Shown piece by piece: positions 1 to 64,000 of a DNA stretch of 64,000 bases (within the stretch, counting starts at the first letter, position 1; every line of letters begins with the position of its first letter). The stretch spans positions 1,295,001-1,359,000 of the forward strand of contig CP166131.1 of assembly GCA_041228345.1 (NCBI GenBank), in the 5' to 3' direction. A program made the position numbers and the translations under genes. Source of the stretch: Alphaproteobacteria bacterium LSUCC0396 (lineage in GTDB: Bacteria; Pseudomonadota; Alphaproteobacteria; Puniceispirillales; Puniceispirillaceae). Under the pieces are notes generated by a model. It ran no database searches, was not told the DNA's origin, and was given only the letters and a program-made list of their open reading frames with translations.

Positions 1-1
1 C

Positions 2-736
2 TTTTCAGTCGATTTCCAGCGTGAAGTTCGCACTGGCGACCGGTTTGAATTGCTCTATGAAGTGGAGCGTGACGGCATTGACGGCAAAATAATTGGCGGC
101 CAATTACATTATGCAGGCCTGCTTCTCTCGGGCGAGCAATTGGGTTTCTTCCGCTACAATGGCGATAATGACGCGATTGGCTGGTATGATGAAAATGGCA
201 ATTCGGCGGCGCGAACACTGATTCGCACCCCAATTTCAGGCGCGCGCCTGTCGTCATCGTTTGGCCATCGCAAACATCCGGTTAGCGGCTTTAACGCGAT
301 GCATAAAGGTGTTGATTTCGCCGCGCCGCGCGGCACACCGATTATCGCCGCAGGATCTGGCGTGATTCGCGAAGCCGGGTGGAAAGGCAGCTTTGGCCGC
401 TATATCCGCATTCGGCACAATGCGACCTATGATACAGCCTATGCCCACATGAGCCGTATCGCGCCTCATATTCGCCCGGGCACCCGCGTCAAACAGGGCG
501 AAATTATCGGTTATGTTGGCTCGACCGGCAAATCAACCGGTGCCCATTTGCATTATGAAGTCATGGTCAATAACCGGCAGGTCAATCCGATGACAGTGCG
601 CCTTCCAACGGGCGAGCGAATCAGTGATCAGCACCTCGAGGCCTTTAAGGCAACTGTTGCCGCGATTGACCGCGAAGTATTATCGCATGGCACAATCCGT
701 TTTGCCGGTGCCGTTCCGGTGAAAAAGGCCCAATAG
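2..736 (+). CDS. M23 family metallopeptidase (5' end outside window)
   Basis: Zinc endopeptidase of the LytM/M23 type, expected to cut peptide cross-links of peptidoglycan in the periplasm. The frame is open from base 2, so the gene starts upstream; 244 residues are visible. The catalytic domain occupies roughly residues 75-190 of the visible part. It contains the zinc-binding HxxxD motif (MHKGVD) and the HxH motif (GAHLHYE). The stretch before it, rich in beta-strand residues and containing LLYEVERDGIDGK, resembles the N-terminal beta domain that precedes M23 domains in larger envelope peptidases. A hairpin follows the stop codon. The N-terminal signal or membrane segment cannot be seen, and the exact subfamily (MepM-like or other) is not decidable here. 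Confidence 0.9.
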   Translation, partial: FSVDFQREVRTGDRFELLYEVERDGIDGKIIGGQLHYAGLLLSGEQLGFFRYNGDNDAIGWYDENGNSAARTLIRTPISGARLSSSFGHRKHPVSGFNAMHKGVDFAAPRGTPIIAAGSGVIREAGWKGSFGRYIRIRHNATYDTAYAHMSRIAPHIRPGTRVKQGEIIGYVGSTGKSTGAHLHYEVMVNNRQVNPMTVRLPTGERISDQHLEAFKATVAAIDREVLSHGTIRFAGAVPVKKAQ

Positions 737-740
737 CGCA

Positions 741-777
741 AAAAGCCAGCTTTCAGGAAAAATCTGTTTTGGCTTTT
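741..777 (+). terminator. Possible intrinsic terminator after M23 gene
   Basis: An 8-base perfect inverted repeat (AAAAGCCA at 741-748, TGGCTTTT at 770-777) lies a few bases after the M23 stop codon, with a loop of about 21 bases. The T tract is short (TTTTAT), so termination is probable rather than certain. Confidence 0.45.
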
Positions 778-838
778 ATGTCTCGCTTAATCTCGCCTAG
801 CATCAGCCACGGACACTGACAACCAAAAGAGGGTCATC

Positions 839-1603
839 ATGCAAATCCATACGCTTTGGCATTATCCGGTCAAGGGATTTGGTGGCAGCCAACTTGACAA
901 GGCCGCCCTGACCGCAGGCGGCTATTTTCCCAATGATCGGCGGTTCGCCCTTTCGATTGGCGGCGATAAGATCGCAAATGCCAGCCCTGGAACATGGTTT
1001 CCAAAGGCGCATTTCCTGCAATTAATGTCACATGAGGCCATGGCCGATTATCACTGCCGCTTTACCAGCGATGCAACGCCGTCGCGTCTCGAGCTTTACC
1101 ACCATGGCAATCTTTGTCTTTCCGTTGATCCGGAAAACCCTGACGATTGTCGCCGGTTTGAAGATATGTTTAGCGACCTCTTTGCCGATAAATTACGCGG
1201 ACGGCCGCGCCTGATGCAGATGAACGAACAGGCCTATAGCGACCAGTCGGCGCCATTAATCAGCCTTGCCAGCACAGCATCACTGGCCGCTTTTGCAGCC
1301 GCCACCGGCACCAAGGCTGACAGCCGCCGGTTTCGCATCAACATCATTATCAATGCAGATGAAGCCTTTGCCGAAACCGGCCTTATCGGCCAGACATTAC
1401 GCTGCGGTGACGCATTGTTGCTGGTAAAAGAACCCGTTGGCCGGTGCGCCGCGATCAATGTCGACCCGGCTACGGCACGGCGTAACCCAGATGATTATGT
1501 GCGGTTTATGCGGGCGCATTTTGGCCATAGCAATCTTGGCATTTTTGCCGAGGTGTTGAATGGCGGCACGATTAAAATCGGCGACGAGTTGCGCCCCGTT
1601 TAG
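839..1603 (+). CDS. MOSC domain-containing protein
   Basis: A 254-residue MOSC protein, the C-terminal fold of molybdenum cofactor sulfurases, also found in YcbX and YiiM, which bind or hand over a sulfurated molybdenum cofactor. The N-terminal part carries an MOSC_N-like beta barrel starting IHTLWHYPVKG. The C-terminal MOSC core ends with EPVGRCAAINVDP, which holds the conserved cysteine, then ARRNPDDYVRF and a final GGTIKIGDEL typical of the family. An AGAGGG ribosome site lies 5 bases before the ATG. The substrate is not predictable from sequence. The stop codon lies in the first unit of a 13-bp tandem triplication. Confidence 0.85.
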   Translation: MQIHTLWHYPVKGFGGSQLDKAALTAGGYFPNDRRFALSIGGDKIANASPGTWFPKAHFLQLMSHEAMADYHCRFTSDATPSRLELYHHGNLCLSVDPENPDDCRRFEDMFSDLFADKLRGRPRLMQMNEQAYSDQSAPLISLASTASLAAFAAATGTKADSRRFRINIIINADEAFAETGLIGQTLRCGDALLLVKEPVGRCAAINVDPATARRNPDDYVRFMRAHFGHSNLGIFAEVLNGGTIKIGDELRPV

Positions 1604-1633
1604 GTCACCCGTTTGGGTCACCCGTTTAGGTAA
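1595..1633. repeat. 3 x 13 bp tandem repeat spanning the MOSC stop codon
   Basis: Three consecutive 13-base units (CCCGTTTAGGTCA, CCCGTTTGGGTCA, CCCGTTTAGGTAA) at 1595-1607, 1608-1620 and 1621-1633. The first unit holds the last codons and TAG stop of the MOSC gene; the other two are non-coding copies. Confidence 0.9.
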
Positions 1634-1686
1634 AAAGACGGAGCCGCAAAACATATGGCAGAAAAATAATGGTCTCGCCGGCTATT

Positions 1687-2370
1687 TTAAGAGACTTGAT
1701 CGCTATCTTGATCACTTTGAACAGCCTCGGCCAGCTGGGCTGGTGACAGATTCGTGCGGTCTTCTTCCGAAGGTTTCGCACCATCACTTTTAGCAGCGCC
1801 GTTTTTAGCAGCCAAGCGGCGCTTTTTTGGCGCAGGCTCATCCTGGGTACCATCAGCACCAGCGGCATTAAAATCAGCGCCATTCACGTCGGCACCATTC
1901 CCGTCGGCGCCATTCCCGCCCGCGCCATTGAAATCGACACCACGGGCATTGGCATGGCCATTTGCAGCCCCTGCTGCATCATTGGACTCGCCCTGATTAT
2001 CACCCGTTGCACTGGCTGCCTCATTATCGGGTTTTGACGGCGACGAAACCTCGTCATCATCGACCTCAGCATTGGCCTGTTCCTGCTGGCGTTTGGTTTC
2101 AGCAACGCCAACAGCCGCTTGATGCAGACGAAAATAATGATCAGCAAATTGCGTGTACGCCTCTGCCGAAATCCGCTCGCCCGATGTCGCCGCGTCATGT
2201 GCCAGCGCCATATATTTTTCATGCAATTGCTGGGCATTACCACGCAGCTTTACATCCGGGCCATTCGATTCATACGAGGTGTTGCGGTTCGGCACATGAT
2301 TGTGATTGCCGCTATTATTACCACGACGGCCACGACCACGGCCGCGTTTAGCGTTTTGAGGTTGTCTCAT
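1687..2370 (-). CDS. DUF4167 domain-containing protein
   Basis: A 227-residue protein found almost only in alphaproteobacteria, where it usually sits beside prmC and prfA as here; its function is unknown. The start is placed at the ATG giving MRQPQNAKRGRGRGRRG, the standard N-terminus of the family, rather than at a start 11 codons upstream. Residues 1-20 are very basic and could bind nucleic acid. The conserved DUF4167 core follows at about residues 30-95 (GNAQQLHEKYMALAHDA). The rest is low-complexity and acidic, with a five-residue repeat G-A-D-x-N at residues 144-168 and a lysine/arginine patch PKKRR near 181. Only the N-terminal third looks folded. Confidence 0.88.
   Translation of the reverse strand: MRQPQNAKRGRGRGRRGNNSGNHNHVPNRNTSYESNGPDVKLRGNAQQLHEKYMALAHDAATSGERISAEAYTQFADHYFRLHQAAVGVAETKRQQEQANAEVDDDEVSSPSKPDNEAASATGDNQGESNDAAGAANGHANARGVDFNGAGGNGADGNGADVNGADFNAAGADGTQDEPAPKKRRLAAKNGAAKSDGAKPSEEDRTNLSPAQLAEAVQSDQDSDQVS
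1867..1941. repeat. 5 x 15 bp in-frame repeat inside DUF4167 gene
   Basis: Five 15-base units starting ATTAAAATCAGCGCC, ATTCACGTCGGCACC, ATTCCCGTCGGCGCC, ATTCCCGCCCGCGCC and ATTGAAATCGACACC. On the minus strand they encode a G-(A/V)-(D/G)-x-N pentapeptide five times, without breaking the frame. Confidence 0.9.
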
Positions 2371-2590
2371 TTGGTTTAATACCACATTGGTTATTAACAA
2401 CAATAATCGATAATTAAATTCATTTCGGTTGCGCTTAGTCTACCAACTAAACGTCGGCCCTAAGCCGATGCAAGCGATCCCATTTTCATTCGGAAAAGCG
2501 CTGGCGTTTCGGTGACCAGAGCCACCCCGCCGCGAACGACTGTACCATAACGTCGGGCTTGTCTGAATATCAAGCGAAATCTAACAGATT

Positions 2591-3544
2591 TTACATTTTA
2601 ATTGAAAACTGCAAACAACGCGTGATGCCGGCTAGATCCTGATGGCTGTCGACAAGCCGGAGATTAACCTTTGCCGCCTCGGCCGCGACCATGTTTTCCT
2701 GTCCCTGACCAATTTCAACAAAGGCCGCGCCATGCGGCTTAAGCACTGCGGCCAGCCGCGGCAGCAAACCTTGCCAACAGGCCATACCATCACCGCCACC
2801 ATCAAGCGCCAATGCCGGATCAAAGGATTTCACATCCACCGCCAAATCATCAATATCGCGGGTCGGAATATAAGGCGGGTTTGACAAGATCACATCAAAC
2901 ATCCCAAGCGGGCCAAGATCATCGGCAAAGCTGTGGCAGATAAATTCAGCACGATCAGCAAGCCCCAAACTTGTCGCATTCTCAACCGCAGTGACAAGCG
3001 CATCCGGATTGATATCAATGCCGATGCCGGTGGCGTTGGGCATCTCGGACAATAGCGCCAGTAAAAGACAGCCGCTTCCCGTTCCAAGATCAAGGCAGCG
3101 CAATGCTGGGGGGCGCAATCTACCGTCACGCTCTCCGTCACGCTCACCTTCACGGCCAATTTGGCGCCCAATTTGGTGATCATCGCGAACAATCGTACCC
3201 GCCCAGCCAAGCGCGACCTCGATCACGGTTTCTGAATCCGGGCGCGGGTCAAGCGTGGCAGCAGATAAAGAAAAGCGAAGTGACCAGAATTCACGCCAGC
3301 CACGGATCCGGCTAATCGGTTCACCGGCCAGACGGCGCGTCATTAAAGCTGCCAACCGCGCCTCGCCAGCTTCGGTTAACGGCGCAATATCCTCGTGCGG
3401 CAATACCGGCATATCACGCCCCAATGCCAACCCAAGAAGGCAACGCGCATCTGATTTTGCGCTGGCAATACCCGCCGCGGCAAGCGCCTGTTCTAATGGC
3501 TGCAGATTTTTACGAGCTTCGTATTTCAACGGCCGATCTGTCAT
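2591..3544 (-). CDS. prmC: Release factor glutamine methyltransferase PrmC
   Basis: N5-glutamine methyltransferase that methylates the GGQ glutamine of class I release factors in the cytoplasm. This 317-residue protein has the N-terminal helical domain (about 1-95), the SAM-binding motif LDLGTGSGCLLL near 151-162 and the diagnostic NPPY motif (SNPPYIP) at 222-225. The start chosen gives MTDRPLKYEARKN, 20 bases after the prfA stop, with GAAGG close upstream; a longer frame would run back into prfA. Directly downstream of its substrate gene prfA. Odd point: residues 124-142 (QIGRQIGREGERDGERDG) are a four-residue-periodic insertion just before the SAM motif, encoded by 12-bp tandem repeats. Confidence 0.95.
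   Translation of the reverse strand: MTDRPLKYEARKNLQPLEQALAAAGIASAKSDARCLLGLALGRDMPVLPHEDIAPLTEAGEARLAALMTRRLAGEPISRIRGWREFWSLRFSLSAATLDPRPDSETVIEVALGWAGTIVRDDHQIGRQIGREGERDGERDGRLRPPALRCLDLGTGSGCLLLALLSEMPNATGIGIDINPDALVTAVENATSLGLADRAEFICHSFADDLGPLGMFDVILSNPPYIPTRDIDDLAVDVKSFDPALALDGGGDGMACWQGLLPRLAAVLKPHGAAFVEIGQGQENMVAAEAAKVNLRLVDSHQDLAGITRCLQFSIKM
3123..3182. repeat. 12-bp tandem repeat inside prmC
   Basis: Five diverging 12-base units, the clearest being CCGTCACGCTCT and CCGTCACGCTCA at 3123-3146, then CCTTCACGGCCA, ATTTGGCGCCCA and ATTTGGTGATCA. They encode QIGR, QIGR, EGER, DGER, DGRL-type tetrapeptides in PrmC. Confidence 0.8.
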
Positions 3545-3563
3545 GCCTTCGTCGATCTCACGT

Positions 3564-4640
3564 TCAGCTGCCTTCGGCAAGTCGCCGTGCCTGATCTTCT
3601 GAGACAAGGGCATCAACAACCTCGTCAAGCGCCTCACCAGCAATCACACGATCCAGCTTGTACAGCGTGAAATTAATCCGGTGATCGGTAACACGGCCTT
3701 GCGGAAAATTATAGGTGCGGATCCGTTCCGAGCGATCGCCAGAGCCCACCTGCCCCTTGCGTTCGGCGGCACGCTCTGCCTCCAAGCGGGCACGCTCAGC
3801 ATCATAAATACGAGCCCGCAAAATCTTCATCGCCTTAGCCCGGTTCTTATGCTGAGATTTTTCATCCTGCTGGCTAACCACAATACCTGTTGGCAGGTGG
3901 GTAATCCGCACTGCCGAGTCGGTGGTGTTGACCGATTGACCGCCGGGGCCAGATGCCCGAAACACATCAATCCGCAGGTCAGATTCGTCAATCTGGATAT
4001 CGACATCCTCGGCCTCTGGCAATACCGCGACGGTGGCGGCTGATGTATGAATCCGTCCGCCAGCTTCAGTTTCGGGAACCCGCTGCACCCGATGCACACC
4101 CGATTCAAACTTCAACCGCGCAAATACATCATTACCTGAAATGGTGGCGGTCGCTTCCTTATAGCCGCCAATGCCGGTTTCCGACACTTCCATCACCTCA
4201 AATTTCCAGCCATGCTTGGCCGCAAAACGCTGATACATTGAAAACAGATTAGCCGCGAATAACGCCGCCTCATCGCCGCCGGTGCCAGCGCGCACTTCCA
4301 AAATAGCGTTACGCGAATCATCCTTATCTTTTGGCAGGAGCAAAAGCTGCAATTGAGCGCGCGCTTCGGGAAGCTGGTCTTTCAGCAAATCCGCTTCAGC
4401 TTGCGCCATTTCCAGCATATCCGGATCGTCACCCGCCTCGTCGACCATTACCAGCGCCTCGGCCAGCTCAGCCTCGACCCTGCGCACCAGCTCGATTTGT
4501 TCGCAAACGGGTCGCAAGTCAGACAGCTCACGCGAAAATTGCGCTAGTTCGGCATTGTTCATGGTGGCCGAGTCTGAAAGTCGAGCCTCAACCTCCCGGC
4601 GGCGCTCTAATACTTTATCCATTGATGAGTCGAGGCTCAT
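3564..4640 (-). CDS. prfA: Peptide chain release factor 1
   Basis: Recognises UAA and UAG stop codons and triggers peptide release on the ribosome. At 358 residues it has standard RF1 length. The tripeptide that reads the stop codon is P-E-T at 189-191 ([12 protein letters not shown]), the RF1-type PxT rather than the RF2 SPF. The peptidyl-transfer motif [13 protein letters not shown] places GGQ at 233-235. An AAGGAG ribosome site lies 8 bases before the ATG. It is followed after 19 bases by prmC, which modifies this GGQ glutamine. Lies downstream of hisS in a minus-strand block. Confidence 0.97.
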
Positions 4641-4724
4641 GCCAAAACTCCTTATCCGGTAATGTTGCAGTCAGTGAAAATTTGGCAGATCAAAACCACG
4701 GATGCCAGCCCGAATATTGCCGCG

Positions 4725-5993
4725 CTATGGCACCAAAAGGCTTTTGGCAATCGCCGCTGCCAGACCGCTGCTATCAGCGAGATCAAGCGGTTGTTCCTGC
4801 TGGCTGCCATCTTGAAGGTTGCGCAGCTGAACAATGTTGTTGGCCAGCTCGTCACTGCCCATAATCACCGCCATGCAGATACCGGCCTTATCAGCTTTCT
4901 TCAGCTTTTTGCCCATCGCGCCACTGGTCGGCAAATCAATATCAATGCCCGCATCGCGAAGCTGTTCAGCAAGCCGGAAGGCCGCCAGACGTGCCCCATC
5001 ATCAGCCGTTATAATCGCCACTTTTGGGCTATTAACAGTGGCCGTCTCGACAAGCATCGCCAGCCGTTCAACACCAGCCGCCCATCCAACACCGGCAACC
5101 TGAGGCCCGCCCAGCATTTCAGCCAGCCCATCATAACGCCCACCACCCAGAACCGTGCCCTGCGCACCAAGCGATGTTGTGACAAATTCAAAGGCGGTAT
5201 GACAATAATAATCAAGCCCGCGCACCAATAACGGGTCAAAAACCCACTTAACACCTGCCGCATCAAGTGCCGCCGTCAAATCAGCAAAATGCGTCTTTGA
5301 CACGTCGCTCAGATAATCCTGCAATTGCGGCGCATTTTGTAAAATCTGCCGGTCGCCGGCGTCTTTAGAATCCAGAATCCGTAGCGGATTTACGGCGAGG
5401 CGGGTTTTGCTATCATCTGACAGTTGATCGGCAAATGTCTCAAGATAGGCAATCAGTGCCGCCCGATACGCCGAACGGCTATGCGTATCGCCAAGTGAGT
5501 TCAGATGAAGTTCGCAATCATCTAGCACACCCAATGCCGCTAAAAACCGCGCCCCACAGGCAATGATTTCAGCATCGGCAAGCGCATCATCAGGCCCGAG
5601 ATATTCGACTCCTACCTGATGAAACTGGCGCATCCGGCCCTTTTGTGGCCGCTCATAACGGAACATCGGCCCGGCATAAAAATATTTCAACGGCAGGCTT
5701 TGGGTCAGCCCCCCCGAGATCATCGCGCGCACGACACCGGCGGTGTTTTCCGGCCGCAATGTCAGCATTTCGCCGCCTCGATCCGCAAAGCTGTAATTTT
5801 CCTTCGTAACGATATCGCTGCTCTCACCAAGCGGGCGCGAGAACACTTCGGAAAATTCGAAAATCGGCGTTGCCATTTCCTGAAATCCGTAAAGTGCCGA
5901 GGCTGCACGCGCCGCCTCGATCACCAAACGATGTTTGGCCATGCTATCGGGAAGAAGATCAGCTGTACCGCGGGCAGGTTGAAGTCGTGACAT
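4725..5993 (-). CDS. hisS: Histidine--tRNA ligase
   Basis: Class II aminoacyl-tRNA synthetase charging tRNA-His. The 422-residue protein starts MSRLQPARGTADLLP as usual for HisRS. It has motif 2 (MFRYERPQKGRMRQFHQ), the histidine-binding signature RGLDYYCHTAFE, and the motif 3 region GGGRYDGLAEMLGGP. The C-terminal anticodon-binding domain begins at about residue 320 (KVAIITADDGARLAAF). Its ATG is 5 bases after the ispG stop codon, and the AAGG that could serve as ribosome site overlaps that stop, so translation is probably coupled. Confidence 0.96.
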   Translation of the reverse strand: MSRLQPARGTADLLPDSMAKHRLVIEAARAASALYGFQEMATPIFEFSEVFSRPLGESSDIVTKENYSFADRGGEMLTLRPENTAGVVRAMISGGLTQSLPLKYFYAGPMFRYERPQKGRMRQFHQVGVEYLGPDDALADAEIIACGARFLAALGVLDDCELHLNSLGDTHSRSAYRAALIAYLETFADQLSDDSKTRLAVNPLRILDSKDAGDRQILQNAPQLQDYLSDVSKTHFADLTAALDAAGVKWVFDPLLVRGLDYYCHTAFEFVTTSLGAQGTVLGGGRYDGLAEMLGGPQVAGVGWAAGVERLAMLVETATVNSPKVAIITADDGARLAAFRLAEQLRDAGIDIDLPTSGAMGKKLKKADKAGICMAVIMGSDELANNIVQLRNLQDGSQQEQPLDLADSSGLAAAIAKSLLVP

Positions 5994-5998
5994 GAGCC

Positions 5999-7135
5999 TT
6001 AATCTGCTTTTATGCTTGGGTTGACGCCGCTTTTTGCAGCCTTTAATTCGGCAACACGGGTTTCGACAAGCGACACCACATGTTCGACAATATCACCATT
6101 TGACAGGCGGTGGTCGGCCATGCCTGACAGGTAAATCTGATGCGTTCCCTTGCCGCCACCGGTCAAACCGATATCGGTTTCCCGCGCCTCACCTGGCCCG
6201 TTAACCACACAGCCAATGATCGACACGGTAATCGGCATATCAATATGCTCGAGCCGATCTTCGATCACCTGCACAGTTTTGATGACGTCAAATTGCTGGC
6301 GCGCGCAAGACGGACAGGAAATCACCGTTACCCCGCGACGACGCAGGCCAAGCGATTTCAGGATTTCATAACCGACTTTGACCTCTTCAGTTGGATCAGC
6401 CGACAGCGATACCCTGATTGTATCCCCAATTCCTGCCCATAGCAGATTACCAAGACCAATTGCTGATTTGATCGTTCCCGCCCGCAGCCCACCAGCCTCG
6501 GTTATGCCAATATGTAGCGGGCAATCAATGGCATCGGCAAGCTGTTGATAGGCGGCCACAGCCAGAAACACGTCTGACGCTTTGACCGAGATTTTAAATT
6601 CATGGAAATCATTATCCTGCAAAATCTTGGCATGTTCGAGCGCCGATTCAACAAGCGCTTCGGGGCAGGGCTCGGCATATTTTTCCAAAAGATGCTTTTC
6701 CAGCGAACCCGCATTTACCCCAATCCGCATCGAGCAACCATGATCACGAGCTGCCTGTACAACTTCGCGGACCCGCGCTGCACTGCCGATATTGCCCGGA
6801 TTAATCCGCAGGCAGGCTGCACCCGCCTCGGCCGCCTCAATGGCGCGGCGATAATGAAAATGGATATCTGCAACGATGGGAACTGGGCTTTGCGCACAGA
6901 TGGTCTTTAGCGCGGCGGTACTATCCTCATCAGGACAAGACACCCGCACAATATCAGCCCCAGCCGCCGCCGCCGCATTGATTTGCGCCAAGGTGGCCGC
7001 TACGTCACTGGTCAGGCTGTTGGTCATCGTCTGAACCGAAATCGGCGCACCACCGCCAACCGGAACTGACCCGACCATTACCTGACGGCAGCGGCGACGC
7101 TCGATTGTTCGATAAGCCCGATAAGCGTTTGACAC
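5999..7135 (-). CDS. ispG: 4-hydroxy-3-methylbut-2-en-1-yl diphosphate synthase (flavodoxin-type)
   Basis: Penultimate step of the MEP pathway of isoprenoid synthesis, converting the cyclic diphosphate to HMBPP with a [4Fe-4S] cluster. The 378-residue protein has the TIM-barrel N-terminal domain ([17 protein letters not shown]) and a C-terminal cluster domain. Cluster ligands are visible at C274 and C277 ([10 protein letters not shown]) and C309 ([12 protein letters not shown]), with E316 as the conserved glutamate. The start is GTG, supported by GGAG 7 bases upstream. It is the compact bacterial form without the plant-type insert. Next in line are hisS and prfA. Confidence 0.96.
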
Positions 7136-7429
7136 GGTTAAACTCCAAATTACGGCGCAATGAGCACCGGTTAAATATGCCCCATTCTATACCCTGTTCG
7201 GCCGCCAAGCGCCAGATCAATGCGTCACTTTAGTTTAGATGATAACAGCCACGAAAAACGGCGGCAGCGATCCTGAGTTCGGATGACACACGCCCAGACC
7301 AGCCACCAGCAGCATGATATGATGTAAGATTTGACCCCGCAACAATGCCTAGCGGCGATCCAGCGCCGCCAGATACTACCAAAAAAGTGAAGGGATAAAA
7401 AATTGGGGCGGTGAAAAAAGTGAGGGAGG

Positions 7430-8641
7430 CTATCGCACCTCACGCAATTTATCGGTAACAAGCGGCAGATCGCGCACGATTTCACCAATATCACCCAAGG
7501 CACGCGGCTTATCACTGCCGACCTCGATCGTCAATCCGCCCGCATTGCCGGTGGTAAGGTAAAGACGTTCATTGCCGCCAATCACCTGACTGTCGCCGGC
7601 CTGCATCAACTTGGCGATAACTTCTTCGCCGTTATCGCGCACAATTTCAACCCAGCTTGCGGTAACCGCACGAATTGTAATTTCTTGTGCCGGATCGCGT
7701 AAATTAGCAATCGCGGCATTTACACCCGGACTATCCACCGATAGATCAGCCGACGACGACGCAACCACAGCCCTAGCCAAACCGCCCGACAATGCCCGAC
7801 CATTCGCGGGCCCTGAATTTGGGGCTGGCGTTTTCAGGGTAGCCTCGGCCACAATGGTGTTGTCAGCGTTATTTTCGCCAACTTGCACCGGTGTTTCTGC
7901 CAACGGTTTTTTTCCAAGAGACGTTGTTGCGGCTGGCGCTGGAGTGCGTGTGCTAGCCGGCGGTTTTGCCGCGCCCGTATCCGCGGGCAGTACCGGGCTT
8001 GTGGCGGCAGTGATGATTGGGGTTACGTCTCGCAAATTATCACCCCCGGCATCACCTTTGAGCGACGTTCCGGCCTGAGTTGAATCCTGAGTCGATTCCT
8101 GTCTGCGGTTAAAAAGCTGATCTTCCTGATGACTACTGCCTTTAATGGCGAGTGGCACAGAAAGCCCGCTAGCCCGCTCCCCACTGGCAATTTCAGCCGG
8201 CGCCATCGTACCCTGATCGGCCTGATCAGTGCCGTTCAGCCAATACCAACCACCATAACCTATGCCTGCAAAAACCAGCAGCATCGACACGATCGCCGGG
8301 GCGGACCGCTGCGGCGGCCGTGCTCCCATCGGCATCTTATATTCTGGAACCACTGTTTCTTCGCCAGCAATGGCCGCATAACGTGCCACCAGAGACAACG
8401 GATCAAGGCCAAGAAACTGGCCGTAGCTGCGCAAGAACCCCTTCACATAGGCAGGCGCTGGCAATTGATCAAACGCACCACTTTCCAAATGTGAAAGGTA
8501 ATCACCTGAAATCCGCAGTTGCTGCGAAACATCAAGAATTTTGACGCCCTGACCACGGCGCGCAGATTTGAGCGTCGAACCTATCTGTTCGAAGCTGTCA
8601 TTTGCAACCAACGGCTCATTTTCTGTTAGGTGAGCGCGCAA
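7430..8641 (-). CDS. RodZ-like helix-turn-helix membrane protein (DUF4115)
   Basis: A 403-residue protein with RodZ layout: a cytoplasmic helix-turn-helix of the HTH_25 type (about residues 16-95, GSTLKSARRGQGVKILDVSQ), one membrane span at about 114-134 (IVSMLLVFAGIGYGGWYWL), a long Pro/Ala/Thr-rich periplasmic linker, and a C-terminal DUF4115 domain (about 325-395, ITIRAVTASWVEIVRDNGEE). RodZ links MreB filaments to the cell-wall elongation machinery. The start is TTG; GGAG lies 7 bases upstream and no ATG is available before the HTH. It is encoded before ispG, the classic position in alphaproteobacteria, although 294 bases of unassigned DNA separate the two here. About 203 AT-rich bases separate it from lysC. 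Confidence 0.85.
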   Translation of the reverse strand: MRAHLTENEPLVANDSFEQIGSTLKSARRGQGVKILDVSQQLRISGDYLSHLESGAFDQLPAPAYVKGFLRSYGQFLGLDPLSLVARYAAIAGEETVVPEYKMPMGARPPQRSAPAIVSMLLVFAGIGYGGWYWLNGTDQADQGTMAPAEIASGERASGLSVPLAIKGSSHQEDQLFNRRQESTQDSTQAGTSLKGDAGGDNLRDVTPIITAATSPVLPADTGAAKPPASTRTPAPAATTSLGKKPLAETPVQVGENNADNTIVAEATLKTPAPNSGPANGRALSGGLARAVVASSSADLSVDSPGVNAAIANLRDPAQEITIRAVTASWVEIVRDNGEEVIAKLMQAGDSQVIGGNERLYLTTGNAGGLTIEVGSDKPRALGDIGEIVRDLPLVTDKLREVR

Positions 8642-8844
8642 ATAATGTCTCCACTTGGCGTTGAATAATCAAAAGCCACCAGATATTTTCGACAATTGCA
8701 AACAAAATCCTCATTTGCCAAATGATACATCTCAATCAGTCGTCTGATAACATTAAATTGTTACGAACTTGTTACGGTTCAGCATTTGCGCCGTTTACCA
8801 CATAAATTCCGATTGATAAATATCAATTTAGTACCAGTCAGGCG

Positions 8845-10068
8845 TTAAATCTCGTCATCCAGCCCGTAGGCAGTATGCAAGCTTCGTACCGCCAGCTCGG
8901 CATATTCAGCATCAATCAAAACCGAGATTTTAATTTCGGATGTCGAGATAACATGCAGGTTCACACCCCTTGCCGCCAGTGTTTCAAACATGGTCTTGGC
9001 AACACCCGGTTGCGTTCGCATCGCCGTTCCAACAACCGAAATTTTCGCTACATTCGGCGAAGCATCAACCGATTCAAATTCAAGAAGCTCTTTAATTTTA
9101 TTAATAATATCAACAGCTTTATTTAAATCAGCGCGGCAAACAGAAAAGCTGATATCAGTCTTTTTGACTGCACTTGATGCGCTTTGAACGATCATATCGA
9201 CATTAACATGATGATCGGCCAGCGCGCCAAAGACAGCGGCCGCAACACCCGGCCGATCTGGCAGGCCAACGATTGTGATCTTGGCCTCATCTGGGCTGTA
9301 AGCAATACCGCTAATGGTTTCTTGTTCCACGACTGAATCCTCATTTACGACTAAAGTACCTGGTGCATCATTGAAACTTGAGCGCACCTGCAGATTGACA
9401 TTATGGCGCATCGCCATCGCGACTGATCTCGTTTGCAAGACCTTGGCGCCAGACGACGCCATTTCCAGCATTTCTTCAAAGGTAATCCGGCCTAGTTTAC
9501 GCGCTTTTGGTGCGATTCGCGGGTCGGTTGTGTAAACCCCGTCAACATCTGTGTAAATATCACAGCGATCAGCCTCCAGCGCCGCGGCAATCGCCACTGC
9601 TGACGTATCCGAGCCACCGCGGCCAAGCGTGCTGATCCGGCCATCCGGGCCAATGCCCTGAAATCCGGCAATGACAGCAACCTGTCCCTGTTTCATCCGC
9701 TGACGGATCGCACTGCCGTCAATCTCGTCAATGCGAGCAGCGCCATGCACGCTATCTGAGCGAATGGGCACCTGCCAGCCAAGCCATGACCGCGCATCAA
9801 CCCCAATATTCTGCAACGCTATCGCCAGCAGACCAACGGTAACCTGCTCGCCCGTCGCGACAATCGTATCATATTCGCGTGCATCATGCATCGGGCCAAT
9901 ATCAGACGCCCAGGCAACAAGCTGGTTTGTTGTCCCCGCCATGGCCGAGACAACGACCGCCACCTCATGGCCGGCATCAACTTCGGCTTTTACCCGCTGT
10001 GCAACGTTGCGTATGCGATCAAGATCGGCCACTGAAGTGCCGCCAAATTTTTGAACAATCCGTGCCAT
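8845..10068 (-). CDS. lysC: Aspartate kinase
   Basis: First step of the aspartate family pathway (lysine, threonine, methionine, diaminopimelate), phosphorylating aspartate. 407 residues, the length of the alpha-subunit form with feedback control. The kinase domain starts MARIVQKFGGTSVADLDRI, with the nucleotide-binding loop KFGGTS, and contains GRGGSDTSAVAIAAAL. Two ACT domains follow at about 265-335 (ITIVGLPDRPGVAAAVF) and 345-400 (ISVVGTAMRTQPGVA), which normally bind lysine and threonine as inhibitors. Divergent from ubiG with 71 bases between. Confidence 0.96.
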   Translation of the reverse strand: MARIVQKFGGTSVADLDRIRNVAQRVKAEVDAGHEVAVVVSAMAGTTNQLVAWASDIGPMHDAREYDTIVATGEQVTVGLLAIALQNIGVDARSWLGWQVPIRSDSVHGAARIDEIDGSAIRQRMKQGQVAVIAGFQGIGPDGRISTLGRGGSDTSAVAIAAALEADRCDIYTDVDGVYTTDPRIAPKARKLGRITFEEMLEMASSGAKVLQTRSVAMAMRHNVNLQVRSSFNDAPGTLVVNEDSVVEQETISGIAYSPDEAKITIVGLPDRPGVAAAVFGALADHHVNVDMIVQSASSAVKKTDISFSVCRADLNKAVDIINKIKELLEFESVDASPNVAKISVVGTAMRTQPGVAKTMFETLAARGVNLHVISTSEIKISVLIDAEYAELAVRSLHTAYGLDDEI

Positions 10069-10139
10069 TTGCTGTATGCTGTTTCCAATGAATATAATTT
10101 CACGCAGCTATAGCGATTACCAGCCGCCGGGGCAAGCCC

Positions 10140-10892
10140 ATGATGACAACTGCAGACCAAACTGAGATTGATAATTTTGCCGCCCTATCCGACCAATGGT
10201 GGGATCAGCGGGGGCCGATGGCACCTTTGCATGCTTTTACGCCCATTCGGGTGGATTATATTTTACGGGCAATTGGTCGCTTCTTCCCGATCAACGCAGG
10301 CGGACAGCCCTCCAAACAATCAGCAACAAGGCCGTCATTGGCGAGGCTACGCATTCTAGATATTGGCTGCGGCGGGGGCTTATTGGCCGAACCGATGGCG
10401 CGGCTTGGCGCCAACGTTACAGGCATCGACGTCACGGCGCCCGCAATCCATGCCGCAAAGGCGCATGCCCAAACCATGCAGCTGGATATTGATTATCGTG
10501 TCATTACCGCTGAAGATCTCGCTGCGACTGGCGCTAAATTTGATGTGATTTACGCCTCAGAAGTGATCGAGCATGTGGCCGATCGACCGCTCTTTATCAC
10601 GGCGATTGCCGAGATGCTGAACCCCGATGGCGTTGTTATTGTCACCACGATCAACCGCAGCCTTCCTGCCCTGTTATTTGCCAAGATCGCCCTTGAATAT
10701 ATTGTCCGGCTGGTGCCGGCTGGCACGCATGATCCGCGCAAATTTGTTAAGCCAGCCGAATTACGCGCCGAATTTGCTGCTGCCGGTATTCTGCTTGATG
10801 ATATGACCGGTTTTGCCCCGCGCCCGGGCGGCGGCTTTATGCCGGTTGGATCACTGGCGGTGAATTATGCTGCCAGCGGTGGCTTTCGCTAG
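10140..10892 (+). CDS. ubiG: Ubiquinone biosynthesis O-methyltransferase UbiG
   Basis: SAM-dependent enzyme performing both O-methylations in ubiquinone synthesis at the membrane surface. The 250-residue protein has the UbiG N-terminal signature FAALSDQWWDQRGPMAPLH and ends FVKPAELRAEFAAAG...GFAPRPGGGFMPVG, as in UbiG. The SAM motif LRILDIGCGGGLLAEP is near residue 70. A short insertion (about residues 51-70, rich in Gly, Ser, Gln) precedes it. Two ATG codons are adjacent; either may start the protein and no strong ribosome site is visible. Divergent from lysC. Confidence 0.93.
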   Translation: MMTTADQTEIDNFAALSDQWWDQRGPMAPLHAFTPIRVDYILRAIGRFFPINAGGQPSKQSATRPSLARLRILDIGCGGGLLAEPMARLGANVTGIDVTAPAIHAAKAHAQTMQLDIDYRVITAEDLAATGAKFDVIYASEVIEHVADRPLFITAIAEMLNPDGVVIVTTINRSLPALLFAKIALEYIVRLVPAGTHDPRKFVKPAELRAEFAAAGILLDDMTGFAPRPGGGFMPVGSLAVNYAASGGFR

Positions 10893-10936
10893 CGATCAAG
10901 CTGGCACAAACCGATCAAACCGGAACCGCGCGCCGC

Positions 10937-11473
10937 TTAATGTTCGGGCGGCAGCCACGGCATCGCGACAACGTCAATTCCCTCATCGGCAAGCTGCTCG
11001 CGCTCTTCGGCAGTTGATTGGCCGTAAATATTTTCGGCCAGACTATCGCCATAATGAATTTTGCGGGCTTCGGCGGCAAAATCGGTGCCAACGTCACGGC
11101 ATTCGGCCTTGATCTTGCGCTGTAGCTGGCGCAATTGCGCCATTGCCTCGCCAAACGCAGCCGCAGTCATGGCGGCTTTTGGCGGCGATGTCGGCACCGG
11201 TTTTTGCGGGCTTGATGTTGCCGCACTTGGGGCCGCACCGTGGGCCGTGTTGGGGGCCGCACTGATTTGGGGCGGCGCCTCAATTGTGACAGGGTCGCGG
11301 CGGCGTTTTGGGCTTGCAATATTAGGCGTCATCAGCGCGCGACGAATTTTAGCGCTATCGCAAACCGGGCAGGTAACAAATCCGGCATTATTCTGCTCGT
11401 CAAACGCAGTGCTGGTTTGAAACCAGCCTTCAAATTCATGGGTCATCTCGCAGATCAATTGATATTTGATCAT
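10937..11473 (-). CDS. DUF1178 family protein
   Basis: A 178-residue protein of a family with unknown function. The N-terminus MIKYQLICEMTHEFEGWFQT is the family hallmark. Cysteines at C8 and in VTCPVCDSAKIRRALMTP form a zinc-ribbon-like arrangement. A Pro/Ala/Ser-rich linker (about 70-110) is followed by a helical C-terminal segment (AQLRQLQRKIKAECRDVG...AEEREQLADEGIDV). In many alphaproteobacteria this gene lies next to grxC, a nitrilase-family gene and ubiG; here ubiG is adjacent and convergent while grxC and the nitrilase gene are 8 kb away, so the usual cluster has been split. Confidence 0.88.
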   Translation of the reverse strand: MIKYQLICEMTHEFEGWFQTSTAFDEQNNAGFVTCPVCDSAKIRRALMTPNIASPKRRRDPVTIEAPPQISAAPNTAHGAAPSAATSSPQKPVPTSPPKAAMTAAAFGEAMAQLRQLQRKIKAECRDVGTDFAAEARKIHYGDSLAENIYGQSTAEEREQLADEGIDVVAMPWLPPEH

Positions 11474-11500
11474 TTATTTGCTCTCACCGCCCCAGCTTGT

Positions 11501-14122
11501 TTAAAGGGCACCATGACAATGTTTGAATTTCTTGCCCGATCCACATGGGCACGGCGCATTACGCGACACCTTGCCGCCAGCTGTTGCAGCATTGCCAGCA
11601 TTATTGCCAGCATTATTAGCTGGCGCAGCGCCTCGGCTGTCGGCATCTTCCGGTTGGCGGATTTCGACATGGGAGAGAACCATACTGGTAGTCTCACGCA
11701 TCGTGGCCAGCATATTTTCAAACATCATAAAGGCTTCACGCTTATATTCATTTAGCGGGTCCTTTTGCGCATAGGCACGCAATGTGATGCCTTGGCGCAG
11801 CTGATCAAGCGTAAATAGGTGTTCTTTCCACTGCTGATCAAGCACCTGCAACAGCAAGTTCTTTTCCGCCATCCGCATGATATCAGGGCCAAGCCGAACC
11901 GCCTTTTCCGCCATATGCCGGTCGGCAGCATCAATCAACCGCGCTTCGATCTCAGTTTCAGCGATGCCGTCCTCGGCAAACCATTCAGCGATCGGTGCCT
12001 CGACACCCAAAACACGGCGGGCATCAGCATCCAGCGTTTCCGCATCCCACGCATCATGGTAGGAGCCAGCGGGGATGGCGCGCTCGACAATCAGAGCTGC
12101 CGCTTCATGGCGCATATCAACAACGGTTTCATGAACATCATCGGCGCGCATAATTTCCTTGCGCTGGTCAAAAATCACCCGGCGCTGGTCATTCATCACA
12201 TCGTCATATTTCAGCAATTGTTTGCGGATTTCAAAATTGCGGGCCTCAACCTTGGATTGGGCCTTTTCGACGGCCTTGTTAATCCAGGGATGCATAATGG
12301 CTTCACCTTCTTCAAGGCCCAGCTTGACCAGCATACTATCCAGCTTTTCCGAGCCGAAGATACGCATCAGATCATCTTGTAGAGACAAGAAAAATTTCGA
12401 CGCGCCCGGGTCACCTTGACGACCAGTCCGGCCGCGCAACTGATTATCGATCCGGCGCGATTCATGACGTTCGGTACAAATCACATAAAGCCCGCCAGCC
12501 GCCAGCGCAGTGGTCTTTGCCGCCTCAATTTCGGCAATAATCTTATCCCTTTGCTTGTCGGTGACAGTCTTGCCCGTTTCAGCCAGCGCAGCCAGCCGCA
12601 TATCAAGATTGCCCCCCAGCTGGATATCAGTGCCGCGCCCAGCCATGTTGGTCGCGATTGTAACCGCTCCCGGCACGCCCGCATCGGCAATGATTTTCGC
12701 CTCCTCAGAGTGAAACCGTGCATTGAGAACCTGATGCTCGATTTTACGCTTTTTCAATTCGGCAGACAGACGCTCAGACTTGTCAATACTGATCGTGCCA
12801 ACAAGAACCGGCTGTTGGCGTGACCGGCATTCAAGAATTAACGCAATCACCGCCTCGTCGCGTTCGGCGCTGGTGCGATAAACCTCATCATCATGGTCAA
12901 TACGCGCAATATCGCGGTTGGTTGGAATTGCCGTGACCTCAAGGCTGTAAATCTCAGAAAATTCCCCAGCCTCGGTCATTGCTGTACCAGTCATTCCGGC
13001 CAATTTATCATACATGCGGAAATAATTCTGGAACGTAACCGACGCTAATGTCTGGTTTTCCGCCTGAATGGCAACGCCTTCCTTGGCCTCGATTGCCTGA
13101 TGCAATCCATCAGAGAACCGCCGGCCTTCCATCGCACGGCCAGTGAATTCGTCAATAATGACAACCTCGCCGGCTTTCAGCATATAATGCGTGTCACGAG
13201 CAAAAAGCCGGTGGGCGCGCAGCGCCTGATTGACGTGGTGCAACAGCCCGACATTTTCAATGTCATAAAGCGTTGCCTCGCCAATCACACCATGATCGCG
13301 AAGCAGGGTTTCTGCATGCTCGATACCGGCCTCACTTAACGAGACACTATTGCCCTTTTCATCGAGATCGTAATCTTCTTCAACCAGCTGTGGGATGATT
13401 TGATTGGCAACCACGTAATGTTCTGAGTTTGTTTCGGCCGGGCCAGAGATGACCAGCGGTGTGCGCGCCTCGTCAACGAGGATCGAGTCAACCTCATCAA
13501 CAATCGCAAAGTTGAAATCACGCTGCACCATATCATCGAGGCTGAATTTCAAATTATCGCGCAGGTAATCAAAGCCGAATTCATTATTCGTTCCATAAGT
13601 AACATCGCAGCGATACGCGGCACGGCGTTGATCATCATCAAGCCCGCCAGTAATACAGCCAACGCTCAGCCCAAGAAATTCATAGACCTGACGCATCCAA
13701 TTGGCATCGCGCGAGGCCAGATAATCATTCACCGTAACCACATGAACGCCGCGACCATCAAGCGCGTTTAGAACCACCGCCAAGGTGGCAACGAGGGTTT
13801 TCCCCTCACCAGTTTTCATTTCGGCGATTTGTCCACGATGCAGCGCAATACCGCCCATCATCTGCACATCAAAATGGCGCTGACCTAGGGTGCGCTTGGC
13901 GGCTTCACGAACCAGTGCAAATACATCAACAAGATGATCATCCTTGTCGGCACCATCGGTAATCTTTTGCCGGATATCGGCAACCATCGCACGCAACGCG
14001 TCGTCATCAAGGCCGGTAAAATCGGCTTCACGGGCATTGATGTTCTGCACCACTGACTGCATGGCCTTAACCGCCCGATCATTCGAACTGCCAAACAGGT
14101 TTTTTGCAAAAGACCCAAACAT
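11501..14122 (-). CDS. secA: Protein translocase subunit SecA
   Basis: ATPase motor that pushes precursor proteins through SecYEG. The start chosen gives [20 protein letters not shown], 873 residues, with GGGGAG shortly upstream; the longer frame has no family support. Walker A is MKTGEGKT at about 102-109, followed by [17 protein letters not shown] for the DEAD-like motif B, and by [10 protein letters not shown]. The C-terminal zinc domain is present: [13 protein letters not shown], with C858, C860, C869 and H870, which binds SecB and phospholipids. A divergent 356-base region separates it from an exported peptidyl-prolyl isomerase, a possible Sec substrate. Confidence 0.97.
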
Positions 14123-14478
14123 CATAACTCCCCAGCCATTAGGCGAACGCACTGCCGGACGGCAGATATGAAGGCGGTGCAACAAGCACTTGATTGGACA
14201 TAGGTATAGACGCGAATTTTGTCAATTGTTTGAGCGTTCTTTTCACATTTACCGCAACCACTGCAAAACCGGCACGACGCTGCAAACCCCCGTCTTTAAC
14301 GGCGCGTAATCTTGGCGATTTTTCAAGCGCGGGCTTGCTCTTGGGTACTAGCTTCGTTAACACTAGATGGGGCGCATCAGTCACCAGAGTCCGCTGCGCC
14401 GGTTTTAGATTTTTCCCGATTGTACAGCGGCCCAGCTATGATTACCTTGGGTCAGCATCATTTAAAGAGGATTTACGC
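14123..14478. other. Intergenic region between secA and ppiC-type gene
   Basis: 356 bases between divergent genes, so promoters in both directions are expected here. I see a 14-base perfect inverted repeat (CTGCCG-GA-CGGCAG) near 14152-14165, close to the secA start. No convincing small gene is visible; the open frames here lack ribosome sites and family resemblance. Confidence 0.5.
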
Positions 14479-15348
14479 ATGCGCAATGGTATTTTTGCCC
14501 GTCGGTTTATCACCCTGTTAACAGGTGCGGTTCTTTGTGCCGGTATCGGTACGACGGTTCATGCGAATGAGGGCGGTATTCCGGTTGGTACAGTCAATGG
14601 TGAAACGCTGTGGCTTGAGGATGTGATGCATCAGGCAGAACGCTTGCCCGATGAATTCCGGCAAACACCATTGGCCAATTATTTTGATCAGCTGGTCACC
14701 GATATGATTGATGCCCGCATTGCCGCCAATGCCGCGCGCGCAGCAAAGCATGACACCAAGAAGGATGTCGCCAGCGCGATGCGGATTGCCGCTGACCGTG
14801 TGCTGGCCGAATCATGGCTTGGCGAAACTGTCGCGGCTGAAGTTACCGATGCCGCGATTGAAAATGCCTATCAGAAATTTGTGGCTGACACCGCATCGCG
14901 TGAGCAGGTGACCGCATCACATATTCTTGTTGAAACCGAAGATGATGCCAAAGCCATCATCACCTCACTCGAGGGTGGTGCCGATTTTGCTGAATTGGCG
15001 AAAAGCAAGTCAACTGGCCCAAGCGGGCCGAATGGCGGGGCGCTCGGCACATTTGGCCGTGGCCAGATGGTGCCAGCATTTGAAAACGCCGCCTTTGCAC
15101 TGGCCGATGGCAGCTTTAGCAAAACCCCGGTGCAGACGCAGTTTGGCTGGCACGTCATCAAGCTTGATAAAAAGGATGTTGCACCGGCCCCGACGCTTGA
15201 GGCAATGCGTGATCAACTCGTGCAAAATCTTTCAAGCCAAGCCCTTGGCCGTGTTCTTGAGGAATTACGTGCAAAGCAGGATATTAAAATCCGGAGCTTT
15301 GACGACATTCGCAAAGACGCTATGGCCACGGGCAACGCCAATCAATAG
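14479..15348 (+). CDS. Periplasmic PpiC/parvulin-type peptidyl-prolyl isomerase
   Basis: Exported foldase of 289 residues catalysing proline cis-trans isomerisation. The start is supported by AAAGAGG 8 bases upstream. The N-terminus MRNGIFARRFITLLTGAVLC followed by a cut site near VHA-NEG is a signal peptide. A helical SurA-like region (about 40-135) precedes the parvulin domain (about 141-235), which shows ASHILVETEDDA, DFAELAKSKSTGPSGPNGG, LGTFGRGQMVPAFENAAF and FGWHVIKL, all typical rotamase motifs. argJ begins 8 bases after the stop, so the two may be cotranscribed. The substrate is unknown. Confidence 0.92.
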   Translation: MRNGIFARRFITLLTGAVLCAGIGTTVHANEGGIPVGTVNGETLWLEDVMHQAERLPDEFRQTPLANYFDQLVTDMIDARIAANAARAAKHDTKKDVASAMRIAADRVLAESWLGETVAAEVTDAAIENAYQKFVADTASREQVTASHILVETEDDAKAIITSLEGGADFAELAKSKSTGPSGPNGGALGTFGRGQMVPAFENAAFALADGSFSKTPVQTQFGWHVIKLDKKDVAPAPTLEAMRDQLVQNLSSQALGRVLEELRAKQDIKIRSFDDIRKDAMATGNANQ

Positions 15349-15356
15349 CCCCCGCC

Positions 15357-16595
15357 ATGACCATATCTCCTCTAGCGCCTGAGCATTTTCCCGATCTACC
15401 CTCAATTGCCGGTATCGGACTTGCGACGGCAGCAAGCGGCATGCGCTATAAGGGCCGCGATGATTTGCTGCTAATTACGTTGGCCGCTGGCAGCACTGTT
15501 GCCGGGGTGTTTACCCAGTCCGATACGGCGGCAGCGCCGGTGATCTGGAGTCGGAACATTGCCGATACTGGACAGGCAACTGCAATCATCACCAATGCTG
15601 GCAATGCCAACGCCTTTACCGGCAGTCGCGGCGACACGGCTGTCAAAGAGATGACCAGCGGTCTTGCCAAGCATCTTGATTGCCCGGCTGACACCATCAT
15701 GGTGGCGTCGACCGGGGTGATTGGCGAGCCTTTAGACACTGCGGCGATGCTGCCCCATTTTGCTGCACTGGTTCATGATGCGAACAGTGATGGCGCAAAT
15801 GCCAGTTGGCATGTTGCTGCCAATGCCATCCGCACGACTGACACATTTGCCAAAGGCGCCCATGCGAGCTGTATGATTGACGGGGTTGCCATCACCATAT
15901 GCGGTATTGCCAAAGGGTCGGGCATGATTGCGCCGAATATGGCGACCATGCTTGGCTATATCGGCACTGACGCGGCCTTGCCATCGGACGTTCTGGCACG
16001 GTGCCTGCGCAGCGCAAACGGTGATAGTTTTAATTCGATTACCGTTGATAGCGACACCTCAACCAATGACAGCGTTTTCCTGATGGCAAGCGGCATGGCG
16101 GGCAACCGGCGCATTGCCGATACTGATGATCCGGCGTTAAAAGATTTCCGCAAGGCACTTGCCGCGGTTATGAACGATCTGGCGATCCAGATTGTTCGTG
16201 ATGGCGAAGGCGCAACCAAACTTGTCACCATCGATATTACCGGTGCCAAAGACAAGGCTACTGCCCGTAAAATCGGGCTTGCGATTGCGAATTCGCCGCT
16301 GGTCAAGACTGCGATTGCTGGCGAGGATGCCAATTGGGGCCGAATTGTCATGGCAATCGGCAAATTGGGGATTGGCATTCCGTCGGATGCTATCAGCATT
16401 GATATTGGCGGCTATAGCGTGGCGCGTGATGGAATGCGCGTTGCCGAATATAACGAAGCGCCGATTGCCGCCCATATGAGGGATCAGATGATTGATCTTG
16501 CGGTGTCGGTTGGCGATGGTCTTGGCGCGGCACGGGTGTGGACCTGCGATCTGACGCATGGCTATATCTCGATCAATGCCGATTACCGAAGCTAG
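15357..16595 (+). CDS. argJ: Bifunctional glutamate N-acetyltransferase / amino-acid acetyltransferase ArgJ
   Basis: Arginine biosynthesis enzyme that recycles acetyl groups from N-acetylornithine to glutamate. The 412-residue precursor cleaves itself before a threonine; here T197 in KGSGMIAPNMATMLG matches the conserved cleavage and nucleophile site. The N-terminal half carries ITNAGNANAFTGSRG and the C-terminal half DGEGATKLVTIDITGA and GEDANWGRIVMA, all family signatures. Whether it is mono- or bifunctional cannot be read from sequence. A MutT gene starts 7 bases after the stop, as in many alphaproteobacteria. Confidence 0.96.
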   Translation: MTISPLAPEHFPDLPSIAGIGLATAASGMRYKGRDDLLLITLAAGSTVAGVFTQSDTAAAPVIWSRNIADTGQATAIITNAGNANAFTGSRGDTAVKEMTSGLAKHLDCPADTIMVASTGVIGEPLDTAAMLPHFAALVHDANSDGANASWHVAANAIRTTDTFAKGAHASCMIDGVAITICGIAKGSGMIAPNMATMLGYIGTDAALPSDVLARCLRSANGDSFNSITVDSDTSTNDSVFLMASGMAGNRRIADTDDPALKDFRKALAAVMNDLAIQIVRDGEGATKLVTIDITGAKDKATARKIGLAIANSPLVKTAIAGEDANWGRIVMAIGKLGIGIPSDAISIDIGGYSVARDGMRVAEYNEAPIAAHMRDQMIDLAVSVGDGLGAARVWTCDLTHGYISINADYRS

Positions 16596-16602
16596 GCCGA
16601 CA

Positions 16603-17013
16603 ATGCTGTTAGTAAGCGCGGTAGCGCTGGTCGATATTGATGGACGCGTATTGCTGGCACAGCGCCCCGAGGGCAAACCCATGGCTGGATTATGGGAATT
16701 TCCGGGCGGCAAAATCGAAGCCGGCGAAACCCCTGAATCCGCACTGATACGTGAACTCCGCGAAGAGCTGGGCATCGACACTGCCGAATCTTGCCTCGCG
16801 CCGCTAAGCTTTGCCAGCCATCATTATGAGGCCAGCGATGATCGGCAAGCGTTTCACCTGTTAATGATGCTGTTTGTTTGTCGGCGCTGGCAGGGCAGGC
16901 CGCAACCGATCGAAGGCGGTGCGTTAAAATGGGTTCGCCCGCAGCAGTTGCGCGATTACCCGATGCCCGACGCCGATATACCGCTGATTTCAGCGATACA
17001 AGACCTCTTATAG
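16603..17013 (+). CDS. mutT: NUDIX hydrolase, MutT (8-oxo-dGTP diphosphatase)
   Basis: Sanitises the nucleotide pool by hydrolysing 8-oxo-dGTP. The start chosen (MLLVSAVALVDIDGRVLLAQ) gives 136 residues, close to the standard length of MutT; upstream ATGs within argJ at 16558 and 16576 would only add a non-conserved tail. The NUDIX box GX5EX7REUXEEXGU is complete (GGKIEAGETPESALIRELRE then ELGI), preceded by GLWEFPGG. The C-terminal residues FEGGALKWVRPQQLRDYPMP-like ending resembles MutT W and P motifs. Cotranscribed with argJ. Confidence 0.9.
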   Translation: MLLVSAVALVDIDGRVLLAQRPEGKPMAGLWEFPGGKIEAGETPESALIRELREELGIDTAESCLAPLSFASHHYEASDDRQAFHLLMMLFVCRRWQGRPQPIEGGALKWVRPQQLRDYPMPDADIPLISAIQDLL

Positions 17014-17037
17014 ACGAACCGCTACAATGATCCCTTA

Positions 17038-17940
17038 CTAAGGGCTGATTTCGGGGTCCTGTTCATTACCGCCAATCGCGCTGGCAAGGCGGCTGGTTGC
17101 TGATCCTGGCCGCAGCGGCTTTTGCTGGCTTTCATGCGGTGCCCAGCCGGTAAGGGTAATAATCTCGAAGCTGGCTGGTATAGATCCATCATCTAGACCA
17201 AATCGTTCTTGGTAAATTTCGGCCGCGCGCATGAAAACAGCACGCCTTGTCGGATGACGCAGCCGCCCTAGCATGGCATTTTGCTCGCCCATCCCGCGAA
17301 GGTCAGCCATCAGACGAAACAGGTTCGGATAGGTCACGGTCAACCGGTCGCTATCAGCCACCGGAAGCGCCAGACCAGCCCGCCCTAGCAGCCCACCAAC
17401 ATCCCTGATATCGGCCATCGGCGCACAGCGTGGGCTAAAGCCGCCGGTTATATCCTGTTCAGCCGCAATCAGCGCGGCACGCAATTCGGTGAGGCTATTA
17501 CCGCCAAGAAGGTTAATGAGACATAACCCGTCGGGACGAAGCAGCTGCCGAATTTGCACAATCAGGCCGGGTAAATCATCAACCCAATGGAGGTTCAAAC
17601 ACGAAAAGACCGCATCAAAACTGCCCGCGGCAAATGGCAAATTGGCAAAATCATGAACGGCAAAGGGCTGGTCAGTCTGTGATGCAAATCCGGCCGCAGG
17701 GTCGCTTTGCAGCATCATGCCTATTTTTCCGGTTGGCGCCAGCTGCCGCAACAGCCGACCATCATGTGCGCCAAGATCAAGACACAGGTCAAAATCACGT
17801 CGCATCAGCTCAACCCGGTCAGCAAGGCGCAATGCGGCCTCATCCTTTAGAAACGCAAAATCGGCATAGGATGCGGCGGCCCGTTGCCGGTAACGGCGTT
17901 GGGCAAGTGGATCAAAGAGCTGTGGCATCGGATCGGTCAT
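17038..17940 (-). CDS. SAM-dependent methyltransferase, BioC/NDUFAF5-like
   Basis: A 300-residue class I methyltransferase. The SAM motif I is CLDLGAHDGRLLRQL, and post-motifs DAVFSCLNLHWVDDLPG and LRPDGLCLINLLGG are those of the BioC and NDUFAF5 group. The N-terminal QLFDPLAQRRYRQRAA segment is typical of the alphaproteobacterial relatives of mitochondrial NDUFAF5, a complex I assembly factor that hydroxylates an arginine. Whether this protein methylates malonyl-ACP, hydroxylates NDUFS7-like protein, or does something else is open. The start at MTDPMPQLFDPLA was chosen over one 13 codons upstream by family resemblance. Divergent from comF, its usual neighbour. Confidence 0.8.
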   Translation of the reverse strand: MTDPMPQLFDPLAQRRYRQRAAASYADFAFLKDEAALRLADRVELMRRDFDLCLDLGAHDGRLLRQLAPTGKIGMMLQSDPAAGFASQTDQPFAVHDFANLPFAAGSFDAVFSCLNLHWVDDLPGLIVQIRQLLRPDGLCLINLLGGNSLTELRAALIAAEQDITGGFSPRCAPMADIRDVGGLLGRAGLALPVADSDRLTVTYPNLFRLMADLRGMGEQNAMLGRLRHPTRRAVFMRAAEIYQERFGLDDGSIPASFEIITLTGWAPHESQQKPLRPGSATSRLASAIGGNEQDPEISP

Positions 17941-18086
17941 AATAAACGCATCTTTTAAGCGCTGGGCGCAAAACCGCAAGCGCTAAATAACCGCAAGATT
18001 GACCATAGGGGCGTGAACAGCTTTACCAATTCTTTACCATTTGCCAGCTAGGCTGAAGGTCAAAGCGTTTCATATGGAGGCCGCTG

Positions 18087-18848
18087 ATGCCCTTTCGACA
18101 ATGGTCCCAAAGCCCCGGTTTCGTCCGGCGGTATTCGGCGGCGATGCTTGATCTTTTATTGCCGCAACAATGCCCGTTATGCAGGCGGTTTTGCTTTGAT
18201 AACGGTCTCTGCGCTGAGTGCTGGAGGGAACTGGTTTTCATCACCCCGCCATTATGCGGCTGCTGTGGGCGGCCGCTTGGCTATGCCATTGGTGATCACC
18301 TGTGCGGTGCCTGTCTGCAAACGGCGCCGCCGTTAACTGAAATCCGCAGTTGCTTTGTCTGTAATGACCAGTCACGAAAATTAATTCTGAAATTCAAACA
18401 TGGTGATGCGTTACATCTGACCCCGCTTTTTAGCCGGTTTCTAAAGATGCATTTCACCACGTTAGCACAGGCCAATCATCTGGTTGTGCCCATCCCTTTG
18501 CACGCAAGGCGATATTGGCACCGGCGCTATAATCAGGCGGCCGAGATGGCACGGATGCTGTGTTGGCATCATGACCAAGATGCGTTTTGCCCGGATATAT
18601 TAAAACGGCCAAAATCAGGGCCATCCCAAGCAGGCCTTTCCCGTCACCAACGCCAGCGCAATCTGGCCGGCGCCTTTTCTGTGCCAACGGCCAAGCGTGA
18701 CCGCCTAGCGGGGCAACTGGTGCTGTTGATTGATGATGTAATGACCACTGGTGCCACCCTCTATGAAGCGGCGCGAACATTACGGCGGGCCGGCGCTGGG
18801 CAAATTCGCGCTCTGGTGCTGGAGCGTGTTCTACGAGATAGCCTATAA
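18087..18848 (+). CDS. comF: ComF family protein (phosphoribosyltransferase-like)
   Basis: 253 residues. The N-terminal part has paired cysteines (C29, C32, C42, C45 and C57, C60, C73, C76 in PLCGCCGRPLGY and CGACLQ) forming zinc-finger-like knots. The C-terminal part is a PRTase domain with the PRPP-binding loop LLIDDVMTTGATLYEA near residue 213. ComF proteins take part in DNA uptake in competent bacteria, and homologues act in DNA repair, but many non-competent alphaproteobacteria keep the gene. A GGAGG site lies 6 bases before the ATG. Divergent from the methyltransferase and upstream of grxC. Confidence 0.9.
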   Translation: MPFRQWSQSPGFVRRYSAAMLDLLLPQQCPLCRRFCFDNGLCAECWRELVFITPPLCGCCGRPLGYAIGDHLCGACLQTAPPLTEIRSCFVCNDQSRKLILKFKHGDALHLTPLFSRFLKMHFTTLAQANHLVVPIPLHARRYWHRRYNQAAEMARMLCWHHDQDAFCPDILKRPKSGPSQAGLSRHQRQRNLAGAFSVPTAKRDRLAGQLVLLIDDVMTTGATLYEAARTLRRAGAGQIRALVLERVLRDSL

Positions 18849-18904
18849 CCGTGATACCCCCTCTTTCAGGCGCTATTTTTTAACAATAGAACACTATGAA
18901 ATGC

Positions 18905-18924
18905 ACCGCATTTTGCGGTATAAT
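18905..18924 (+). promoter_or_regulatory. Candidate promoter with abutting inverted repeat, upstream of grxC
   Basis: A perfect TATAAT hexamer lies at 18919-18924, about 70 bases before the grxC start. Directly in front of it is an inverted repeat ACCGCA-TTT-TGCGGT (18905-18919) that overlaps the first base of the hexamer and occupies the spacer. No good -35 hexamer is visible 16-18 bases upstream, which suggests an activator- or repressor-dependent promoter. This is inference from pattern only. Confidence 0.4.
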
Positions 18925-18992
18925 ATGGCTGTTTCAAAATCCAAATTACCAGATTGCTGCACCCGATCAAGGCGGCGTCCCGTGAGGTGAAA

Positions 18993-19256
18993 ATGGCAAA
19001 AGTTGAAATCTATACGGCAATGGCCTGTCCATTTTGCAGCCGCGCGGTGAAATTGCTGAACGCAAAGAATATCGTCTTTGAAGAAATTGACGTGACGTTA
19101 AGCTCGGCCAAACGTCAGGCGATGCAAAGCCGCGCCAATGGCAGAACATCAGTGCCGCAGATATTCATCAATGATGACCATATCGGGGGCTGCGATGATC
19201 TGTTCGCGCTAGATCAGGCCGGCCATCTTGACCAGCTGCTCGCAGCCGCGTCCTAG
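18993..19256 (+). CDS. grxC: Glutaredoxin 3 (dithiol)
   Basis: An 87-residue thiol oxidoreductase that reduces disulfides and glutathione mixed disulfides in the cytoplasm. The active site is C12-P-F-C15 (YTAMACPFCSRAV), the dithiol type. The glutathione-binding signatures TSVPQIFINDDHIGGCDDL are complete. The start with MAKVEIYTA is supported by GAGGTGAAA just upstream; a longer non-ATG frame adds 13 unlikely residues. The nitrilase-family gene follows. Confidence 0.95.
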   Translation: MAKVEIYTAMACPFCSRAVKLLNAKNIVFEEIDVTLSSAKRQAMQSRANGRTSVPQIFINDDHIGGCDDLFALDQAGHLDQLLAAAS

Positions 19257-19277
19257 CCCGCCATGGTGCCAGCAATC

Positions 19278-19309
19278 ATGTTTAGCCCCGATTATGTCTA
19301 GCCCCAATT
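19278..19309. repeat. 2 x 16 bp tandem copies of the nitrilase gene start
   Basis: Units ATGTTTAGCCCCGATT (19278-19293) and ATGTCTAGCCCCAATT (19294-19309) precede a third, diverged copy starting ATGTTTAGTGTTGCC at 19310, the true gene start. Each extra copy starts with ATG and opens a seven-codon reading frame that ends in TAG (MFSPDYV and MSSPNYV). Confidence 0.88.
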
Positions 19310-20137
19310 ATGTTTAGTGTTGCCGCAGTTCAATATTGCTCGAGCGACAGCGCCGAAGAAACATTGACGCGCATCCGTCCATTGATTGTTGCCGCCGCAC
19401 AGCAGGCCAGATTTATCACCCTACCAGAATGCGCCAGCTATCTTGCCGCCAGCCGTGAACAATTAGCGACCCATGCCGAATGGGAAGATGACAGCTATAG
19501 CCAGCGATGGCTGGCTGATACGGCAAAACAGCTTGGCATCTGGCTGTTGGCCGGATCGTTAATGATGCGCCGACGCGATGACAAACGATTGGTCAATCGC
19601 GGCCTGTTATTCGGACCGGACGGCAGACAAATCACCAGCTATGACAAAATTCATATGTTTGACGCCAATGTTGGTGATGGCAAAACCTATGAGGAATCGG
19701 CCAGTTTTACCGCTGGCAACTCGCCGGTCATTGCGATGATTGACGATATGCCTGTTGGCCTAAGCATTTGCTATGATCTGCGGTTTCCGCATCTTTACCG
19801 ACAGCTTGCCCGTGACGGCGCCAAGCTGTTAATGGTGCCAGCGGCTTTTACCGCTGTTAGTGGCAGGGCGCATTGGCACGTTCTATTGCGCGCCCGGGCG
19901 ATTGAAACTGGCTGTTTTATCATTGCCCCGGCCCAATTTGGCACGCATGCCGATGGGCGGCAGACCTATGGGCATTCGTTGATCGTCAACCCATGGGGCG
20001 AGATTATTGTCGAGGCTGATGACGGCGATGCAGTAATCGCCGCAATGCTTGATATCGATGAGGTTGATAGGGCGCGTCGGGCAATCCCGTCACTGCAAAC
20101 CAATCCTGTGATCGGGACAACCCGTCTAATCAAATAG
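19310..20137 (+). CDS. Carbon-nitrogen hydrolase, Nit/omega-amidase-like
   Basis: A 275-residue nitrilase-superfamily amidohydrolase. The catalytic Glu-Lys-Cys triad is visible: E40 in ITLPECASYL, K113 in SYDKIHMFD, C154 in GLSICYDLRFP. The sequence is closest in style to Nit1/Nit2-type proteins, which hydrolyse deaminated glutathione or alpha-ketoglutaramate; a place beside a glutaredoxin gene fits a glutathione-repair role, though that is inference. The ATG directly follows two tandem copies of its own start region, so ribosomes could meet two false starts first. The stop is 20 bases from the convergent accA stop. Confidence 0.9.
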   Translation: MFSVAAVQYCSSDSAEETLTRIRPLIVAAAQQARFITLPECASYLAASREQLATHAEWEDDSYSQRWLADTAKQLGIWLLAGSLMMRRRDDKRLVNRGLLFGPDGRQITSYDKIHMFDANVGDGKTYEESASFTAGNSPVIAMIDDMPVGLSICYDLRFPHLYRQLARDGAKLLMVPAAFTAVSGRAHWHVLLRARAIETGCFIIAPAQFGTHADGRQTYGHSLIVNPWGEIIVEADDGDAVIAAMLDIDEVDRARRAIPSLQTNPVIGTTRLIK

Positions 20138-20157
20138 ACATTGCCCTCCGAAAAGGA

Positions 20158-21114
20158 TCAATCAAGGCCGTTATCGCCAATCCGCATATATTTATCGTTA
20201 CGATCCGCGATTAGCGCGGCCGCATCCATGCCAGCCATTGACGAAAGCTGCGCGGCAAACGCATCGCCAAGCGCGTCAATCGCCACCACCGGATCACGAT
20301 GCGCCCCGCCAAGCGGCTCGGTCACGACCGCGTCAACAACCCCAAGCTTATGCATCCAGTCGGATGTGATGCGCATCGCCTCGGCGGCCTCACGCGCATG
20401 ATCCGCACTGCGCCATAGAATTGACGCGCACCCTTCGGGGGAAATAACGCAATAGATTGCATGTTCATACATCACAACCCGGTTCCCAGTTGCCAGCGCA
20501 ATCGCACCGCCCGAACCGCCCTCGCCAATAATTGCCGCAACCATCGGCGTCGGCAATTTCAAACAGGCGCGGATGGCACTGGCAATCGCCTCGGCCTGAC
20601 CGCGTTCTTCAGCACCGCGCCCGGGATAGGCACCGGCAGTGTCAACAAAGCTCAGCACCGGCAGACCATAACGGCCGGCCAGATCCATCAGCCGCGCCGC
20701 CTTGCGGTACCCCTCGGGTCGCGCCATGCCAAAATTGCGCTTAATCCGTTCTTCGGTATTGGTGCCTTTTTCGGTGCCGATAACCATAACCGACTGACCC
20801 CGAAACCGCGCCATTCCACCAATAATAGCATGGTCTTCGGAAAAGTTACGATCGCCGGCAAGCGGCGTGAAATCGTCAAAAAGCTGATCAAAAATCGTGC
20901 GGATTTTTGGCCGGTCAGGGTGGCGTGCAACCTGCACTTTTTCCCATGCGCCAAGCTTTTCATAAGTTTGTTTTAATTCCCGCTCGATACGGCTCTGCAA
21001 TTTGCCAATTTCATCGGCAATATTGATGCTGCCATCGTTACTCATATGGCGAAGCTCTTCTACCTTTCCCTCGAGATTGGCAATCGGCTTTTCAAAATCA
21101 AGAAAATGTCTCAT
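20158..21114 (-). CDS. accA: Acetyl-CoA carboxylase carboxyltransferase subunit alpha
   Basis: Transfers the carboxyl group from biotin to acetyl-CoA, giving malonyl-CoA for fatty acid synthesis; works in an alpha2-beta2 complex with AccD. The 318-residue protein has the alpha-subunit N-terminal helices (MRHFLDFEKPIANLEGKVEE) and the crotonase-like core with DRNFSEDHAIIGGMARFRG, FVDTAGAYPGRGAEERGQAE and IGEGGSGGAIALATGNRV. Length is standard. Upstream, toward the recombinase gene, are two 15-bp tandem units. accB, accC and accD are not in this window. Confidence 0.97.
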   Translation of the reverse strand: MRHFLDFEKPIANLEGKVEELRHMSNDGSINIADEIGKLQSRIERELKQTYEKLGAWEKVQVARHPDRPKIRTIFDQLFDDFTPLAGDRNFSEDHAIIGGMARFRGQSVMVIGTEKGTNTEERIKRNFGMARPEGYRKAARLMDLAGRYGLPVLSFVDTAGAYPGRGAEERGQAEAIASAIRACLKLPTPMVAAIIGEGGSGGAIALATGNRVVMYEHAIYCVISPEGCASILWRSADHAREAAEAMRITSDWMHKLGVVDAVVTEPLGGAHRDPVVAIDALGDAFAAQLSSMAGMDAAALIADRNDKYMRIGDNGLD

Positions 21115-21130
21115 TCAGGAATCATTCCAT

Positions 21131-21160
21131 TCTTTATTTGGCCACTTTGTATTTGGCCAC
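21131..21160. repeat. 2 x 15 bp tandem repeat upstream of accA
   Basis: TCTTTATTTGGCCAC (21131-21145) followed directly by TTTGTATTTGGCCAC (21146-21160), 13 of 15 bases identical, in the leader of accA. Confidence 0.8.
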
Positions 21161-21229
21161 TCTAAATCCGCCAGATGCGCATTTCGAATTGCCGTACGGG
21201 TTCGGCGTGATTTTTAAAACTGGCGTAGT

Positions 21230-22177
21230 TTACCGATCTTGACGGCGACTGGCAAGCGGATGCGCCGTTGACACCAATCCGGCCAGCCGGTCGGGGCGGC
21301 TAGCGGTATAGATTTGTGTTGTTGAAATATCAGCATGGCCAAGCAGGCTCTGCAAACTTCGAAGGTCGGCGCCCCGATTTAACATATGCGTCGCAAAGGA
21401 GTGGCGCAGCTTATGCGGGCTTACCCGCGCCGCCTCGATACCCGCCGCCAGCGCCAGTTTCTTTAGCATCTGGGCAAATTGATGCCGGGTCATGGCCGTG
21501 CCATCATTGGCCGGAAACATCATGTCGGAAAGCACAAAAACATCAGTCTCATCACGGCATTCAAGCCAACGTGCCGCCGCCGCCCGCGCCGTATCGCCAA
21601 GCGGTACCACGCGTTCCCGCCCCCCTTTACCGGTTACCAAAATGGTTTCAGGGTTGCGCCGAAACTGCGCCACCAGCAAGCCAACCAGTTCCGAAACCCG
21701 CAATCCGGTTGCATAAAGAATTTCCAGCATAGCAAGTGCCCGCAAGGCCGCCAGATCAGGCGTCATCGCCGCCGCCGCCTCAAGCAGCCGGATAATTTCA
21801 CCCTCGCTAAGGCTTTTTGGCAGCGCGGCAGGCAGGGACGGATTGTCAATCCAGCGGGTCGGGTTATCCGCCCTGATGCCATCCTCGACCGCCCATCCCA
21901 TAAATTGCCGCAAGGCGCTAAGCCGGCGCGCGACCGACCGCGGGGATAGCGCGCGCTGATGCCACCAAACGATTAGCTTTCGCAACGCATCTGCGTCACA
22001 GGTTGCAAGATCGCTATCGATGCGCTGAAGGCCGGTCTGGCAATCCATTAAATCCCGCCGATACGCCGCCAGCGTATTTCCCGACGCCGCGCGCATGGCC
22101 GAGATTGCCTGCAAGAAGCCGTCGATTAACGGGTCGCCATTGGCGGCGGTTTTACCAGTCCTAGCTTTGCGTGCCAT
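21230..22177 (-). CDS. xerD: Tyrosine recombinase XerC/XerD
   Basis: Site-specific recombinase resolving chromosome dimers at dif. The start at MARKARTGKTAANGDPL gives 315 residues, normal for Xer; longer starts read back into the upstream gene. The N-terminal SAM-like core-binding domain covers about 15-105. The catalytic residues are R160 (ATGLRVSELVGLL), K184, H255 and R258 (SPHKLRHSFATH), H281 (LLGHADIST) and Y290 (TTQIYT). A chromosomal position next to aroK/accA, with no phage genes, points to a housekeeping Xer and not an integrase. XerC versus XerD cannot be settled from this sequence; D is the more usual annotation at this locus. Confidence 0.88.
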   Translation of the reverse strand: MARKARTGKTAANGDPLIDGFLQAISAMRAASGNTLAAYRRDLMDCQTGLQRIDSDLATCDADALRKLIVWWHQRALSPRSVARRLSALRQFMGWAVEDGIRADNPTRWIDNPSLPAALPKSLSEGEIIRLLEAAAAMTPDLAALRALAMLEILYATGLRVSELVGLLVAQFRRNPETILVTGKGGRERVVPLGDTARAAAARWLECRDETDVFVLSDMMFPANDGTAMTRHQFAQMLKKLALAAGIEAARVSPHKLRHSFATHMLNRGADLRSLQSLLGHADISTTQIYTASRPDRLAGLVSTAHPLASRRQDR

Positions 22178-24401
22178 CCGGTACCATTGCAGCAAGCTGC
22201 TGCAGCAGATGTGCGACGACAATCTCTTGTGCAAAGCCCTTGGCGACTTCATTTTGACCAATCATATCAAGCGCCCGAATGACCGCTGCAAGATCAGCCG
22301 GATTAACTTTATCAAGCGGCAAATCGTGCAACAGCCACTGTGCCAGCAAGATTGTTTCAGCAACATGACGGCTTTCCGCCGCCGCCATAACCGCCTTTAG
22401 TAACAATGGTGGCAATCCGATAAAGGCCTGTTTAGGCTCGGGCTCACCCTTGACCAGATCAAGCCATGCCTGATCTTCGATGGCCACGCCGGTCGCCTCG
22501 AGAACTGGCAGCATATGCCACAGTTTCAGGCCGCCGATTGCCGCCGCATCAACCGCACCATCAGACAGGCCACGCAATAATTCAGCCACCTTGAGCGCAT
22601 CGCCATTGCCGGCAAAAGCGGTTAGAGTTGAGGTGTCTCTTGGCTGATTTATCGCCAGCATAAACGCCATTTTTGGCGCAACATCCAAATCGTCGAACCG
22701 CATATTTGCAGCCACCGCCTCGTCGGCAAGCGCGTTCCGCACCAGCTCGGCATATAGCGGCAGCAGAACAGCGCCGTTACCGGCAGCAATCTCGGCCTTG
22801 AACGCCTTTGCGACCAGCGCCAAACGGTCAGATCGCGTATCCGCATCAAGCGCGCGCCATGCCAACGCCGTGGTCAGTGCATCGGCCCTTTCATCCAGAC
22901 GCGCCAATGCCAGTTGCGCATCATCCGCGCCCTGTCCGGCATTGCGCCATAATTTACCGGCTTGGCGATGCGTAATTAACCCACGACGCAACCCGTCATA
23001 GGTTGAAACCATGCGTGCATCCGGCCCCAAAAACTTTAACTTCATGATGGTTTCGGCCATCTGCTTTGGCAAAACAGCCAACCCCTCCAGCGGGATCGGC
23101 CGGTTCGCCACATCCATCAGCACAATATGCGCCGAGTCCAATTTTGCCGGATCAATCACATTCGCCGGAGACTTGTTCAGAACCTCGTCCACCAGACCAA
23201 AGAAAATGGGATCATCAACACCGTTTGCCGCCAGAATATCAGCGCCAAATCTTGCCCCAACAACATTGCCCTGAACCGCCTGACAGATCACATTTGACTT
23301 GTGCCAGAACGGATCCATCGTTTGCGTGACCTGACGGCTGACAATTTCACAAGCAGCAACATCATCACGAACCATCAGATAATGCTCGGTCAACCAACGC
23401 CGCCAGTCGGCCCATTTATCTGCCTCGGGAAGCTGGGAAACAAGCAAGGCAAGGTCGCCAGACCGGCCACCATTTGCCAGAAAAGCCAACCGTGCCTCAA
23501 CCAGATCGGCCGCAACATTATTCGCCCCGCTTGGCGGGATTGATTGCCGCGCCACGACCTCATAAGCAAGCCCACTGATCACCTGTGAATGGCTGGCAAC
23601 CGCTGCCTTTTGCAGCAAAAACACTGCATCACGCGCCGATGTGCCGCGCCAAATCAAGCTGTCGAGCTGGCGATTGCCGGTATTGCCAACACCGATTGCA
23701 GCAAGCCCGACATCAGAAATTTTCCGGCGGCCAATTTTCGCACTGCCATAAGGATCATTTACCACTGAGAGGTCGCTATTCGGCGACGGGTCGGTTTCCC
23801 CAACCGATGCCGGTATATCGGTCTTTAAATCATCGGTCGCCTCGTTTTGGGCACGGTTTAGAGCGTCATTTTCTTGTTCGCTCTGATCCGGTATCAGATC
23901 TCGCAATTTACCATTATAAGCATCCGCGCGACCAATAATCGCCGGTTTTGCACCCCCCTTATTAAGGTCGGTACTTGAGGCATTATTTGGCGACATTGCG
24001 AGGTTAGATCCTTCCCCGGCATCACTGGGCTGTTTAGCCCCTTCGCGTTGGTCTAGGCCTTCAGCGTTCACGGCCTGATCAACGGCTTGATCGATACTGA
24101 TCGGGGTATCTGTTCCGGGTGTGGGGGGTATCGACAGTAAATTAACCGGCTCGTTCTGCTGCGCGGCGGCTGGTGTAGCTACCAAGGTTACGGCCAGCGT
24201 CATGGCCAAAGGGATCGCCGGTGTCCAGATGAGGGATAAACCCAGCCAGCCGGCTGTCAACATGCCGAGGCCGCGCATATTTTTTGCGCGCATCTCTTTT
24301 GCGGGCATTGGCGCCGCGCTCAAATTAGTATGAAAAAAAGACCCCGGCCCGGATAAATGGCGCGAATATGGGGAATTTGACTTATTTTGGAAGCGTTTCA
24401 T
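22161..24401 (-). CDS. Large exported protein of unknown function, alpha-helical
   Basis: About 746 residues from the ATG giving MKRFQNKSNSPYSR, which has AAGG about 9 bases upstream and overlaps the preceding 45-codon gene by 20 bases. A later start (MRGLGMLTAGWLGLSL) would make a cleaner signal peptide ending ATPAAAQQ. After the signal comes an acidic, low-complexity stretch (about 80-210), then a long alanine- and leucine-rich helical region (about 230-740) with short helix pairs that look like repeat-protein structure, though I cannot assign a family. Large proteins in this position beside xerD and aroK are common in alphaproteobacteria and remain uncharacterised. It overlaps the xerD start by 17 bases, so the two are probably translated together. 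Export to the periplasm is inferred from the signal peptide. Confidence 0.8.
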   Translation of the reverse strand: MKRFQNKSNSPYSRHLSGPGSFFHTNLSAAPMPAKEMRAKNMRGLGMLTAGWLGLSLIWTPAIPLAMTLAVTLVATPAAAQQNEPVNLLSIPPTPGTDTPISIDQAVDQAVNAEGLDQREGAKQPSDAGEGSNLAMSPNNASSTDLNKGGAKPAIIGRADAYNGKLRDLIPDQSEQENDALNRAQNEATDDLKTDIPASVGETDPSPNSDLSVVNDPYGSAKIGRRKISDVGLAAIGVGNTGNRQLDSLIWRGTSARDAVFLLQKAAVASHSQVISGLAYEVVARQSIPPSGANNVAADLVEARLAFLANGGRSGDLALLVSQLPEADKWADWRRWLTEHYLMVRDDVAACEIVSRQVTQTMDPFWHKSNVICQAVQGNVVGARFGADILAANGVDDPIFFGLVDEVLNKSPANVIDPAKLDSAHIVLMDVANRPIPLEGLAVLPKQMAETIMKLKFLGPDARMVSTYDGLRRGLITHRQAGKLWRNAGQGADDAQLALARLDERADALTTALAWRALDADTRSDRLALVAKAFKAEIAAGNGAVLLPLYAELVRNALADEAVAANMRFDDLDVAPKMAFMLAINQPRDTSTLTAFAGNGDALKVAELLRGLSDGAVDAAAIGGLKLWHMLPVLEATGVAIEDQAWLDLVKGEPEPKQAFIGLPPLLLKAVMAAAESRHVAETILLAQWLLHDLPLDKVNPADLAAVIRALDMIGQNEVAKGFAQEIVVAHLLQQLAAMVPDGTQS

Positions 24402-24519
24402 TCGAAATAACCTTGTTAATAGCAACCGTCGGGGCGGGAATTTGCCAATTCGACAAAACAACAAGACCGACCGCGGTTAGGCCAGTCAAAACAAAAAACA
24501 AAACTGCAAATCGTGTCAT
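24382..24519 (-). CDS. Small single-span membrane protein, 45 residues
   Basis: An ATG with GGGGA four bases upstream opens a 45-codon frame. The product begins MTRFAVLFFVLTGLTAVGLV, a strong hydrophobic span or uncleaved signal anchor, followed by NWQIPAPTVAINKVISNETL and a final PK. The post-membrane IPAPT...K-VI pattern recalls very small conserved alphaproteobacterial membrane peptides that precede the large exported protein near xerD; I recall the type but cannot verify it. The frame overlaps the start of the large exported protein by 20 bases, which suggests translational coupling. Function unknown. Confidence 0.72.
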   Translation of the reverse strand: MTRFAVLFFVLTGLTAVGLVVLSNWQIPAPTVAINKVISNETLPK

Positions 24520-24548
24520 TTCATCCCCATATTTTCTGGCTGGCCTGT

Positions 24549-24644
24549 CATTTTGGCCCCGCCCATTTTGATCACGCCCATTTTGATCACGCCCATTTTG
24601 GTCACGCCACTAATTTGGACCACACCACTAATTTGGATCATTGC
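24549..24644. repeat. Tandem array: 4 x 15 bp then 2 x 18 bp
   Basis: Four 15-base units (CATTTTGGCCCCGCC, CATTTTGATCACGCC twice, CATTTTGGTCACGCC) at 24549-24608, followed by two 18-base units (ACTAATTTGGACCACACC, ACTAATTTGGATCATTGC) at 24609-24644. The TTGG(A/T)CCAC or TTGATCACG core is shared by both types. It lies just upstream of the 45-residue membrane protein gene, in the divergent region before aroK (24520-24906), and could carry its promoter. The apparent minus-strand reading frame through it (KMGVIKMGVI...) is repeat-derived and not a gene. Confidence 0.88.
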
Positions 24645-24845
24645 GTATCGTCCCGATAGCGCCCAGTACCTGATGTTAAGCGGCGTTGATGCCATGATTA
24701 ATACAACCATTGGCTGATTTGGCCCGTCGCCTATACTGGTTTTAGAAACCAAGCTTCAGAAACAAGGTATTTATGACAATATTATGTCGGCAATTAGGCA
24801 AAGTCACAAGCCACCTCATATTTTCGTTCGGCTTTTCATCAAATC

Positions 24846-24874
24846 TTGACTGATCAGACTGCTTATTTTATTCC
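24846..24874 (+). promoter_or_regulatory. Candidate sigma70-type promoter for aroK
   Basis: TTGACT at 24846-24851 and TATTCC at 24869-24874 with a 17-base spacer, about 30 bases before the aroK start codon chosen. The -10 is a weak match, so this is tentative. Confidence 0.35.
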
Positions 24875-24906
24875 CCTTGGCCTGTTGCATTGTTATGATA
24901 GCCGGC

Positions 24907-25515
24907 ATGGAACCAACGCCAAAACCATCGGTTAATCAAGGACACCAAAAGCCCAGCCCCGCGGCCAAACTCGGCAATAGCGTTGCTGCCCGACTTGACC
25001 GACCTGTGGCACTTGTTGGCCTTATGGGAAGCGGCAAATCAGCAGTTGGTCGGCGCACGGCCAAAATGCTTGGACTAAATTTCGAGGATAGTGACAAGCA
25101 TATCGTCAAAAATACCGGCATCAGCATCGCTGAAATTTTTGAGCTGGCAGGCGAGACAAAATTCCGTGAAATGGAGTTAAAAACGATCAGGGCTTTATTG
25201 TCAGTCCGTCCGCAGATCGTCGCCACTGGCGGCGGCGCCTTTTGTCACGGTATGACTGCAAAATTGCTGTTAGAGACTGCATTAGTGGTATGGTTAAAGG
25301 CACCACCCGAAACATTGTTATCACGGATTGGCAACACCAAATCGCGGCCTTTGCTGCATAATGACAACCCGCTGGCAACCTTGACACGACTGAACCAGCA
25401 GCGTTCACCCTATTATGAAAAGGCACATATCCATCTGGATACTGACGGTTTATCAACACATAAGGCGATGATGGCGCTGCTGCACGCGCTTGACAGTCAT
25501 CTGCCAAGACAGTAG
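24907..25515 (+). CDS. aroK: Shikimate kinase
   Basis: Phosphorylates shikimate in the chorismate pathway. With the start MEPTPKPSVNQGHQ the protein has 202 residues, about 30 more than minimal AroK because of a Pro/Gln-rich N-terminal tail; an ATG four codons upstream is also possible and neither has a clear ribosome site. Walker A is GLMGSGKSAVGRRTA (38-45). The shikimate-binding FEDSDKHI, ETKFREMELKTI and ATGGGAFC motifs and the lid region LLSRIGNTKSRPLL are present. aroB begins 11 bases after the stop, the standard aroKB operon. Confidence 0.95.
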   Translation: MEPTPKPSVNQGHQKPSPAAKLGNSVAARLDRPVALVGLMGSGKSAVGRRTAKMLGLNFEDSDKHIVKNTGISIAEIFELAGETKFREMELKTIRALLSVRPQIVATGGGAFCHGMTAKLLLETALVVWLKAPPETLLSRIGNTKSRPLLHNDNPLATLTRLNQQRSPYYEKAHIHLDTDGLSTHKAMMALLHALDSHLPRQ

Positions 25516-25526
25516 GTCACTGGAAT

Positions 25527-26642
25527 ATGCAACAGAAAACACTAACCGTGGGTCTTGGCGATCGCGCCTATGACATCATCATCGGCGCTGATCTGATTGA
25601 TCGTGCTGGCAATATGCTTGGCCCGATTGCGGCCAATCGCCATATTGTCATTGTCAGCGACAAAACCGTTGCGGCGCTTCATCTTGACCGGCTGACAGCC
25701 GGGCTAAAACCCGCCGCGCGTCAAATTGATCATTTTGAAATCGCCGCCGGTGAGGCCAGTAAATCCATGCAGGTGCTAGCACGTCTGCTTGATGATATTC
25801 TGGCAGTCGGAATTGACCGGTCAGTAATGCTGATTGCCTTTGGCGGCGGCGTTGTTGGCGATCTTGCCGGCTTTGCCGCGGCAAGCCTGTTACGCGGCGT
25901 CGATTTTGTACAGATTCCAACCAGCCTGCTAGCCCAGGTCGATAGTTCAGTTGGCGGTAAAACCGGCGTCAATGCGGCAGCGGGCAAAAACCTGATTGGC
26001 GCCTTTTATCAACCAAAGGCCGTGCTTGCCGATACTAGCCTTCTGGCCAGTTTGCCGCCGCGAGAGCTGCGCGCGGGCTATGCCGAAGTGGTGAAATACG
26101 GGCTGTTGGGCGACGCCAAATTTTTTGACTGGCTAGAGATCAATAATGCGGCAGTGCTGGCACTAGACCCTGATGCAATCATGCACGCCATCTACACTTC
26201 CTGCCTTGCCAAAGCGCGGATTGTTGAGGCTGACGAGCGCGAGTCTGGTAAACGTGCTTTACTCAATCTCGGGCATACATTCGCCCATGCCTTTGAGGCC
26301 GAAGCTGGCTATAATGGCAGCTTGCTTCACGGCGAAGCCGTTGCCGCTGGCATGGGGTTAGCGTTTGAGCTGTCGGCTGATCTGGGATTTTGCACAGCTG
26401 CTGATGTGGCAAAATGCAAGGCGCATTTGCACGCCGTTGGACTGCCTGCGGGTCAGGCTGATCTTAGTGCGGGCAATGCCCCAGCATCGCAATTGATTGA
26501 CCATATGAAACATGACAAGAAAATGCGCGACGGCCGGATGTATTTCATTCTTGCCCGCGCGATCGGTGACGCATTCGTAAGCGGCGACGTGCCGCCAGAT
26601 GCGGTTAAAACGCTGCTGCAACGAGGTGAAAATGGCGTCTAG
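25527..26642 (+). CDS. aroB: 3-dehydroquinate synthase
   Basis: Second step of the shikimate pathway, converting DAHP to dehydroquinate with NAD+ and a metal ion. The 371-residue protein carries IAFGGGVVGDLAGFAA (NAD binding), QIPTSLLAQVDSSVGGKTGVN and KNLIGAFYQP, and the metal ligands in LNLGHTFAHAFEAEAGYN and LLHGEAVAAGM. Length is typical. It overlaps the next gene (CorC-like) by 11 bases. Confidence 0.97.
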   Translation: MQQKTLTVGLGDRAYDIIIGADLIDRAGNMLGPIAANRHIVIVSDKTVAALHLDRLTAGLKPAARQIDHFEIAAGEASKSMQVLARLLDDILAVGIDRSVMLIAFGGGVVGDLAGFAAASLLRGVDFVQIPTSLLAQVDSSVGGKTGVNAAAGKNLIGAFYQPKAVLADTSLLASLPPRELRAGYAEVVKYGLLGDAKFFDWLEINNAAVLALDPDAIMHAIYTSCLAKARIVEADERESGKRALLNLGHTFAHAFEAEAGYNGSLLHGEAVAAGMGLAFELSADLGFCTAADVAKCKAHLHAVGLPAGQADLSAGNAPASQLIDHMKHDKKMRDGRMYFILARAIGDAFVSGDVPPDAVKTLLQRGENGV

Positions 26643-27891
26643 CCTGTGGCTTTTAGCCCTCATTATCATCCTGTTGATCCTCGCATCGGCATTTTTTTCC
26701 AGCGCCGAAACGGCACTGACCGCGGCATCAGACGCCCGCATGCGCCAGCTTGCCAGCAAAGGCAATGATCGGGCCCGTATCGTCGAGGCGTTGCGCGCCG
26801 ACCGTGAAGGCCTGATCGGCTCGATTCTGATTGGCAATAATGCCGTCAATGTTCTTGGCTCGGCATTGGCGACAAGCATTGCGATCTCGCTGTTTGGCGA
26901 AGGCGGCCTTGTCTGGGCAACCATTGCCATGACCGTTTTATTGGTCGTGTTTGCCGAGGTGATGCCAAAAACCTATGCCTTTACCTATGCCGATCAATAT
27001 GCGTTGAAGATTGCGCCGGCCCTGCAATTGGTCGTGCGGCTGTTAAGCCCGCTTTCGCTTGGCCTGCGGCTGCTTGCCAGCCAGATGATCCGGCCGCGGC
27101 TGGACGATGATCATGACCGTGAAGAAGAATTGCGCGGATTGATTGAATTACAGGGCAGTAACGGTAATGCCGATGACCGCGAACGCAAGGCAATGTTGTC
27201 ATCGATCCTTGATCTGAACGAATTGTCAGTGGATCAGATCATGACCCATCGTGGCACCGTAAGCATGGTTAATGCTGACGATAATATCGAGGATATTTTG
27301 CGTTTTGTGCTTGGCTCGCCGCATACCCGCCATCCGGTTTTTTCCGGCAAGCCTGACAATATTATCGGCGTTCTGCACGTCAAAGATTTGCTGCGCGCGT
27401 TGCGTGAAACCGAAACCGGCAGCAAGAAAGCGAATTTACCGCAACTGGTGCAGAATATCGCCAGTGATGCTTATTTCATTCCCGAAACCACTTTGCTGTT
27501 CGACCAGTTGCAGGCGTTTCGCACACGGCGTGAACATTTTGCCGTCGTTGTTGATGAATATGGTGATTTTCGCGGCATCGTCACCTTGGAAGATATTCTT
27601 GAGGAAATCGTTGGCGATATTGATGATGAACATGATATCGGGCTGGCCGGTCTTAGCGCACAGGCCGATGGGTCGTGGCTTGTTGACGGCAATGTGACAA
27701 TTCGCGATTTGAACCGTACGCTTGGCTGGCATCTTCCCGATGAGGATGCCTCAACTCTGGCCGGATTGGTGCTTTTTGAAAGCCGCACAATCCCCAGCCC
27801 GGGACAGGAATTCCGGTTCCATGATATCCGCTTTCGTATTGTGAAACGCGAAGGCAACCGCCTGACAAGCCTGCGCCTATGGGCAAGCTAA
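26632..27891 (+). CDS. CNNM/CorC family membrane protein (hemolysin C-like)
   Basis: A 419-residue inner-membrane protein with four parts: a CNNM (DUF21) membrane domain with spans near 5-27, 62-85, 92-112 and 125-145; a pair of CBS domains (about 195-320, including DQIMTHRGTVSMV and YFIPETTLLFDQLQAF); and a C-terminal CorC/HlyC domain (about 335-415, GSWLVDGNVTIRDLNRTLGW). Relatives move or sense magnesium, sodium or cobalt; the hemolysin name is historic. The start MASSLWLLALIII has a perfect GAGGTGAAA ribosome site inside the end of aroB, so it is translated from the aro operon. Confidence 0.92.
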   Translation: MASSLWLLALIIILLILASAFFSSAETALTAASDARMRQLASKGNDRARIVEALRADREGLIGSILIGNNAVNVLGSALATSIAISLFGEGGLVWATIAMTVLLVVFAEVMPKTYAFTYADQYALKIAPALQLVVRLLSPLSLGLRLLASQMIRPRLDDDHDREEELRGLIELQGSNGNADDRERKAMLSSILDLNELSVDQIMTHRGTVSMVNADDNIEDILRFVLGSPHTRHPVFSGKPDNIIGVLHVKDLLRALRETETGSKKANLPQLVQNIASDAYFIPETTLLFDQLQAFRTRREHFAVVVDEYGDFRGIVTLEDILEEIVGDIDDEHDIGLAGLSAQADGSWLVDGNVTIRDLNRTLGWHLPDEDASTLAGLVLFESRTIPSPGQEFRFHDIRFRIVKREGNRLTSLRLWAS

Positions 27892-27909
27892 AATCAATGA
27901 AAGATCAAG

Positions 27910-28509
27910 ATGATGAGCCGAGCTAACCCACAAGCAAATCCCGCAATTCACACGCCTTACGGCGCGGATCATTCAACCGAATTAAGCCCGCCGGCGGTCG
28001 AGCGCGAGCTGGTTCATCAACGCCAGATCACGCTAAATGGCTATGTGCGCAATGATGGGCTGTTTGATATCGAGGCCGCGCTGACCGATCATAAAACCTA
28101 TCCGTTTCCCAGTGATTTTCGCGGCGAGGTTACGCCTGATTTGCCGGTTCACCATATGATCCTGCGCATCACCATTACCAAGGAACGCGTCATCACCGCG
28201 GCCGAGGCCATCACGGTAACCGGCCCTTATGCGGTTTGCCCCAAGGCCAATGAAGTGTTTCACGAGCTTGTTGGGCTGAAGATTGGCCCGGGATGGCGGC
28301 GTCAGGTTCAAGCAGCAATCGGCGGACGGCACGGCTGTACGCATATTACCGAATTGCTGGGCCCTGTTGCGACCATCGCCTATCAGACAATGTATGGGCA
28401 AGAGGCGCGTGAACGGCGCACCGGCGCAACATTCACCGATGCCGACAAGCAGCGCGAGCGCAGTCACCTGCTGAATAGTTGCGTTGGCTATGCCGATGAC
28501 CGCGAATAG
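27910..28509 (+). CDS. DUF2889 domain-containing protein
   Basis: A 199-residue protein of a family with unknown function. Recognisable family features are the start of the domain PPAVERELVHQRQITLNGYV, DGLFDIEAALTDHK, and the conserved GGRHGCTHITELLGPV near residue 140, with a cysteine-histidine pair that could bind a metal. The C-terminal C-VGYADDRE (HLLNSCVGYAD) adds another conserved cysteine. Two ATG codons are adjacent. It follows the CorC gene after 18 bases. No signal peptide, so it is likely cytoplasmic. Confidence 0.85.
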   Translation: MMSRANPQANPAIHTPYGADHSTELSPPAVERELVHQRQITLNGYVRNDGLFDIEAALTDHKTYPFPSDFRGEVTPDLPVHHMILRITITKERVITAAEAITVTGPYAVCPKANEVFHELVGLKIGPGWRRQVQAAIGGRHGCTHITELLGPVATIAYQTMYGQEARERRTGATFTDADKQRERSHLLNSCVGYADDRE

Positions 28510-28577
28510 CCGGTATTAATAGCGGAACACGGCGAAACACGGGCTTGGGCGGCAAAAGTTTTTAAGAGACGGCTGGC

Positions 28578-28835
28578 CTAGTCGCTTAGATGCATTTCGA
28601 GCGCATGAATGCTGTTGGCAAGATCGTCAGCCAGCACTGCATTAACCATCCGGTGCCGCTGTAGACGGGATTTGCCAGCAAAGGCCGCAGCCTTGATGGT
28701 AACCTCAAAATGCGTGCCGCCACCCTCGCGCCAGCCAGCGTGACCTGCGTGCTTATGACTGACATCCTGCACGTCAATTTCCTGCGGATTTAACCCGGCG
28801 GTCAATTTTTGCGCTATAGTATCTGCCGTTGCCAT
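28578..28835 (-). CDS. BolA family protein
   Basis: An 85-residue BolA homologue. These proteins pair with monothiol glutaredoxins to handle [2Fe-2S] clusters and in some cases affect morphology genes. Key features are the helix-turn region KLTAGLNPQEIDVQDVSHKH, the conserved GGTHFEVTIKAAAFAGKS and the invariant histidine in SRLQRHRMVNAVLADDL. The glutaredoxin-binding histidine pair (SHKHAGH) is present. Divergent from the J-domain gene, an arrangement common in alphaproteobacteria. Confidence 0.93.
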   Translation of the reverse strand: MATADTIAQKLTAGLNPQEIDVQDVSHKHAGHAGWREGGGTHFEVTIKAAAFAGKSRLQRHRMVNAVLADDLANSIHALEMHLSD

Positions 28836-28900
28836 GTGCTATCTCCATGTTGGGGGGCTACGTTTGCTTGTAAAGACACTGATTTTAAGTGGATCATAGG

Positions 28901-29476
28901 ATGAGACGCGCCACCGTACCAGAGTTTAAGATTGATCAGCGGCAAAATGATAGCGAGCCGCGGCGCTGTGCGGCTATTGGCTGCCGCGATGAGGGCGTTT
29001 ATCCGGCGCCAAAATCGCGCGATGCACTGCGCGATTACATCTGGTTCTGCCTTGACCATATCCGCGCTTATAATAAATCATGGAACTATTATGACGGGCT
29101 TCAGGGCGCCGCACTTGAAGCTGAAATCCGGCGCGCGACAACTTGGGAGCGGCCAAGCTGGAAATTTGCCACCGGCCAGCCAAGCGAAAATCATTTCGAT
29201 GACCCGTTGGGATTGTTTGATTTCGACAATCGGGACGAGGCAAAATCGAGGCGTAAATTAACCGCTGAAGAACGTGCCGCATGGAAAACCTTAAACTTGG
29301 CACCGATCGAGGATTTTGATATTGTCAAAAAACAGTATAAGCGTCTGGTAAAGGAAAACCACCCTGATAAAAATGGGGGTGACGCACATGCCGAAGAACG
29401 GCTAAAAGATATTAACCTTGCCTATTCATTACTTCGGAAAACACTTGCCAATGGTGGCAAATCTGCCGCCAGCTAA
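28901..29476 (+). CDS. J-domain protein (C-terminal DnaJ domain)
   Basis: A 191-residue protein with the J domain at its C-terminus (about 130-185), including the HPD motif in VKENHPDKNGGDAHAEERLKD. The N-terminal half carries RRCAAIGCRDEGVYPAPKS, with conserved cysteines, and WNYYDGLQGAALEAEIRRA. Such proteins are alphaproteobacterial co-chaperones encoded next to cobS; they likely stimulate DnaK, with unknown clients. The ATG at MRRATVPEFK was preferred to a GTG four codons upstream; neither has a good ribosome site. cobS begins 35 bases after the stop. Confidence 0.85.
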   Translation: MRRATVPEFKIDQRQNDSEPRRCAAIGCRDEGVYPAPKSRDALRDYIWFCLDHIRAYNKSWNYYDGLQGAALEAEIRRATTWERPSWKFATGQPSENHFDDPLGLFDFDNRDEAKSRRKLTAEERAAWKTLNLAPIEDFDIVKKQYKRLVKENHPDKNGGDAHAEERLKDINLAYSLLRKTLANGGKSAAS

Positions 29477-29511
29477 ACCTGAAATTTGCTTAATGTGGAG
29501 TTCTAACTGTT

Positions 29512-30519
29512 ATGTCTGATAACGCGAAATTTGCGCCGACCCCAGCCCATCCTATGTCGGCGCCCGACATTACGGTCAATGCCAGAGATGTTTTTGGTAT
29601 TGATGTCGATATGGAAGTTCCGGCTTTTAGCGAAGGCTCTGACTATGTGCCGGGTCTCGATCCGAACTATCAATTCGACACTGACACCACAATCGCTATT
29701 TTGGCAGGCTTTGGCTTTAACCGCCGGGTGATGATCCAAGGCTATCACGGCACCGGCAAATCGACCCATATCGAACAGGTTGCCGCACGGCTGAACTGGC
29801 CGTGTATCCGGGTCAATCTTGACAGCCATATCAGCCGGATTGATCTCATCGGCAAGGACGCAATTGTGCTGCGCGATGGTAAACAGGTTACCGAATTCCG
29901 TGAAGGCATTCTGCCATGGGCATTGCAGAACCCCGTCGCACTGGTATTTGATGAATATGACGCTGGCCGCGCCGATGTGATGTTTGTGATCCAGCGCGTT
30001 CTTGAGGTAGATGGCAAGCTGACCCTGCTGGATAGCAACAAGGTAATCCATCCACATCCACATTTCCGGCTTTTTGCAACTGCTAATACCGTTGGCCTTG
30101 GCGACACAACAGGCCTTTACCATGGCACCCAGCAGATCAACCAAGGCCAGATGGACCGCTGGTCAATCGTTTCTACATTGAATTATCTGCCACATGCGGA
30201 CGAGGTCAATATTGTGACTGCGAAACTGCCACAATATGCCGACAAAAAAGGCAGTGAGCAGGTGGCCGCGATGGTTCGCATGGCTGACCTCACCCGAAAA
30301 GGCTTTATGTCAGGTGACCTATCAACCGTTATGTCACCACGTACAGTGATTACATGGGCGGAAAACACCAGCATCTTTGGCGATATGACATTGGCATTCC
30401 GGCTGAGCTTTTTGAACAAATGTGACGAAATCGAGCGGCCAACTGTTGCTGAATATTATCAGCGTTGTTTTGGCATTGATTTGCCCGAAGCACCAATCCG
30501 GCAAGCCACTGCCAGCTAG
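29512..30519 (+). CDS. cobS: CobS-like MoxR-type AAA+ ATPase
   Basis: 335 residues, the small AAA+ subunit of a CobST pair. In the aerobic cobalamin pathway CobS and CobT work with CobN to insert cobalt into hydrogenobyrinate diamide. Walker A is GYHGTGKS (77-84), Walker B is [10 protein letters not shown] (near 145), and the sensor region [14 protein letters not shown] is present. The N-terminal half begins [20 protein letters not shown], a CobS hallmark. No other cobalamin gene is in this window, and CobST homologues are kept in organisms that use them for other purposes, so the cobalt role is not certain. cobT follows 72 bases later. Confidence 0.93.
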
Positions 30520-30591
30520 GGTTGATCTGCCCATAACCGCAGCAAAGAGGCCAGCCTTAACGCCGCCAAACAGCCACGGGAACAAAAGTAT

Positions 30592-32442
30592 ATGTCGTCA
30601 TTTGACAAGGATGCACAATTTCTGAAATCAAACGCCGCAGCGATGCGGGCACTTGCTGGTGGCAAAGAACATCAGGTCACCTATGCTGGCACTGATACTC
30701 ATGTTGGCAAGGATGATGTGCGGCTTCCGGCATTACCGCCAACCGCCACCGCTGCGCAAAAGGCCAGCCTTCGCGGGGCCGCGGATGGGGCCGCGCTATG
30801 GCTCGCCCATCACAACCCGATGACCCATAAAAAACATTGTCCGGCACCCGACGGCGCCAAGGCGATTTTCGAATCGGCTGAACGTGCCCGGGTCGAGGCG
30901 ATTGGCGCGCGTCACATGAAGGGTGTTGGCGCGAATTTGGATGCCGCGCTAAATCAGCGTTATGAAAACCGGCAGATTGACGCACCGGGCAGCGCCGATG
31001 ATGCCGGCATTGCCGAAGTTGTAAGGCTGTTACTGCGCGAAGAGCTGACCGGATCGCCGCCGCCGAAAAACCTTTCAATGGTGATGGATTTATGGCGGCC
31101 TTGGGTCAAGAGCCGGGCTGGCGACCTGATTGACGAGCTTGGCCAGTCGCTGGATGACCAGCCTGCCTTTGCCGAATTATCGCGCCGCCTGATTGGGGCG
31201 CTTGAGTCTGATCTTGGCGATGCGACCTCTGATGAGGATCAGGATTCGGACAATGAAGATGATCAGGACGAAGGCGGCGACAGCCAGTCCGAACAGGATG
31301 GCGAGCAATCTGCGGTTGGCGAAGATCAAAGCGAGGGCAATGACAGCCAGTCAATGGATGATGCTGGTGATGCCGGCGCGTCCGAAGATGGTGAGATGAT
31401 GGATTCCGAAGGCGCCGATGATGGCAGCAGTGACGGCGAGTCTCCCAATTCCGATATGCAGGGCTATCAAAGCAAAAGTGGTGCGGCAACTGATGGTTAC
31501 CGCATTTTTGAAACAAAGTTTGATGAGGTGATTGCCGCTACGGACCTTTGTGATGCGCAGGAACTTGACCGGCTTCGCGTGATGCTTGACCGGCATATGG
31601 AAAACGTCACCTCGATCGTTGGTAAGCTGGCAAACCGTTTGCAGCGGAAATTGATGGCGCACCAGAATCGCTCATGGGATTTTGATTTAGAAGAGGGCAT
31701 GCTGGATGCAGCCAAGCTGCACCGCGTGGTCACCCAGCCATTAAGCCCGCTATCTTACAAGCAAGAACAAGACACAAAATTCCGCGATACGGTGGTGACA
31801 CTCCTGCTGGATAATTCAGGATCAATGCGCGGCCGCCCAATTACCATTGCGGCCGTGACAGCTGATATTCTGGCGCGCACGCTGGAACGTTGCGGGGTAA
31901 AGGTTGAAATCCTGGGCTTTACCACCCGTGCGTGGAAAGGTGGTCAATCACGCGAATTATGGCAACAGGCCGGCAAGCCACCAATGCCCGGCCGTTTGAA
32001 CGACCTACGGCATATCATATACAAGCCAGCCGATGTGCCATGGCGGCGGGCGCGCAAATCGCTTGGCCTGATGCTGCGTGAGGGCATCCTAAAAGAGAAT
32101 ATTGATGGAGAAGCGCTGCTATGGGCGCATGACCGGCTGCTGGCCCGCCATGAAGACCGGCGCATCATGCTGGTAATTTCGGATGGGGCGCCGGTTGATG
32201 ATTCGACCCTATCAGTCAATAGCGGCAGCTATCTTGAAAAGCATCTGCGCGAAGTCATCGGCTATATTGAAGGACGCTCGCCAGTTGAATTGCTGGCCAT
32301 TGGCATCGGCCATGACGTTACCCGCTATTACCGGCGAGCTGTCACCATCACCGATGTTGATCAGCTTGGCGGCGCCGTTGTTGGGCAATTGACCGATCTG
32401 TTTGACGAGGATGCCAATAAACGTAGTCGCCGCGTGGCCTGA
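30592..32442 (+). CDS. cobT: CobT-like VWA-domain protein, cobaltochelatase subunit
   Basis: 616 residues, partner of the CobS AAA+ ATPase. The N-terminal helical domain spans about 1-205. A strongly acidic, low-complexity stretch (about 205-295, rich in Asp, Glu, Ser) follows, as in all CobT. The C-terminal VWA domain (about 395-600) carries the metal-ion-dependent adhesion motif [11 protein letters not shown]. The acidic linker is thought to bind cobalt or regulate the complex in characterised CobT. Its tail SRRVA is followed by a short duplicated segment and then the rpmB terminator on the other strand. Confidence 0.93.
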
Positions 32443-32521
32443 TTGCGCTTGATGATTGCACCTAACGATTACGCTTAATGATTTTTAGCTACCCAAATAT
32501 CCCCAGATCAGAATTTCAGAC

Positions 32522-32549
32522 AAAAAAACCCCGCAATAGGTTTGCGGGG
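32522..32549 (-). terminator. Intrinsic terminator of rpmB
   Basis: On the minus strand: an 8-bp perfect stem CCCCGCAA / TTGCGGGG with a 5-base loop (32529-32549), followed by seven T. It lies 25 bases beyond the rpmB stop codon and is one of the clearest terminators in the window. Confidence 0.92.
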
Positions 32550-32573
32550 CTAACCAGCTATTTAAACTGAATG

Positions 32574-32861
32574 TTATTCGCTAGCCTGTGCTGCGGTAAT
32601 CTCACGCTTAAGCTCTTGGGCTTCAACGGCCAACTCGGCATTGCGTGCCTGCAGCAAATAGGCGTCAAGGCCACCATGCTTTTCTACTGTGCGCATAGCG
32701 CTTGTTGACACGCGCAGGCTAAACTGACGGCCAAGAATTTCGCTTTGCATACGGGTAGATTGCAGATTCGGCAGGAAACGACGGCGCGTGCGATTGTTCG
32801 CATGGCTGACGTTATTGCCAGACATCACAGTCTTTCCAGAAATTTGACAACGTTTTGCCAT
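32574..32861 (-). CDS. rpmB: 50S ribosomal protein L28
   Basis: 95 residues. The start MAKRCQISGKTVMSGNNVSH is the canonical L28 N-terminus with GGAG 9 bases upstream; a GTG nine codons earlier is a shadow. NRTRRRFLPNLQ and GRQFSLRVSTSAMRTVEKHGG are family signatures. The Cys at position 5 is the remaining trace of the CXXC zinc form, which is absent here, so this is the zinc-free version. A sigma70-like promoter lies about 57 bases upstream and a strong terminator downstream, so it is a monocistronic gene. Confidence 0.97.
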   Translation of the reverse strand: MAKRCQISGKTVMSGNNVSHANNRTRRRFLPNLQSTRMQSEILGRQFSLRVSTSAMRTVEKHGGLDAYLLQARNAELAVEAQELKREITAAQASE

Positions 32862-33198
32862 AACTAAGGCTCCATAATCAGCAGGCACAAAGGCACCGCG
32901 TTAGAAATTGATGGCTGGGTATAGGCCAGTATGGGGTCAAGGTCAAGCTCGAAAACCGGCTTTTGCCCTATCCAGCTTTGTCATGCCCAGCCAGCTATAG
33001 CCGTTGGCCGCCAGATCATATGCGCCAGGTGATATGCTTCGGCGGGATGGACAACCCTGTTAAGCCTTTTGGTTAATCCAAATAGAGTAATCCAAATAGA
33101 CTATACGCCACGGGTTGATTGCTTTGACGTGGTTTGCGGCGGCGATTGGTGCGCGTCACCGTTCACGTCACTGATCAAAAGCAAGGGAACGCAAAAGG
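32862..33198. other. Intergenic region rpmB to ribbon-helix-helix gene
   Basis: 337 bases between divergent genes. It holds the rpmB promoter (32918-32946) and a 2 x 14 bp tandem repeat, TAATCCAAATAGAG and TAATCCAAATAGAC, at 33074-33101. I see no RNA gene or further coding region. Confidence 0.6.
32918..32946 (-). promoter_or_regulatory. Promoter of rpmB
   Basis: Minus strand: TTGACC (32946-32941), 17-base spacer, TATACC (32923-32918). This is a near-consensus housekeeping promoter; the start point would fall near 32911, about 50 bases before the ATG. Confidence 0.65.
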
Positions 33199-33537
33199 GT
33201 GAAGGTCAAACAAAACATAAAATTGGTGAACGTACGAACGTCGATTGTTTTAGAGGCCGCAATCTGGGACACAATTGGCGAAATTCTTGATCGAGAGAAT
33301 CTCGACCTTAATAGTTTTTGCCAAATGGTCGATAAACGCCGTCGGGGGTATGACCTTACCTCGGCGATACTGGTCGTTGTTGTGATCTATTTTCGTAGTT
33401 GGGCTAACAACTGGCAATTCTCAGAGCTAGCCAGACCGGCGCACAACCAGTTTAACGCCCCCGATGCCGAACTGCCGCCAACACCGCTATTACCCAACGT
33501 CCTTAAATCTTTTCACAAAGGGCTTTCGCATATTTGA
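33199..33537 (+). CDS. Ribbon-helix-helix domain protein
   Basis: A 112-residue protein starting with GTG, with AAGGG about 11 bases upstream. Residues 5-70 match the pattern of alphaproteobacterial RHH proteins of the Pfam RHH_4 type: VRTSIVLEAAIWDTIGEIL then ENLDLNSFCQMVD and YDLTSAILVVVVIYFRSW. Such proteins bind DNA as dimers and may regulate transcription. The C-terminal 40 residues look unstructured. It runs convergently into pyrD, overlapping its 3' end by 35 bases. Bases are AT-richer than the neighbours. Targets unknown. Confidence 0.72.
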   Translation: MKVKQNIKLVNVRTSIVLEAAIWDTIGEILDRENLDLNSFCQMVDKRRRGYDLTSAILVVVVIYFRSWANNWQFSELARPAHNQFNAPDAELPPTPLLPNVLKSFHKGLSHI

Positions 33538-34615
33538 TGGCAGCAACAGGATCAGCAATCTGGCCCTTAATCTGGTCGGGTGCTCCAACCCCGTCAGCAT
33601 CCATCATCGCGGCAAGCTGGCGCAATATCTGGCCAGGCAAGTGCGGCCCTTCTAGGGCCAAGCCGCTGTAGAGCTGAACCAGATCAGCACCGACAAGGAT
33701 TTTTGCATAAGCCTGCCAGCCATGCGCAACACCGCCAGCACCGATCAGCCCAAGCCGCCAGTTACTTAGGCGGCTGACATCAGCAAGGATCGCTGTCGCC
33801 GCCTCAAACAGGGGCGCCCCCGACAGGCCACCAACCTCATCAGCATAGGCACCATCGAGATATTCAGGCCGCGCCAGCGTCGTATTCGTGGCAATGATAC
33901 CGCTGACACCAGCCTCGACACAGCTTTCAACAATCGCCGCCAGATCACCCGGATGAAGATCAGGCGCAATCTTCAAAAAGATTGGCTTGGCTGGCAACGC
34001 CGGATCAAGCCCTGCATCATCAAGCCCGGAACGCCCTGCCGCCAGCAAATCAGCAAGATGCTGCTTGGTCTGCAAATTACGCAATCCGGGCGTATTCGGC
34101 GATGAAATATTCAGCGTAATATAATCAGCATAGCGTGCCAGCCTTGCCACCGCGTGATGGTAATCATCAATCGGTGCGGGGCTGGTTTTATTTGCGCCAA
34201 CATTAACCCCTAAAATACCTGTACGGGCCGCCGCCATCTGTTGCAGATTTTGCGCGGCGGCTTCCATGCCGTGGCTATTAAATCCATAGCGATTGATCAC
34301 GGCCTTATGTTTTGGCAGTCGGAACACGCGCGGTTTTGGATTCCCGGGCTGGGGCTTTGGGGTGATAGTGCCCACCTCAACATGGCCAAAACCAAGCTGC
34401 ATTGCGCCGTTAAAACAGGCCGCATTCTTATCAAAGCCTGCCGCCAGCCCCAGCGGATTGGCAAAATCGAGGCCAGCCACTGAAACCTTGAGGCTTGCCG
34501 TGGCTGTCAACGGGGCTGGACGCGGCCCCAGATTATGATGAAGCGTAATAACTGCTGCCCGATGTGCAGCCTCGGCTGGCAGGCATTTTGCCACTTTTGC
34601 CAGCAGCCCCCACAT
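33503..34615 (-). CDS. pyrD: Dihydroorotate dehydrogenase (quinone), class 2
   Basis: Membrane-associated flavoenzyme oxidising dihydroorotate to orotate in pyrimidine synthesis, passing electrons to ubiquinone. The 370-residue protein begins with a hydrophobic helical segment (MWGLLAKVAKCLPAEAAHRA), the class 2 membrane anchor. FMN and substrate motifs are GLAAGFDKNAA, INRYGFNSHG and TLNISSPNTPGLR, with the catalytic serine of class 2 enzymes in the last. Its ATG overlaps the lysS stop codon by one base (TAATG), so translation is coupled. Confidence 0.96.
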   Translation of the reverse strand: MWGLLAKVAKCLPAEAAHRAAVITLHHNLGPRPAPLTATASLKVSVAGLDFANPLGLAAGFDKNAACFNGAMQLGFGHVEVGTITPKPQPGNPKPRVFRLPKHKAVINRYGFNSHGMEAAAQNLQQMAAARTGILGVNVGANKTSPAPIDDYHHAVARLARYADYITLNISSPNTPGLRNLQTKQHLADLLAAGRSGLDDAGLDPALPAKPIFLKIAPDLHPGDLAAIVESCVEAGVSGIIATNTTLARPEYLDGAYADEVGGLSGAPLFEAATAILADVSRLSNWRLGLIGAGGVAHGWQAYAKILVGADLVQLYSGLALEGPHLPGQILRQLAAMMDADGVGAPDQIKGQIADPVAAIKYAKALCEKI

Positions 34616-36255
34616 TAGCCACGATCCGCCGGTTGAACAAGCTTTCCAGCCAGCGCGTCCTCGATCAATTGGATGCTTTTTTCACGGCCATAAAGCGCAA
34701 AGAAAGAGCCCATTCGCGGCCCCTCAGATTGGCCGAGAAGCACCTCATAAAGACATTTGAACCATTCGCGTAAATTCTCGTAATTTGCCGCCTTGCCAGT
34801 GGCATATACAATCGACTGAATTGCCTCGGCGCCAGTATCATCATCCAGCGTGGCAAGTTGGGATTTCAGCGCGGTAAGATGGCCAGCCTCATCCGCATCG
34901 GCAAGCCGGTAAACCTTATGAGGACGCACCATATCCTGATAATAATTGACCGCATAGCCAATCATCCGGTCCAGTTCGGGATGGGTTTGCGCGGTGACAT
35001 CACTGGCGTAATCGCTGACATAGGCCCAGACGATTTGCGGATCTTCAGCATGACAAACCGCCGCCAAATTTAACAGCAAGGTAAAGCTAACCGGCAGACC
35101 TGTCTGGCTTGGCACCCCGCTATGAATATGCCACAGCGGATTTTCCAGCTGTTCGGCATCACTCTGTTCGGGCAATTTGCCAAGATGCTGGTAATATTCA
35201 TCAACCGTCTTTGGAATCACGTCAAAATGCAGCCGCTTGGCGCGCTTTGGCTGGCTATACATAAACAGCGACAACGATTCAGGGCTGCCATAGCGCAACC
35301 AATCTTCAACCGACAGGCCATTGCCTTTCGATTTGGAGATTTTTTCGCCATTCACATCAAGGAATAATTCATAGGAAATGCCGGCTGGCGGGGTGCCGCC
35401 CAAAGCCCGGGTAATCTTGCCCGACTGGGTTACCGAATCAATCAAATCCTTGCCACTCATTTCATAATCAACACCTAGCGCAAACCAGCGCATCGCCCAG
35501 TCACATTTCCACTGTAATTTGGTTTGACCACCAGTGATGCCGATTTCACGTTCGGCGCCACTATCGGGGTCAATATAGGTGATTGTGCCAGCGCTGACAT
35601 TGCGATCAATGACCTTGGCCTGCAGCACTTTACCGGTATCGGGGCAGATCGGGAAAAACGGGCTGTAGGTTGCCTGACGTTCGGGCCCAAGAGTTGGCAG
35701 CATGATATCCATAATGGCGTCATACCGGTCCAAAACCTGCAGCAAGGCGGTATCAAATTTGCCGGCACAATAGCAATCAGTCGAACTCATGAATTCATAA
35801 TCGAAACCGAACGAATCGAGAAACGCCTGCAAACGCAGGTTATTATGCTGGCCAAACGAAGGCGCCGTCCCAAACGGATCTTTGACCTTGGTCAGCGGCA
35901 TATGGAGATAGGCCGCCAGCATGTCGTGATTGGGCACATTGTCAGGTATTTTGCGAAACCCGTCCATATCATCGGAAAAACAGATCAGACGGGTTTTCTG
36001 GCCGGTCAGCGTTTCATAGGCATGCCGTACCATGCTCGTGCGGACGACCTCACCAAAAGTGCCAATATGCGGCAAGCCTGATGGTCCATAGCCGGTTTCA
36101 AACAGCACTTCATCTTTACTGCCCTGACCATTTTTACCCCTTGAGCTAGCCAGCTTTTCCATACGGCTAGCAAGGGCACGAGCTTCGGCAAAGGGCCACG
36201 CCTTGGCATCGGTTGCAATCTCTTGCATTTTCGCGATTAGGTCACTCATCATCAT
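34615..36255 (-). CDS. lysS: Lysine--tRNA ligase, class I
   Basis: Charges tRNA-Lys. Unlike most bacteria, which use the class II enzyme, this is the class I, archaeal-type enzyme (LysK) common in alphaproteobacteria. The Rossmann fold signature is GYGPSGLPHIGTFGE (HIGH-like) and the KMSKS-like loop is EKISKSKGNG. 546 residues, normal length. FSSTDCYCAGKFD-like and CPDTGKVLQAKVIDRN regions hold cysteines of a zinc knuckle. Three ATG codons follow each other; the first is used here. Divergent from the helicase gene, and followed by pyrD with a one-base overlap. Confidence 0.96.
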   Translation of the reverse strand: MMMSDLIAKMQEIATDAKAWPFAEARALASRMEKLASSRGKNGQGSKDEVLFETGYGPSGLPHIGTFGEVVRTSMVRHAYETLTGQKTRLICFSDDMDGFRKIPDNVPNHDMLAAYLHMPLTKVKDPFGTAPSFGQHNNLRLQAFLDSFGFDYEFMSSTDCYCAGKFDTALLQVLDRYDAIMDIMLPTLGPERQATYSPFFPICPDTGKVLQAKVIDRNVSAGTITYIDPDSGAEREIGITGGQTKLQWKCDWAMRWFALGVDYEMSGKDLIDSVTQSGKITRALGGTPPAGISYELFLDVNGEKISKSKGNGLSVEDWLRYGSPESLSLFMYSQPKRAKRLHFDVIPKTVDEYYQHLGKLPEQSDAEQLENPLWHIHSGVPSQTGLPVSFTLLLNLAAVCHAEDPQIVWAYVSDYASDVTAQTHPELDRMIGYAVNYYQDMVRPHKVYRLADADEAGHLTALKSQLATLDDDTGAEAIQSIVYATGKAANYENLREWFKCLYEVLLGQSEGPRMGSFFALYGREKSIQLIEDALAGKLVQPADRG

Positions 36256-36340
36256 GCTTTCTCACATCATGGGGCAGGTCGCTGGCTACGTATCATCCTG
36301 TGATAACCTCAAACCCAGCAGCACCGCGTCAAATGCCGAC

Positions 36341-36369
36341 AAGCTAGGGCGAGCAGCGATCAAGGTCAA
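36341..36369 (-). promoter_or_regulatory. Promoter of lysS-pyrD
   Basis: Minus strand: TTGACC (36369-36364), 17-base spacer, TAGCTT (36346-36341), about 85 bases before the lysS start. The -35 is followed by TTGA, the same extended TTGACCTTGA seen in the rpmB promoter. Confidence 0.5.
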
Positions 36370-36476
36370 GGGGCAAGCACCACCTGCAAGTGGTTGGCAA
36401 TAAAGCCAGCATTTAGTTTGCCCAAAGCGATGCGCAAAGCTGGCATGGCCGGCAGCGGCAAGCTATAACAACGGTG

Positions 36477-39287
36477 ATGCATGATCCAAATTCCATATCA
36501 CTTCCCGATCTTCATGGTGTGCCGGTATTCTATCCGCATGGTACCCAGCTCATCTGGATTAGTCAGAATGGCGAAATCACCCACCCCAACCGGTCGGCGC
36601 TTGCTGCTGAGCTGGCTTTGGGGGTGGTGCTATTATGTCACCGCCGCTGGAGCGCCGCGCGCGCAGGTGTCGAAATTGATCATTACCTAGATGTGATGGA
36701 ACTTTTTGCCTTTGTCCGGCCGGCACGATTTGCCCTGCCAACACCGGCAGGACTTGCCCAGCAATTAGGCCTGGCACGTCCCCAAAATGGTGAGGACATG
36801 GCGGCGTTGTTGCCGCAAATCGCCTTTCGCCTGCTTGACGATCTGGCCGCAGCCCCCGATGACGCCCACCAGGAAGCCGGCAGGATTGCCACCATGATGA
36901 CCGCTGGTGGCTGGAATTGGGGGCCTTATATTCTGGCGCATTTGGGACTGCCAATGCCGCCAGCAGGCCCACCCGACAGCCGCCTTGCGATGATCTGGAA
37001 CCGGCTTGCTGATTATACTGATTATACCCCTCAAGCCGAACCCGGCACCCAGCCAGTGCTTCCCGATGCAGCACGTCAGCGCCTTGCTGAAATGCTTGGC
37101 AGCAATTCTGAATTACGCGAACCGCAGGCGGATTATGCTGCCGCCGTCGCCGCCAGTTTTGACCGGCCTGATGCAGGGCCAGCCCCGGCGATGGTGCTGG
37201 CCGAGGCCGGTACGGGAACCGGCAAAACGCTGGGTTATCTTGCGCCCGCAACATTATGGGCCGAAAAAAATGGCGGTACTGTCTGGATTTCGACCTACAC
37301 GCGCACGCTGCAACATCAAATCGCCGATGAATTAACACGGCTTTATCCCGACGCCAATACGCGCGCATCAAAGGTGGTAATCCGCAAAGGCCGCGAAAAT
37401 TATCTGTGCCTGCTGAACCTTGAAGAAGCGCTGATGCAGATGCCCGGACGACCGCGCAATGCCACCGCATTGGGGCTAATGGCGCGCTGGGCAGAGGCAA
37501 GCCGCGATGGTGATCTGACTGGCGCCAGCTTTCCAGCATGGTTGCTGGATTTACTGGGGCGGGCACAAACGATCGGGCTTGCTGACAGACGCGGCGAATG
37601 TATTCATGCAGCCTGCACGCATTACAATCGCTGCTTTGTCGAAAAATCAATTCGCGGGGCCAAACGTGCTGATATTGTTGTTACTAATCATGCGTTGGTG
37701 ATGGTGCAGGCAGCCTATGCCGGCAAGGATGACCGGCGCACACCAACGCGTTATGTGTTCGATGAGGGGCATCATGTTTTTGATGCTGCCGATAGTGCCT
37801 TTTCTGCCTATTTAAGCGGACGTGAAGCAGCAGAATTGCGGCATTGGGTTCGGGGCGGTGAAGATGGACGGCGCGGGCGCGCCCGTGGGTTAAAACGGCG
37901 GCTGGAAGATATTGTCGCCGGTGATGATCGCGCACTGGCCGATATCGAGGCCGCGTTGGAGGCGGCGCGCGCGCTACCCGGACAAGGCTGGGAAAATCGG
38001 CTATCATCTGCCCAGCCCCTTGGTGCTGGTGAAACATTTTTCATGCATCTTCGCGCCGCGATTTATCTTCGGGTGAGTGACCCCGACAGTCTTTATGATC
38101 TGCAAAGCGAGCTTTATCCGGCACCGGATAATGTTGTTGCTGCCGCGCGCGATTTCGCCGCTGCATTAGCGGCACTTGCGGCGCCCCTGACGCAGCTGGT
38201 TAAGTGGCTGGTCAAATATCTTGATGATAATGCCGATCAACTGGACAGCATCCAGCGCGCGCGAATTGAAGGGGCTATCCGCGGATTGGAATTGCGGGCA
38301 GGTGGCCCGCTTGGCGCATGGCAGACCATGCTTGCTGATGTTGGTGGCGGTGCGCGTGACGGATTTGTTGATTGGATGCAAATTGACCGTCTTGACGGGC
38401 AGGATCGTGATGTTGGGCTTGCGCGGCACTGGCTTGATCCGACAATTCCATTTGCGCACAGCGTTCTTGATACAGCGCACGGGGTCACCATCACATCGGC
38501 AACCTTGCAAGATCATGCCGCTCCGCGGCAATCATCAGACTCTGTATCCAGCGCTGATAACTCTATCCAGCCCGTCGCGCCAGCCGGTAAGCCGCCACAT
38601 GATGGCTGGCAATCAGCCATTGCCCTGACAGGTGCGGCACATATGGATCATGCCGCGATGCGGGTTAGTTTTTCATCGCCATTTGATTACGCCAATCAAA
38701 CCCGCATTCTGGTGGTCAATGATCTCGACCGTGACCGCCCCGAAGCCACCGCAAGCGCGATGGCAGCATTAATGATTGCAGCTGGCGGCGGCGGTCTTGG
38801 GCTGTTTACAGCAATCCGGCGGCTGTGCGCTGTTTATCCAGCATTGGCGAGCCGCTTGGAGACCGCAGGGCTGCCGCTTTATGCCCAGCATATTGATCAA
38901 ATGAACCTGCAAACGCTGCTGGCAATGTTCCGCGAAGACCCGGCAAGCTGTCTGCTTGGCACGGATGCGGTGCGCGATGGTATTGATGTGCCCGGAGCGG
39001 CATTACGGCTGATTGTATTTGACCGGATGCCGTGGCCGCGAAGTGATATTCTATTTTCCGCCCGGGCAAAATGGCAGGGGCGTGAAGCCTGGACCGAGCG
39101 GCAAACACGCCTAAAGCTTCGGCAGGCGTTCGGCCGCCTGATCCGGCGCAACGATGATCGTGGCGTATTTGTGATGCTGGATAGCCGCCTGCCAACCCGC
39201 ATGACAACAGCCTTTCCCCCTGATGTGGATGTGCAGCGTATCGGGCTTGCCGAGGCGATTGCCCAAACTAAAGATTTTCTTGGCTAA
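36477..39287 (+). CDS. ATP-dependent DNA helicase, DinG/XPD-like, FeS type
   Basis: 936 residues from the ATG; a GTG one codon earlier is also possible. Superfamily 2 helicase with an iron-sulfur domain. Walker A is AEAGTGTGKTLGYL (243-251), motif Ia ISTYTRTLQHQIADEL, motif II VFDEGHHVFDAAD (DEGH). Between them lie clustered cysteines (ENYLCLLN, RRGECIHAACTHYNRCFVEKS) that would hold a [4Fe-4S] cluster as in XPD and DinG. Motifs V-VI are CLLGTDAVRDGIDVPG and LKLRQAFGRLIRRNDDRG. The N-terminal 200 residues are a lineage-specific region without a clear domain. Probable role in DNA repair or R-loop and replication conflicts; not proven. Confidence 0.9.
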   Translation: MHDPNSISLPDLHGVPVFYPHGTQLIWISQNGEITHPNRSALAAELALGVVLLCHRRWSAARAGVEIDHYLDVMELFAFVRPARFALPTPAGLAQQLGLARPQNGEDMAALLPQIAFRLLDDLAAAPDDAHQEAGRIATMMTAGGWNWGPYILAHLGLPMPPAGPPDSRLAMIWNRLADYTDYTPQAEPGTQPVLPDAARQRLAEMLGSNSELREPQADYAAAVAASFDRPDAGPAPAMVLAEAGTGTGKTLGYLAPATLWAEKNGGTVWISTYTRTLQHQIADELTRLYPDANTRASKVVIRKGRENYLCLLNLEEALMQMPGRPRNATALGLMARWAEASRDGDLTGASFPAWLLDLLGRAQTIGLADRRGECIHAACTHYNRCFVEKSIRGAKRADIVVTNHALVMVQAAYAGKDDRRTPTRYVFDEGHHVFDAADSAFSAYLSGREAAELRHWVRGGEDGRRGRARGLKRRLEDIVAGDDRALADIEAALEAARALPGQGWENRLSSAQPLGAGETFFMHLRAAIYLRVSDPDSLYDLQSELYPAPDNVVAAARDFAAALAALAAPLTQLVKWLVKYLDDNADQLDSIQRARIEGAIRGLELRAGGPLGAWQTMLADVGGGARDGFVDWMQIDRLDGQDRDVGLARHWLDPTIPFAHSVLDTAHGVTITSATLQDHAAPRQSSDSVSSADNSIQPVAPAGKPPHDGWQSAIALTGAAHMDHAAMRVSFSSPFDYANQTRILVVNDLDRDRPEATASAMAALMIAAGGGGLGLFTAIRRLCAVYPALASRLETAGLPLYAQHIDQMNLQTLLAMFREDPASCLLGTDAVRDGIDVPGAALRLIVFDRMPWPRSDILFSARAKWQGREAWTERQTRLKLRQAFGRLIRRNDDRGVFVMLDSRLPTRMTTAFPPDVDVQRIGLAEAIAQTKDFLG

Positions 39288-39311
39288 GTCACAGATAGGC
39301 ACGCTAATAAG

Positions 39312-39345
39312 AAAAGCCAGAGAATGCTTACACCCTCCGGCTTTA
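39312..39345. terminator. Bidirectional terminator between helicase gene and groEL
   Basis: Stem AAAGCC(A/G)GAG on one side (39312-39322) and CTCCGGCTTT on the other (39335-39344) with a loop of about 12 bases. It is flanked by A-rich sequence to the left and T-rich sequence to the right, so it can end transcripts from both the helicase gene (+) and groESL (-). One G-U pair is needed in the stem. Confidence 0.65.
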
Positions 39346-39374
39346 TTGTTTCGTGATGGGATGGAGGCTGTGGC

Positions 39375-41036
<1,662 letters not shown>

Positions 41037-41092
41037 TCAATTTCCTTTGTTTATATTGTTGGGTGGTTGAATTCTGATAAACCGGTGGCGGT

Positions 41093-41380
41093 TTACTCAA
41101 TCACACCCATGATGTCTGATTCCTTCATGATCAAATATTCCTGACCATCGATCTTGACTTCGGTGCCTGACCATTTACCGAATAAAACGGTATCGCCAGC
41201 TTTGACGTCAAGCGGTTGGACCTTGCCGGTTTCATCACGCGCACCAGCGCCAACGGCAATCACTTTGCCTTCCATTGGCTTTTCTTTGGCAGTGTCGGGG
41301 ATGATAATCCCACCAGCAGTTTTCTGTTCTGATTCAATGCGCTGTACAACAACGCGGTCGTGAAGAGGCCTGAATTTCAT
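41093..41380 (-). CDS. groES: Co-chaperonin GroES
   Basis: 95-residue lid of the chaperonin chamber. The start [20 protein letters not shown] is supported by GGAGGAG 9 bases upstream; a frame starting 6 codons earlier is spurious. The mobile loop ([18 protein letters not shown]) and C-terminal [15 protein letters not shown] are canonical. First gene of groESL. Confidence 0.98.
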
Positions 41381-41418
41381 GCCTAGTTTCTCCTCCAAAA
41401 AAGTCGGTTACCTGTCGG

Positions 41419-41445
41419 TTAGCACTCATCGACCGAGAGTGCCAA
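41419..41445. promoter_or_regulatory. CIRCE operator (HrcA binding site) of groESL
   Basis: TTAGCACTC (41419-41427), nine bases, GAGTGCCAA (41437-41445). This matches the CIRCE consensus TTAGCACTC-N9-GAGTGCTAA in 17 of 18 arm positions. It lies 38 bases before the groES start codon, inside the leader. Binding of the HrcA repressor is expected to keep groESL low until heat shock. Confidence 0.95.
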
Positions 41446-41459
41446 ACTGACGCTTTTGG

Positions 41460-41488
41460 TAATTGGGATATGCGCAATGATTTGTCAA
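41460..41488 (-). promoter_or_regulatory. Candidate groESL promoter
   Basis: Minus strand TTGACA (41488-41483) with CCC before it, then a 17-base spacer and a poor -10, CAATTA (41465-41460). The CCCTTGACA start also suits a heat-shock sigma -35. CIRCE lies directly downstream, which is the arrangement seen where HrcA blocks transcription. Confidence 0.4.
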
Positions 41489-41648
41489 GGGAGCGGAATC
41501 AAAATAATTAAAAATCTGCTCGGCGACTGCCCCTGCGGCAAAGCGCCAATTTGCAGTCCCCTTGCGCCTTGCTATAGAAACATTCACATGAACCGTCCGA
41601 CGCCAATTATTGCCGTCGGTCAACATCACATATCAGAAGGCCCGTCTA

Positions 41649-42713
41649 ATGACCGTAGAAACGCCAAGCTGGATTTCACGCAACGCCACCCCCGCGAGCA
41701 ATCAGACCGTCGCCAAATGGCTGTTTGGCATGACATTGCTCGTGGCGATGATGGTGGTAATTGGCGGGGTTACGCGGCTAACTGGATCGGGCCTGTCGAT
41801 GGTGGAATGGCGGCCACTGATGGGCACCTTGCCGCCGCTCACCACCACCGAGTGGGACCGCGTTTATCAGCTCTATCGCGAATCGCCTGAATACCAGCAA
41901 TTGAATTACGGCATGACGCTGGCAGCCTTCAAAAACATTTTCTTCTGGGAATATTTTCACCGGCTTTGGGGGCGGCTATTGGGCGTGGCCTTTGGCCTGC
42001 CTTTCCTGTTTTTTCTGCTAATGGGGCGCATCCCGCACGGCTATGGGTTACGCCTTGGGCTGTTGTTATTGCTGGGCGGGTTTCAAGGGGTCGTCGGCTG
42101 GTGGATGGTAAAATCCGGCCTGACTCAAGATGCCAGCGTGTCACAATATCGGCTCGCAACGCATCTTGGCGTCGCGTTGGTGATTTTCAGCCTGTTAATC
42201 TGGACTGCATTTGACCTGCGCGACGGGCGATCAAAAGGGCCAGCCGGTCATGCATTGGCCAGTCTGGTTTTGCTTGGTGTGACAATTCTTGCCGGAGCGC
42301 TTGTCGCGGGGATGGATGCCGGCCTGCTCTATAATCATTACCCCTTGATGGGTAACGGGCTGGTGCCGGTCGAATATGGCGATCATGGCCTTATGGATCC
42401 ATTTGACAATCCGGCATCGGCGCAGTTCCATCATCGGTGGATTGCGGCGCTTACCTTTGGCGCGGTTGTTGTGCTGGGGTTAAAGGCACGAAAAGGCCAG
42501 ATGAAACGCCGTGCAAACCTAGTGCTGGCAGCCGTATCATTGCAATTTATTCTCGGCATCGTCACCCTGTTACAAGGGGTGCCGGTCTCGCTTGGCGGTA
42601 TGCATCAGGCTGGCGCAGTTGTTCTGCTTGGTTGTTTGCTGGCTCTGATCCATGGCAACGGTAAGCCCGCGTTAAATCGCCAAAACAATCTGCCCGACAA
42701 CGCCCAAGCCTAG
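41649..42713 (+). CDS. ctaA: Heme A synthase (COX15/CtaA type)
   Basis: Inner-membrane enzyme that oxidises heme O to heme A for aa3-type cytochrome oxidase. The start giving MTVETPSWISRNA has AGAAGG 9 bases upstream, making 354 residues. About eight membrane spans are visible, with heme-ligand histidine motifs in IGGVTRLTGSGLSMVEW, FFWEYFHRLWGR, SQYRLATHLGVAL, AQFHHRWIAAL and GGMHQAGAVVL. This is the COX15 form typical of alphaproteobacteria and mitochondria. The aspS gene ends 6 bases from its stop, convergent. Confidence 0.95.
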   Translation: MTVETPSWISRNATPASNQTVAKWLFGMTLLVAMMVVIGGVTRLTGSGLSMVEWRPLMGTLPPLTTTEWDRVYQLYRESPEYQQLNYGMTLAAFKNIFFWEYFHRLWGRLLGVAFGLPFLFFLLMGRIPHGYGLRLGLLLLLGGFQGVVGWWMVKSGLTQDASVSQYRLATHLGVALVIFSLLIWTAFDLRDGRSKGPAGHALASLVLLGVTILAGALVAGMDAGLLYNHYPLMGNGLVPVEYGDHGLMDPFDNPASAQFHHRWIAALTFGAVVVLGLKARKGQMKRRANLVLAAVSLQFILGIVTLLQGVPVSLGGMHQAGAVVLLGCLLALIHGNGKPALNRQNNLPDNAQA

Positions 42714-42719
42714 TCGCCA

Positions 42720-44492
42720 CTAATCCTTTTTCTTGATCTGTGGCACGCGCCGGATATGCAGTTCGGCAAGGGCGCTTTCATCCACCTCGGACGGTGCTGC
42801 CATCATCAGATCTTCGGCTTTGCCGTTCATCGGGAACAAGATCACCTCGCGGATGTTCGGCTCGTCGGCAATCAGCATGACCATACGGTCAATACCGGGG
42901 GCGATACCGCCATGCGGCGGCGCGCCAAACCGAAACGCATTGATCATCGCCGGGAATTTTTCATCAACTGTGCTGTTTGGATAACCGGCAATCTCAAAGG
43001 CCTTATACATCACCTCTGGAAGATGGTTCCGGATCGCCCCTGACGATAATTCAACACCGTTACAAACAAGGTCATACTGCCATGCTTTAACGGTCAGCGG
43101 ATCTTGTTCTTCCAGCGCTTTCATGCCGCCTTGCGGCATCGAAAACGGGTTATGCGAGAAATCGATTTTGCCGGTCACCGGATCGGCCTCGAACATTGGA
43201 AAATCGACAATCCAGGCAAAGCGAAACAAATTGCGGTCGATCAAATCCTGATCCTGACCAATTTTTACCCGGGCGCGTCCAGCGAGGCTTGCCGCTTCAT
43301 CAGCCGGCGCGCAGGCAAAAAACACCGCATCACCATCGCCAACACCGGCGGCAATCCGAATTGCCTCGGCGTTTTCAGCACCAAGCGCTTTTGCCACAGG
43401 CCCACGTGCTTCACCTTCTCCATAGATAATATAGCCCATACCGGGTGCTCCTTCGCCCTGTGCCCAGCTATTCATCCGGTCAGCGATTGCACGGCTGCCA
43501 CATTTTGGCCCGGGAACCGCCCGAACAACGGCGCCCTTTTCGATATTCTTGGCGAAAATCGCAAAATCCGATCCACGGAAAATATCAGTCACGTCGCAAA
43601 CCTCGAATGGGATCCGCAGATCAGGCTTGTCATTGCCATATTTCAGCATCGAGTCGGCATAGGGGATATGCACAAAATCTGTATCAACAATCTTGCCAGA
43701 AAACTCTTCAAACACGCCTTTTATGACCGGCTCGACCGCGGCAAATACGTCCTGCTGTTCGACAAAGCTCATCTCAAGGTCAAGCTGATAAAACTCGCCC
43801 GGGCTACGGTCGGCGCGGCTATCCTCATCACGGAAACAAGGCGCAATCTGGAAATAGCGGTCAAAGCCACTGACCATGATCAGCTGTTTAAATTGCTGCG
43901 GTGCTTGCGGCAATGCATAGAATTTGCCTGGATGCAGACGTGCCGGCACCAAAAAGTCGCGCGCACCCTCTGGCGAGGAGGCTGTCAAAATTGGTGTTTG
44001 AAACTCGGTAAAGCCTTGTGCCACCATCCGCGCCCGAATTGACTGGATGATTTTTGCCCGCAACATGATATTGGCATGTGGCCGGCTGCGACGCAGGTCA
44101 AGATAGCGATAGCGAAGTCGCGTTTCTTCGCCCGAATCTTCATCTGAATTGACCTGAAGCGGCAATGTGTCAGCGGCCGACTGCACCTCGAACGCCTCGA
44201 TGCGAACTTCGATTTGTCCGGTTGGCAAATTGGCATTAATGGTCTCGTCGCTGCGCTTTAGCACGGTGCCAGTAATGGTCACAACCGACTCAAGCCGCGT
44301 TGCCTCAACCAGCACAAAACTTGCGTCAGATGCATCCGCAACACATTGCGTCAGACCGTAATGGTCGCGAAGGTCGACAAAGACCAGCTGCCCATGATCA
44401 CGCTTGCGGTTAATCCAGCCGGATAATCTGACCTGCTGGCCAACATTGGCTTCGGACAATTCGGCGCAATTGTGGGATCGATAGGCGTGCAT
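42720..44492 (-). CDS. aspS: Aspartate--tRNA ligase (probably Asp/Asn non-discriminating)
   Basis: Class IIb synthetase, 590 residues, bacterial type with the GAD insertion domain. The OB-fold anticodon domain covers about 1-110 ([20 protein letters not shown]). Motif 2 is [20 protein letters not shown] and motif 3 is [17 protein letters not shown] lies 10 bases before the ATG. In alphaproteobacteria without AsnRS the same enzyme also makes Asp-tRNA-Asn for GatCAB; whether that holds here depends on genes outside the window. Convergent with ctaA. Confidence 0.97.
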
Positions 44493-44673
44493 GATGTTAA
44501 GGCTCCACTATGAATGACCATTGCTGGCCAATGATATCCGACAACCGGACCGACAGCCGCAAAACAACAGCCATCAAAAACGCGGCGAGTATGCAAAGAT
44601 TGCGCCCGTGACGCAACCAGCTTTCGGATCAAACATTGCTGATTTCGGCGATTTTATCGGCGCATGATCCGTT

Positions 44674-45693
44674 TTACGATGAACGACGACGCCCGCGACG
44701 CCCGCGCCGGTCGTCGCCACCGGCATTATTGATATTCACATCGGCCCACGCTTCGCCAAGCGCGGCAGTCATTGCAGCCGCATCAAACGGGCGCACCGGT
44801 GTAGTTTCAAGCGCCTTTGTCATGGCCGCAACATGCGCCGGGCTGGTGCCGCAACAGCCACCAATAATCTTGGCGCCCATATCGCGCGCAAAGAGCGCGT
44901 AATCAGCCATCAATTCCGGCGTCCCATGATAATGAATAGCGCCCTCAACATAGGCTGGAATGCCGCAATTGCCCTTTGCCACAACGGGTACATCGCCCGA
45001 TTGGGTCAAAATACCATCTACTGAATGCAGCAATTCGGCAAGCCCAATGCCGCAATTGGCGCCAATGAAACTGGCACCAGATGCGGTGGCGAAACTGGCA
45101 AAATCAGCTGGCATGACGCCCATCATTGAGCGGCTTGCCGTATCAAATGTCATCGTGGCACAAATCGGCAGGCCCGTGGTTTTGGCCGCTTCAATCGCTG
45201 CCGCAACCTCTTCATTAGATGACATGGTTTCGATCCACAAAACATCTACACCGCCCTCGGCAAGCGCTGTGGCCTGTTCGGCAAAACCGGCGACAGCCGC
45301 GTCATGGGTCAGACTGCCAAGCGGTTCAAACAGCTCGCCTGTTGGGCCGATCGAACCGGCAACAACGGCGCGCTTGCCAGTAGTGGCAAAATGCGCATCA
45401 ACCGCGCGACGTGCGAGTTGCGCCGCCGCCACATTCAATTCATGCACCCGGTTTTGGGAATCATGGAGCTTGAGCCGGAATGAGGTACCGCCAAAACTGT
45501 TCGTTAAGATCAGGTCAGAACCAGCTTCAAGAAAGCTATTATGCAGCCATAAGATATCATCGGGGCGTTCTACCGACCATAATTCCGGCGGATAACCGGT
45601 TTCAAGGCCACGCCCAAACAGATTGGTGCCAGTCGCACCATCAGCAACACACCAGCCCTTCGCGGCGATCAGATCAGATAGGATATTGCTCAT
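44674..45693 (-). CDS. bmt: Betaine-homocysteine S-methyltransferase-like protein
   Basis: 339-residue zinc-dependent homocysteine methyltransferase domain (TIM barrel), the same fold as the N-terminal domain of MetH and mammalian BHMT. Family signatures are VADGATGTNLFGRGLETGYP, TNSFGGTSFRL, and the zinc cysteines in IGANCGIG and IIGGCCGTSPAHVAAM. The methyl donor, betaine or another methylated compound, is inferred from the closest well-known relatives, not shown. The start MSNILSDLIAAKGW has GAGGAAG 10 bases upstream. The C-terminus has a basic tail (DDRRGRRGRRRSS). Its leader contains four exact-length 16-bp tandem units. Confidence 0.85.
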   Translation of the reverse strand: MSNILSDLIAAKGWCVADGATGTNLFGRGLETGYPPELWSVERPDDILWLHNSFLEAGSDLILTNSFGGTSFRLKLHDSQNRVHELNVAAAQLARRAVDAHFATTGKRAVVAGSIGPTGELFEPLGSLTHDAAVAGFAEQATALAEGGVDVLWIETMSSNEEVAAAIEAAKTTGLPICATMTFDTASRSMMGVMPADFASFATASGASFIGANCGIGLAELLHSVDGILTQSGDVPVVAKGNCGIPAYVEGAIHYHGTPELMADYALFARDMGAKIIGGCCGTSPAHVAAMTKALETTPVRPFDAAAMTAALGEAWADVNINNAGGDDRRGRRGRRRSS

Positions 45694-45715
45694 TGGCTTT
45701 GGCTTCCTCAACTAT

Positions 45716-45779
45716 CAATATTAGGAACTGCCAATATTAGGGATTTCCTATATTAGGAGCTGCCAATATTGGAAACAGC
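45716..45779. repeat. 4 x 16 bp tandem repeat upstream of bmt
   Basis: Four consecutive 16-base units: CAATATTAGGAACTGC, CAATATTAGGGATTTC, CTATATTAGGAGCTGC, CAATATTGGAAACAGC. They start 23 bases upstream of the bmt start codon. Each unit has an AT-rich core TATTAGGA that resembles both a -10 hexamer and a ribosome site. Confidence 0.92.
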
Positions 45780-45818
45780 AACAGGGCCATTATCTGACCG
45801 CTGAAATTTAACCTTGGG

Positions 45819-46064
45819 TTATACGCTCAGGCGTTTTGTATCCCGCCGCGATGGCCGGCGGCGAACGCCAGTTGCCTTGGCGCGCCGATCTTTCAAAATT
45901 TCCAGCAACTCAAGCTGATCATCTTGATCCATACTGCGCCAGGCAGCAATCTCGGCGCGCGTGCGATAACAGCCAAGGCAAACGCCATCTTGCGGATCCA
46001 TCTGACAGATCGACACGCATGGTGACGGCAGTTTGGTTACAGGTGGATCATTCGGTGATGCCAT
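45819..46064 (-). CDS. DUF1289 domain-containing protein
   Basis: 81 residues. The cysteine pattern PSPCVSICQMDPQDGVCLGCYRT is the family signature; the four cysteines probably bind a metal or an iron-sulfur cluster. The remainder is helical (EIAAWRSMDQDDQLELLEILKDR) with a basic tail. The family is found widely in proteobacteria and its function is unknown. Lies after bmt and before the DJ-1-like gene, all on the minus strand. Confidence 0.88.
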   Translation of the reverse strand: MASPNDPPVTKLPSPCVSICQMDPQDGVCLGCYRTRAEIAAWRSMDQDDQLELLEILKDRRAKATGVRRRPSRRDTKRLSV

Positions 46065-46102
46065 GGCTGTCTTACCTTTTAACGCTCTCGCCTCTTAACG
46101 TT

Positions 46103-46627
46103 TTAGGCCGCGCGGCTTTCGCCTTTGATGTTCGCCATTGCATCATTCATTGCAGACAGCTCAACAAGCTGTTCTGATGCCGCCGCGATTGTGACCAGAT
46201 TGCGGTCAACAATTGGGGCGTTATCATCAGCGGCCGCCGGTGTCCGGTCAGCTGCTTCGTCAATCAATGACAACAATGAAACGGCCTCGCCTTGGAGCAG
46301 AATCGGCATATCTTCACGTAGAAAGGCGCGCAATACACGCTTGGCATGAGCCTCGTTTTTCAGGCTTTCGACATGACGATTGCCAGCCGGCACGATCAGC
46401 GCATCATAATCAACCGCAAGCGCGGTCGACAGGGTTGCGTCAGCTGGATAAGACATGCCCCAGCCAGTGCCGTTCCACGCATTGGTCAATCCAGCTTCCC
46501 GAGACACAATTTTCAATTTCGCGCCTGCGTTCATCATGGCGCGCTGAATGGTGATAAACCCGGCTTCATCAAACCCGCTTGCCACCATGATAGCGATTGT
46601 TTTCCCAGAGAAATTGGATAGTTTCAT
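46103..46627 (-). CDS. DJ-1/PfpI-like protein without the catalytic cysteine
   Basis: 174 residues from the ATG MKLSNFSGKTIAIM, which has AAGGAG 8 bases upstream. The fold signature is visible: KTIAIMVASGFDEAGF at the N-terminus, a central TLSTALAVDYDALIVPAGNRHVE and a nucleophile-elbow region DMPILLQGEAVSLLSLI. In active DJ-1/PfpI proteins that elbow is A-x-C-H-G; here it is LLQGEAV and the protein has no cysteine at all. It resembles the C-terminal PfpI-like domain fused to large catalases, which is also non-catalytic. An enzymatic role is therefore unlikely; a binding or structural role is possible. Confidence 0.75.
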   Translation of the reverse strand: MKLSNFSGKTIAIMVASGFDEAGFITIQRAMMNAGAKLKIVSREAGLTNAWNGTGWGMSYPADATLSTALAVDYDALIVPAGNRHVESLKNEAHAKRVLRAFLREDMPILLQGEAVSLLSLIDEAADRTPAAADDNAPIVDRNLVTIAAASEQLVELSAMNDAMANIKGESRAA

Positions 46628-47021
46628 AAGACTGCTCCTTAACATAAATTGCACAAACGCCCCGGGCTTGGACATAGTATATCAGCCGCCACGAGGAGAG
46701 TTACGCCGGACCGCGTCTACCGGTCCGCCGGTTGCGCTTGTCCTCGTAAAAAATAGGATTGCGCCAGCGTATACATGGCTTTGCTAATTTGTTCAAGCGT
46801 TACTCGCCTTGGTCTTGTTCTTACCAGCGGTGACGTGCCAAAAATCAGCGGAAAAAAATGATCACTGAACCCAATTTCTGGATTTGCAGTCGGCATAGAA
46901 AGGCATAGAATAGTCGGCAATGCATAATCCATGACCCGGCATTACCAGCCGGCCTTATGGGACTTTTTGAGAGTGCCTCTGCATGGGGCATTATGCAGTT
47001 TTTTCAATGGAGAAAAATACT
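46628..47021. other. Intergenic region between DJ-1-like and dienelactone hydrolase genes
   Basis: 394 bases between divergent genes. A perfect 7-bp inverted repeat CGGACCG-N7-CGGTCCG lies at 46707-46727. A possible promoter for the hydrolase is at 46884-46911, within a stretch of local duplications (AGTCGGCATAGAAAGGCATAGAA). An open frame of 71 codons on the minus strand (46717-46932) has no ribosome site or recognisable family and is not called. Confidence 0.5.
46884..46911 (+). promoter_or_regulatory. Candidate promoter for dienelactone hydrolase gene
   Basis: TTGCAG at 46884-46889 and TAGAAT at 46906-46911 with a 16-base spacer. The -10 sits in a short duplicated motif (GGCATAGAA twice). 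About 110 bases before the start codon, so the leader would be long. Tentative. Confidence 0.35.
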
Positions 47022-47837
47022 ATGTGCGATTTGGAAACCTGCAATCCGAACGATCACCGCCGTCCTGCCGTTTCGGCAACCGACCGCCGACTTTTTCTCG
47101 CCGGTGCCATGGCCTTGCCACTAGCGACCATTCTTGGCCATGTTGACCTTGCCGAAGCTCAGGCCAGCAAGGGCGTTACCATCAGCCAAACGACCGCAGA
47201 TGGCCGTTCTGTCAGTGCCTATTTTGCCGAGGCTGACAAAAAAGATGCACCGGTGGTGATTTTGATCCATGAATGGTGGGGGCTGAACGACAACATCAAG
47301 ACCATGGCTGAAGACATCCGTGCCAAAGGGTTCCACGCCGTTGCGATTGATCTGTTCAATGGCTCAGTAGCAACCAATCGCGATGAAGCCAAAGCCCAGA
47401 CCAGTGCGGTTAAAGCTAGTGAAGCTAATGCAACCCTTGCCGCATGGGTAGAGTGGGCCAAGACCAATGGTAATGGTAAGGTTGCCACGCTTGGTTGGTG
47501 TTTTGGGGGCGGTTGGAGCTTGTCAGCGGCGTTAAATACCCAGATTGATGCGGCGGTAATCTATTATGGGCGGGTCACGTCTAAGGCCGACAGCCTGAAA
47601 AAACTCAACGCACCAATCTTGGGGCATTTTGGCACATTGGATAAATCCATCAATCCGGAAATGGTCGGTGCGTTCCACAAATCACTTGCCGAGGCTGGAA
47701 AAAGCGATCTGATGACGACGCACTGGTATACTGCCGGTCATGCTTTTGCCAACCCGACAGGGGGGCGCTATGACGAGGATGATGCGGCGCTGGCATGGGC
47801 AAGAACGCATACGTTCCTTGCCGCAAATCTTCGGTAG
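47022..47837 (+). CDS. Dienelactone hydrolase family protein with Tat signal
   Basis: 271 residues. GGAG lies 9 bases before this ATG; a start 13 codons earlier is less likely. The N-terminus carries a twin-arginine signal: TDRRLFLAGAMALPLATI, with R22 and R23, then a likely cut after AEAQ. The alpha/beta hydrolase core has the dienelactone hydrolase triad: C160 (LGWCFGGGWSLS), D207 (GTLDKSI) and H240 (TAGHAFANP), with E84 in IHEWWGL. The active-site cysteine instead of serine is typical of the family. Unusual point: export by Tat, since most such enzymes are cytoplasmic. Substrate unknown. A strong terminator follows. Confidence 0.85.
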   Translation: MCDLETCNPNDHRRPAVSATDRRLFLAGAMALPLATILGHVDLAEAQASKGVTISQTTADGRSVSAYFAEADKKDAPVVILIHEWWGLNDNIKTMAEDIRAKGFHAVAIDLFNGSVATNRDEAKAQTSAVKASEANATLAAWVEWAKTNGNGKVATLGWCFGGGWSLSAALNTQIDAAVIYYGRVTSKADSLKKLNAPILGHFGTLDKSINPEMVGAFHKSLAEAGKSDLMTTHWYTAGHAFANPTGGRYDEDDAALAWARTHTFLAANLR

Positions 47838-47883
47838 CTATTTCAGTTTTTGACTGATGAGCAGTAACCATTAATCGAACAAA

Positions 47884-47918
47884 CGGGCAGCATCTTTTAC
47901 CGAAGCTGCCCGTTTTTT
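47884..47918 (+). terminator. Intrinsic terminator after dienelactone hydrolase gene
   Basis: Perfect 8-bp stem CGGGCAGC / GCTGCCCG (47884-47891, 47905-47912), 13-base loop, followed by six T. Located 47 bases after the hydrolase stop. The other strand has only a short T run, so it acts mainly on the plus strand. Confidence 0.9.
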
Positions 47919-47997
47919 AATGGTGTTTATCTAGTGAGTTGCCCGTGTCAGGCGGGCGTCAAGACTCAGGAAACTGCCCCGCCGCAACAGGTGCTGA

Positions 47998-48240
47998 TCA
48001 ATCCAGCTTATTGTGGCTACCATCGCAAAGCGGCGCCTTTGCCGAATATTTACAACCACAGAAAAACACTTTTTTCGACGCATCTGCTGTCATTTTAACT
48101 GGCGCGATGCCTGTATCCTTGTGACTGCCATCACAAAAAGGCTGTTTCGCACTCTTACCACAGGCGCACCAGAAATAGGTTTTACCTTCTTCAACATCAA
48201 CAGGCATCGGCGCCTTTTGAAAAATAACCGGATCAGACAT
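47998..48240 (-). CDS. CDGSH iron-sulfur domain protein, two motifs
   Basis: 80 residues with two CDGSH-type cluster sites: CACGKSAKQPFCDGSH and CGCKYSAKAPLCDGSH. Each site binds a [2Fe-2S] cluster with three cysteines and one histidine, as in mitoNEET relatives. This two-motif small form is common in alphaproteobacteria and probably takes part in redox sensing or cluster transfer. The start MSDPVIFQKAPMP was chosen over one 39 codons upstream, whose extra residues are encoded by 15-bp tandem units and are not protein-like. Confidence 0.93.
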   Translation of the reverse strand: MSDPVIFQKAPMPVDVEEGKTYFWCACGKSAKQPFCDGSHKDTGIAPVKMTADASKKVFFCGCKYSAKAPLCDGSHNKLD

Positions 48241-48310
48241 TAAGAGACGTCCTTTTCTAAAAGAGAGACAAAATAAAGAAAGAGAGCCGGTGTTCATCTG
48301 CGGCCCATTT

Positions 48311-48340
48311 CCCTTGGACCCAACGCCCTTGGAACCGACG
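48311..48340. repeat. 2 x 15 bp tandem repeat (plus partial third) near tRNA-Gly
   Basis: CCCTTGGACCCAACG (48311-48325), CCCTTGGAACCGACG (48326-48340), and a diverged third start CCCTTGATAG. It lies between the tRNA-Gly gene and the CDGSH gene. Confidence 0.82.
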
Positions 48341-48381
48341 CCCTTGATAGATGTCAAGCAAGACAGATGTCACCGGATGAA

Positions 48382-48457
48382 TGGAGCGGGCAACGGGGTT
48401 CGAACCCGCGACCCCGAGCTTGGGAAGCTCGTGCTCTACCAACTGAGCTACACCCGC
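48382..48457 (-). tRNA. tRNA-Gly (anticodon CCC)
   Basis: 76 bases on the minus strand. The acceptor stem GCGGGTG pairs with TGCCCGC, and the discriminator base is T followed by an encoded CCA. The D arm is TAGCTCAGTTGGTAGAGC. The anticodon arm is CGAGC-TTCCCAA-GCTCG, anticodon CCC, so it reads GGG glycine codons. The T arm holds GGTTCGAACCC. U73 is the normal discriminator for tRNA-Gly. Confidence 0.97.
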
Positions 48458-48783
48458 AACATAGCGATTGCTAAATAGATTTTTTCCATTCTGCAAGATT
48501 TTCTTGTGCGGTTATGCAGATTTCCCGGTCACACAGATTTAATGGGCGTTTATTTGCGGTGGTTTCTACCTAATAAAATGATTGGCAAATTGAGTGGCGA
48601 AACGGCTAGTTAACTTTGGGCAAGTGATTGTCATCTGGTTTCATCTGATTGGCCGATAGATGTTCATTTCTGCCAATTAAAGTTGCTTTTCTGGGCTGTT
48701 TTCGTCATATACTCAGGCAGCAGCCACCGGCAGTAACAGCCGGCACGTAATGGCGGCACTTTTAAAACGGTTTGGCAACGCAC
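48458..48783. other. Intergenic region tRNA-Gly to folE
   Basis: 326 bases, AT-rich, between a minus-strand tRNA and plus-strand folE. Promoters for both are expected. A TATACT hexamer at 48708-48713 with a poor TTGCTT 19 bases upstream is the only folE candidate I see. No RNA or coding feature recognised. Confidence 0.4.
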
Positions 48784-49431
48784 ATGATGACTCCATACGA
48801 CACTAGCGAGACAAAAGAGACATCCGATCTATCGGATACTGCTTCAGACAAGCCGAGAATTATAAAGCCAAGCCAAGAAGACGCCGAAGCTGCGGTTGAT
48901 GTCCTGTTGCGCTGGATTGGTGAAGACCCAACCCGCGAGGGATTGGCCGGCACACCGGGCCGTGTTGTTCGTGCCTGGCGAGAATTTTGCAGCGGCTATG
49001 ACGAAGACCCTGCAAAGATTCTGGCCCGCACCTTTGAAGAGGTGGAGGGCTATGATGACATGGTGATGCTGCGCAATATCCGGCTGGAAAGTCATTGCGA
49101 ACATCATCTGGTGCCAATTCTGGGCGTTGCGCATATTGCCTATATGCCCGATCGGCGGGTTGTTGGTATTTCCAAGCTGGCGCGCGTGCTTGATGGTTTT
49201 GCGCATCGTTTGCAAACCCAAGAAACCCTGACCGCGCAAGTTGCCGATTGTATCCAGAATATATTGCAGCCAAAGGGCGTGGCGATATTGATCGATGCCC
49301 AACATCAATGCATGACAACCAGAGGCGTTCGCAAACCTGATGTCTCGATGATCACCACGCGATTTACCGGAATCTTCAAAGAGGATGAGTCCCTAAGCCG
49401 CCGTTTTTTGGATCAAACAAAGCTCGGCTAA
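48784..49431 (+). CDS. folE: GTP cyclohydrolase I
   Basis: First step of folate (tetrahydropterin) synthesis, turning GTP into dihydroneopterin triphosphate. About 215 residues from the first ATG (a second follows directly; a TTG 4 codons earlier is also open). The core starts at about residue 30 with EAAVDVLLRWIGEDPTREGL. Zinc ligands are in LESHCEHHLVPILG and HQCMTTRGVRKPD, with FCSGYDEDP and the catalytic histidine region present. This is the zinc type IA enzyme. The acidic N-terminal tail is not conserved. Confidence 0.96.
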   Translation: MMTPYDTSETKETSDLSDTASDKPRIIKPSQEDAEAAVDVLLRWIGEDPTREGLAGTPGRVVRAWREFCSGYDEDPAKILARTFEEVEGYDDMVMLRNIRLESHCEHHLVPILGVAHIAYMPDRRVVGISKLARVLDGFAHRLQTQETLTAQVADCIQNILQPKGVAILIDAQHQCMTTRGVRKPDVSMITTRFTGIFKEDESLSRRFLDQTKLG

Positions 49432-49502
49432 CAACAAGCGTCATGGCGGCCAGCGATAATCAGAACCGCAGATGATGACTTGGTAACCAAAACCGGATTA
49501 TT

Positions 49503-50948
49503 ATGCAGCTATCACCCGTGCTCAATATCCTGGGACTTTTAGCAACCATCTTGGCGGCAGCAATGCTGATTCCAATGTTCGTCGATCTTTATGCCGGATC
49601 CAGCGACTGGCAGGTTTTTGCACTTTCTGCCTTGTTGACCGGCTTTGTCGGTGTTTCAGTTTGGCTGGCGACAAACCGGCGCGAAGCCCTCGATTTGGGG
49701 CTGAGACAAGCATTTCTGCTAACCAATGGTTCATGGGTGATGATCGGCATTTTTGGCGCATTGCCTTTCATGTTCAGCGAGCTTCACCTTAGCGTTACAG
49801 ACGCAGTATTTGAATCCGTTTCTGGCATTACCACAACTGGGTCAACGATCCTTGTCGAGATTGAGCAGGCATCACCGGGCATTTTGATCTGGCGGGCGTT
49901 GCTGCAATGGCTTGGCGGGGTTGGCATCGTGGTTATGGCGATGGCGGTGCTGCCAATGCTGTCGGTTGGCGGGATGCAGCTTTTCCGCACCGAATCTTAT
50001 GAGCGTCCGGAAAATGTGGTGCCACGGGCAACCCAGCTTGCCGGCGGTATTGGTCTTGTCTATGCGGGGCTTACGGCGCTGTGGGCAATCATGCTGGCAA
50101 TGGCCGGGATGGATATGTTTGACGCCGTGGCGCATTCAATGACAACGCTTGCCACCGGCGGCTATTCAACCCGAACCGCATCAATCGGCGCGTTCGATTC
50201 GGTTGCTGTTGAGTGGATTATCATCACCGGCATGATTGTTGGCAGCTTGCCATTTGCCCATTATCTGGCGCTGGTACGCGGCGGCTGGCGCAGCTTGTTA
50301 AATGACCCCCAAGTGCGCTGGTTCCTGATCCTTGCAGTAGGGCTTGTTCTGCTATTGATCTGGCATTTGATGCAAACCGGCCTTGGTTTTGGCGAGGCAG
50401 TGCGCCAAGCCAGCTTTAATGGTGTCTCGATGATGACCGGAACCGGTTATGTCAGCGCTAATTTTTCGGCATGGGGCGGCTTTGCCACAACGATCTTGCT
50501 GATTGTCATGTTCATTGGCGGTTGCGGCGGGTCCACTACCTGCGGGATTAAGGTTTTCCGTTTGCAGGTTCTTGCCAGTACGGCCAAGGTTCAGGTCAGC
50601 CGTTTGCTGCGCCCACACGCCGTCGTTCTGGCCTATTACAACAAACGGCCGGTGTCGGTTGAAGTCATGGATTCAGTGATGGGATTTTTCTATCTCTTTA
50701 TTCTCGGCTTTGTCTTGGTTGCCATCATGCTGGGCATGGCCGGTCTTGATTTTGTGACAGCATTATCCGGTGCGGCAACGTCGATCAGCAATGTTGGTCC
50801 GGGACTTGGTGAGGTCATTGGCGCTGACGGTAATTTCTCATCACTTCCCGATAGCGCAAAATGGATCATGTCCTTTGCGATGCTGCTTGGTCGATTGGAA
50901 ATCTTTACAGTATTGGTGATGCTGAGCCCGGCATTCTGGCTGCGTTAA
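49503..50948 (+). CDS. trkH: Trk-type potassium uptake membrane subunit TrkH
   Basis: 481-residue inner-membrane potassium channel subunit, activated by the cytosolic TrkA ring. Four membrane-pore-membrane repeats can be followed; the pore loops contain VSGITTTGSTIL, ATGGYSTRTASIG, SMMTGTGYVSANF and AATSISNVGPGLG, each with the glycine of the selectivity filter. Length and topology are normal. trkA is not in the window. The stop codon overlaps that of the convergent lipoprotein gene. Confidence 0.94.
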   Translation: MQLSPVLNILGLLATILAAAMLIPMFVDLYAGSSDWQVFALSALLTGFVGVSVWLATNRREALDLGLRQAFLLTNGSWVMIGIFGALPFMFSELHLSVTDAVFESVSGITTTGSTILVEIEQASPGILIWRALLQWLGGVGIVVMAMAVLPMLSVGGMQLFRTESYERPENVVPRATQLAGGIGLVYAGLTALWAIMLAMAGMDMFDAVAHSMTTLATGGYSTRTASIGAFDSVAVEWIIITGMIVGSLPFAHYLALVRGGWRSLLNDPQVRWFLILAVGLVLLLIWHLMQTGLGFGEAVRQASFNGVSMMTGTGYVSANFSAWGGFATTILLIVMFIGGCGGSTTCGIKVFRLQVLASTAKVQVSRLLRPHAVVLAYYNKRPVSVEVMDSVMGFFYLFILGFVLVAIMLGMAGLDFVTALSGAATSISNVGPGLGEVIGADGNFSSLPDSAKWIMSFAMLLGRLEIFTVLVMLSPAFWLR

Positions 50949-51538
50949 GGCAGAATAATCCGGTCGATCCGGGCCAGCTCGCGGCGCATCTGGCTATCAA
51001 GGCGGACAAGTGCCCCTCGCAGGCTTTCATTGATAACTCTGCTAACCTCGCTCGCCGTTGCGGACTCGCGAACGGTGATCGAATGTGATGCCCCCAGATC
51101 AGCCAATGCCTGTGTTCCCCCAACCGGCTGCAGCCACATAATCTTGGCTTTTATCTCGGCAGTGACTTTACGGCTTTGCTGGTCGGTGAATAATCCATCA
51201 ATCCCAACTTTTTGCGGCAAATCGGTCATCGTGACCGCGACCCGTTGCATATCAAAAACAACCTCGCCACTGCCGCCGGCAGGGCGCAGCACATACGATA
51301 CCCAATCGGCCAGAATATTGCTTGGCAAAGGGTCAATCCGGTGTCCAACATAGGGCGCGGCGACCGGCATTTGCCAGTTATCAATAATTTCAAGACGGCG
51401 TGCATTGATTGCTAGCGGCTGATAAGCGTCACTTTGAAAAACAGTAACTGGCGGCGTGTCTGGCGCAGTCTTGCAGGCGGCAAACAGCCCCCCAACAAAC
51501 ATCAAAACCAATCCTGATATCACTTTTGAACGGAACAT
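50945..51538 (-). CDS. Predicted lipoprotein of unknown function
   Basis: 197 residues. The N-terminus MFRSKVISGLVLMFVGGLFA ends in a lipobox with cysteine (GLFAAC-K), so it should be lipid-modified and held in the envelope. The mature part has a beta-strand-rich pattern (INARRLEIIDNWQMP, HRIDPLPSNILADWVSYVLR, TAEIKAKIMWLQ) and ends with a helical segment. It is similar in feel to alphaproteobacterial proteins of unknown function with the DPLPS/LADWV motif, but I do not know a named family. The start has AAGGG 9 bases upstream. It is convergent with trkH, sharing the last bases of the stop codon. Confidence 0.78.
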   Translation of the reverse strand: MFRSKVISGLVLMFVGGLFAACKTAPDTPPVTVFQSDAYQPLAINARRLEIIDNWQMPVAAPYVGHRIDPLPSNILADWVSYVLRPAGGSGEVVFDMQRVAVTMTDLPQKVGIDGLFTDQQSRKVTAEIKAKIMWLQPVGGTQALADLGASHSITVRESATASEVSRVINESLRGALVRLDSQMRRELARIDRIILP

Positions 51539-51721
51539 CGCCAAAGCCCTTTTCCTTTGTTTATCTGTCTAGATCTTGCTCAACAGGATCATGCCACGTT
51601 GATGGCTGGATATTGCACCCACCCTAATTATGCCGCAATTTTGAACAAGGCGCCATAATCCTCTTGCCGGGATCGCGCCCCTTTAAAAAATATCCCTGAA
51701 ACAGATGATCGAACAGCCGGG

Positions 51722-52738
51722 TTATGACTGCGGAATTGCGTCTCTATGATAAGCGCGGTTCGTTTTACAAAATTCACAAGTAACCGTCAGATTACCATTA
51801 TCGTCGGCTAGATCATCAATCTTGTCAGGGGCAAGCTGCGCTAGCATCGCCTCGACCTTATCGACATTACACCGGCAGTGATCGACGACCGGACGGGCGG
51901 GCGCGCTATGCGGTGCCATACTGTTAAACAGCCGGAAAATGATGTTTTCAGGCGTCAAGGCAGGGTCAAGCAATTCATCACGCGTGATCGAGCCAAGCAA
52001 GGTCTTGGCCGTATGCCAGGCATCATCACTGGCGGCACGGGCATCGGCACTAGATTTTACGGGCACCCCGCCAGCATCATTGCCCACATCGCTGCCCACA
52101 TCGCTGCCCACATCATTACCAGCATCATGGCCACCTTCCGCTGCGATACGTTGGAGCATCAGCGCCACCGCCTGCCAGCCATTTGCACCCTGTTCAGCGG
52201 CACAAAGAACAACCGTGTCAAGCTGCTCAGAATTTTCATACCAGCGCATTGCCGCATCGCTTAAATGCCGCTCATCCAGTTCAACAATTCCCTGATAGCG
52301 CCCGTTGGTACTGCCCTGATCGACGGTAAAAGCAATATAGCCGCCGCCCATCAACGGGCCCAAACGAACCGCACTCGATGGATCTTGCGCCAAACTTGCC
52401 GCCTGAAGGCCAGTTGGATTATCTTCCATCGCACAATAGCCGCGAAGATGGCCTGCCTCGGTAATATCGGCAAATAACGTTCGCACCAGCCCATCGCCTT
52501 TCGCCTGCAAGGTAAAAACCCCGTCAAACTTTAACGTGCTGGAAAGACACGCAGTTAACGCCAGCGCTTCGGCCTGAAGATTTGCCACCAGCGACGGGTA
52601 ATTATGCCGTTCCAATATGGTGTTGGCAGGCCCACCGACCGAGGCTATCCGGCCTCTGATCAAGGCTACATCATCTGATCCATCAGCCAGATAAAATGGT
52701 AAAATCTGCGCGTCGGCCGGTAAATTATCATTCAACAT
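51722..52738 (-). CDS. hslO: Redox-regulated chaperone Hsp33
   Basis: Holdase activated by oxidation and heat. 338 residues from MLNDNLPADAQILP, the ATG with AAGGAT 8 bases upstream. The substrate-binding core covers about 1-200 and ends ALMLQRIAAEGG. The zinc redox switch at the C-terminus is C288-R-C290 and C321-E-F-C324, matching CXC...CXXC. Odd: a Gly-Asp-rich stretch at 203-225 (GHDAGNDVGSDVGSDVG), encoded by five 12-bp tandem units, sits in the linker between the core and the switch, so this copy is longer than the usual 290-300 residues. Last gene of argD-argF-hslO. Confidence 0.94.
   Translation of the reverse strand: MLNDNLPADAQILPFYLADGSDDVALIRGRIASVGGPANTILERHNYPSLVANLQAEALALTACLSSTLKFDGVFTLQAKGDGLVRTLFADITEAGHLRGYCAMEDNPTGLQAASLAQDPSSAVRLGPLMGGGYIAFTVDQGSTNGRYQGIVELDERHLSDAAMRWYENSEQLDTVVLCAAEQGANGWQAVALMLQRIAAEGGHDAGNDVGSDVGSDVGNDAGGVPVKSSADARAASDDAWHTAKTLLGSITRDELLDPALTPENIIFRLFNSMAPHSAPARPVVDHCRCNVDKVEAMLAQLAPDKIDDLADDNGNLTVTCEFCKTNRAYHRDAIPQS
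52071..52130. repeat. 5 x 12 bp in-frame repeat inside hslO
   Basis: Units CCAGCATCATTG, CCCACATCGCTG, CCCACATCGCTG, CCCACATCATTA, CCAGCATCATGG. The outer and inner units mirror each other (A-B-B-B'-A'). They encode a D-(A/V)-G-(N/S) tetrapeptide in the Hsp33 linker. Confidence 0.92.
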
Positions 52739-52804
52739 TGTCATATCCTTACAGCCGCCCATAGCCGGGCGCCGGTTGTTTCGGCACAAAAGCCCGCAAC
52801 AGGC

Positions 52805-53713
52805 CTAATTGCCACCAACACACCAAGCTAGAATGGCCTTTTGCGCATGAAGCCGGTTTTCCGCCTCTTCAAAGACCACCGATTGCGACCCGTCGATAAC
52901 CTCGGCAGTGACTTCCATACCGCGCCATGCAGGCAGGCAATGCATGAAGATAGCATCGCCTGCAGCGGCCTTCATCAAATCGGCATTGACCTGAAATGGC
53001 GCAAAGTCAGTACGGCGGCTGCCTTCATCATTGCCCATCGAAATCCATACGTCGGTCACCACATTTTGCACTTGATCAATCGCAAGGCCAACCTCGTCAG
53101 TTAAAATAATATCACCGCCATTTGCCCGCGCCCAAGCCAGCAAATCGGCCGGCGGTGCATATTTCTGTGGTCCGGCAATCCGCAGCTGAAAGCCAAAGCG
53201 TACCGCCGCCTCAATCCAGCTAACCGCAACATTATTACCATCACCAAGCCATGCAACAGTTTGCCTAGCAAGCGGGCCATGATATTCAATCATCGTCATC
53301 AGATCAGCCATAAGCTGGCATGGATGCGAGCGCTCGGTAAGCGCGTTGATCACCGGCACGCTGGCATATTCGGCAAGGGTCAAAAGCGTTTCATGCTTGA
53401 AACAACGAATCATAATCGCATCGACATAGCGCGAGAGAACACGCGCCGTATCCTCGACCGTTTCACCACGGCCAAGCTGCAGATCATTTGTCGAAAGAAC
53501 CAGCGGCGTGCCGCCAAGCTGGGCGATACCGACCTCGAATGACACACGGGTGCGGGTTGACGGTTTTTCAAAAATCATCGCCACCGTTTTACCAGCCAAC
53601 GGTAATTCATGGCCCGCGCCTGATTTCTGCGCAGCCTTCATGCGCAATGCATCATCAAGCAAGGCCTGTAGATTATCCGTTGAAAAATCCTTTAAATCTA
53701 GAAAATGCCGCAT
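52805..53713 (-). CDS. argF: Ornithine carbamoyltransferase
   Basis: Makes citrulline from ornithine and carbamoyl phosphate in arginine synthesis. 302 residues from MRHFLDLKDFSTDNL; starts further upstream lie close to or inside the end of argD. Carbamoyl phosphate binding is by EKPSTRTRVSFE (STRT) and ALTERSHPCQLMADL (HPCQ). Ornithine binding uses WLGDGNNVAVSW and IFMHCLPAWRG (HCLP). The three-gene order argD-argF-hslO is standard for alphaproteobacteria. Confidence 0.96.
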   Translation of the reverse strand: MRHFLDLKDFSTDNLQALLDDALRMKAAQKSGAGHELPLAGKTVAMIFEKPSTRTRVSFEVGIAQLGGTPLVLSTNDLQLGRGETVEDTARVLSRYVDAIMIRCFKHETLLTLAEYASVPVINALTERSHPCQLMADLMTMIEYHGPLARQTVAWLGDGNNVAVSWIEAAVRFGFQLRIAGPQKYAPPADLLAWARANGGDIILTDEVGLAIDQVQNVVTDVWISMGNDEGSRRTDFAPFQVNADLMKAAAGDAIFMHCLPAWRGMEVTAEVIDGSQSVVFEEAENRLHAQKAILAWCVGGN

Positions 53714-53765
53714 CGGCTTTATCTCGTCCTTTTGCATATGTTCGGCAAAGAATTGCTGTGGTCGG

Positions 53766-54980
53766 TCAGGCCTTGACCGGGGTGATCGCGGCAAGTGCGC
53801 CGCCAATCTTGGCAACGGCAAGATCAATTTCATCCCGTTCAATCGTCAATGGCGGTAGCAATCGCAAGGTGTTATCGGCAGCTGGTACCGTCAATAAATG
53901 ATCATCACGCAACGCACCGACAACGCCCGCCAGATCTACCGATTCAGCCAGCCGGATACCTCTTAGAAAGCCGCGACCGCGAAGCTCGCTGATCAGTGCC
54001 GGAAATTGCGCCTGCAACCCAATTAATGCGGCATCAAGATAGGCGGCACGCTCGCGCACACCGGCCAGAAATCCATCCTCGCTTAGAACCTCAAGAACCG
54101 TCTGGGCCGCCGCCATTGCCAGCGGATTGCCGCCAAATGTCGATCCATGCGTTCCCGGTGTCATCGCGCTGCCAACAGCCTTGCTGGCAATGACGGCACC
54201 GATTGGAAACCCACCAGCCAAGCCTTTTGCCAATGCCACAATATCAGGCTTCATAGCTGTATCCTCATAGGAAAACAGCCGACCCGTCCGGCCAATACCG
54301 GCCTGCACCTCATCAGCAATTACCAGCGCACCAAATTCATCAGCCGCTTCGCGCACACCTGCAAGATAACCATCTGGAACCTGTTTTGCGCCGCCTTCAC
54401 CTTGAACGGACTCGACCATCACCGCGGCAACATGCGGCCCCAAGGAATCGCGAAGCGCGTTCAGATTACCAAAGGCAACATGGTCAAAACCGGCGGGCAT
54501 CGGGCCAAAGCCGGTACGAAAAACCGGCCTGTCCGTGGCCGCAAGCATACCTAATGTCCGGCCATGAAACGCACCATTGGCACAAAGAATTGTAACCCGC
54601 TCAGGCTCGCCTTTTTCATAGGCGGCACGGCGTGCAATCTTCACCGCCGCCTCGGTGGCCTCGGCACCCGAATTACAGAAAAACACCTGATCGAGGCCGG
54701 ACAGGCTTGCCAACATCTTGGCGACAATTTCCTGACCGGGAATCCGGTAAAGATTTGATGTATGCCATAATTTTCCAGCTTGCTCGGTTAAGGCAGCGAC
54801 CAGCCGTGGATGACTGTGACCCAGCGTATTAACCGCAATGCCACTCGCACAATCGAGATATTTTTCGCCAGAGACAGATTCAAGCCAACAGCCAACACCG
54901 CGCACAAATCCAATTTCGGCACGGCCATAAGTTTGCATCACAGCTGTATCAGCTGCGTAATCCACGGCTTTTTGGTTCAT
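53766..54980 (-). CDS. argD: Acetylornithine aminotransferase
   Basis: PLP enzyme transferring the amino group to N-acetylglutamate semialdehyde, possibly also acting as succinyldiaminopimelate aminotransferase in lysine synthesis. 404 residues. PLP motifs are CNSGAEATEAAVKIARR, the Schiff-base lysine in VALAKGLAGGFPIGAV, and FGGNPLAMAAAQTVLE. GALVIADEVQAGIGRTG carries the cofactor aspartate. Start from MNQKAVDYAADTAVMQTY is usual for the family. First gene of the arginine operon with argF and hslO. Confidence 0.95.
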   Translation of the reverse strand: MNQKAVDYAADTAVMQTYGRAEIGFVRGVGCWLESVSGEKYLDCASGIAVNTLGHSHPRLVAALTEQAGKLWHTSNLYRIPGQEIVAKMLASLSGLDQVFFCNSGAEATEAAVKIARRAAYEKGEPERVTILCANGAFHGRTLGMLAATDRPVFRTGFGPMPAGFDHVAFGNLNALRDSLGPHVAAVMVESVQGEGGAKQVPDGYLAGVREAADEFGALVIADEVQAGIGRTGRLFSYEDTAMKPDIVALAKGLAGGFPIGAVIASKAVGSAMTPGTHGSTFGGNPLAMAAAQTVLEVLSEDGFLAGVRERAAYLDAALIGLQAQFPALISELRGRGFLRGIRLAESVDLAGVVGALRDDHLLTVPAADNTLRLLPPLTIERDEIDLAVAKIGGALAAITPVKA

Positions 54981-55050
54981 ATCAAAACCACCCGGCTTGT
55001 CGGCGTCATGCTGGTGGTTTCACCGCGGCAAACGCGCCCAAATATAGCTC

Positions 55051-55089
55051 CAAAAATCAAACCACCAACGCGCTTTTGATCGTTGGTGG
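55051..55089 (-). terminator. Intrinsic terminator after dCTP deaminase gene
   Basis: Minus strand: 9-bp perfect stem CCACCAACG / CGTTGGTGG with a 10-base loop (55062-55089), followed by TTTGATTTTT. It lies about 100 bases past the dcd-like stop and before argD. It could instead act as a leader hairpin of argD, but the T tract fits termination. Confidence 0.7.
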
Positions 55090-55189
55090 CCCCAGTGGCG
55101 CGTAACAGCGCCCGTATCAAGCGTGAACTTTCGCTATTTTCCGGCCGATTGTCAAGATGTCAGCCCGCAAAGAGAAATTCGCCAACCGG

Positions 55190-56299
55190 TTAATCCTGAA
55201 TGAAATGCTTGGCCAGACGAAGACCCTGTGACTGATAGTTAGATCCCCCCGCGCCATAAAGCGTTTTCGGCACTGCAATCATCGGCTCATACACCAGCCG
55301 GCACACTGTTTGACCCTGTTCGATCAGAAACGGCACATCATGCGAGCGCACCTCCAAAACAGCGCGCGTTCCTTCTGCGCCCAGTTCGGCCATGCCAAAG
55401 CCGGGATCAAAAAAACCTGCATAATGCGCTCGAAACTCGCCAACTCTGGTATCATAGGCGCGCATTTCAGCGGCATGATCCTTTGGCACGGTGACAAATT
55501 CACGGCTTGCCAGAATGTAAAACTCATCCGGGTTCAGCACCAGCCCGCCCAATGTCAGATCCGACGGCGTCACCCGTTCCCAAAACGCATCAACCGGCTG
55601 GCTGGAAGCCGCATCAATATCAATCAGACCCGCATGTTTGCGCGCACGCCAGCCAATCATACCGCTTTTTTCATCAGGCTCCAGATTTACACTAAGCGCA
55701 ACACCATCGCGGATATCAGTTCGTTCAGCCCCATGCACCAGCCCGACGGTCGATTGCAGCGATTGCATCAAAAGGTCGGACGGGGCACTGGTTCCACGCC
55801 GCAGCCGCAATTGCGATAACCGCGATCCAGCCCGCACCAGAACCGAAAAGGTACGCGGCGAAATCTCGGCATAAAGCGCGCCAGTATAGCCATCAGCAAC
55901 GGACTCAAATTCAACCGCCCCATCAGTGATAAGCCGGGTGAAAATATCCAGCCTTCCGGTCGAGCTTTTTGGATTTGCCATCGCCGAAACACCTGCTGGA
56001 AGCCGCAGATTTTCCATTAGTTTCACAATATAGACACAGCCGCGTTCCAGCACTGCCCCATCGCTGAGGTCAATTTTATGCATACCAAATTTGGCCAGCT
56101 TATCCGCGACAGTCAGGTTTTTACCCGGTAAAAAGCTAGCCTGTACCCGCCATGCCTCGCGGCCGAGACGCAAATCAAGGCTGGCCGGCTGTAACTGGCC
56201 CGGCTCGATCGGTTGATCAGCCGCAATAACACCACCAGCAATTGCCTGTTCAAGGTGCTGGACGGACAAAATACCGTTTTCAAGATCGTCGGCTGGCAT
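55190..56299 (-). CDS. dcd: 2'-deoxycytidine 5'-triphosphate deaminase, two-domain alphaproteobacterial type
   Basis: About 369 residues, roughly double the size of ordinary dCTP deaminase. It has two dUTPase/DCD-like folds: the N-terminal (about 10-170, QLQPASLDLRLG, KSSTGRLDIFTRLITD, YAEISPRTFSVLVRAGSRL) and the C-terminal (about 200-365, VNLEPDEKSGMIGW, HYAGFFDPGFG, GQTVCRLVYEPM). The N-terminal PASLDLRLG and SRLSQLRLRRG motifs are those of the deaminase. This two-domain version is characteristic of alphaproteobacteria. It supplies dUMP for thymidylate synthesis through dUTP. The start MPADDLENGIL has AGGA 6 bases upstream; an ATG two codons earlier is possible. Confidence 0.88.
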   Translation of the reverse strand: MPADDLENGILSVQHLEQAIAGGVIAADQPIEPGQLQPASLDLRLGREAWRVQASFLPGKNLTVADKLAKFGMHKIDLSDGAVLERGCVYIVKLMENLRLPAGVSAMANPKSSTGRLDIFTRLITDGAVEFESVADGYTGALYAEISPRTFSVLVRAGSRLSQLRLRRGTSAPSDLLMQSLQSTVGLVHGAERTDIRDGVALSVNLEPDEKSGMIGWRARKHAGLIDIDAASSQPVDAFWERVTPSDLTLGGLVLNPDEFYILASREFVTVPKDHAAEMRAYDTRVGEFRAHYAGFFDPGFGMAELGAEGTRAVLEVRSHDVPFLIEQGQTVCRLVYEPMIAVPKTLYGAGGSNYQSQGLRLAKHFIQD

Positions 56300-56346
56300 G
56301 GTCATTCCTATCCTAAAATTCTGCTCGTAACGTCATTGGTCAAACG

Positions 56347-57249
56347 CTAACTTTTCAAACGATACCCCGAACGAAGGGCGTTGTAACATAAAATTGCCAA
56401 AACAACATTCACCGTAACAAGACAGTAGAATCCGGTCATAAGCGACCGGTCAGCAACCCCGATCATGCCATAGCGAAATCCGTCAATAGTGTAAAAGACC
56501 GGATTCAAGCTGGCAATCAGATCGAACGGCGCAGGCAAACGATCAACCGAATAAAAAGTGCCCGATAAAAAGGTCAGCGGTTGCACCACAAAATTGGTAA
56601 TCGCGGCTAGCTCGTCAAATTTATTGGCCCAGATTCCGGCAAGAATACCGGCAAATGACAGGGCAAATGCCCCCAAAGTCAAAAAGCCCAGCGCGATCAT
56701 CGGATGCGGCGGCCATGTCCCACCGCCAAGCATGACCAACACAACCGCGGTCACAACCCCAACGCAAAGCCCGCGTGTCATGCCCGCCGCCGCCAGCCCA
56801 AACAGCAATTCACCCGGGCCAAGGGGCGGCATCAGCAAATCAACAATATTGCCTTGCACCTTTGAGACAACAAGCGAGGATGAGGTATTGGCAAAGGCAT
56901 TTTGCAACACATTCATCATCACCAATCCGGGCACTAGGAACGTGACAAAATCAACGTCGCCGACAAAATTTGCGCGCTCGCCAAGCGCCACCGAAAAGAC
57001 CATCAGAAACAACACCGAGGTAATTACCGGCGCGGCCAATGTCTGCGTGGCGATTTTTAAAAACCGCTGCACCTCACGTTGATAGAGCATTGCAAGACCG
57101 ACCCAGTTAATCGGGCCAATATAGACCGGACGGCGTAATCTATGCACCGTGGCCGTATCCGGGGCCGGAGGTATGGCAGGCGCCTGATCGGCGATCGGTA
57201 CTGCAGTCTGAGAAGCTGATGATTTCGTCGTCGCGTCAAGATCGTTCAT
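56347..57249 (-). CDS. ABC-2 type transporter permease
   Basis: 300 residues from MNDLDATTKSSASQ; a longer frame adds 25 residues of uncertain value. The N-terminal tail is Pro/Ala-rich and cytoplasmic. Six membrane spans follow from about residue 75, with VITSVLFLMVFSVALGER, FVTFLVPGLVMMNVLQNA, GMTRGLCVGVVTAVVLV, FLTLGAFALSFAGILAG, NFVVQPLTFLSGTFYSV and YCLVTVNVVLAILCY. The last contains the conserved FLSGTFYSVDRLP region of drug- or polysaccharide-export permeases. The ATPase partner is not in the window, unless it lies elsewhere in the genome. Substrate unknown. Opposite orientation to recX. Confidence 0.88.
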   Translation of the reverse strand: MNDLDATTKSSASQTAVPIADQAPAIPPAPDTATVHRLRRPVYIGPINWVGLAMLYQREVQRFLKIATQTLAAPVITSVLFLMVFSVALGERANFVGDVDFVTFLVPGLVMMNVLQNAFANTSSSLVVSKVQGNIVDLLMPPLGPGELLFGLAAAGMTRGLCVGVVTAVVLVMLGGGTWPPHPMIALGFLTLGAFALSFAGILAGIWANKFDELAAITNFVVQPLTFLSGTFYSVDRLPAPFDLIASLNPVFYTIDGFRYGMIGVADRSLMTGFYCLVTVNVVLAILCYNALRSGYRLKS

Positions 57250-57427
57250 GCGGTCAAAATAGGCTGCAATTTGGTCAGGCGCAATGGGGCAAAGGACAGC
57301 TTTTGCCTTTCTTGTGAAAACCACTTAGTCTGAGATCTAGCGCGAACCGGGCACATTGCTGTTCTGACCAATCTTATGTCCAGTTTATGGCCCTAACGTG
57401 ACCATCAAAAAGCATCGTTTCAACATC

Positions 57428-58012
57428 ATGGCAAAAGCACCTATCGAAACAAGATTGATGAATAAGGCGGTTGATTATCTTGGCCGCTATGCCAGCTCGC
57501 AGCAACGTCTAAGCGAGGTACTTGGCCGCTTTGCCACGCGTAAATTAGACCAGCATGACCCTGATGAAATTGCCGCAGCCATTGCGGCAACGGTCACCCG
57601 CTGTCAGGCGCTTGGCTATGTTGATGATGATGCCTTTGCCCAGTCACAAGCCCGCAGCCACCGCCGCCAAGGCCGCTCGCAACTTGCCATTCGTCAACGA
57701 CTACGCCAGCACCGGCTGGATGATGCGGTCATTGATACAGCGCTGGATGTTGCCGATCAGGCGAGCGCAAATGGCGAGCTTTTGGCGGCCTGCCGATTTG
57801 CCCAGCGTCGACGTCTTGGCCCGTTTGATCGCCGGCGCCCTGACGAGGATGACCGCAACGCCATCATGCAGCGGCAACAGCGTCAGCTTGGCGCCATGGC
57901 ACGTGCCGGATTTTCTATGGCAATCAGCCGCAAGGTAATTTTGCTGGCAGATCCAGACAGTGCCGAGGCCTTTATCGATCAATTGGAACATGGCGAAGAC
58001 CCCACGCTTTAG
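57428..58012 (+). CDS. recX: Regulatory protein RecX
   Basis: 194 residues from the ATG MAKAPIETRLMNK; a GTG ten codons earlier is also possible, neither with a strong ribosome site. The helix-rich three-repeat structure of RecX is visible: RLMNKAVDYLGRYASSQQRL, QALGYVDDDAFAQSQARSH, RQGRSQLAIRQRLRQHRLDD and ARAGFSMAISRKVI. RecX limits RecA filament growth. recA is not in the window, unlike in many genomes. The stop codon lies inside the first unit of a 22-bp tandem duplication. Confidence 0.86.
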   Translation: MAKAPIETRLMNKAVDYLGRYASSQQRLSEVLGRFATRKLDQHDPDEIAAAIAATVTRCQALGYVDDDAFAQSQARSHRRQGRSQLAIRQRLRQHRLDDAVIDTALDVADQASANGELLAACRFAQRRRLGPFDRRRPDEDDRNAIMQRQQRQLGAMARAGFSMAISRKVILLADPDSAEAFIDQLEHGEDPTL

Positions 58013-58044
58013 GCGAAATGATCCCACGCTGTAGGCGAAATGAT
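58001..58044. repeat. 2 x 22 bp tandem repeat spanning the recX stop codon
   Basis: Unit 1 (58001-58022) begins CCCACGCTTTAGGCGAAATG and unit 2 (58023-58044) begins CCCACGCTGTAGGCGAAATG; both end AT, so 21 of 22 bases are identical. The copy contains the recX stop codon TAG (58010-58012). Confidence 0.93.
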
Positions 58045-58231
58045 CATTGTCGTCAGACCGGATGAAACAGGCCAAGCCTTGCCGATTACCACAAGCTGCG
58101 ATAATAATTTTGCAGGAGAGGGAATTAACTGACAGGCGAATTGCCGATGATTAACGCCAGCACATATGACCCGCAACCAAAAAAGGCCAGCAAAAGTGGC
58201 CGGCAGAAACCCGTTGAAGGAGTATCTTTTC

Positions 58232-60181
58232 ATGGACCATGACACGATCTTTGAGCCAAGCGCAGATCTGGCTAAATCAGCTCATATAGATGCCAATGGC
58301 TATGCCGCCCTTTATGCAGAATCGATTGCCAACCCTGATAAGTTCTGGGCCAAACAGGGCAAACGTATCAACTGGATCAAGCCCTATAGTCAGATCAGCG
58401 ACGTGTCCTATGACGCCAAAGATTTACACATCAAATGGTATGCAGATGGCACATTGAATGCTGCGGCCAACTGTCTTGACCGGCATCTTGCAACACGCGG
58501 TGAGCAAACCGCGATTATCTGGGAAGGTGATGAGCCTGACCAGCATCGCCATATCAGCTATCGTGAATTGCATGAAGACGTGTGCAAATTCGCCAATGTG
58601 CTAAAGGCGAATGGCGCCAAAAAAGGCGACCGGATTACCATCTATATGCCGATGATCCCCGAAGCCACAGTGGCGATGCTGGCATGTGTGCGAATAGGGG
58701 CGGTTCATTCGGTCGTGTTCGGCGGTTTTTCACCGGATGCGCTGGCCGGACGCATTCAAGATTGCGATTCGACCATGGTCATCACCGCCGATGAAGGCGT
58801 GCGAGGTGGCCGGCCAATTCCGCTAAAGGCGAATACCGATGCGGCGCTCGCCAACTGCCCCGATTGCACAACAACAATCGTGGTCAAACGCACGGGCGGC
58901 GCGATCGATTGGGTTGAGGGGCGCGATGTCTGGTATCACGAGGCCATGGAAACGGCCTCGGCCGACTGCCCGCCAACCGAAATGAACGCCGAAGATCCAA
59001 TGTTCATTCTCTACACCTCGGGATCAACCGGCAAGCCGAAGGGGGTGCTTCATACAACTGGCGGCTATATGGTTTATGCGTCGATGACGCATCAATATGT
59101 ATTTGATTACCATGATGGCGATATTTATTGGTGCACGGCCGATGTGGGCTGGGTCACCGGTCACAGCTATATCGTCTATGGGCCGCTGGCAAATGGTGCG
59201 ATAACGCTGATGTTTGAGGGTGTACCAACCTATCCTGACAGTTCGCGTTTCTGGCGCGTTGTCGAAAAACATAAGGTGAATATTTTTTACACGGCACCTA
59301 CCGCCATCCGTGCCTTGATGCGCGAGGGTAATGATCCTGTTACGGCCTGTGACCGCTCATCGCTGCGACTCCTTGGGTCAGTTGGCGAGCCGATCAATCC
59401 AGAAGCATGGATGTGGTATCATGATGTTGTTGGCGACAAGCGCTGCCCGATTGTTGATACATGGTGGCAAACCGAAACTGGCGGGATTCTGATTACCCCA
59501 TTACCCGGCGCGACGGCCACGAAACCCGGATCGGCGACCAAGCCGTTTTTCGGCATTCAACCGGTGCTGGTTGATGGTGATAATAAAATTTTGGATGGCG
59601 CGAGTGACGGCAATTTATGCATTGCACATTCATGGCCTGGCCAGATGCGGACGGTTTATGGCGATCATCAACGTTTCATCGAAACCTATTTCACCACCTT
59701 TCCCGGTCGTTATTTCACCGGTGATGGGGCGCGCCGTGATGCGGATGGTTATTTCTGGATTACCGGCCGCGTTGATGATGTGTTGAATGTATCAGGACAC
59801 CGGATGGGCACGGCCGAGGTTGAATCCGCATTAGTGGCTCATCCAAAAGTTGCCGAAGCCGCTGTTGTTGGCTATCCGCATGATATTAAAGGGCAGGGCA
59901 TTTACGCCTATGTCACGCTTGTCGCAGGTGCAATTGCGGACGACGCGTTGGCGGCCGAACTGCGACAATGGACACGCAAAGAAATCGGCCCCATAGCGAC
60001 ACCTGATTTACTGCAATGGGCACCACAATTGCCAAAGACCAGATCAGGCAAAATCATGCGGCGGATTCTGCGCAAGATTGCCGCAAATGAATATGACCAG
60101 CTTGGCGACACATCTACCTTGACTGATCCGGCAGTGGTCGATGATCTTGTTGAAAACCGGCAGAATCGCGACAAGGGATAG
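58232..60181 (+). CDS. acs: Acetyl-CoA synthetase (AMP-forming)
   Basis: Activates acetate to acetyl-CoA through acetyl-AMP. 649 residues from [15 protein letters not shown], whose ATG has GGAG 10 bases upstream. The adenylate-forming signature is [20 protein letters not shown]; later motifs are [10 protein letters not shown] and [20 protein letters not shown]; the C-terminal hinge and lysine [11 protein letters not shown] near residue 611 is the usual acetylation site controlling the enzyme. Length is standard. It follows recX and a 22-bp duplication, with its own leader. Confidence 0.97.
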
Positions 60182-60208
60182 CAAAACCACGGCGCCTCAC
60201 AACGCCAA

Positions 60209-60246
60209 TGAGATACTGCTAGACCCGTGAGATAATACTAGACCGG
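60209..60246. repeat. 2 x 19 bp tandem repeat after acs
   Basis: TGAGATACTGCTAGACCCG (60209-60227) and TGAGATAATACTAGACCGG (60228-60246), 16 of 19 identical. Located 28 bases after the acs stop, upstream of a weak GGCGTC...GACGCC hairpin. Confidence 0.8.
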
Positions 60247-60347
60247 CGTCAGCATCGACCCGGCGACGCCAGCCATTTTACTGGTTTGCAATCATACAAG
60301 CTTTACTGAAAACTGACAGAATGCAGTTTTGCGTAACCTAGCCAGCA

Positions 60348-60959
60348 CTAGCTAATGCCAAGCTCGATAGCGCGGCAAACCGCATGGGTGCGGTTCTTTG
60401 CGCCTAATTTTGACCGTAGACTTTTTAAGTGATGCTTAATCGTGACCTCACTTAAGTTGAGCGAGCGCGCGATTTCCTTATTCGAGCTTCTCGCGAGGAG
60501 CCCCGAGAGAACATCATGCTCACGGCCAGTCAGATAGCGTTTCCCGGCCAATACATCCTCATCCGCCAGAATATCAACTGGAACAAAAGTTTCACCATTC
60601 GCGATGAGTTTGATTGCGCTCAGGGTTGCTGCGGCACTCATCGAATAGGTTAGATATCCCGACGCCCCTGCCATAAGCAGATCACGGATCGATCGCCGAT
60701 TTGCTGCTGGCCCGATCAGGGCAATCGGCATCGGATAGACAAGGCTTTGGCGAACCTCTTTTAAACTATTCACCCCATCCATATCTGGCATTTTCAAGTC
60801 AAGCCCGATCACATCAAGATGCATGTTATCTCTGGCAATCTCGAGACAATCCTTCACAGTGCTAACCGTGATTACCTACAAAAATTCCTGTCCAGACACC
60901 ATGTGATTTTGCATAAAATCACGACAAAGACTGTTTCCATATCCAATTAATATATTCAT
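60348..60959 (-). pseudogene. LuxR-type response regulator interrupted by an in-frame TAG
   Basis: An ATG at 60959 has GGAG about 6 bases upstream and opens with MNILIGYGNSLCRDFMQNHM, matching the start of NarL/FixJ-type receivers (ILI-x-D-D in active members). Codon 28 is TAG (60878-60876). The same frame then continues without further stop to a complete protein of 203 codons. The phosphoacceptor would be D54 (VIGLDLKMPDMDG), the expected position, and the output domain is a LuxR helix-turn-helix (about 140-200, YLTGREHDVLSGLLARSSNK and SEVTIKHHLKSLRSKLG). The acidic pair of active receivers is replaced by Y7 and G8 (IGYGNS), so phosphorylation was probably already weak. A GTG at 60857 could re-start translation to give a shorter DNA-binding protein. 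Confidence 0.78.
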
Positions 60960-61198
60960 GTAACACTCCATCATACGAAACAAAGAGCAAAGTAGGTCTT
61001 ACTTTCTTGTGAGTGTATTGTTACTCAAACTAGTAATTGCAAAAAGCTGATGAACGGCTGTCACTTGTTTGGATTTTCAACCAAAAATTTAAATCTCTGG
61101 CCTCATTCGTCGTTTCATTCACCGTTTCAAGAGATGCGCCAGCATCGCGAACCTACGGCCTTCCAGCTTGTGGGACATAAGGTCTTTTGAATATGGTG

Positions 61199-62617
61199 CT
61201 AGAATTGATACCGAAGATAGACTGTGTAATTGGTCCTATGGCGACGGGCGAATTGATCTTGCGAGCGAATCCGAACAGGATCAAGTTCGATGCCGCCGGT
61301 CAAATTGCCAATCAGCCTTTCGACACGCATATTCATTCGGGTTGTTGCGGTTTCATGCGGCGCAGCAAGGTATAATTGTGCTGTTAAAAACTGTCGCTTC
61401 TCGTGCTGATACGATATAATTGTGTTCCACCGCGATAAGGGCGACCATTGCAATTCGACCTTGACCGCCCGGCCAACTGACGCCAATAACCGGCGCCGCG
61501 GAAACAAACGGCTGCGCTGCTCAAGATAGGTACCAATATGCCATTCAATGCTGTTTTCCGCACGGCCAGAGACACCACTAGTAATGATCAATAGCTGATT
61601 GTTTGCCTGACGCGACCAGTGCCGCTCAAGTGCTAGGCCATGCCGGTAGGAAATATTCCATTTACGCAATTGATAGAGCGTAATGACGTCAAAACCTGCC
61701 CACGATAAATCCAGATCCTCACCCTCCACACCGCGCAATTGCGATGATGAGCCAAGCCGCAATGATATGGCCTTTGATTGCAGTTCAGTCTGATGCCAGC
61801 CAAACAGATAGCGAAGCCCAAACCCATCGCTGCCAATTGTTGATTTACTGGTTACGGTTTTCGCGATCCGCAACGCAATATGGCAAAATTTTCGGTGATC
61901 ATTTGGCAGGGTCAGGGAAAATGATGTGGTGAACTGGCCCTGATATCCAGATGATGTATCCACTTTATGATGTATCTGGCGAAGGCCATCACAGAGCTGG
62001 GAATAGCGCGCGCAAAACTGATCAATCTGCGAGCCTGATGCCGCCGCTACATAGATCTGTTGTGGTGCGTCGATCAGTGATTTCCGTCGACTGAGGCTGA
62101 TGTCCGCCATCGCAGTTACCAGCCAGATATCACCACAAGCATTTTCAATATACCGCAATGCTGGCCAATGCCGGCTTGACCGATAGCGTTTGCGCATTTG
62201 CCGAAAGAACGGCTTGGCTAATACGCATTGCCGAAACCGTTGAAACAAACTGGCAATCTGGAAATGTAAACGGCGTGCTTTGGGGTAGCGTTGCAACGCC
62301 TCGTTGGCCAGTTTGACCGCATCGCCCGCACGCGCCAGACCAAGCAATAAGCCGATCGCATGCCGATAAGATTTCAATCTATGCCGAGACGCCGCTAATG
62401 CATGGCGGGGCGATGTCTGTTCCGGGCCATTCACCTTTGCCTGAGCTTTTGGCCGCGTTAAGCCTGTTGGTGGGTGCGGATCAATAACGCCTGCAGGACT
62501 CTGATCAAATATCTGGGTAATCGGGGATTGCTGGTCTGCCTCGGCCAGACTGTTTGAAAAGAGCAGCAACAGTGCAACCAGACCAATTATGAACAAAGAA
62601 GTTTCCAGCACCACCAA
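61199..62617 (-). CDS. Outer-membrane protein with TPR-like N-terminus and beta-barrel, Slam-like
   Basis: 472 residues starting with TTG; a GGTGA lies about 10 bases upstream. The N-terminus (TSLFIIGLVALLLLFSNSLA) is a signal peptide. Residues about 75-150 are helical with TPR spacing (HRLKSYRHAIGLLLGLARAG, ALQRYPKARRLHFQIASLFQ). From about 165 to the end the sequence alternates in strand pattern and ends in YLRYQF, a C-terminal phenylalanine typical of outer-membrane barrels. This helical domain plus barrel of about 300 residues matches the Slam (surface lipoprotein assembly modulator, DUF560) layout. No candidate client lipoprotein is encoded next to it. Family assignment is by architecture, so moderate. 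Confidence 0.55.
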   Translation of the reverse strand: MVVLETSLFIIGLVALLLLFSNSLAEADQQSPITQIFDQSPAGVIDPHPPTGLTRPKAQAKVNGPEQTSPRHALAASRHRLKSYRHAIGLLLGLARAGDAVKLANEALQRYPKARRLHFQIASLFQRFRQCVLAKPFFRQMRKRYRSSRHWPALRYIENACGDIWLVTAMADISLSRRKSLIDAPQQIYVAAASGSQIDQFCARYSQLCDGLRQIHHKVDTSSGYQGQFTTSFSLTLPNDHRKFCHIALRIAKTVTSKSTIGSDGFGLRYLFGWHQTELQSKAISLRLGSSSQLRGVEGEDLDLSWAGFDVITLYQLRKWNISYRHGLALERHWSRQANNQLLIITSGVSGRAENSIEWHIGTYLEQRSRLFPRRRLLASVGRAVKVELQWSPLSRWNTIISYQHEKRQFLTAQLYLAAPHETATTRMNMRVERLIGNLTGGIELDPVRIRSQDQFARRHRTNYTVYLRYQF

Positions 62618-62839
62618 TGCGATGATTTCACCAGATTAATTCTGTTGGCTTTGTCAGCCCAGTACCCCAAGACAATCTCCAAATGCAGGTTTCTGCGATA
62701 GATGCCAACAAAAGAGTTAAAGAGATGACTTCCGAACGGCATCAAATGCTATGTTCGGTTAATCCGAAAGATCAACTAACGGGGGCACCGCCAACAGACG
62801 TGCCAACCCGATTAGAAACATAACGTCCTATTGAAAACA

Positions 62840-63541
62840 TCATTCGAGAATTGATTTCAGCTTTTCGGTGATAAACGCGATCGGCTCATTATGCACAATC
62901 GTGCCTTTGAAACTGCCATCATCGCGATATAGAAATACCGCAGCACTGTGATCATAGAGATAATCACCATCGCCCTGATCGGTTTTCTGCGCAAAGACGC
63001 CAAATTGTTTCAGCGCCGAGCGTACCTTTTCCGGTGATCCGGTCAGGCCGGTAACCTCTGCCTCGAATAGGCTAAGATATTGTTTCAACTGATCTGGCGT
63101 ATCGCGTTCCGGGTCAACCGTGACAAACAGGATTTGCAACCGGCTGCTGTCGATACCAGCGGCGCCAAGGTTATCGCGCGCCGCCGCTAGAGTGGTTAAG
63201 GTGGTCGGGCAGACATCCGGGCAATAGGTAAAGCCGAAAAACAGCGCCACAGGCCGGCCGGCAAAATCACCAGCAGAGCGCGCCGCACCGTTTTGATCAC
63301 GCAGTTCAAGCTGGTTATCCTGAAAATTCGGAATGCCCATTGTCGTCTTTTTGGCAAAATGATCGGATGTAAAAAAGACACCTGCCGCCACGCCAGCAAA
63401 CAGCAGCACCGCGATGATTATTTGCCAGAATTTCCCAAATGACCGGCGCGCCTCATGGTCGGCGGCCGGCACCTGATTTGCGGGTTCCCGAACTTTGGGT
63501 GATTTTGAACGCGCCTGTTTCATGCCCCAGATGTAGGCCAT
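62840..63541 (-). CDS. SCO1/SenC family copper chaperone
   Basis: 233 residues, membrane-anchored thioredoxin-like protein that delivers copper to the CuA site of cytochrome oxidase. N-terminal cytoplasmic tail of about 37 residues, one span at 38-57 (FWQIIIAVLLFAGVAAGVFF), then the periplasmic domain. Copper ligands are C107 and C111 (FTYCPDVCPTTL) and H198 (DYLYDHSAAVFL). VTVDPERDTPDQLKQYLSLF is the conserved thioredoxin-fold segment. The first ATG is used; another six codons later is possible. Fits with the heme A synthase gene elsewhere in the window. Confidence 0.94.
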   Translation of the reverse strand: MAYIWGMKQARSKSPKVREPANQVPAADHEARRSFGKFWQIIIAVLLFAGVAAGVFFTSDHFAKKTTMGIPNFQDNQLELRDQNGAARSAGDFAGRPVALFFGFTYCPDVCPTTLTTLAAARDNLGAAGIDSSRLQILFVTVDPERDTPDQLKQYLSLFEAEVTGLTGSPEKVRSALKQFGVFAQKTDQGDGDYLYDHSAAVFLYRDDGSFKGTIVHNEPIAFITEKLKSILE

Positions 63542-63610
63542 TCAAACACAGCTTTCAAGGTCGCTTCTAGTGCCGTGTGATCACATTTCCGGCACGCAGT
63601 TAAATACGGG

Positions 63611-63646
63611 TAAATATTGGCGTTGGGGTAAATGCGGGCGTTGGGG
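63611..63646. repeat. 2 x 18 bp tandem repeat upstream of the SCO1 gene
   Basis: TAAATATTGGCGTTGGGG (63611-63628) and TAAATGCGGGCGTTGGGG (63629-63646), preceded by a partial unit TAAATACGGG (63601-63610). It lies in the divergent region between the SCO1 gene and yggT. Confidence 0.85.
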
Positions 63647-63690
63647 CGCCTTTTTTTGCGCCCATTAAGTGAGCCATTTAGATGAGCCAA

Positions 63691-63709
63691 TCAGTGAAGA
63701 ACTCACTGA
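63691..63709. repeat. Inverted repeat upstream of yggT
   Basis: TCAGTGA-AGAAC-TCACTGA, a perfect 7-bp palindrome with a 5-base centre. Its place about 25 bases before a possible -35 of yggT suggests an operator, but no regulator is known. Confidence 0.5.
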
Positions 63710-63733
63710 ATGAAAGGCCCAATGAATGAATGA

Positions 63734-63763
63734 TTGTCTTTGCCAATCGGTTTTGATTATAGT
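63734..63763 (+). promoter_or_regulatory. Candidate promoter of yggT
   Basis: TTGTCT (63734-63739) and TATAGT (63758-63763) with an 18-base spacer, about 60 bases before the yggT start codon. Confidence 0.4.
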
Positions 63764-63825
63764 GCGGGGCCGGTGGACAGCCCGCTGTCCGAAACACCAA
63801 GAGAAACCCAAATGAGCCAATAGCC

Positions 63826-64000
63826 ATGCACGCAGTCGCAATCCTGATAGATCAGATTATCAATCTCTATATTTGGACGTTGCTCGCCTATCTTGCAGCA
63901 GGCTGGTTGATCGCCTTCAAGATCATTAATCCATGGCAGCCGGCGGTGCGGATTATCATTGATATCCTGTCACGGATTCACGAACCACTATTGCGGCCAG
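63826..64000 (+). CDS. YggT family membrane protein (3' end outside window)
   Basis: 58 codons are visible before the edge: a first membrane span (LINLYIWTLLAYLAAGWLIA) and the YggT signature AFKIINPWQPAVRIIIDILS followed by RIHEPLLRP, which matches the family motif PLLRPIRR. YggT proteins are small two-span inner-membrane proteins linked to osmotic tolerance or cell division. A tiny start-stop frame (ATG AGC CAA TAG, 63812-63823) ends 2 bases before the ATG and may couple translation. Confidence 0.88.
   Translation, partial: MHAVAILIDQIINLYIWTLLAYLAAGWLIAFKIINPWQPAVRIIIDILSRIHEPLLRP

Follow-up and report, generated by a model that had tools for sequence, protein, structure and literature searches.

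The window, that is the whole 64-kb stretch of DNA analysed here, carries on its reverse strand an interrupted response-regulator gene of 203 codons plus stop (60348–60959), assigned by open reading frame, Pfam and alignment. The ATG start codon is located at 60959–60957, with a GGAG six bases upstream (60966–60969, same strand) which, by eye, is the likely ribosome-binding site. A TAG interrupts the frame at codon 28 (60876–60878); beyond it the same frame is open to codon 203 and ends at a terminal TAG (60350–60348). When read through, the frame gives above-threshold Pfam matches to Response_reg (43.2 bits) and to GerE (58.1 bits), with the phospho-site Asp54 codon at 60800–60798 and the LuxR/GerE helix-turn-helix (HTH) at residues 143–197 (60369–60533). 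A preliminary description of this sequence had reported the ribosome-binding site and start, the TAG at codon 28, the continuing frame and a complete receiver-plus-HTH protein after it, all of which were confirmed. The frame aligns over practically its whole length with 20 stop-free homologues, and the genome, one contig of 2,592,803 bases, contains it only once. Together with the conserved gene order (below), these features indicate that the regulator frame is more than chance. A structural model predicted from 32 sequences folds as a receiver plus HTH (mean pLDDT 86.6, pTM 0.62), and its nearest solved structures are LiaR, ChrA, spr1814, VraR and NarL.

The convergent neighbour of the regulator is the acetyl-CoA synthetase gene acs (58166–60181, forward strand). 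Upstream, on the reverse strand, are a 472-codon gene (61199–62617) and the next marker of the conserved order (62840–63541), which we take to be SCO-like. Naming the 472-codon gene by Pfam was attempted and gave nothing above cut-off; it had no match near acs in several other genomes devoid of the regulator. The bacterium is a marine member of SAR116, as are its named relatives. In SAR116 genomes, the order otc-argD-dcd-ABC gene-recX-acs (names which are presumed here), followed by the convergent regulator, is conserved wherever visible, and in the genus of the window the SCO-like gene follows the regulator.

The receiver was already described as atypical for want of its acidic pair, and this holds for the other SAR116 copies as well. 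Among 26 distinct stop-free copies (rows shorter than 180 columns and duplicates were dropped) the pair is absent in 26/26, the two positions being occupied by Y22/F3/L1 and E13/A11/G1/Q1 and, in the window, by Tyr7-Gly8. The residue that follows is Asn in all 26, and the phospho-site Asp is likewise kept in all 26. The Thr/Ser position is G22/D3/H1 and the Lys position Y18/K8; the window receiver thus also lacks the conserved Thr/Ser and Lys, which adds to the earlier observation. In contrast, 77 canonical NarL/FixJ-type relatives from other Alphaproteobacteria, with the same domains and the same Asp, have the D-D acidic pair in 73 cases (3 unaligned, 1 other) and both Ser/Thr and Lys in 77. 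The SAR116 copies come from two families (f1 and f2). The sampled genomes of families f3 and f4 gave at best weak matches (lowest value 9.9e-5) and otherwise none; the gene is thus not found across the whole order. As the alignment shows, the intact protein is a LuxR/NarL-type response regulator which has lost the acidic pair and Thr/Ser, both required for normal phosphorylation, while keeping Asp54; it most likely works without Asp phosphorylation.

A comparable arrangement is that of the VpsT/CsgD type, where a LuxR HTH lies behind a receiver which does not act as a phospho-switch. VpsT matches the SAR116 protein in sequence via the HTH, and in fold it ranks below NarL-type regulators. Pseudo-receiver domains of atypical response regulators are defined in the accessible part of PMC12632262, where the way they are switched is called a mystery. 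By that definition, as far as this part of the source gives it, the intact protein is, on sequence grounds, a pseudo-receiver regulator: three or four of the five conserved receiver residues are missing, while the predicted receiver fold and a DNA-binding output domain are kept. It differs from the regulators covered there in that the phospho-Asp is retained in every SAR116 copy and the pocket has residues of its own (Y/F/L-x-N, with Gly for Ser), a form which two SAR116 families share. Among the matches listed in an open-licence library there was no paper dealing with this regulator in SAR116, and none turned up there on response regulators of Puniceispirillales.

Some features of the locus recall regulators of acetate metabolism. 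In the accessible parts of the sources, MctR and CrbR/ErdR are regulators of monocarboxylate and acetate genes (NCBIfam; PMC5715377; PMC9100948), and CrbR, of the LuxR family, activates acs in Pseudomonas fluorescens (PMC5715377). The SAR116 protein is also a LuxR-type response regulator, its best curated (NCBIfam) match is MctR, and it is convergent with acs in each SAR116 locus where both are visible. It is nevertheless unlikely that the intact protein activates the neighbouring acs in the manner of CrbR or MctR. The MctR match reaches 84.2 bits against a cut-off of 300, hence the regulator was not filed under MctR, and the phosphorylation residues, acidic pair included, are gone. The palindrome found in the regulator's own promoter region (below) is present in 0/14 acs upstream regions, which for this motif speaks against CrbR/ErdR, and it differs from the ACTU sequences printed in the accessible part of PMC5715377. 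Moreover, acs remains where the regulator has been lost. CrbR/ErdR has a partner kinase with an SLC5 domain; the GHKL-ATPase matches in this genome number 12, in frames of at most 811 codons, and all lie outside the window. The 77 loci outside SAR116 showed no acs orthologue within the flanking stretches covered (approximately 1.5 kb for 27 loci and up to 6 kb for 50); three of them (L114, L118 and L158) show a distant 23–26% match to acs, directly adjoining the regulator in L158.

Upstream of the interrupted gene lies a palindrome, TGAGTR-N6-YACTCA (61010–61027), a candidate operator which is new here and which has exactly one exact match in the genome. The relaxed form GAGYR-N6-YRCTC occurs upstream of the regulator in 24 of 29 distinct SAR116 regions, starting 37 to 149 bases before the start codon, and matches only once in the 64 kb of the window. 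Shuffled upstream regions gave a mean of 0.07 and a maximum of 2 matches, a figure which is descriptive and no blind test since the motif was first spotted by inspecting the same regions. In the five regions without it, the closest match scores 8 or 9 of 10 in four (L005, L007, L010 and L107) and 6 of 10, no better than chance, in L014. A sigma-70 promoter overlapping or beside the palindrome was looked for and not found.

Over 61 genomes, 46 exact TGAGTR-N6-YACTCA sites were present in 30 genomes, compared to 3 for a reversed control pattern; 17 are upstream of the regulator and 29 elsewhere, some in genomes without the regulator. A wider palindrome regulon was considered and rejected: 22 of the 29 non-regulator sites were read (20 stretches); these are located within genes, between two convergent ones or ahead of unrelated ones, and among them no target recurred in front of genes. 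In G002, which has an intact regulator, three exact palindromes occur within 100 bases before a 414-codon frame (L234:4704-4800). In three related genomes (L238:1169, L239:4990 and L240:1617) the palindrome is close to the 3′ ends of a convergent gene pair, where it may have another role.

The position of the palindrome suggests autoregulation by a phosphorylation-independent regulator: the protein would bind the palindrome before its own gene, a site seen directly in the sequence, and would thereby control its own expression. In the window the palindrome has stayed intact, which a recent stop would lead one to expect.

Concerning the stop itself, G061, classed as the same species, encodes lysine at codon 28, and its frame stays open until the contig ends at codon 140. 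Over codons 1–139 and besides codon 28, the window differs from it at four positions, all synonymous (dS about 0.04); codon 140, the last one on the contig, encodes Lys in the window but Asn in G061. Sense codons at codon 28 are likewise present in G003 and G002. The frame is thus interrupted where close relatives are open (to codon 140 in G061), which supports a very recent pseudogene or a strain polymorphism, as had been proposed. Comparison with G003 gave a dN of 0.129 and a dS of 1.721, the latter near saturation; this low dN relative to dS argues for purifying selection on the gene until recently. Of two G061 contigs (L056 and L169), that carrying the regulator differs from the window at 12 of 1919 bases and that carrying acs at 3 of 3458 (Fisher p 0.0006). 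In view of this gap, the regulator contig may come from a neighbouring strain in a mixed-strain bin, or may result from recombination. Whatever its origin, this copy, at a dS of about 0.04, is open over all the codons available.

Codon 157 (60489–60491, reverse strand) is Arg in the window and Gly in the other 20 alignment rows, a weak sign of possible decay; a stop-free control, L098, has Ser there. Changed conserved residues were in fact rejected as proof of decay since stop-free controls also depart: among six SAR116 controls outside the alignment, invariant-column departures numbered 1 in L092, L098 and L103, 2 in L099 and 0 in L101 and L106.

We consider it probable that the regulator gene, as assembled, is a recently inactivated allele of a dispensable, putatively autoregulated pseudo-receiver gene. 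Translation in the window strain would then end after 27 codons and no working regulator would be made. The preliminary description had also raised a sequencing error, in which case the TAG would be a wrong base of the assembly and the gene intact in the organism. One substitution suffices for this, a single assembly is compatible with it, and the only same-species genome has a sense codon; such sense codons in relatives distinguish recoding from mutation but do not tell whether the mutation is real or an error of this one assembly. However, the TAG is one of 12 differences spread over the 1919 bases compared with G061, and this locus is commonly inactivated in the genus, namely in 11 of the 13 genomes where it is readable (below). 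An error therefore seems less likely than a real change, and we regard it as improbable.

A functional stop, with readthrough, recoding or re-initiation at a GTG (60855–60857, reverse strand) controlling the regulator, would suit the open downstream frame with its phospho-Asp and HTH but is very hard to credit, since none of the aligned relatives has a stop at codon 28, the GTG is GTC in G003, and a restart there would omit residues 1–34, where the model has its first strand and helix. No Shine-Dalgarno sequence was seen by eye before this GTG, and a tRNA scan of the 64-kb window returned one gene, a tRNA-Gly. TAG is an ordinary stop here, terminating 22 of the 47 window frames taken as genes, the last codon of the regulator included. 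Both the readthrough and the re-initiation proposed earlier are thus disfavoured.

The recent inactivation proposed for the window gene is in line with the fate of the locus in its genus. The position of acs could be located in 14 of the 16 genomes surveyed (not in G001 and G005), and G006 ends at acs, leaving 13 readable genomes, with G061 read through its separate contig. One of the 13 is intact (G002), one is open as far as seen, two have single stops, five retain 3′ relics and four have nothing. The single stops are located at codon 28 in the window genome (G000) and at codon 179 in G003. The relic of G008 comprises codons 117–203, following a deletion of approximately 2 kb which took out the 472-codon gene together with regulator codons 1–116 and is flanked by short imperfect repeats. 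That of G011 starts from about codon 114 or 141, depending on the query, and those of G012, G007 and G010 are about 25 codons each with a common boundary, the G010 relic being frameshifted. No regulator trace was detected at the acs place in G004, G009, G013 and G014.

The different lesion positions in G000, G003, G008, G011 and the G007/G010/G012 group point to at least five separate inactivations in the genus. Lesions were counted by position because an acs tree proved unreliable for counting losses, with G021 of another genus placed inside the genus and midpoint rooting only. In that tree G003 (L171) is sister to G006, G004 and G012, where G004 has nothing, G012 a relic and G003 a full-length gene with one stop; this full-length copy amid losses may reflect either a late transfer or a weak tree. 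In the wider family, regulator relics are present in G030, G018 and G017, and an in-frame stop in G367, from a different genus, whose copy (L107:1692-2294) has a TGA inside the HTH. Most genomes with broken copies are metagenome bins and may hold errors.

Nothing seen here indicates that the relic genomes maintain a separate HTH protein. In the G011 relic, 8 of 34 conserved columns are changed. The G030 relic departs at 3 of 39, but stop-free controls also depart at one or two invariant columns. The G008 relic has a dN/dS of 0.97 over 87 codons, a value based on just 2 synonymous changes and 6 others.

Taken together, these results show that the regulator is dispensable in the genus. The lesion positions imply a gene broken or deleted on at least five occasions, and the stop codon of the window is an early step of this ordinary, repeated gene loss. 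More tentatively, and as one possible reading among others, two SAR116 families would have a pseudo-receiver transcription factor branch of their own, with the phospho-Asp kept and the pocket rebuilt, acting through the palindrome as a switch of its own gene, in a circuit repeatedly discarded and caught in the window at the first step. As part of the same reading, the rebuilt pocket perhaps senses a small molecule or the metabolic state next to acs.

While the stop codon itself represents ordinary gene decay, the SAR116 pseudo-receiver and its candidate DNA site are of more interest. They form a clade-specific set with canonical relatives outside, and the predicted DNA site is directly testable. 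Intact, freshly broken and deleted alleles coexist in the genus, which thus provides natural knock-outs of the regulator.
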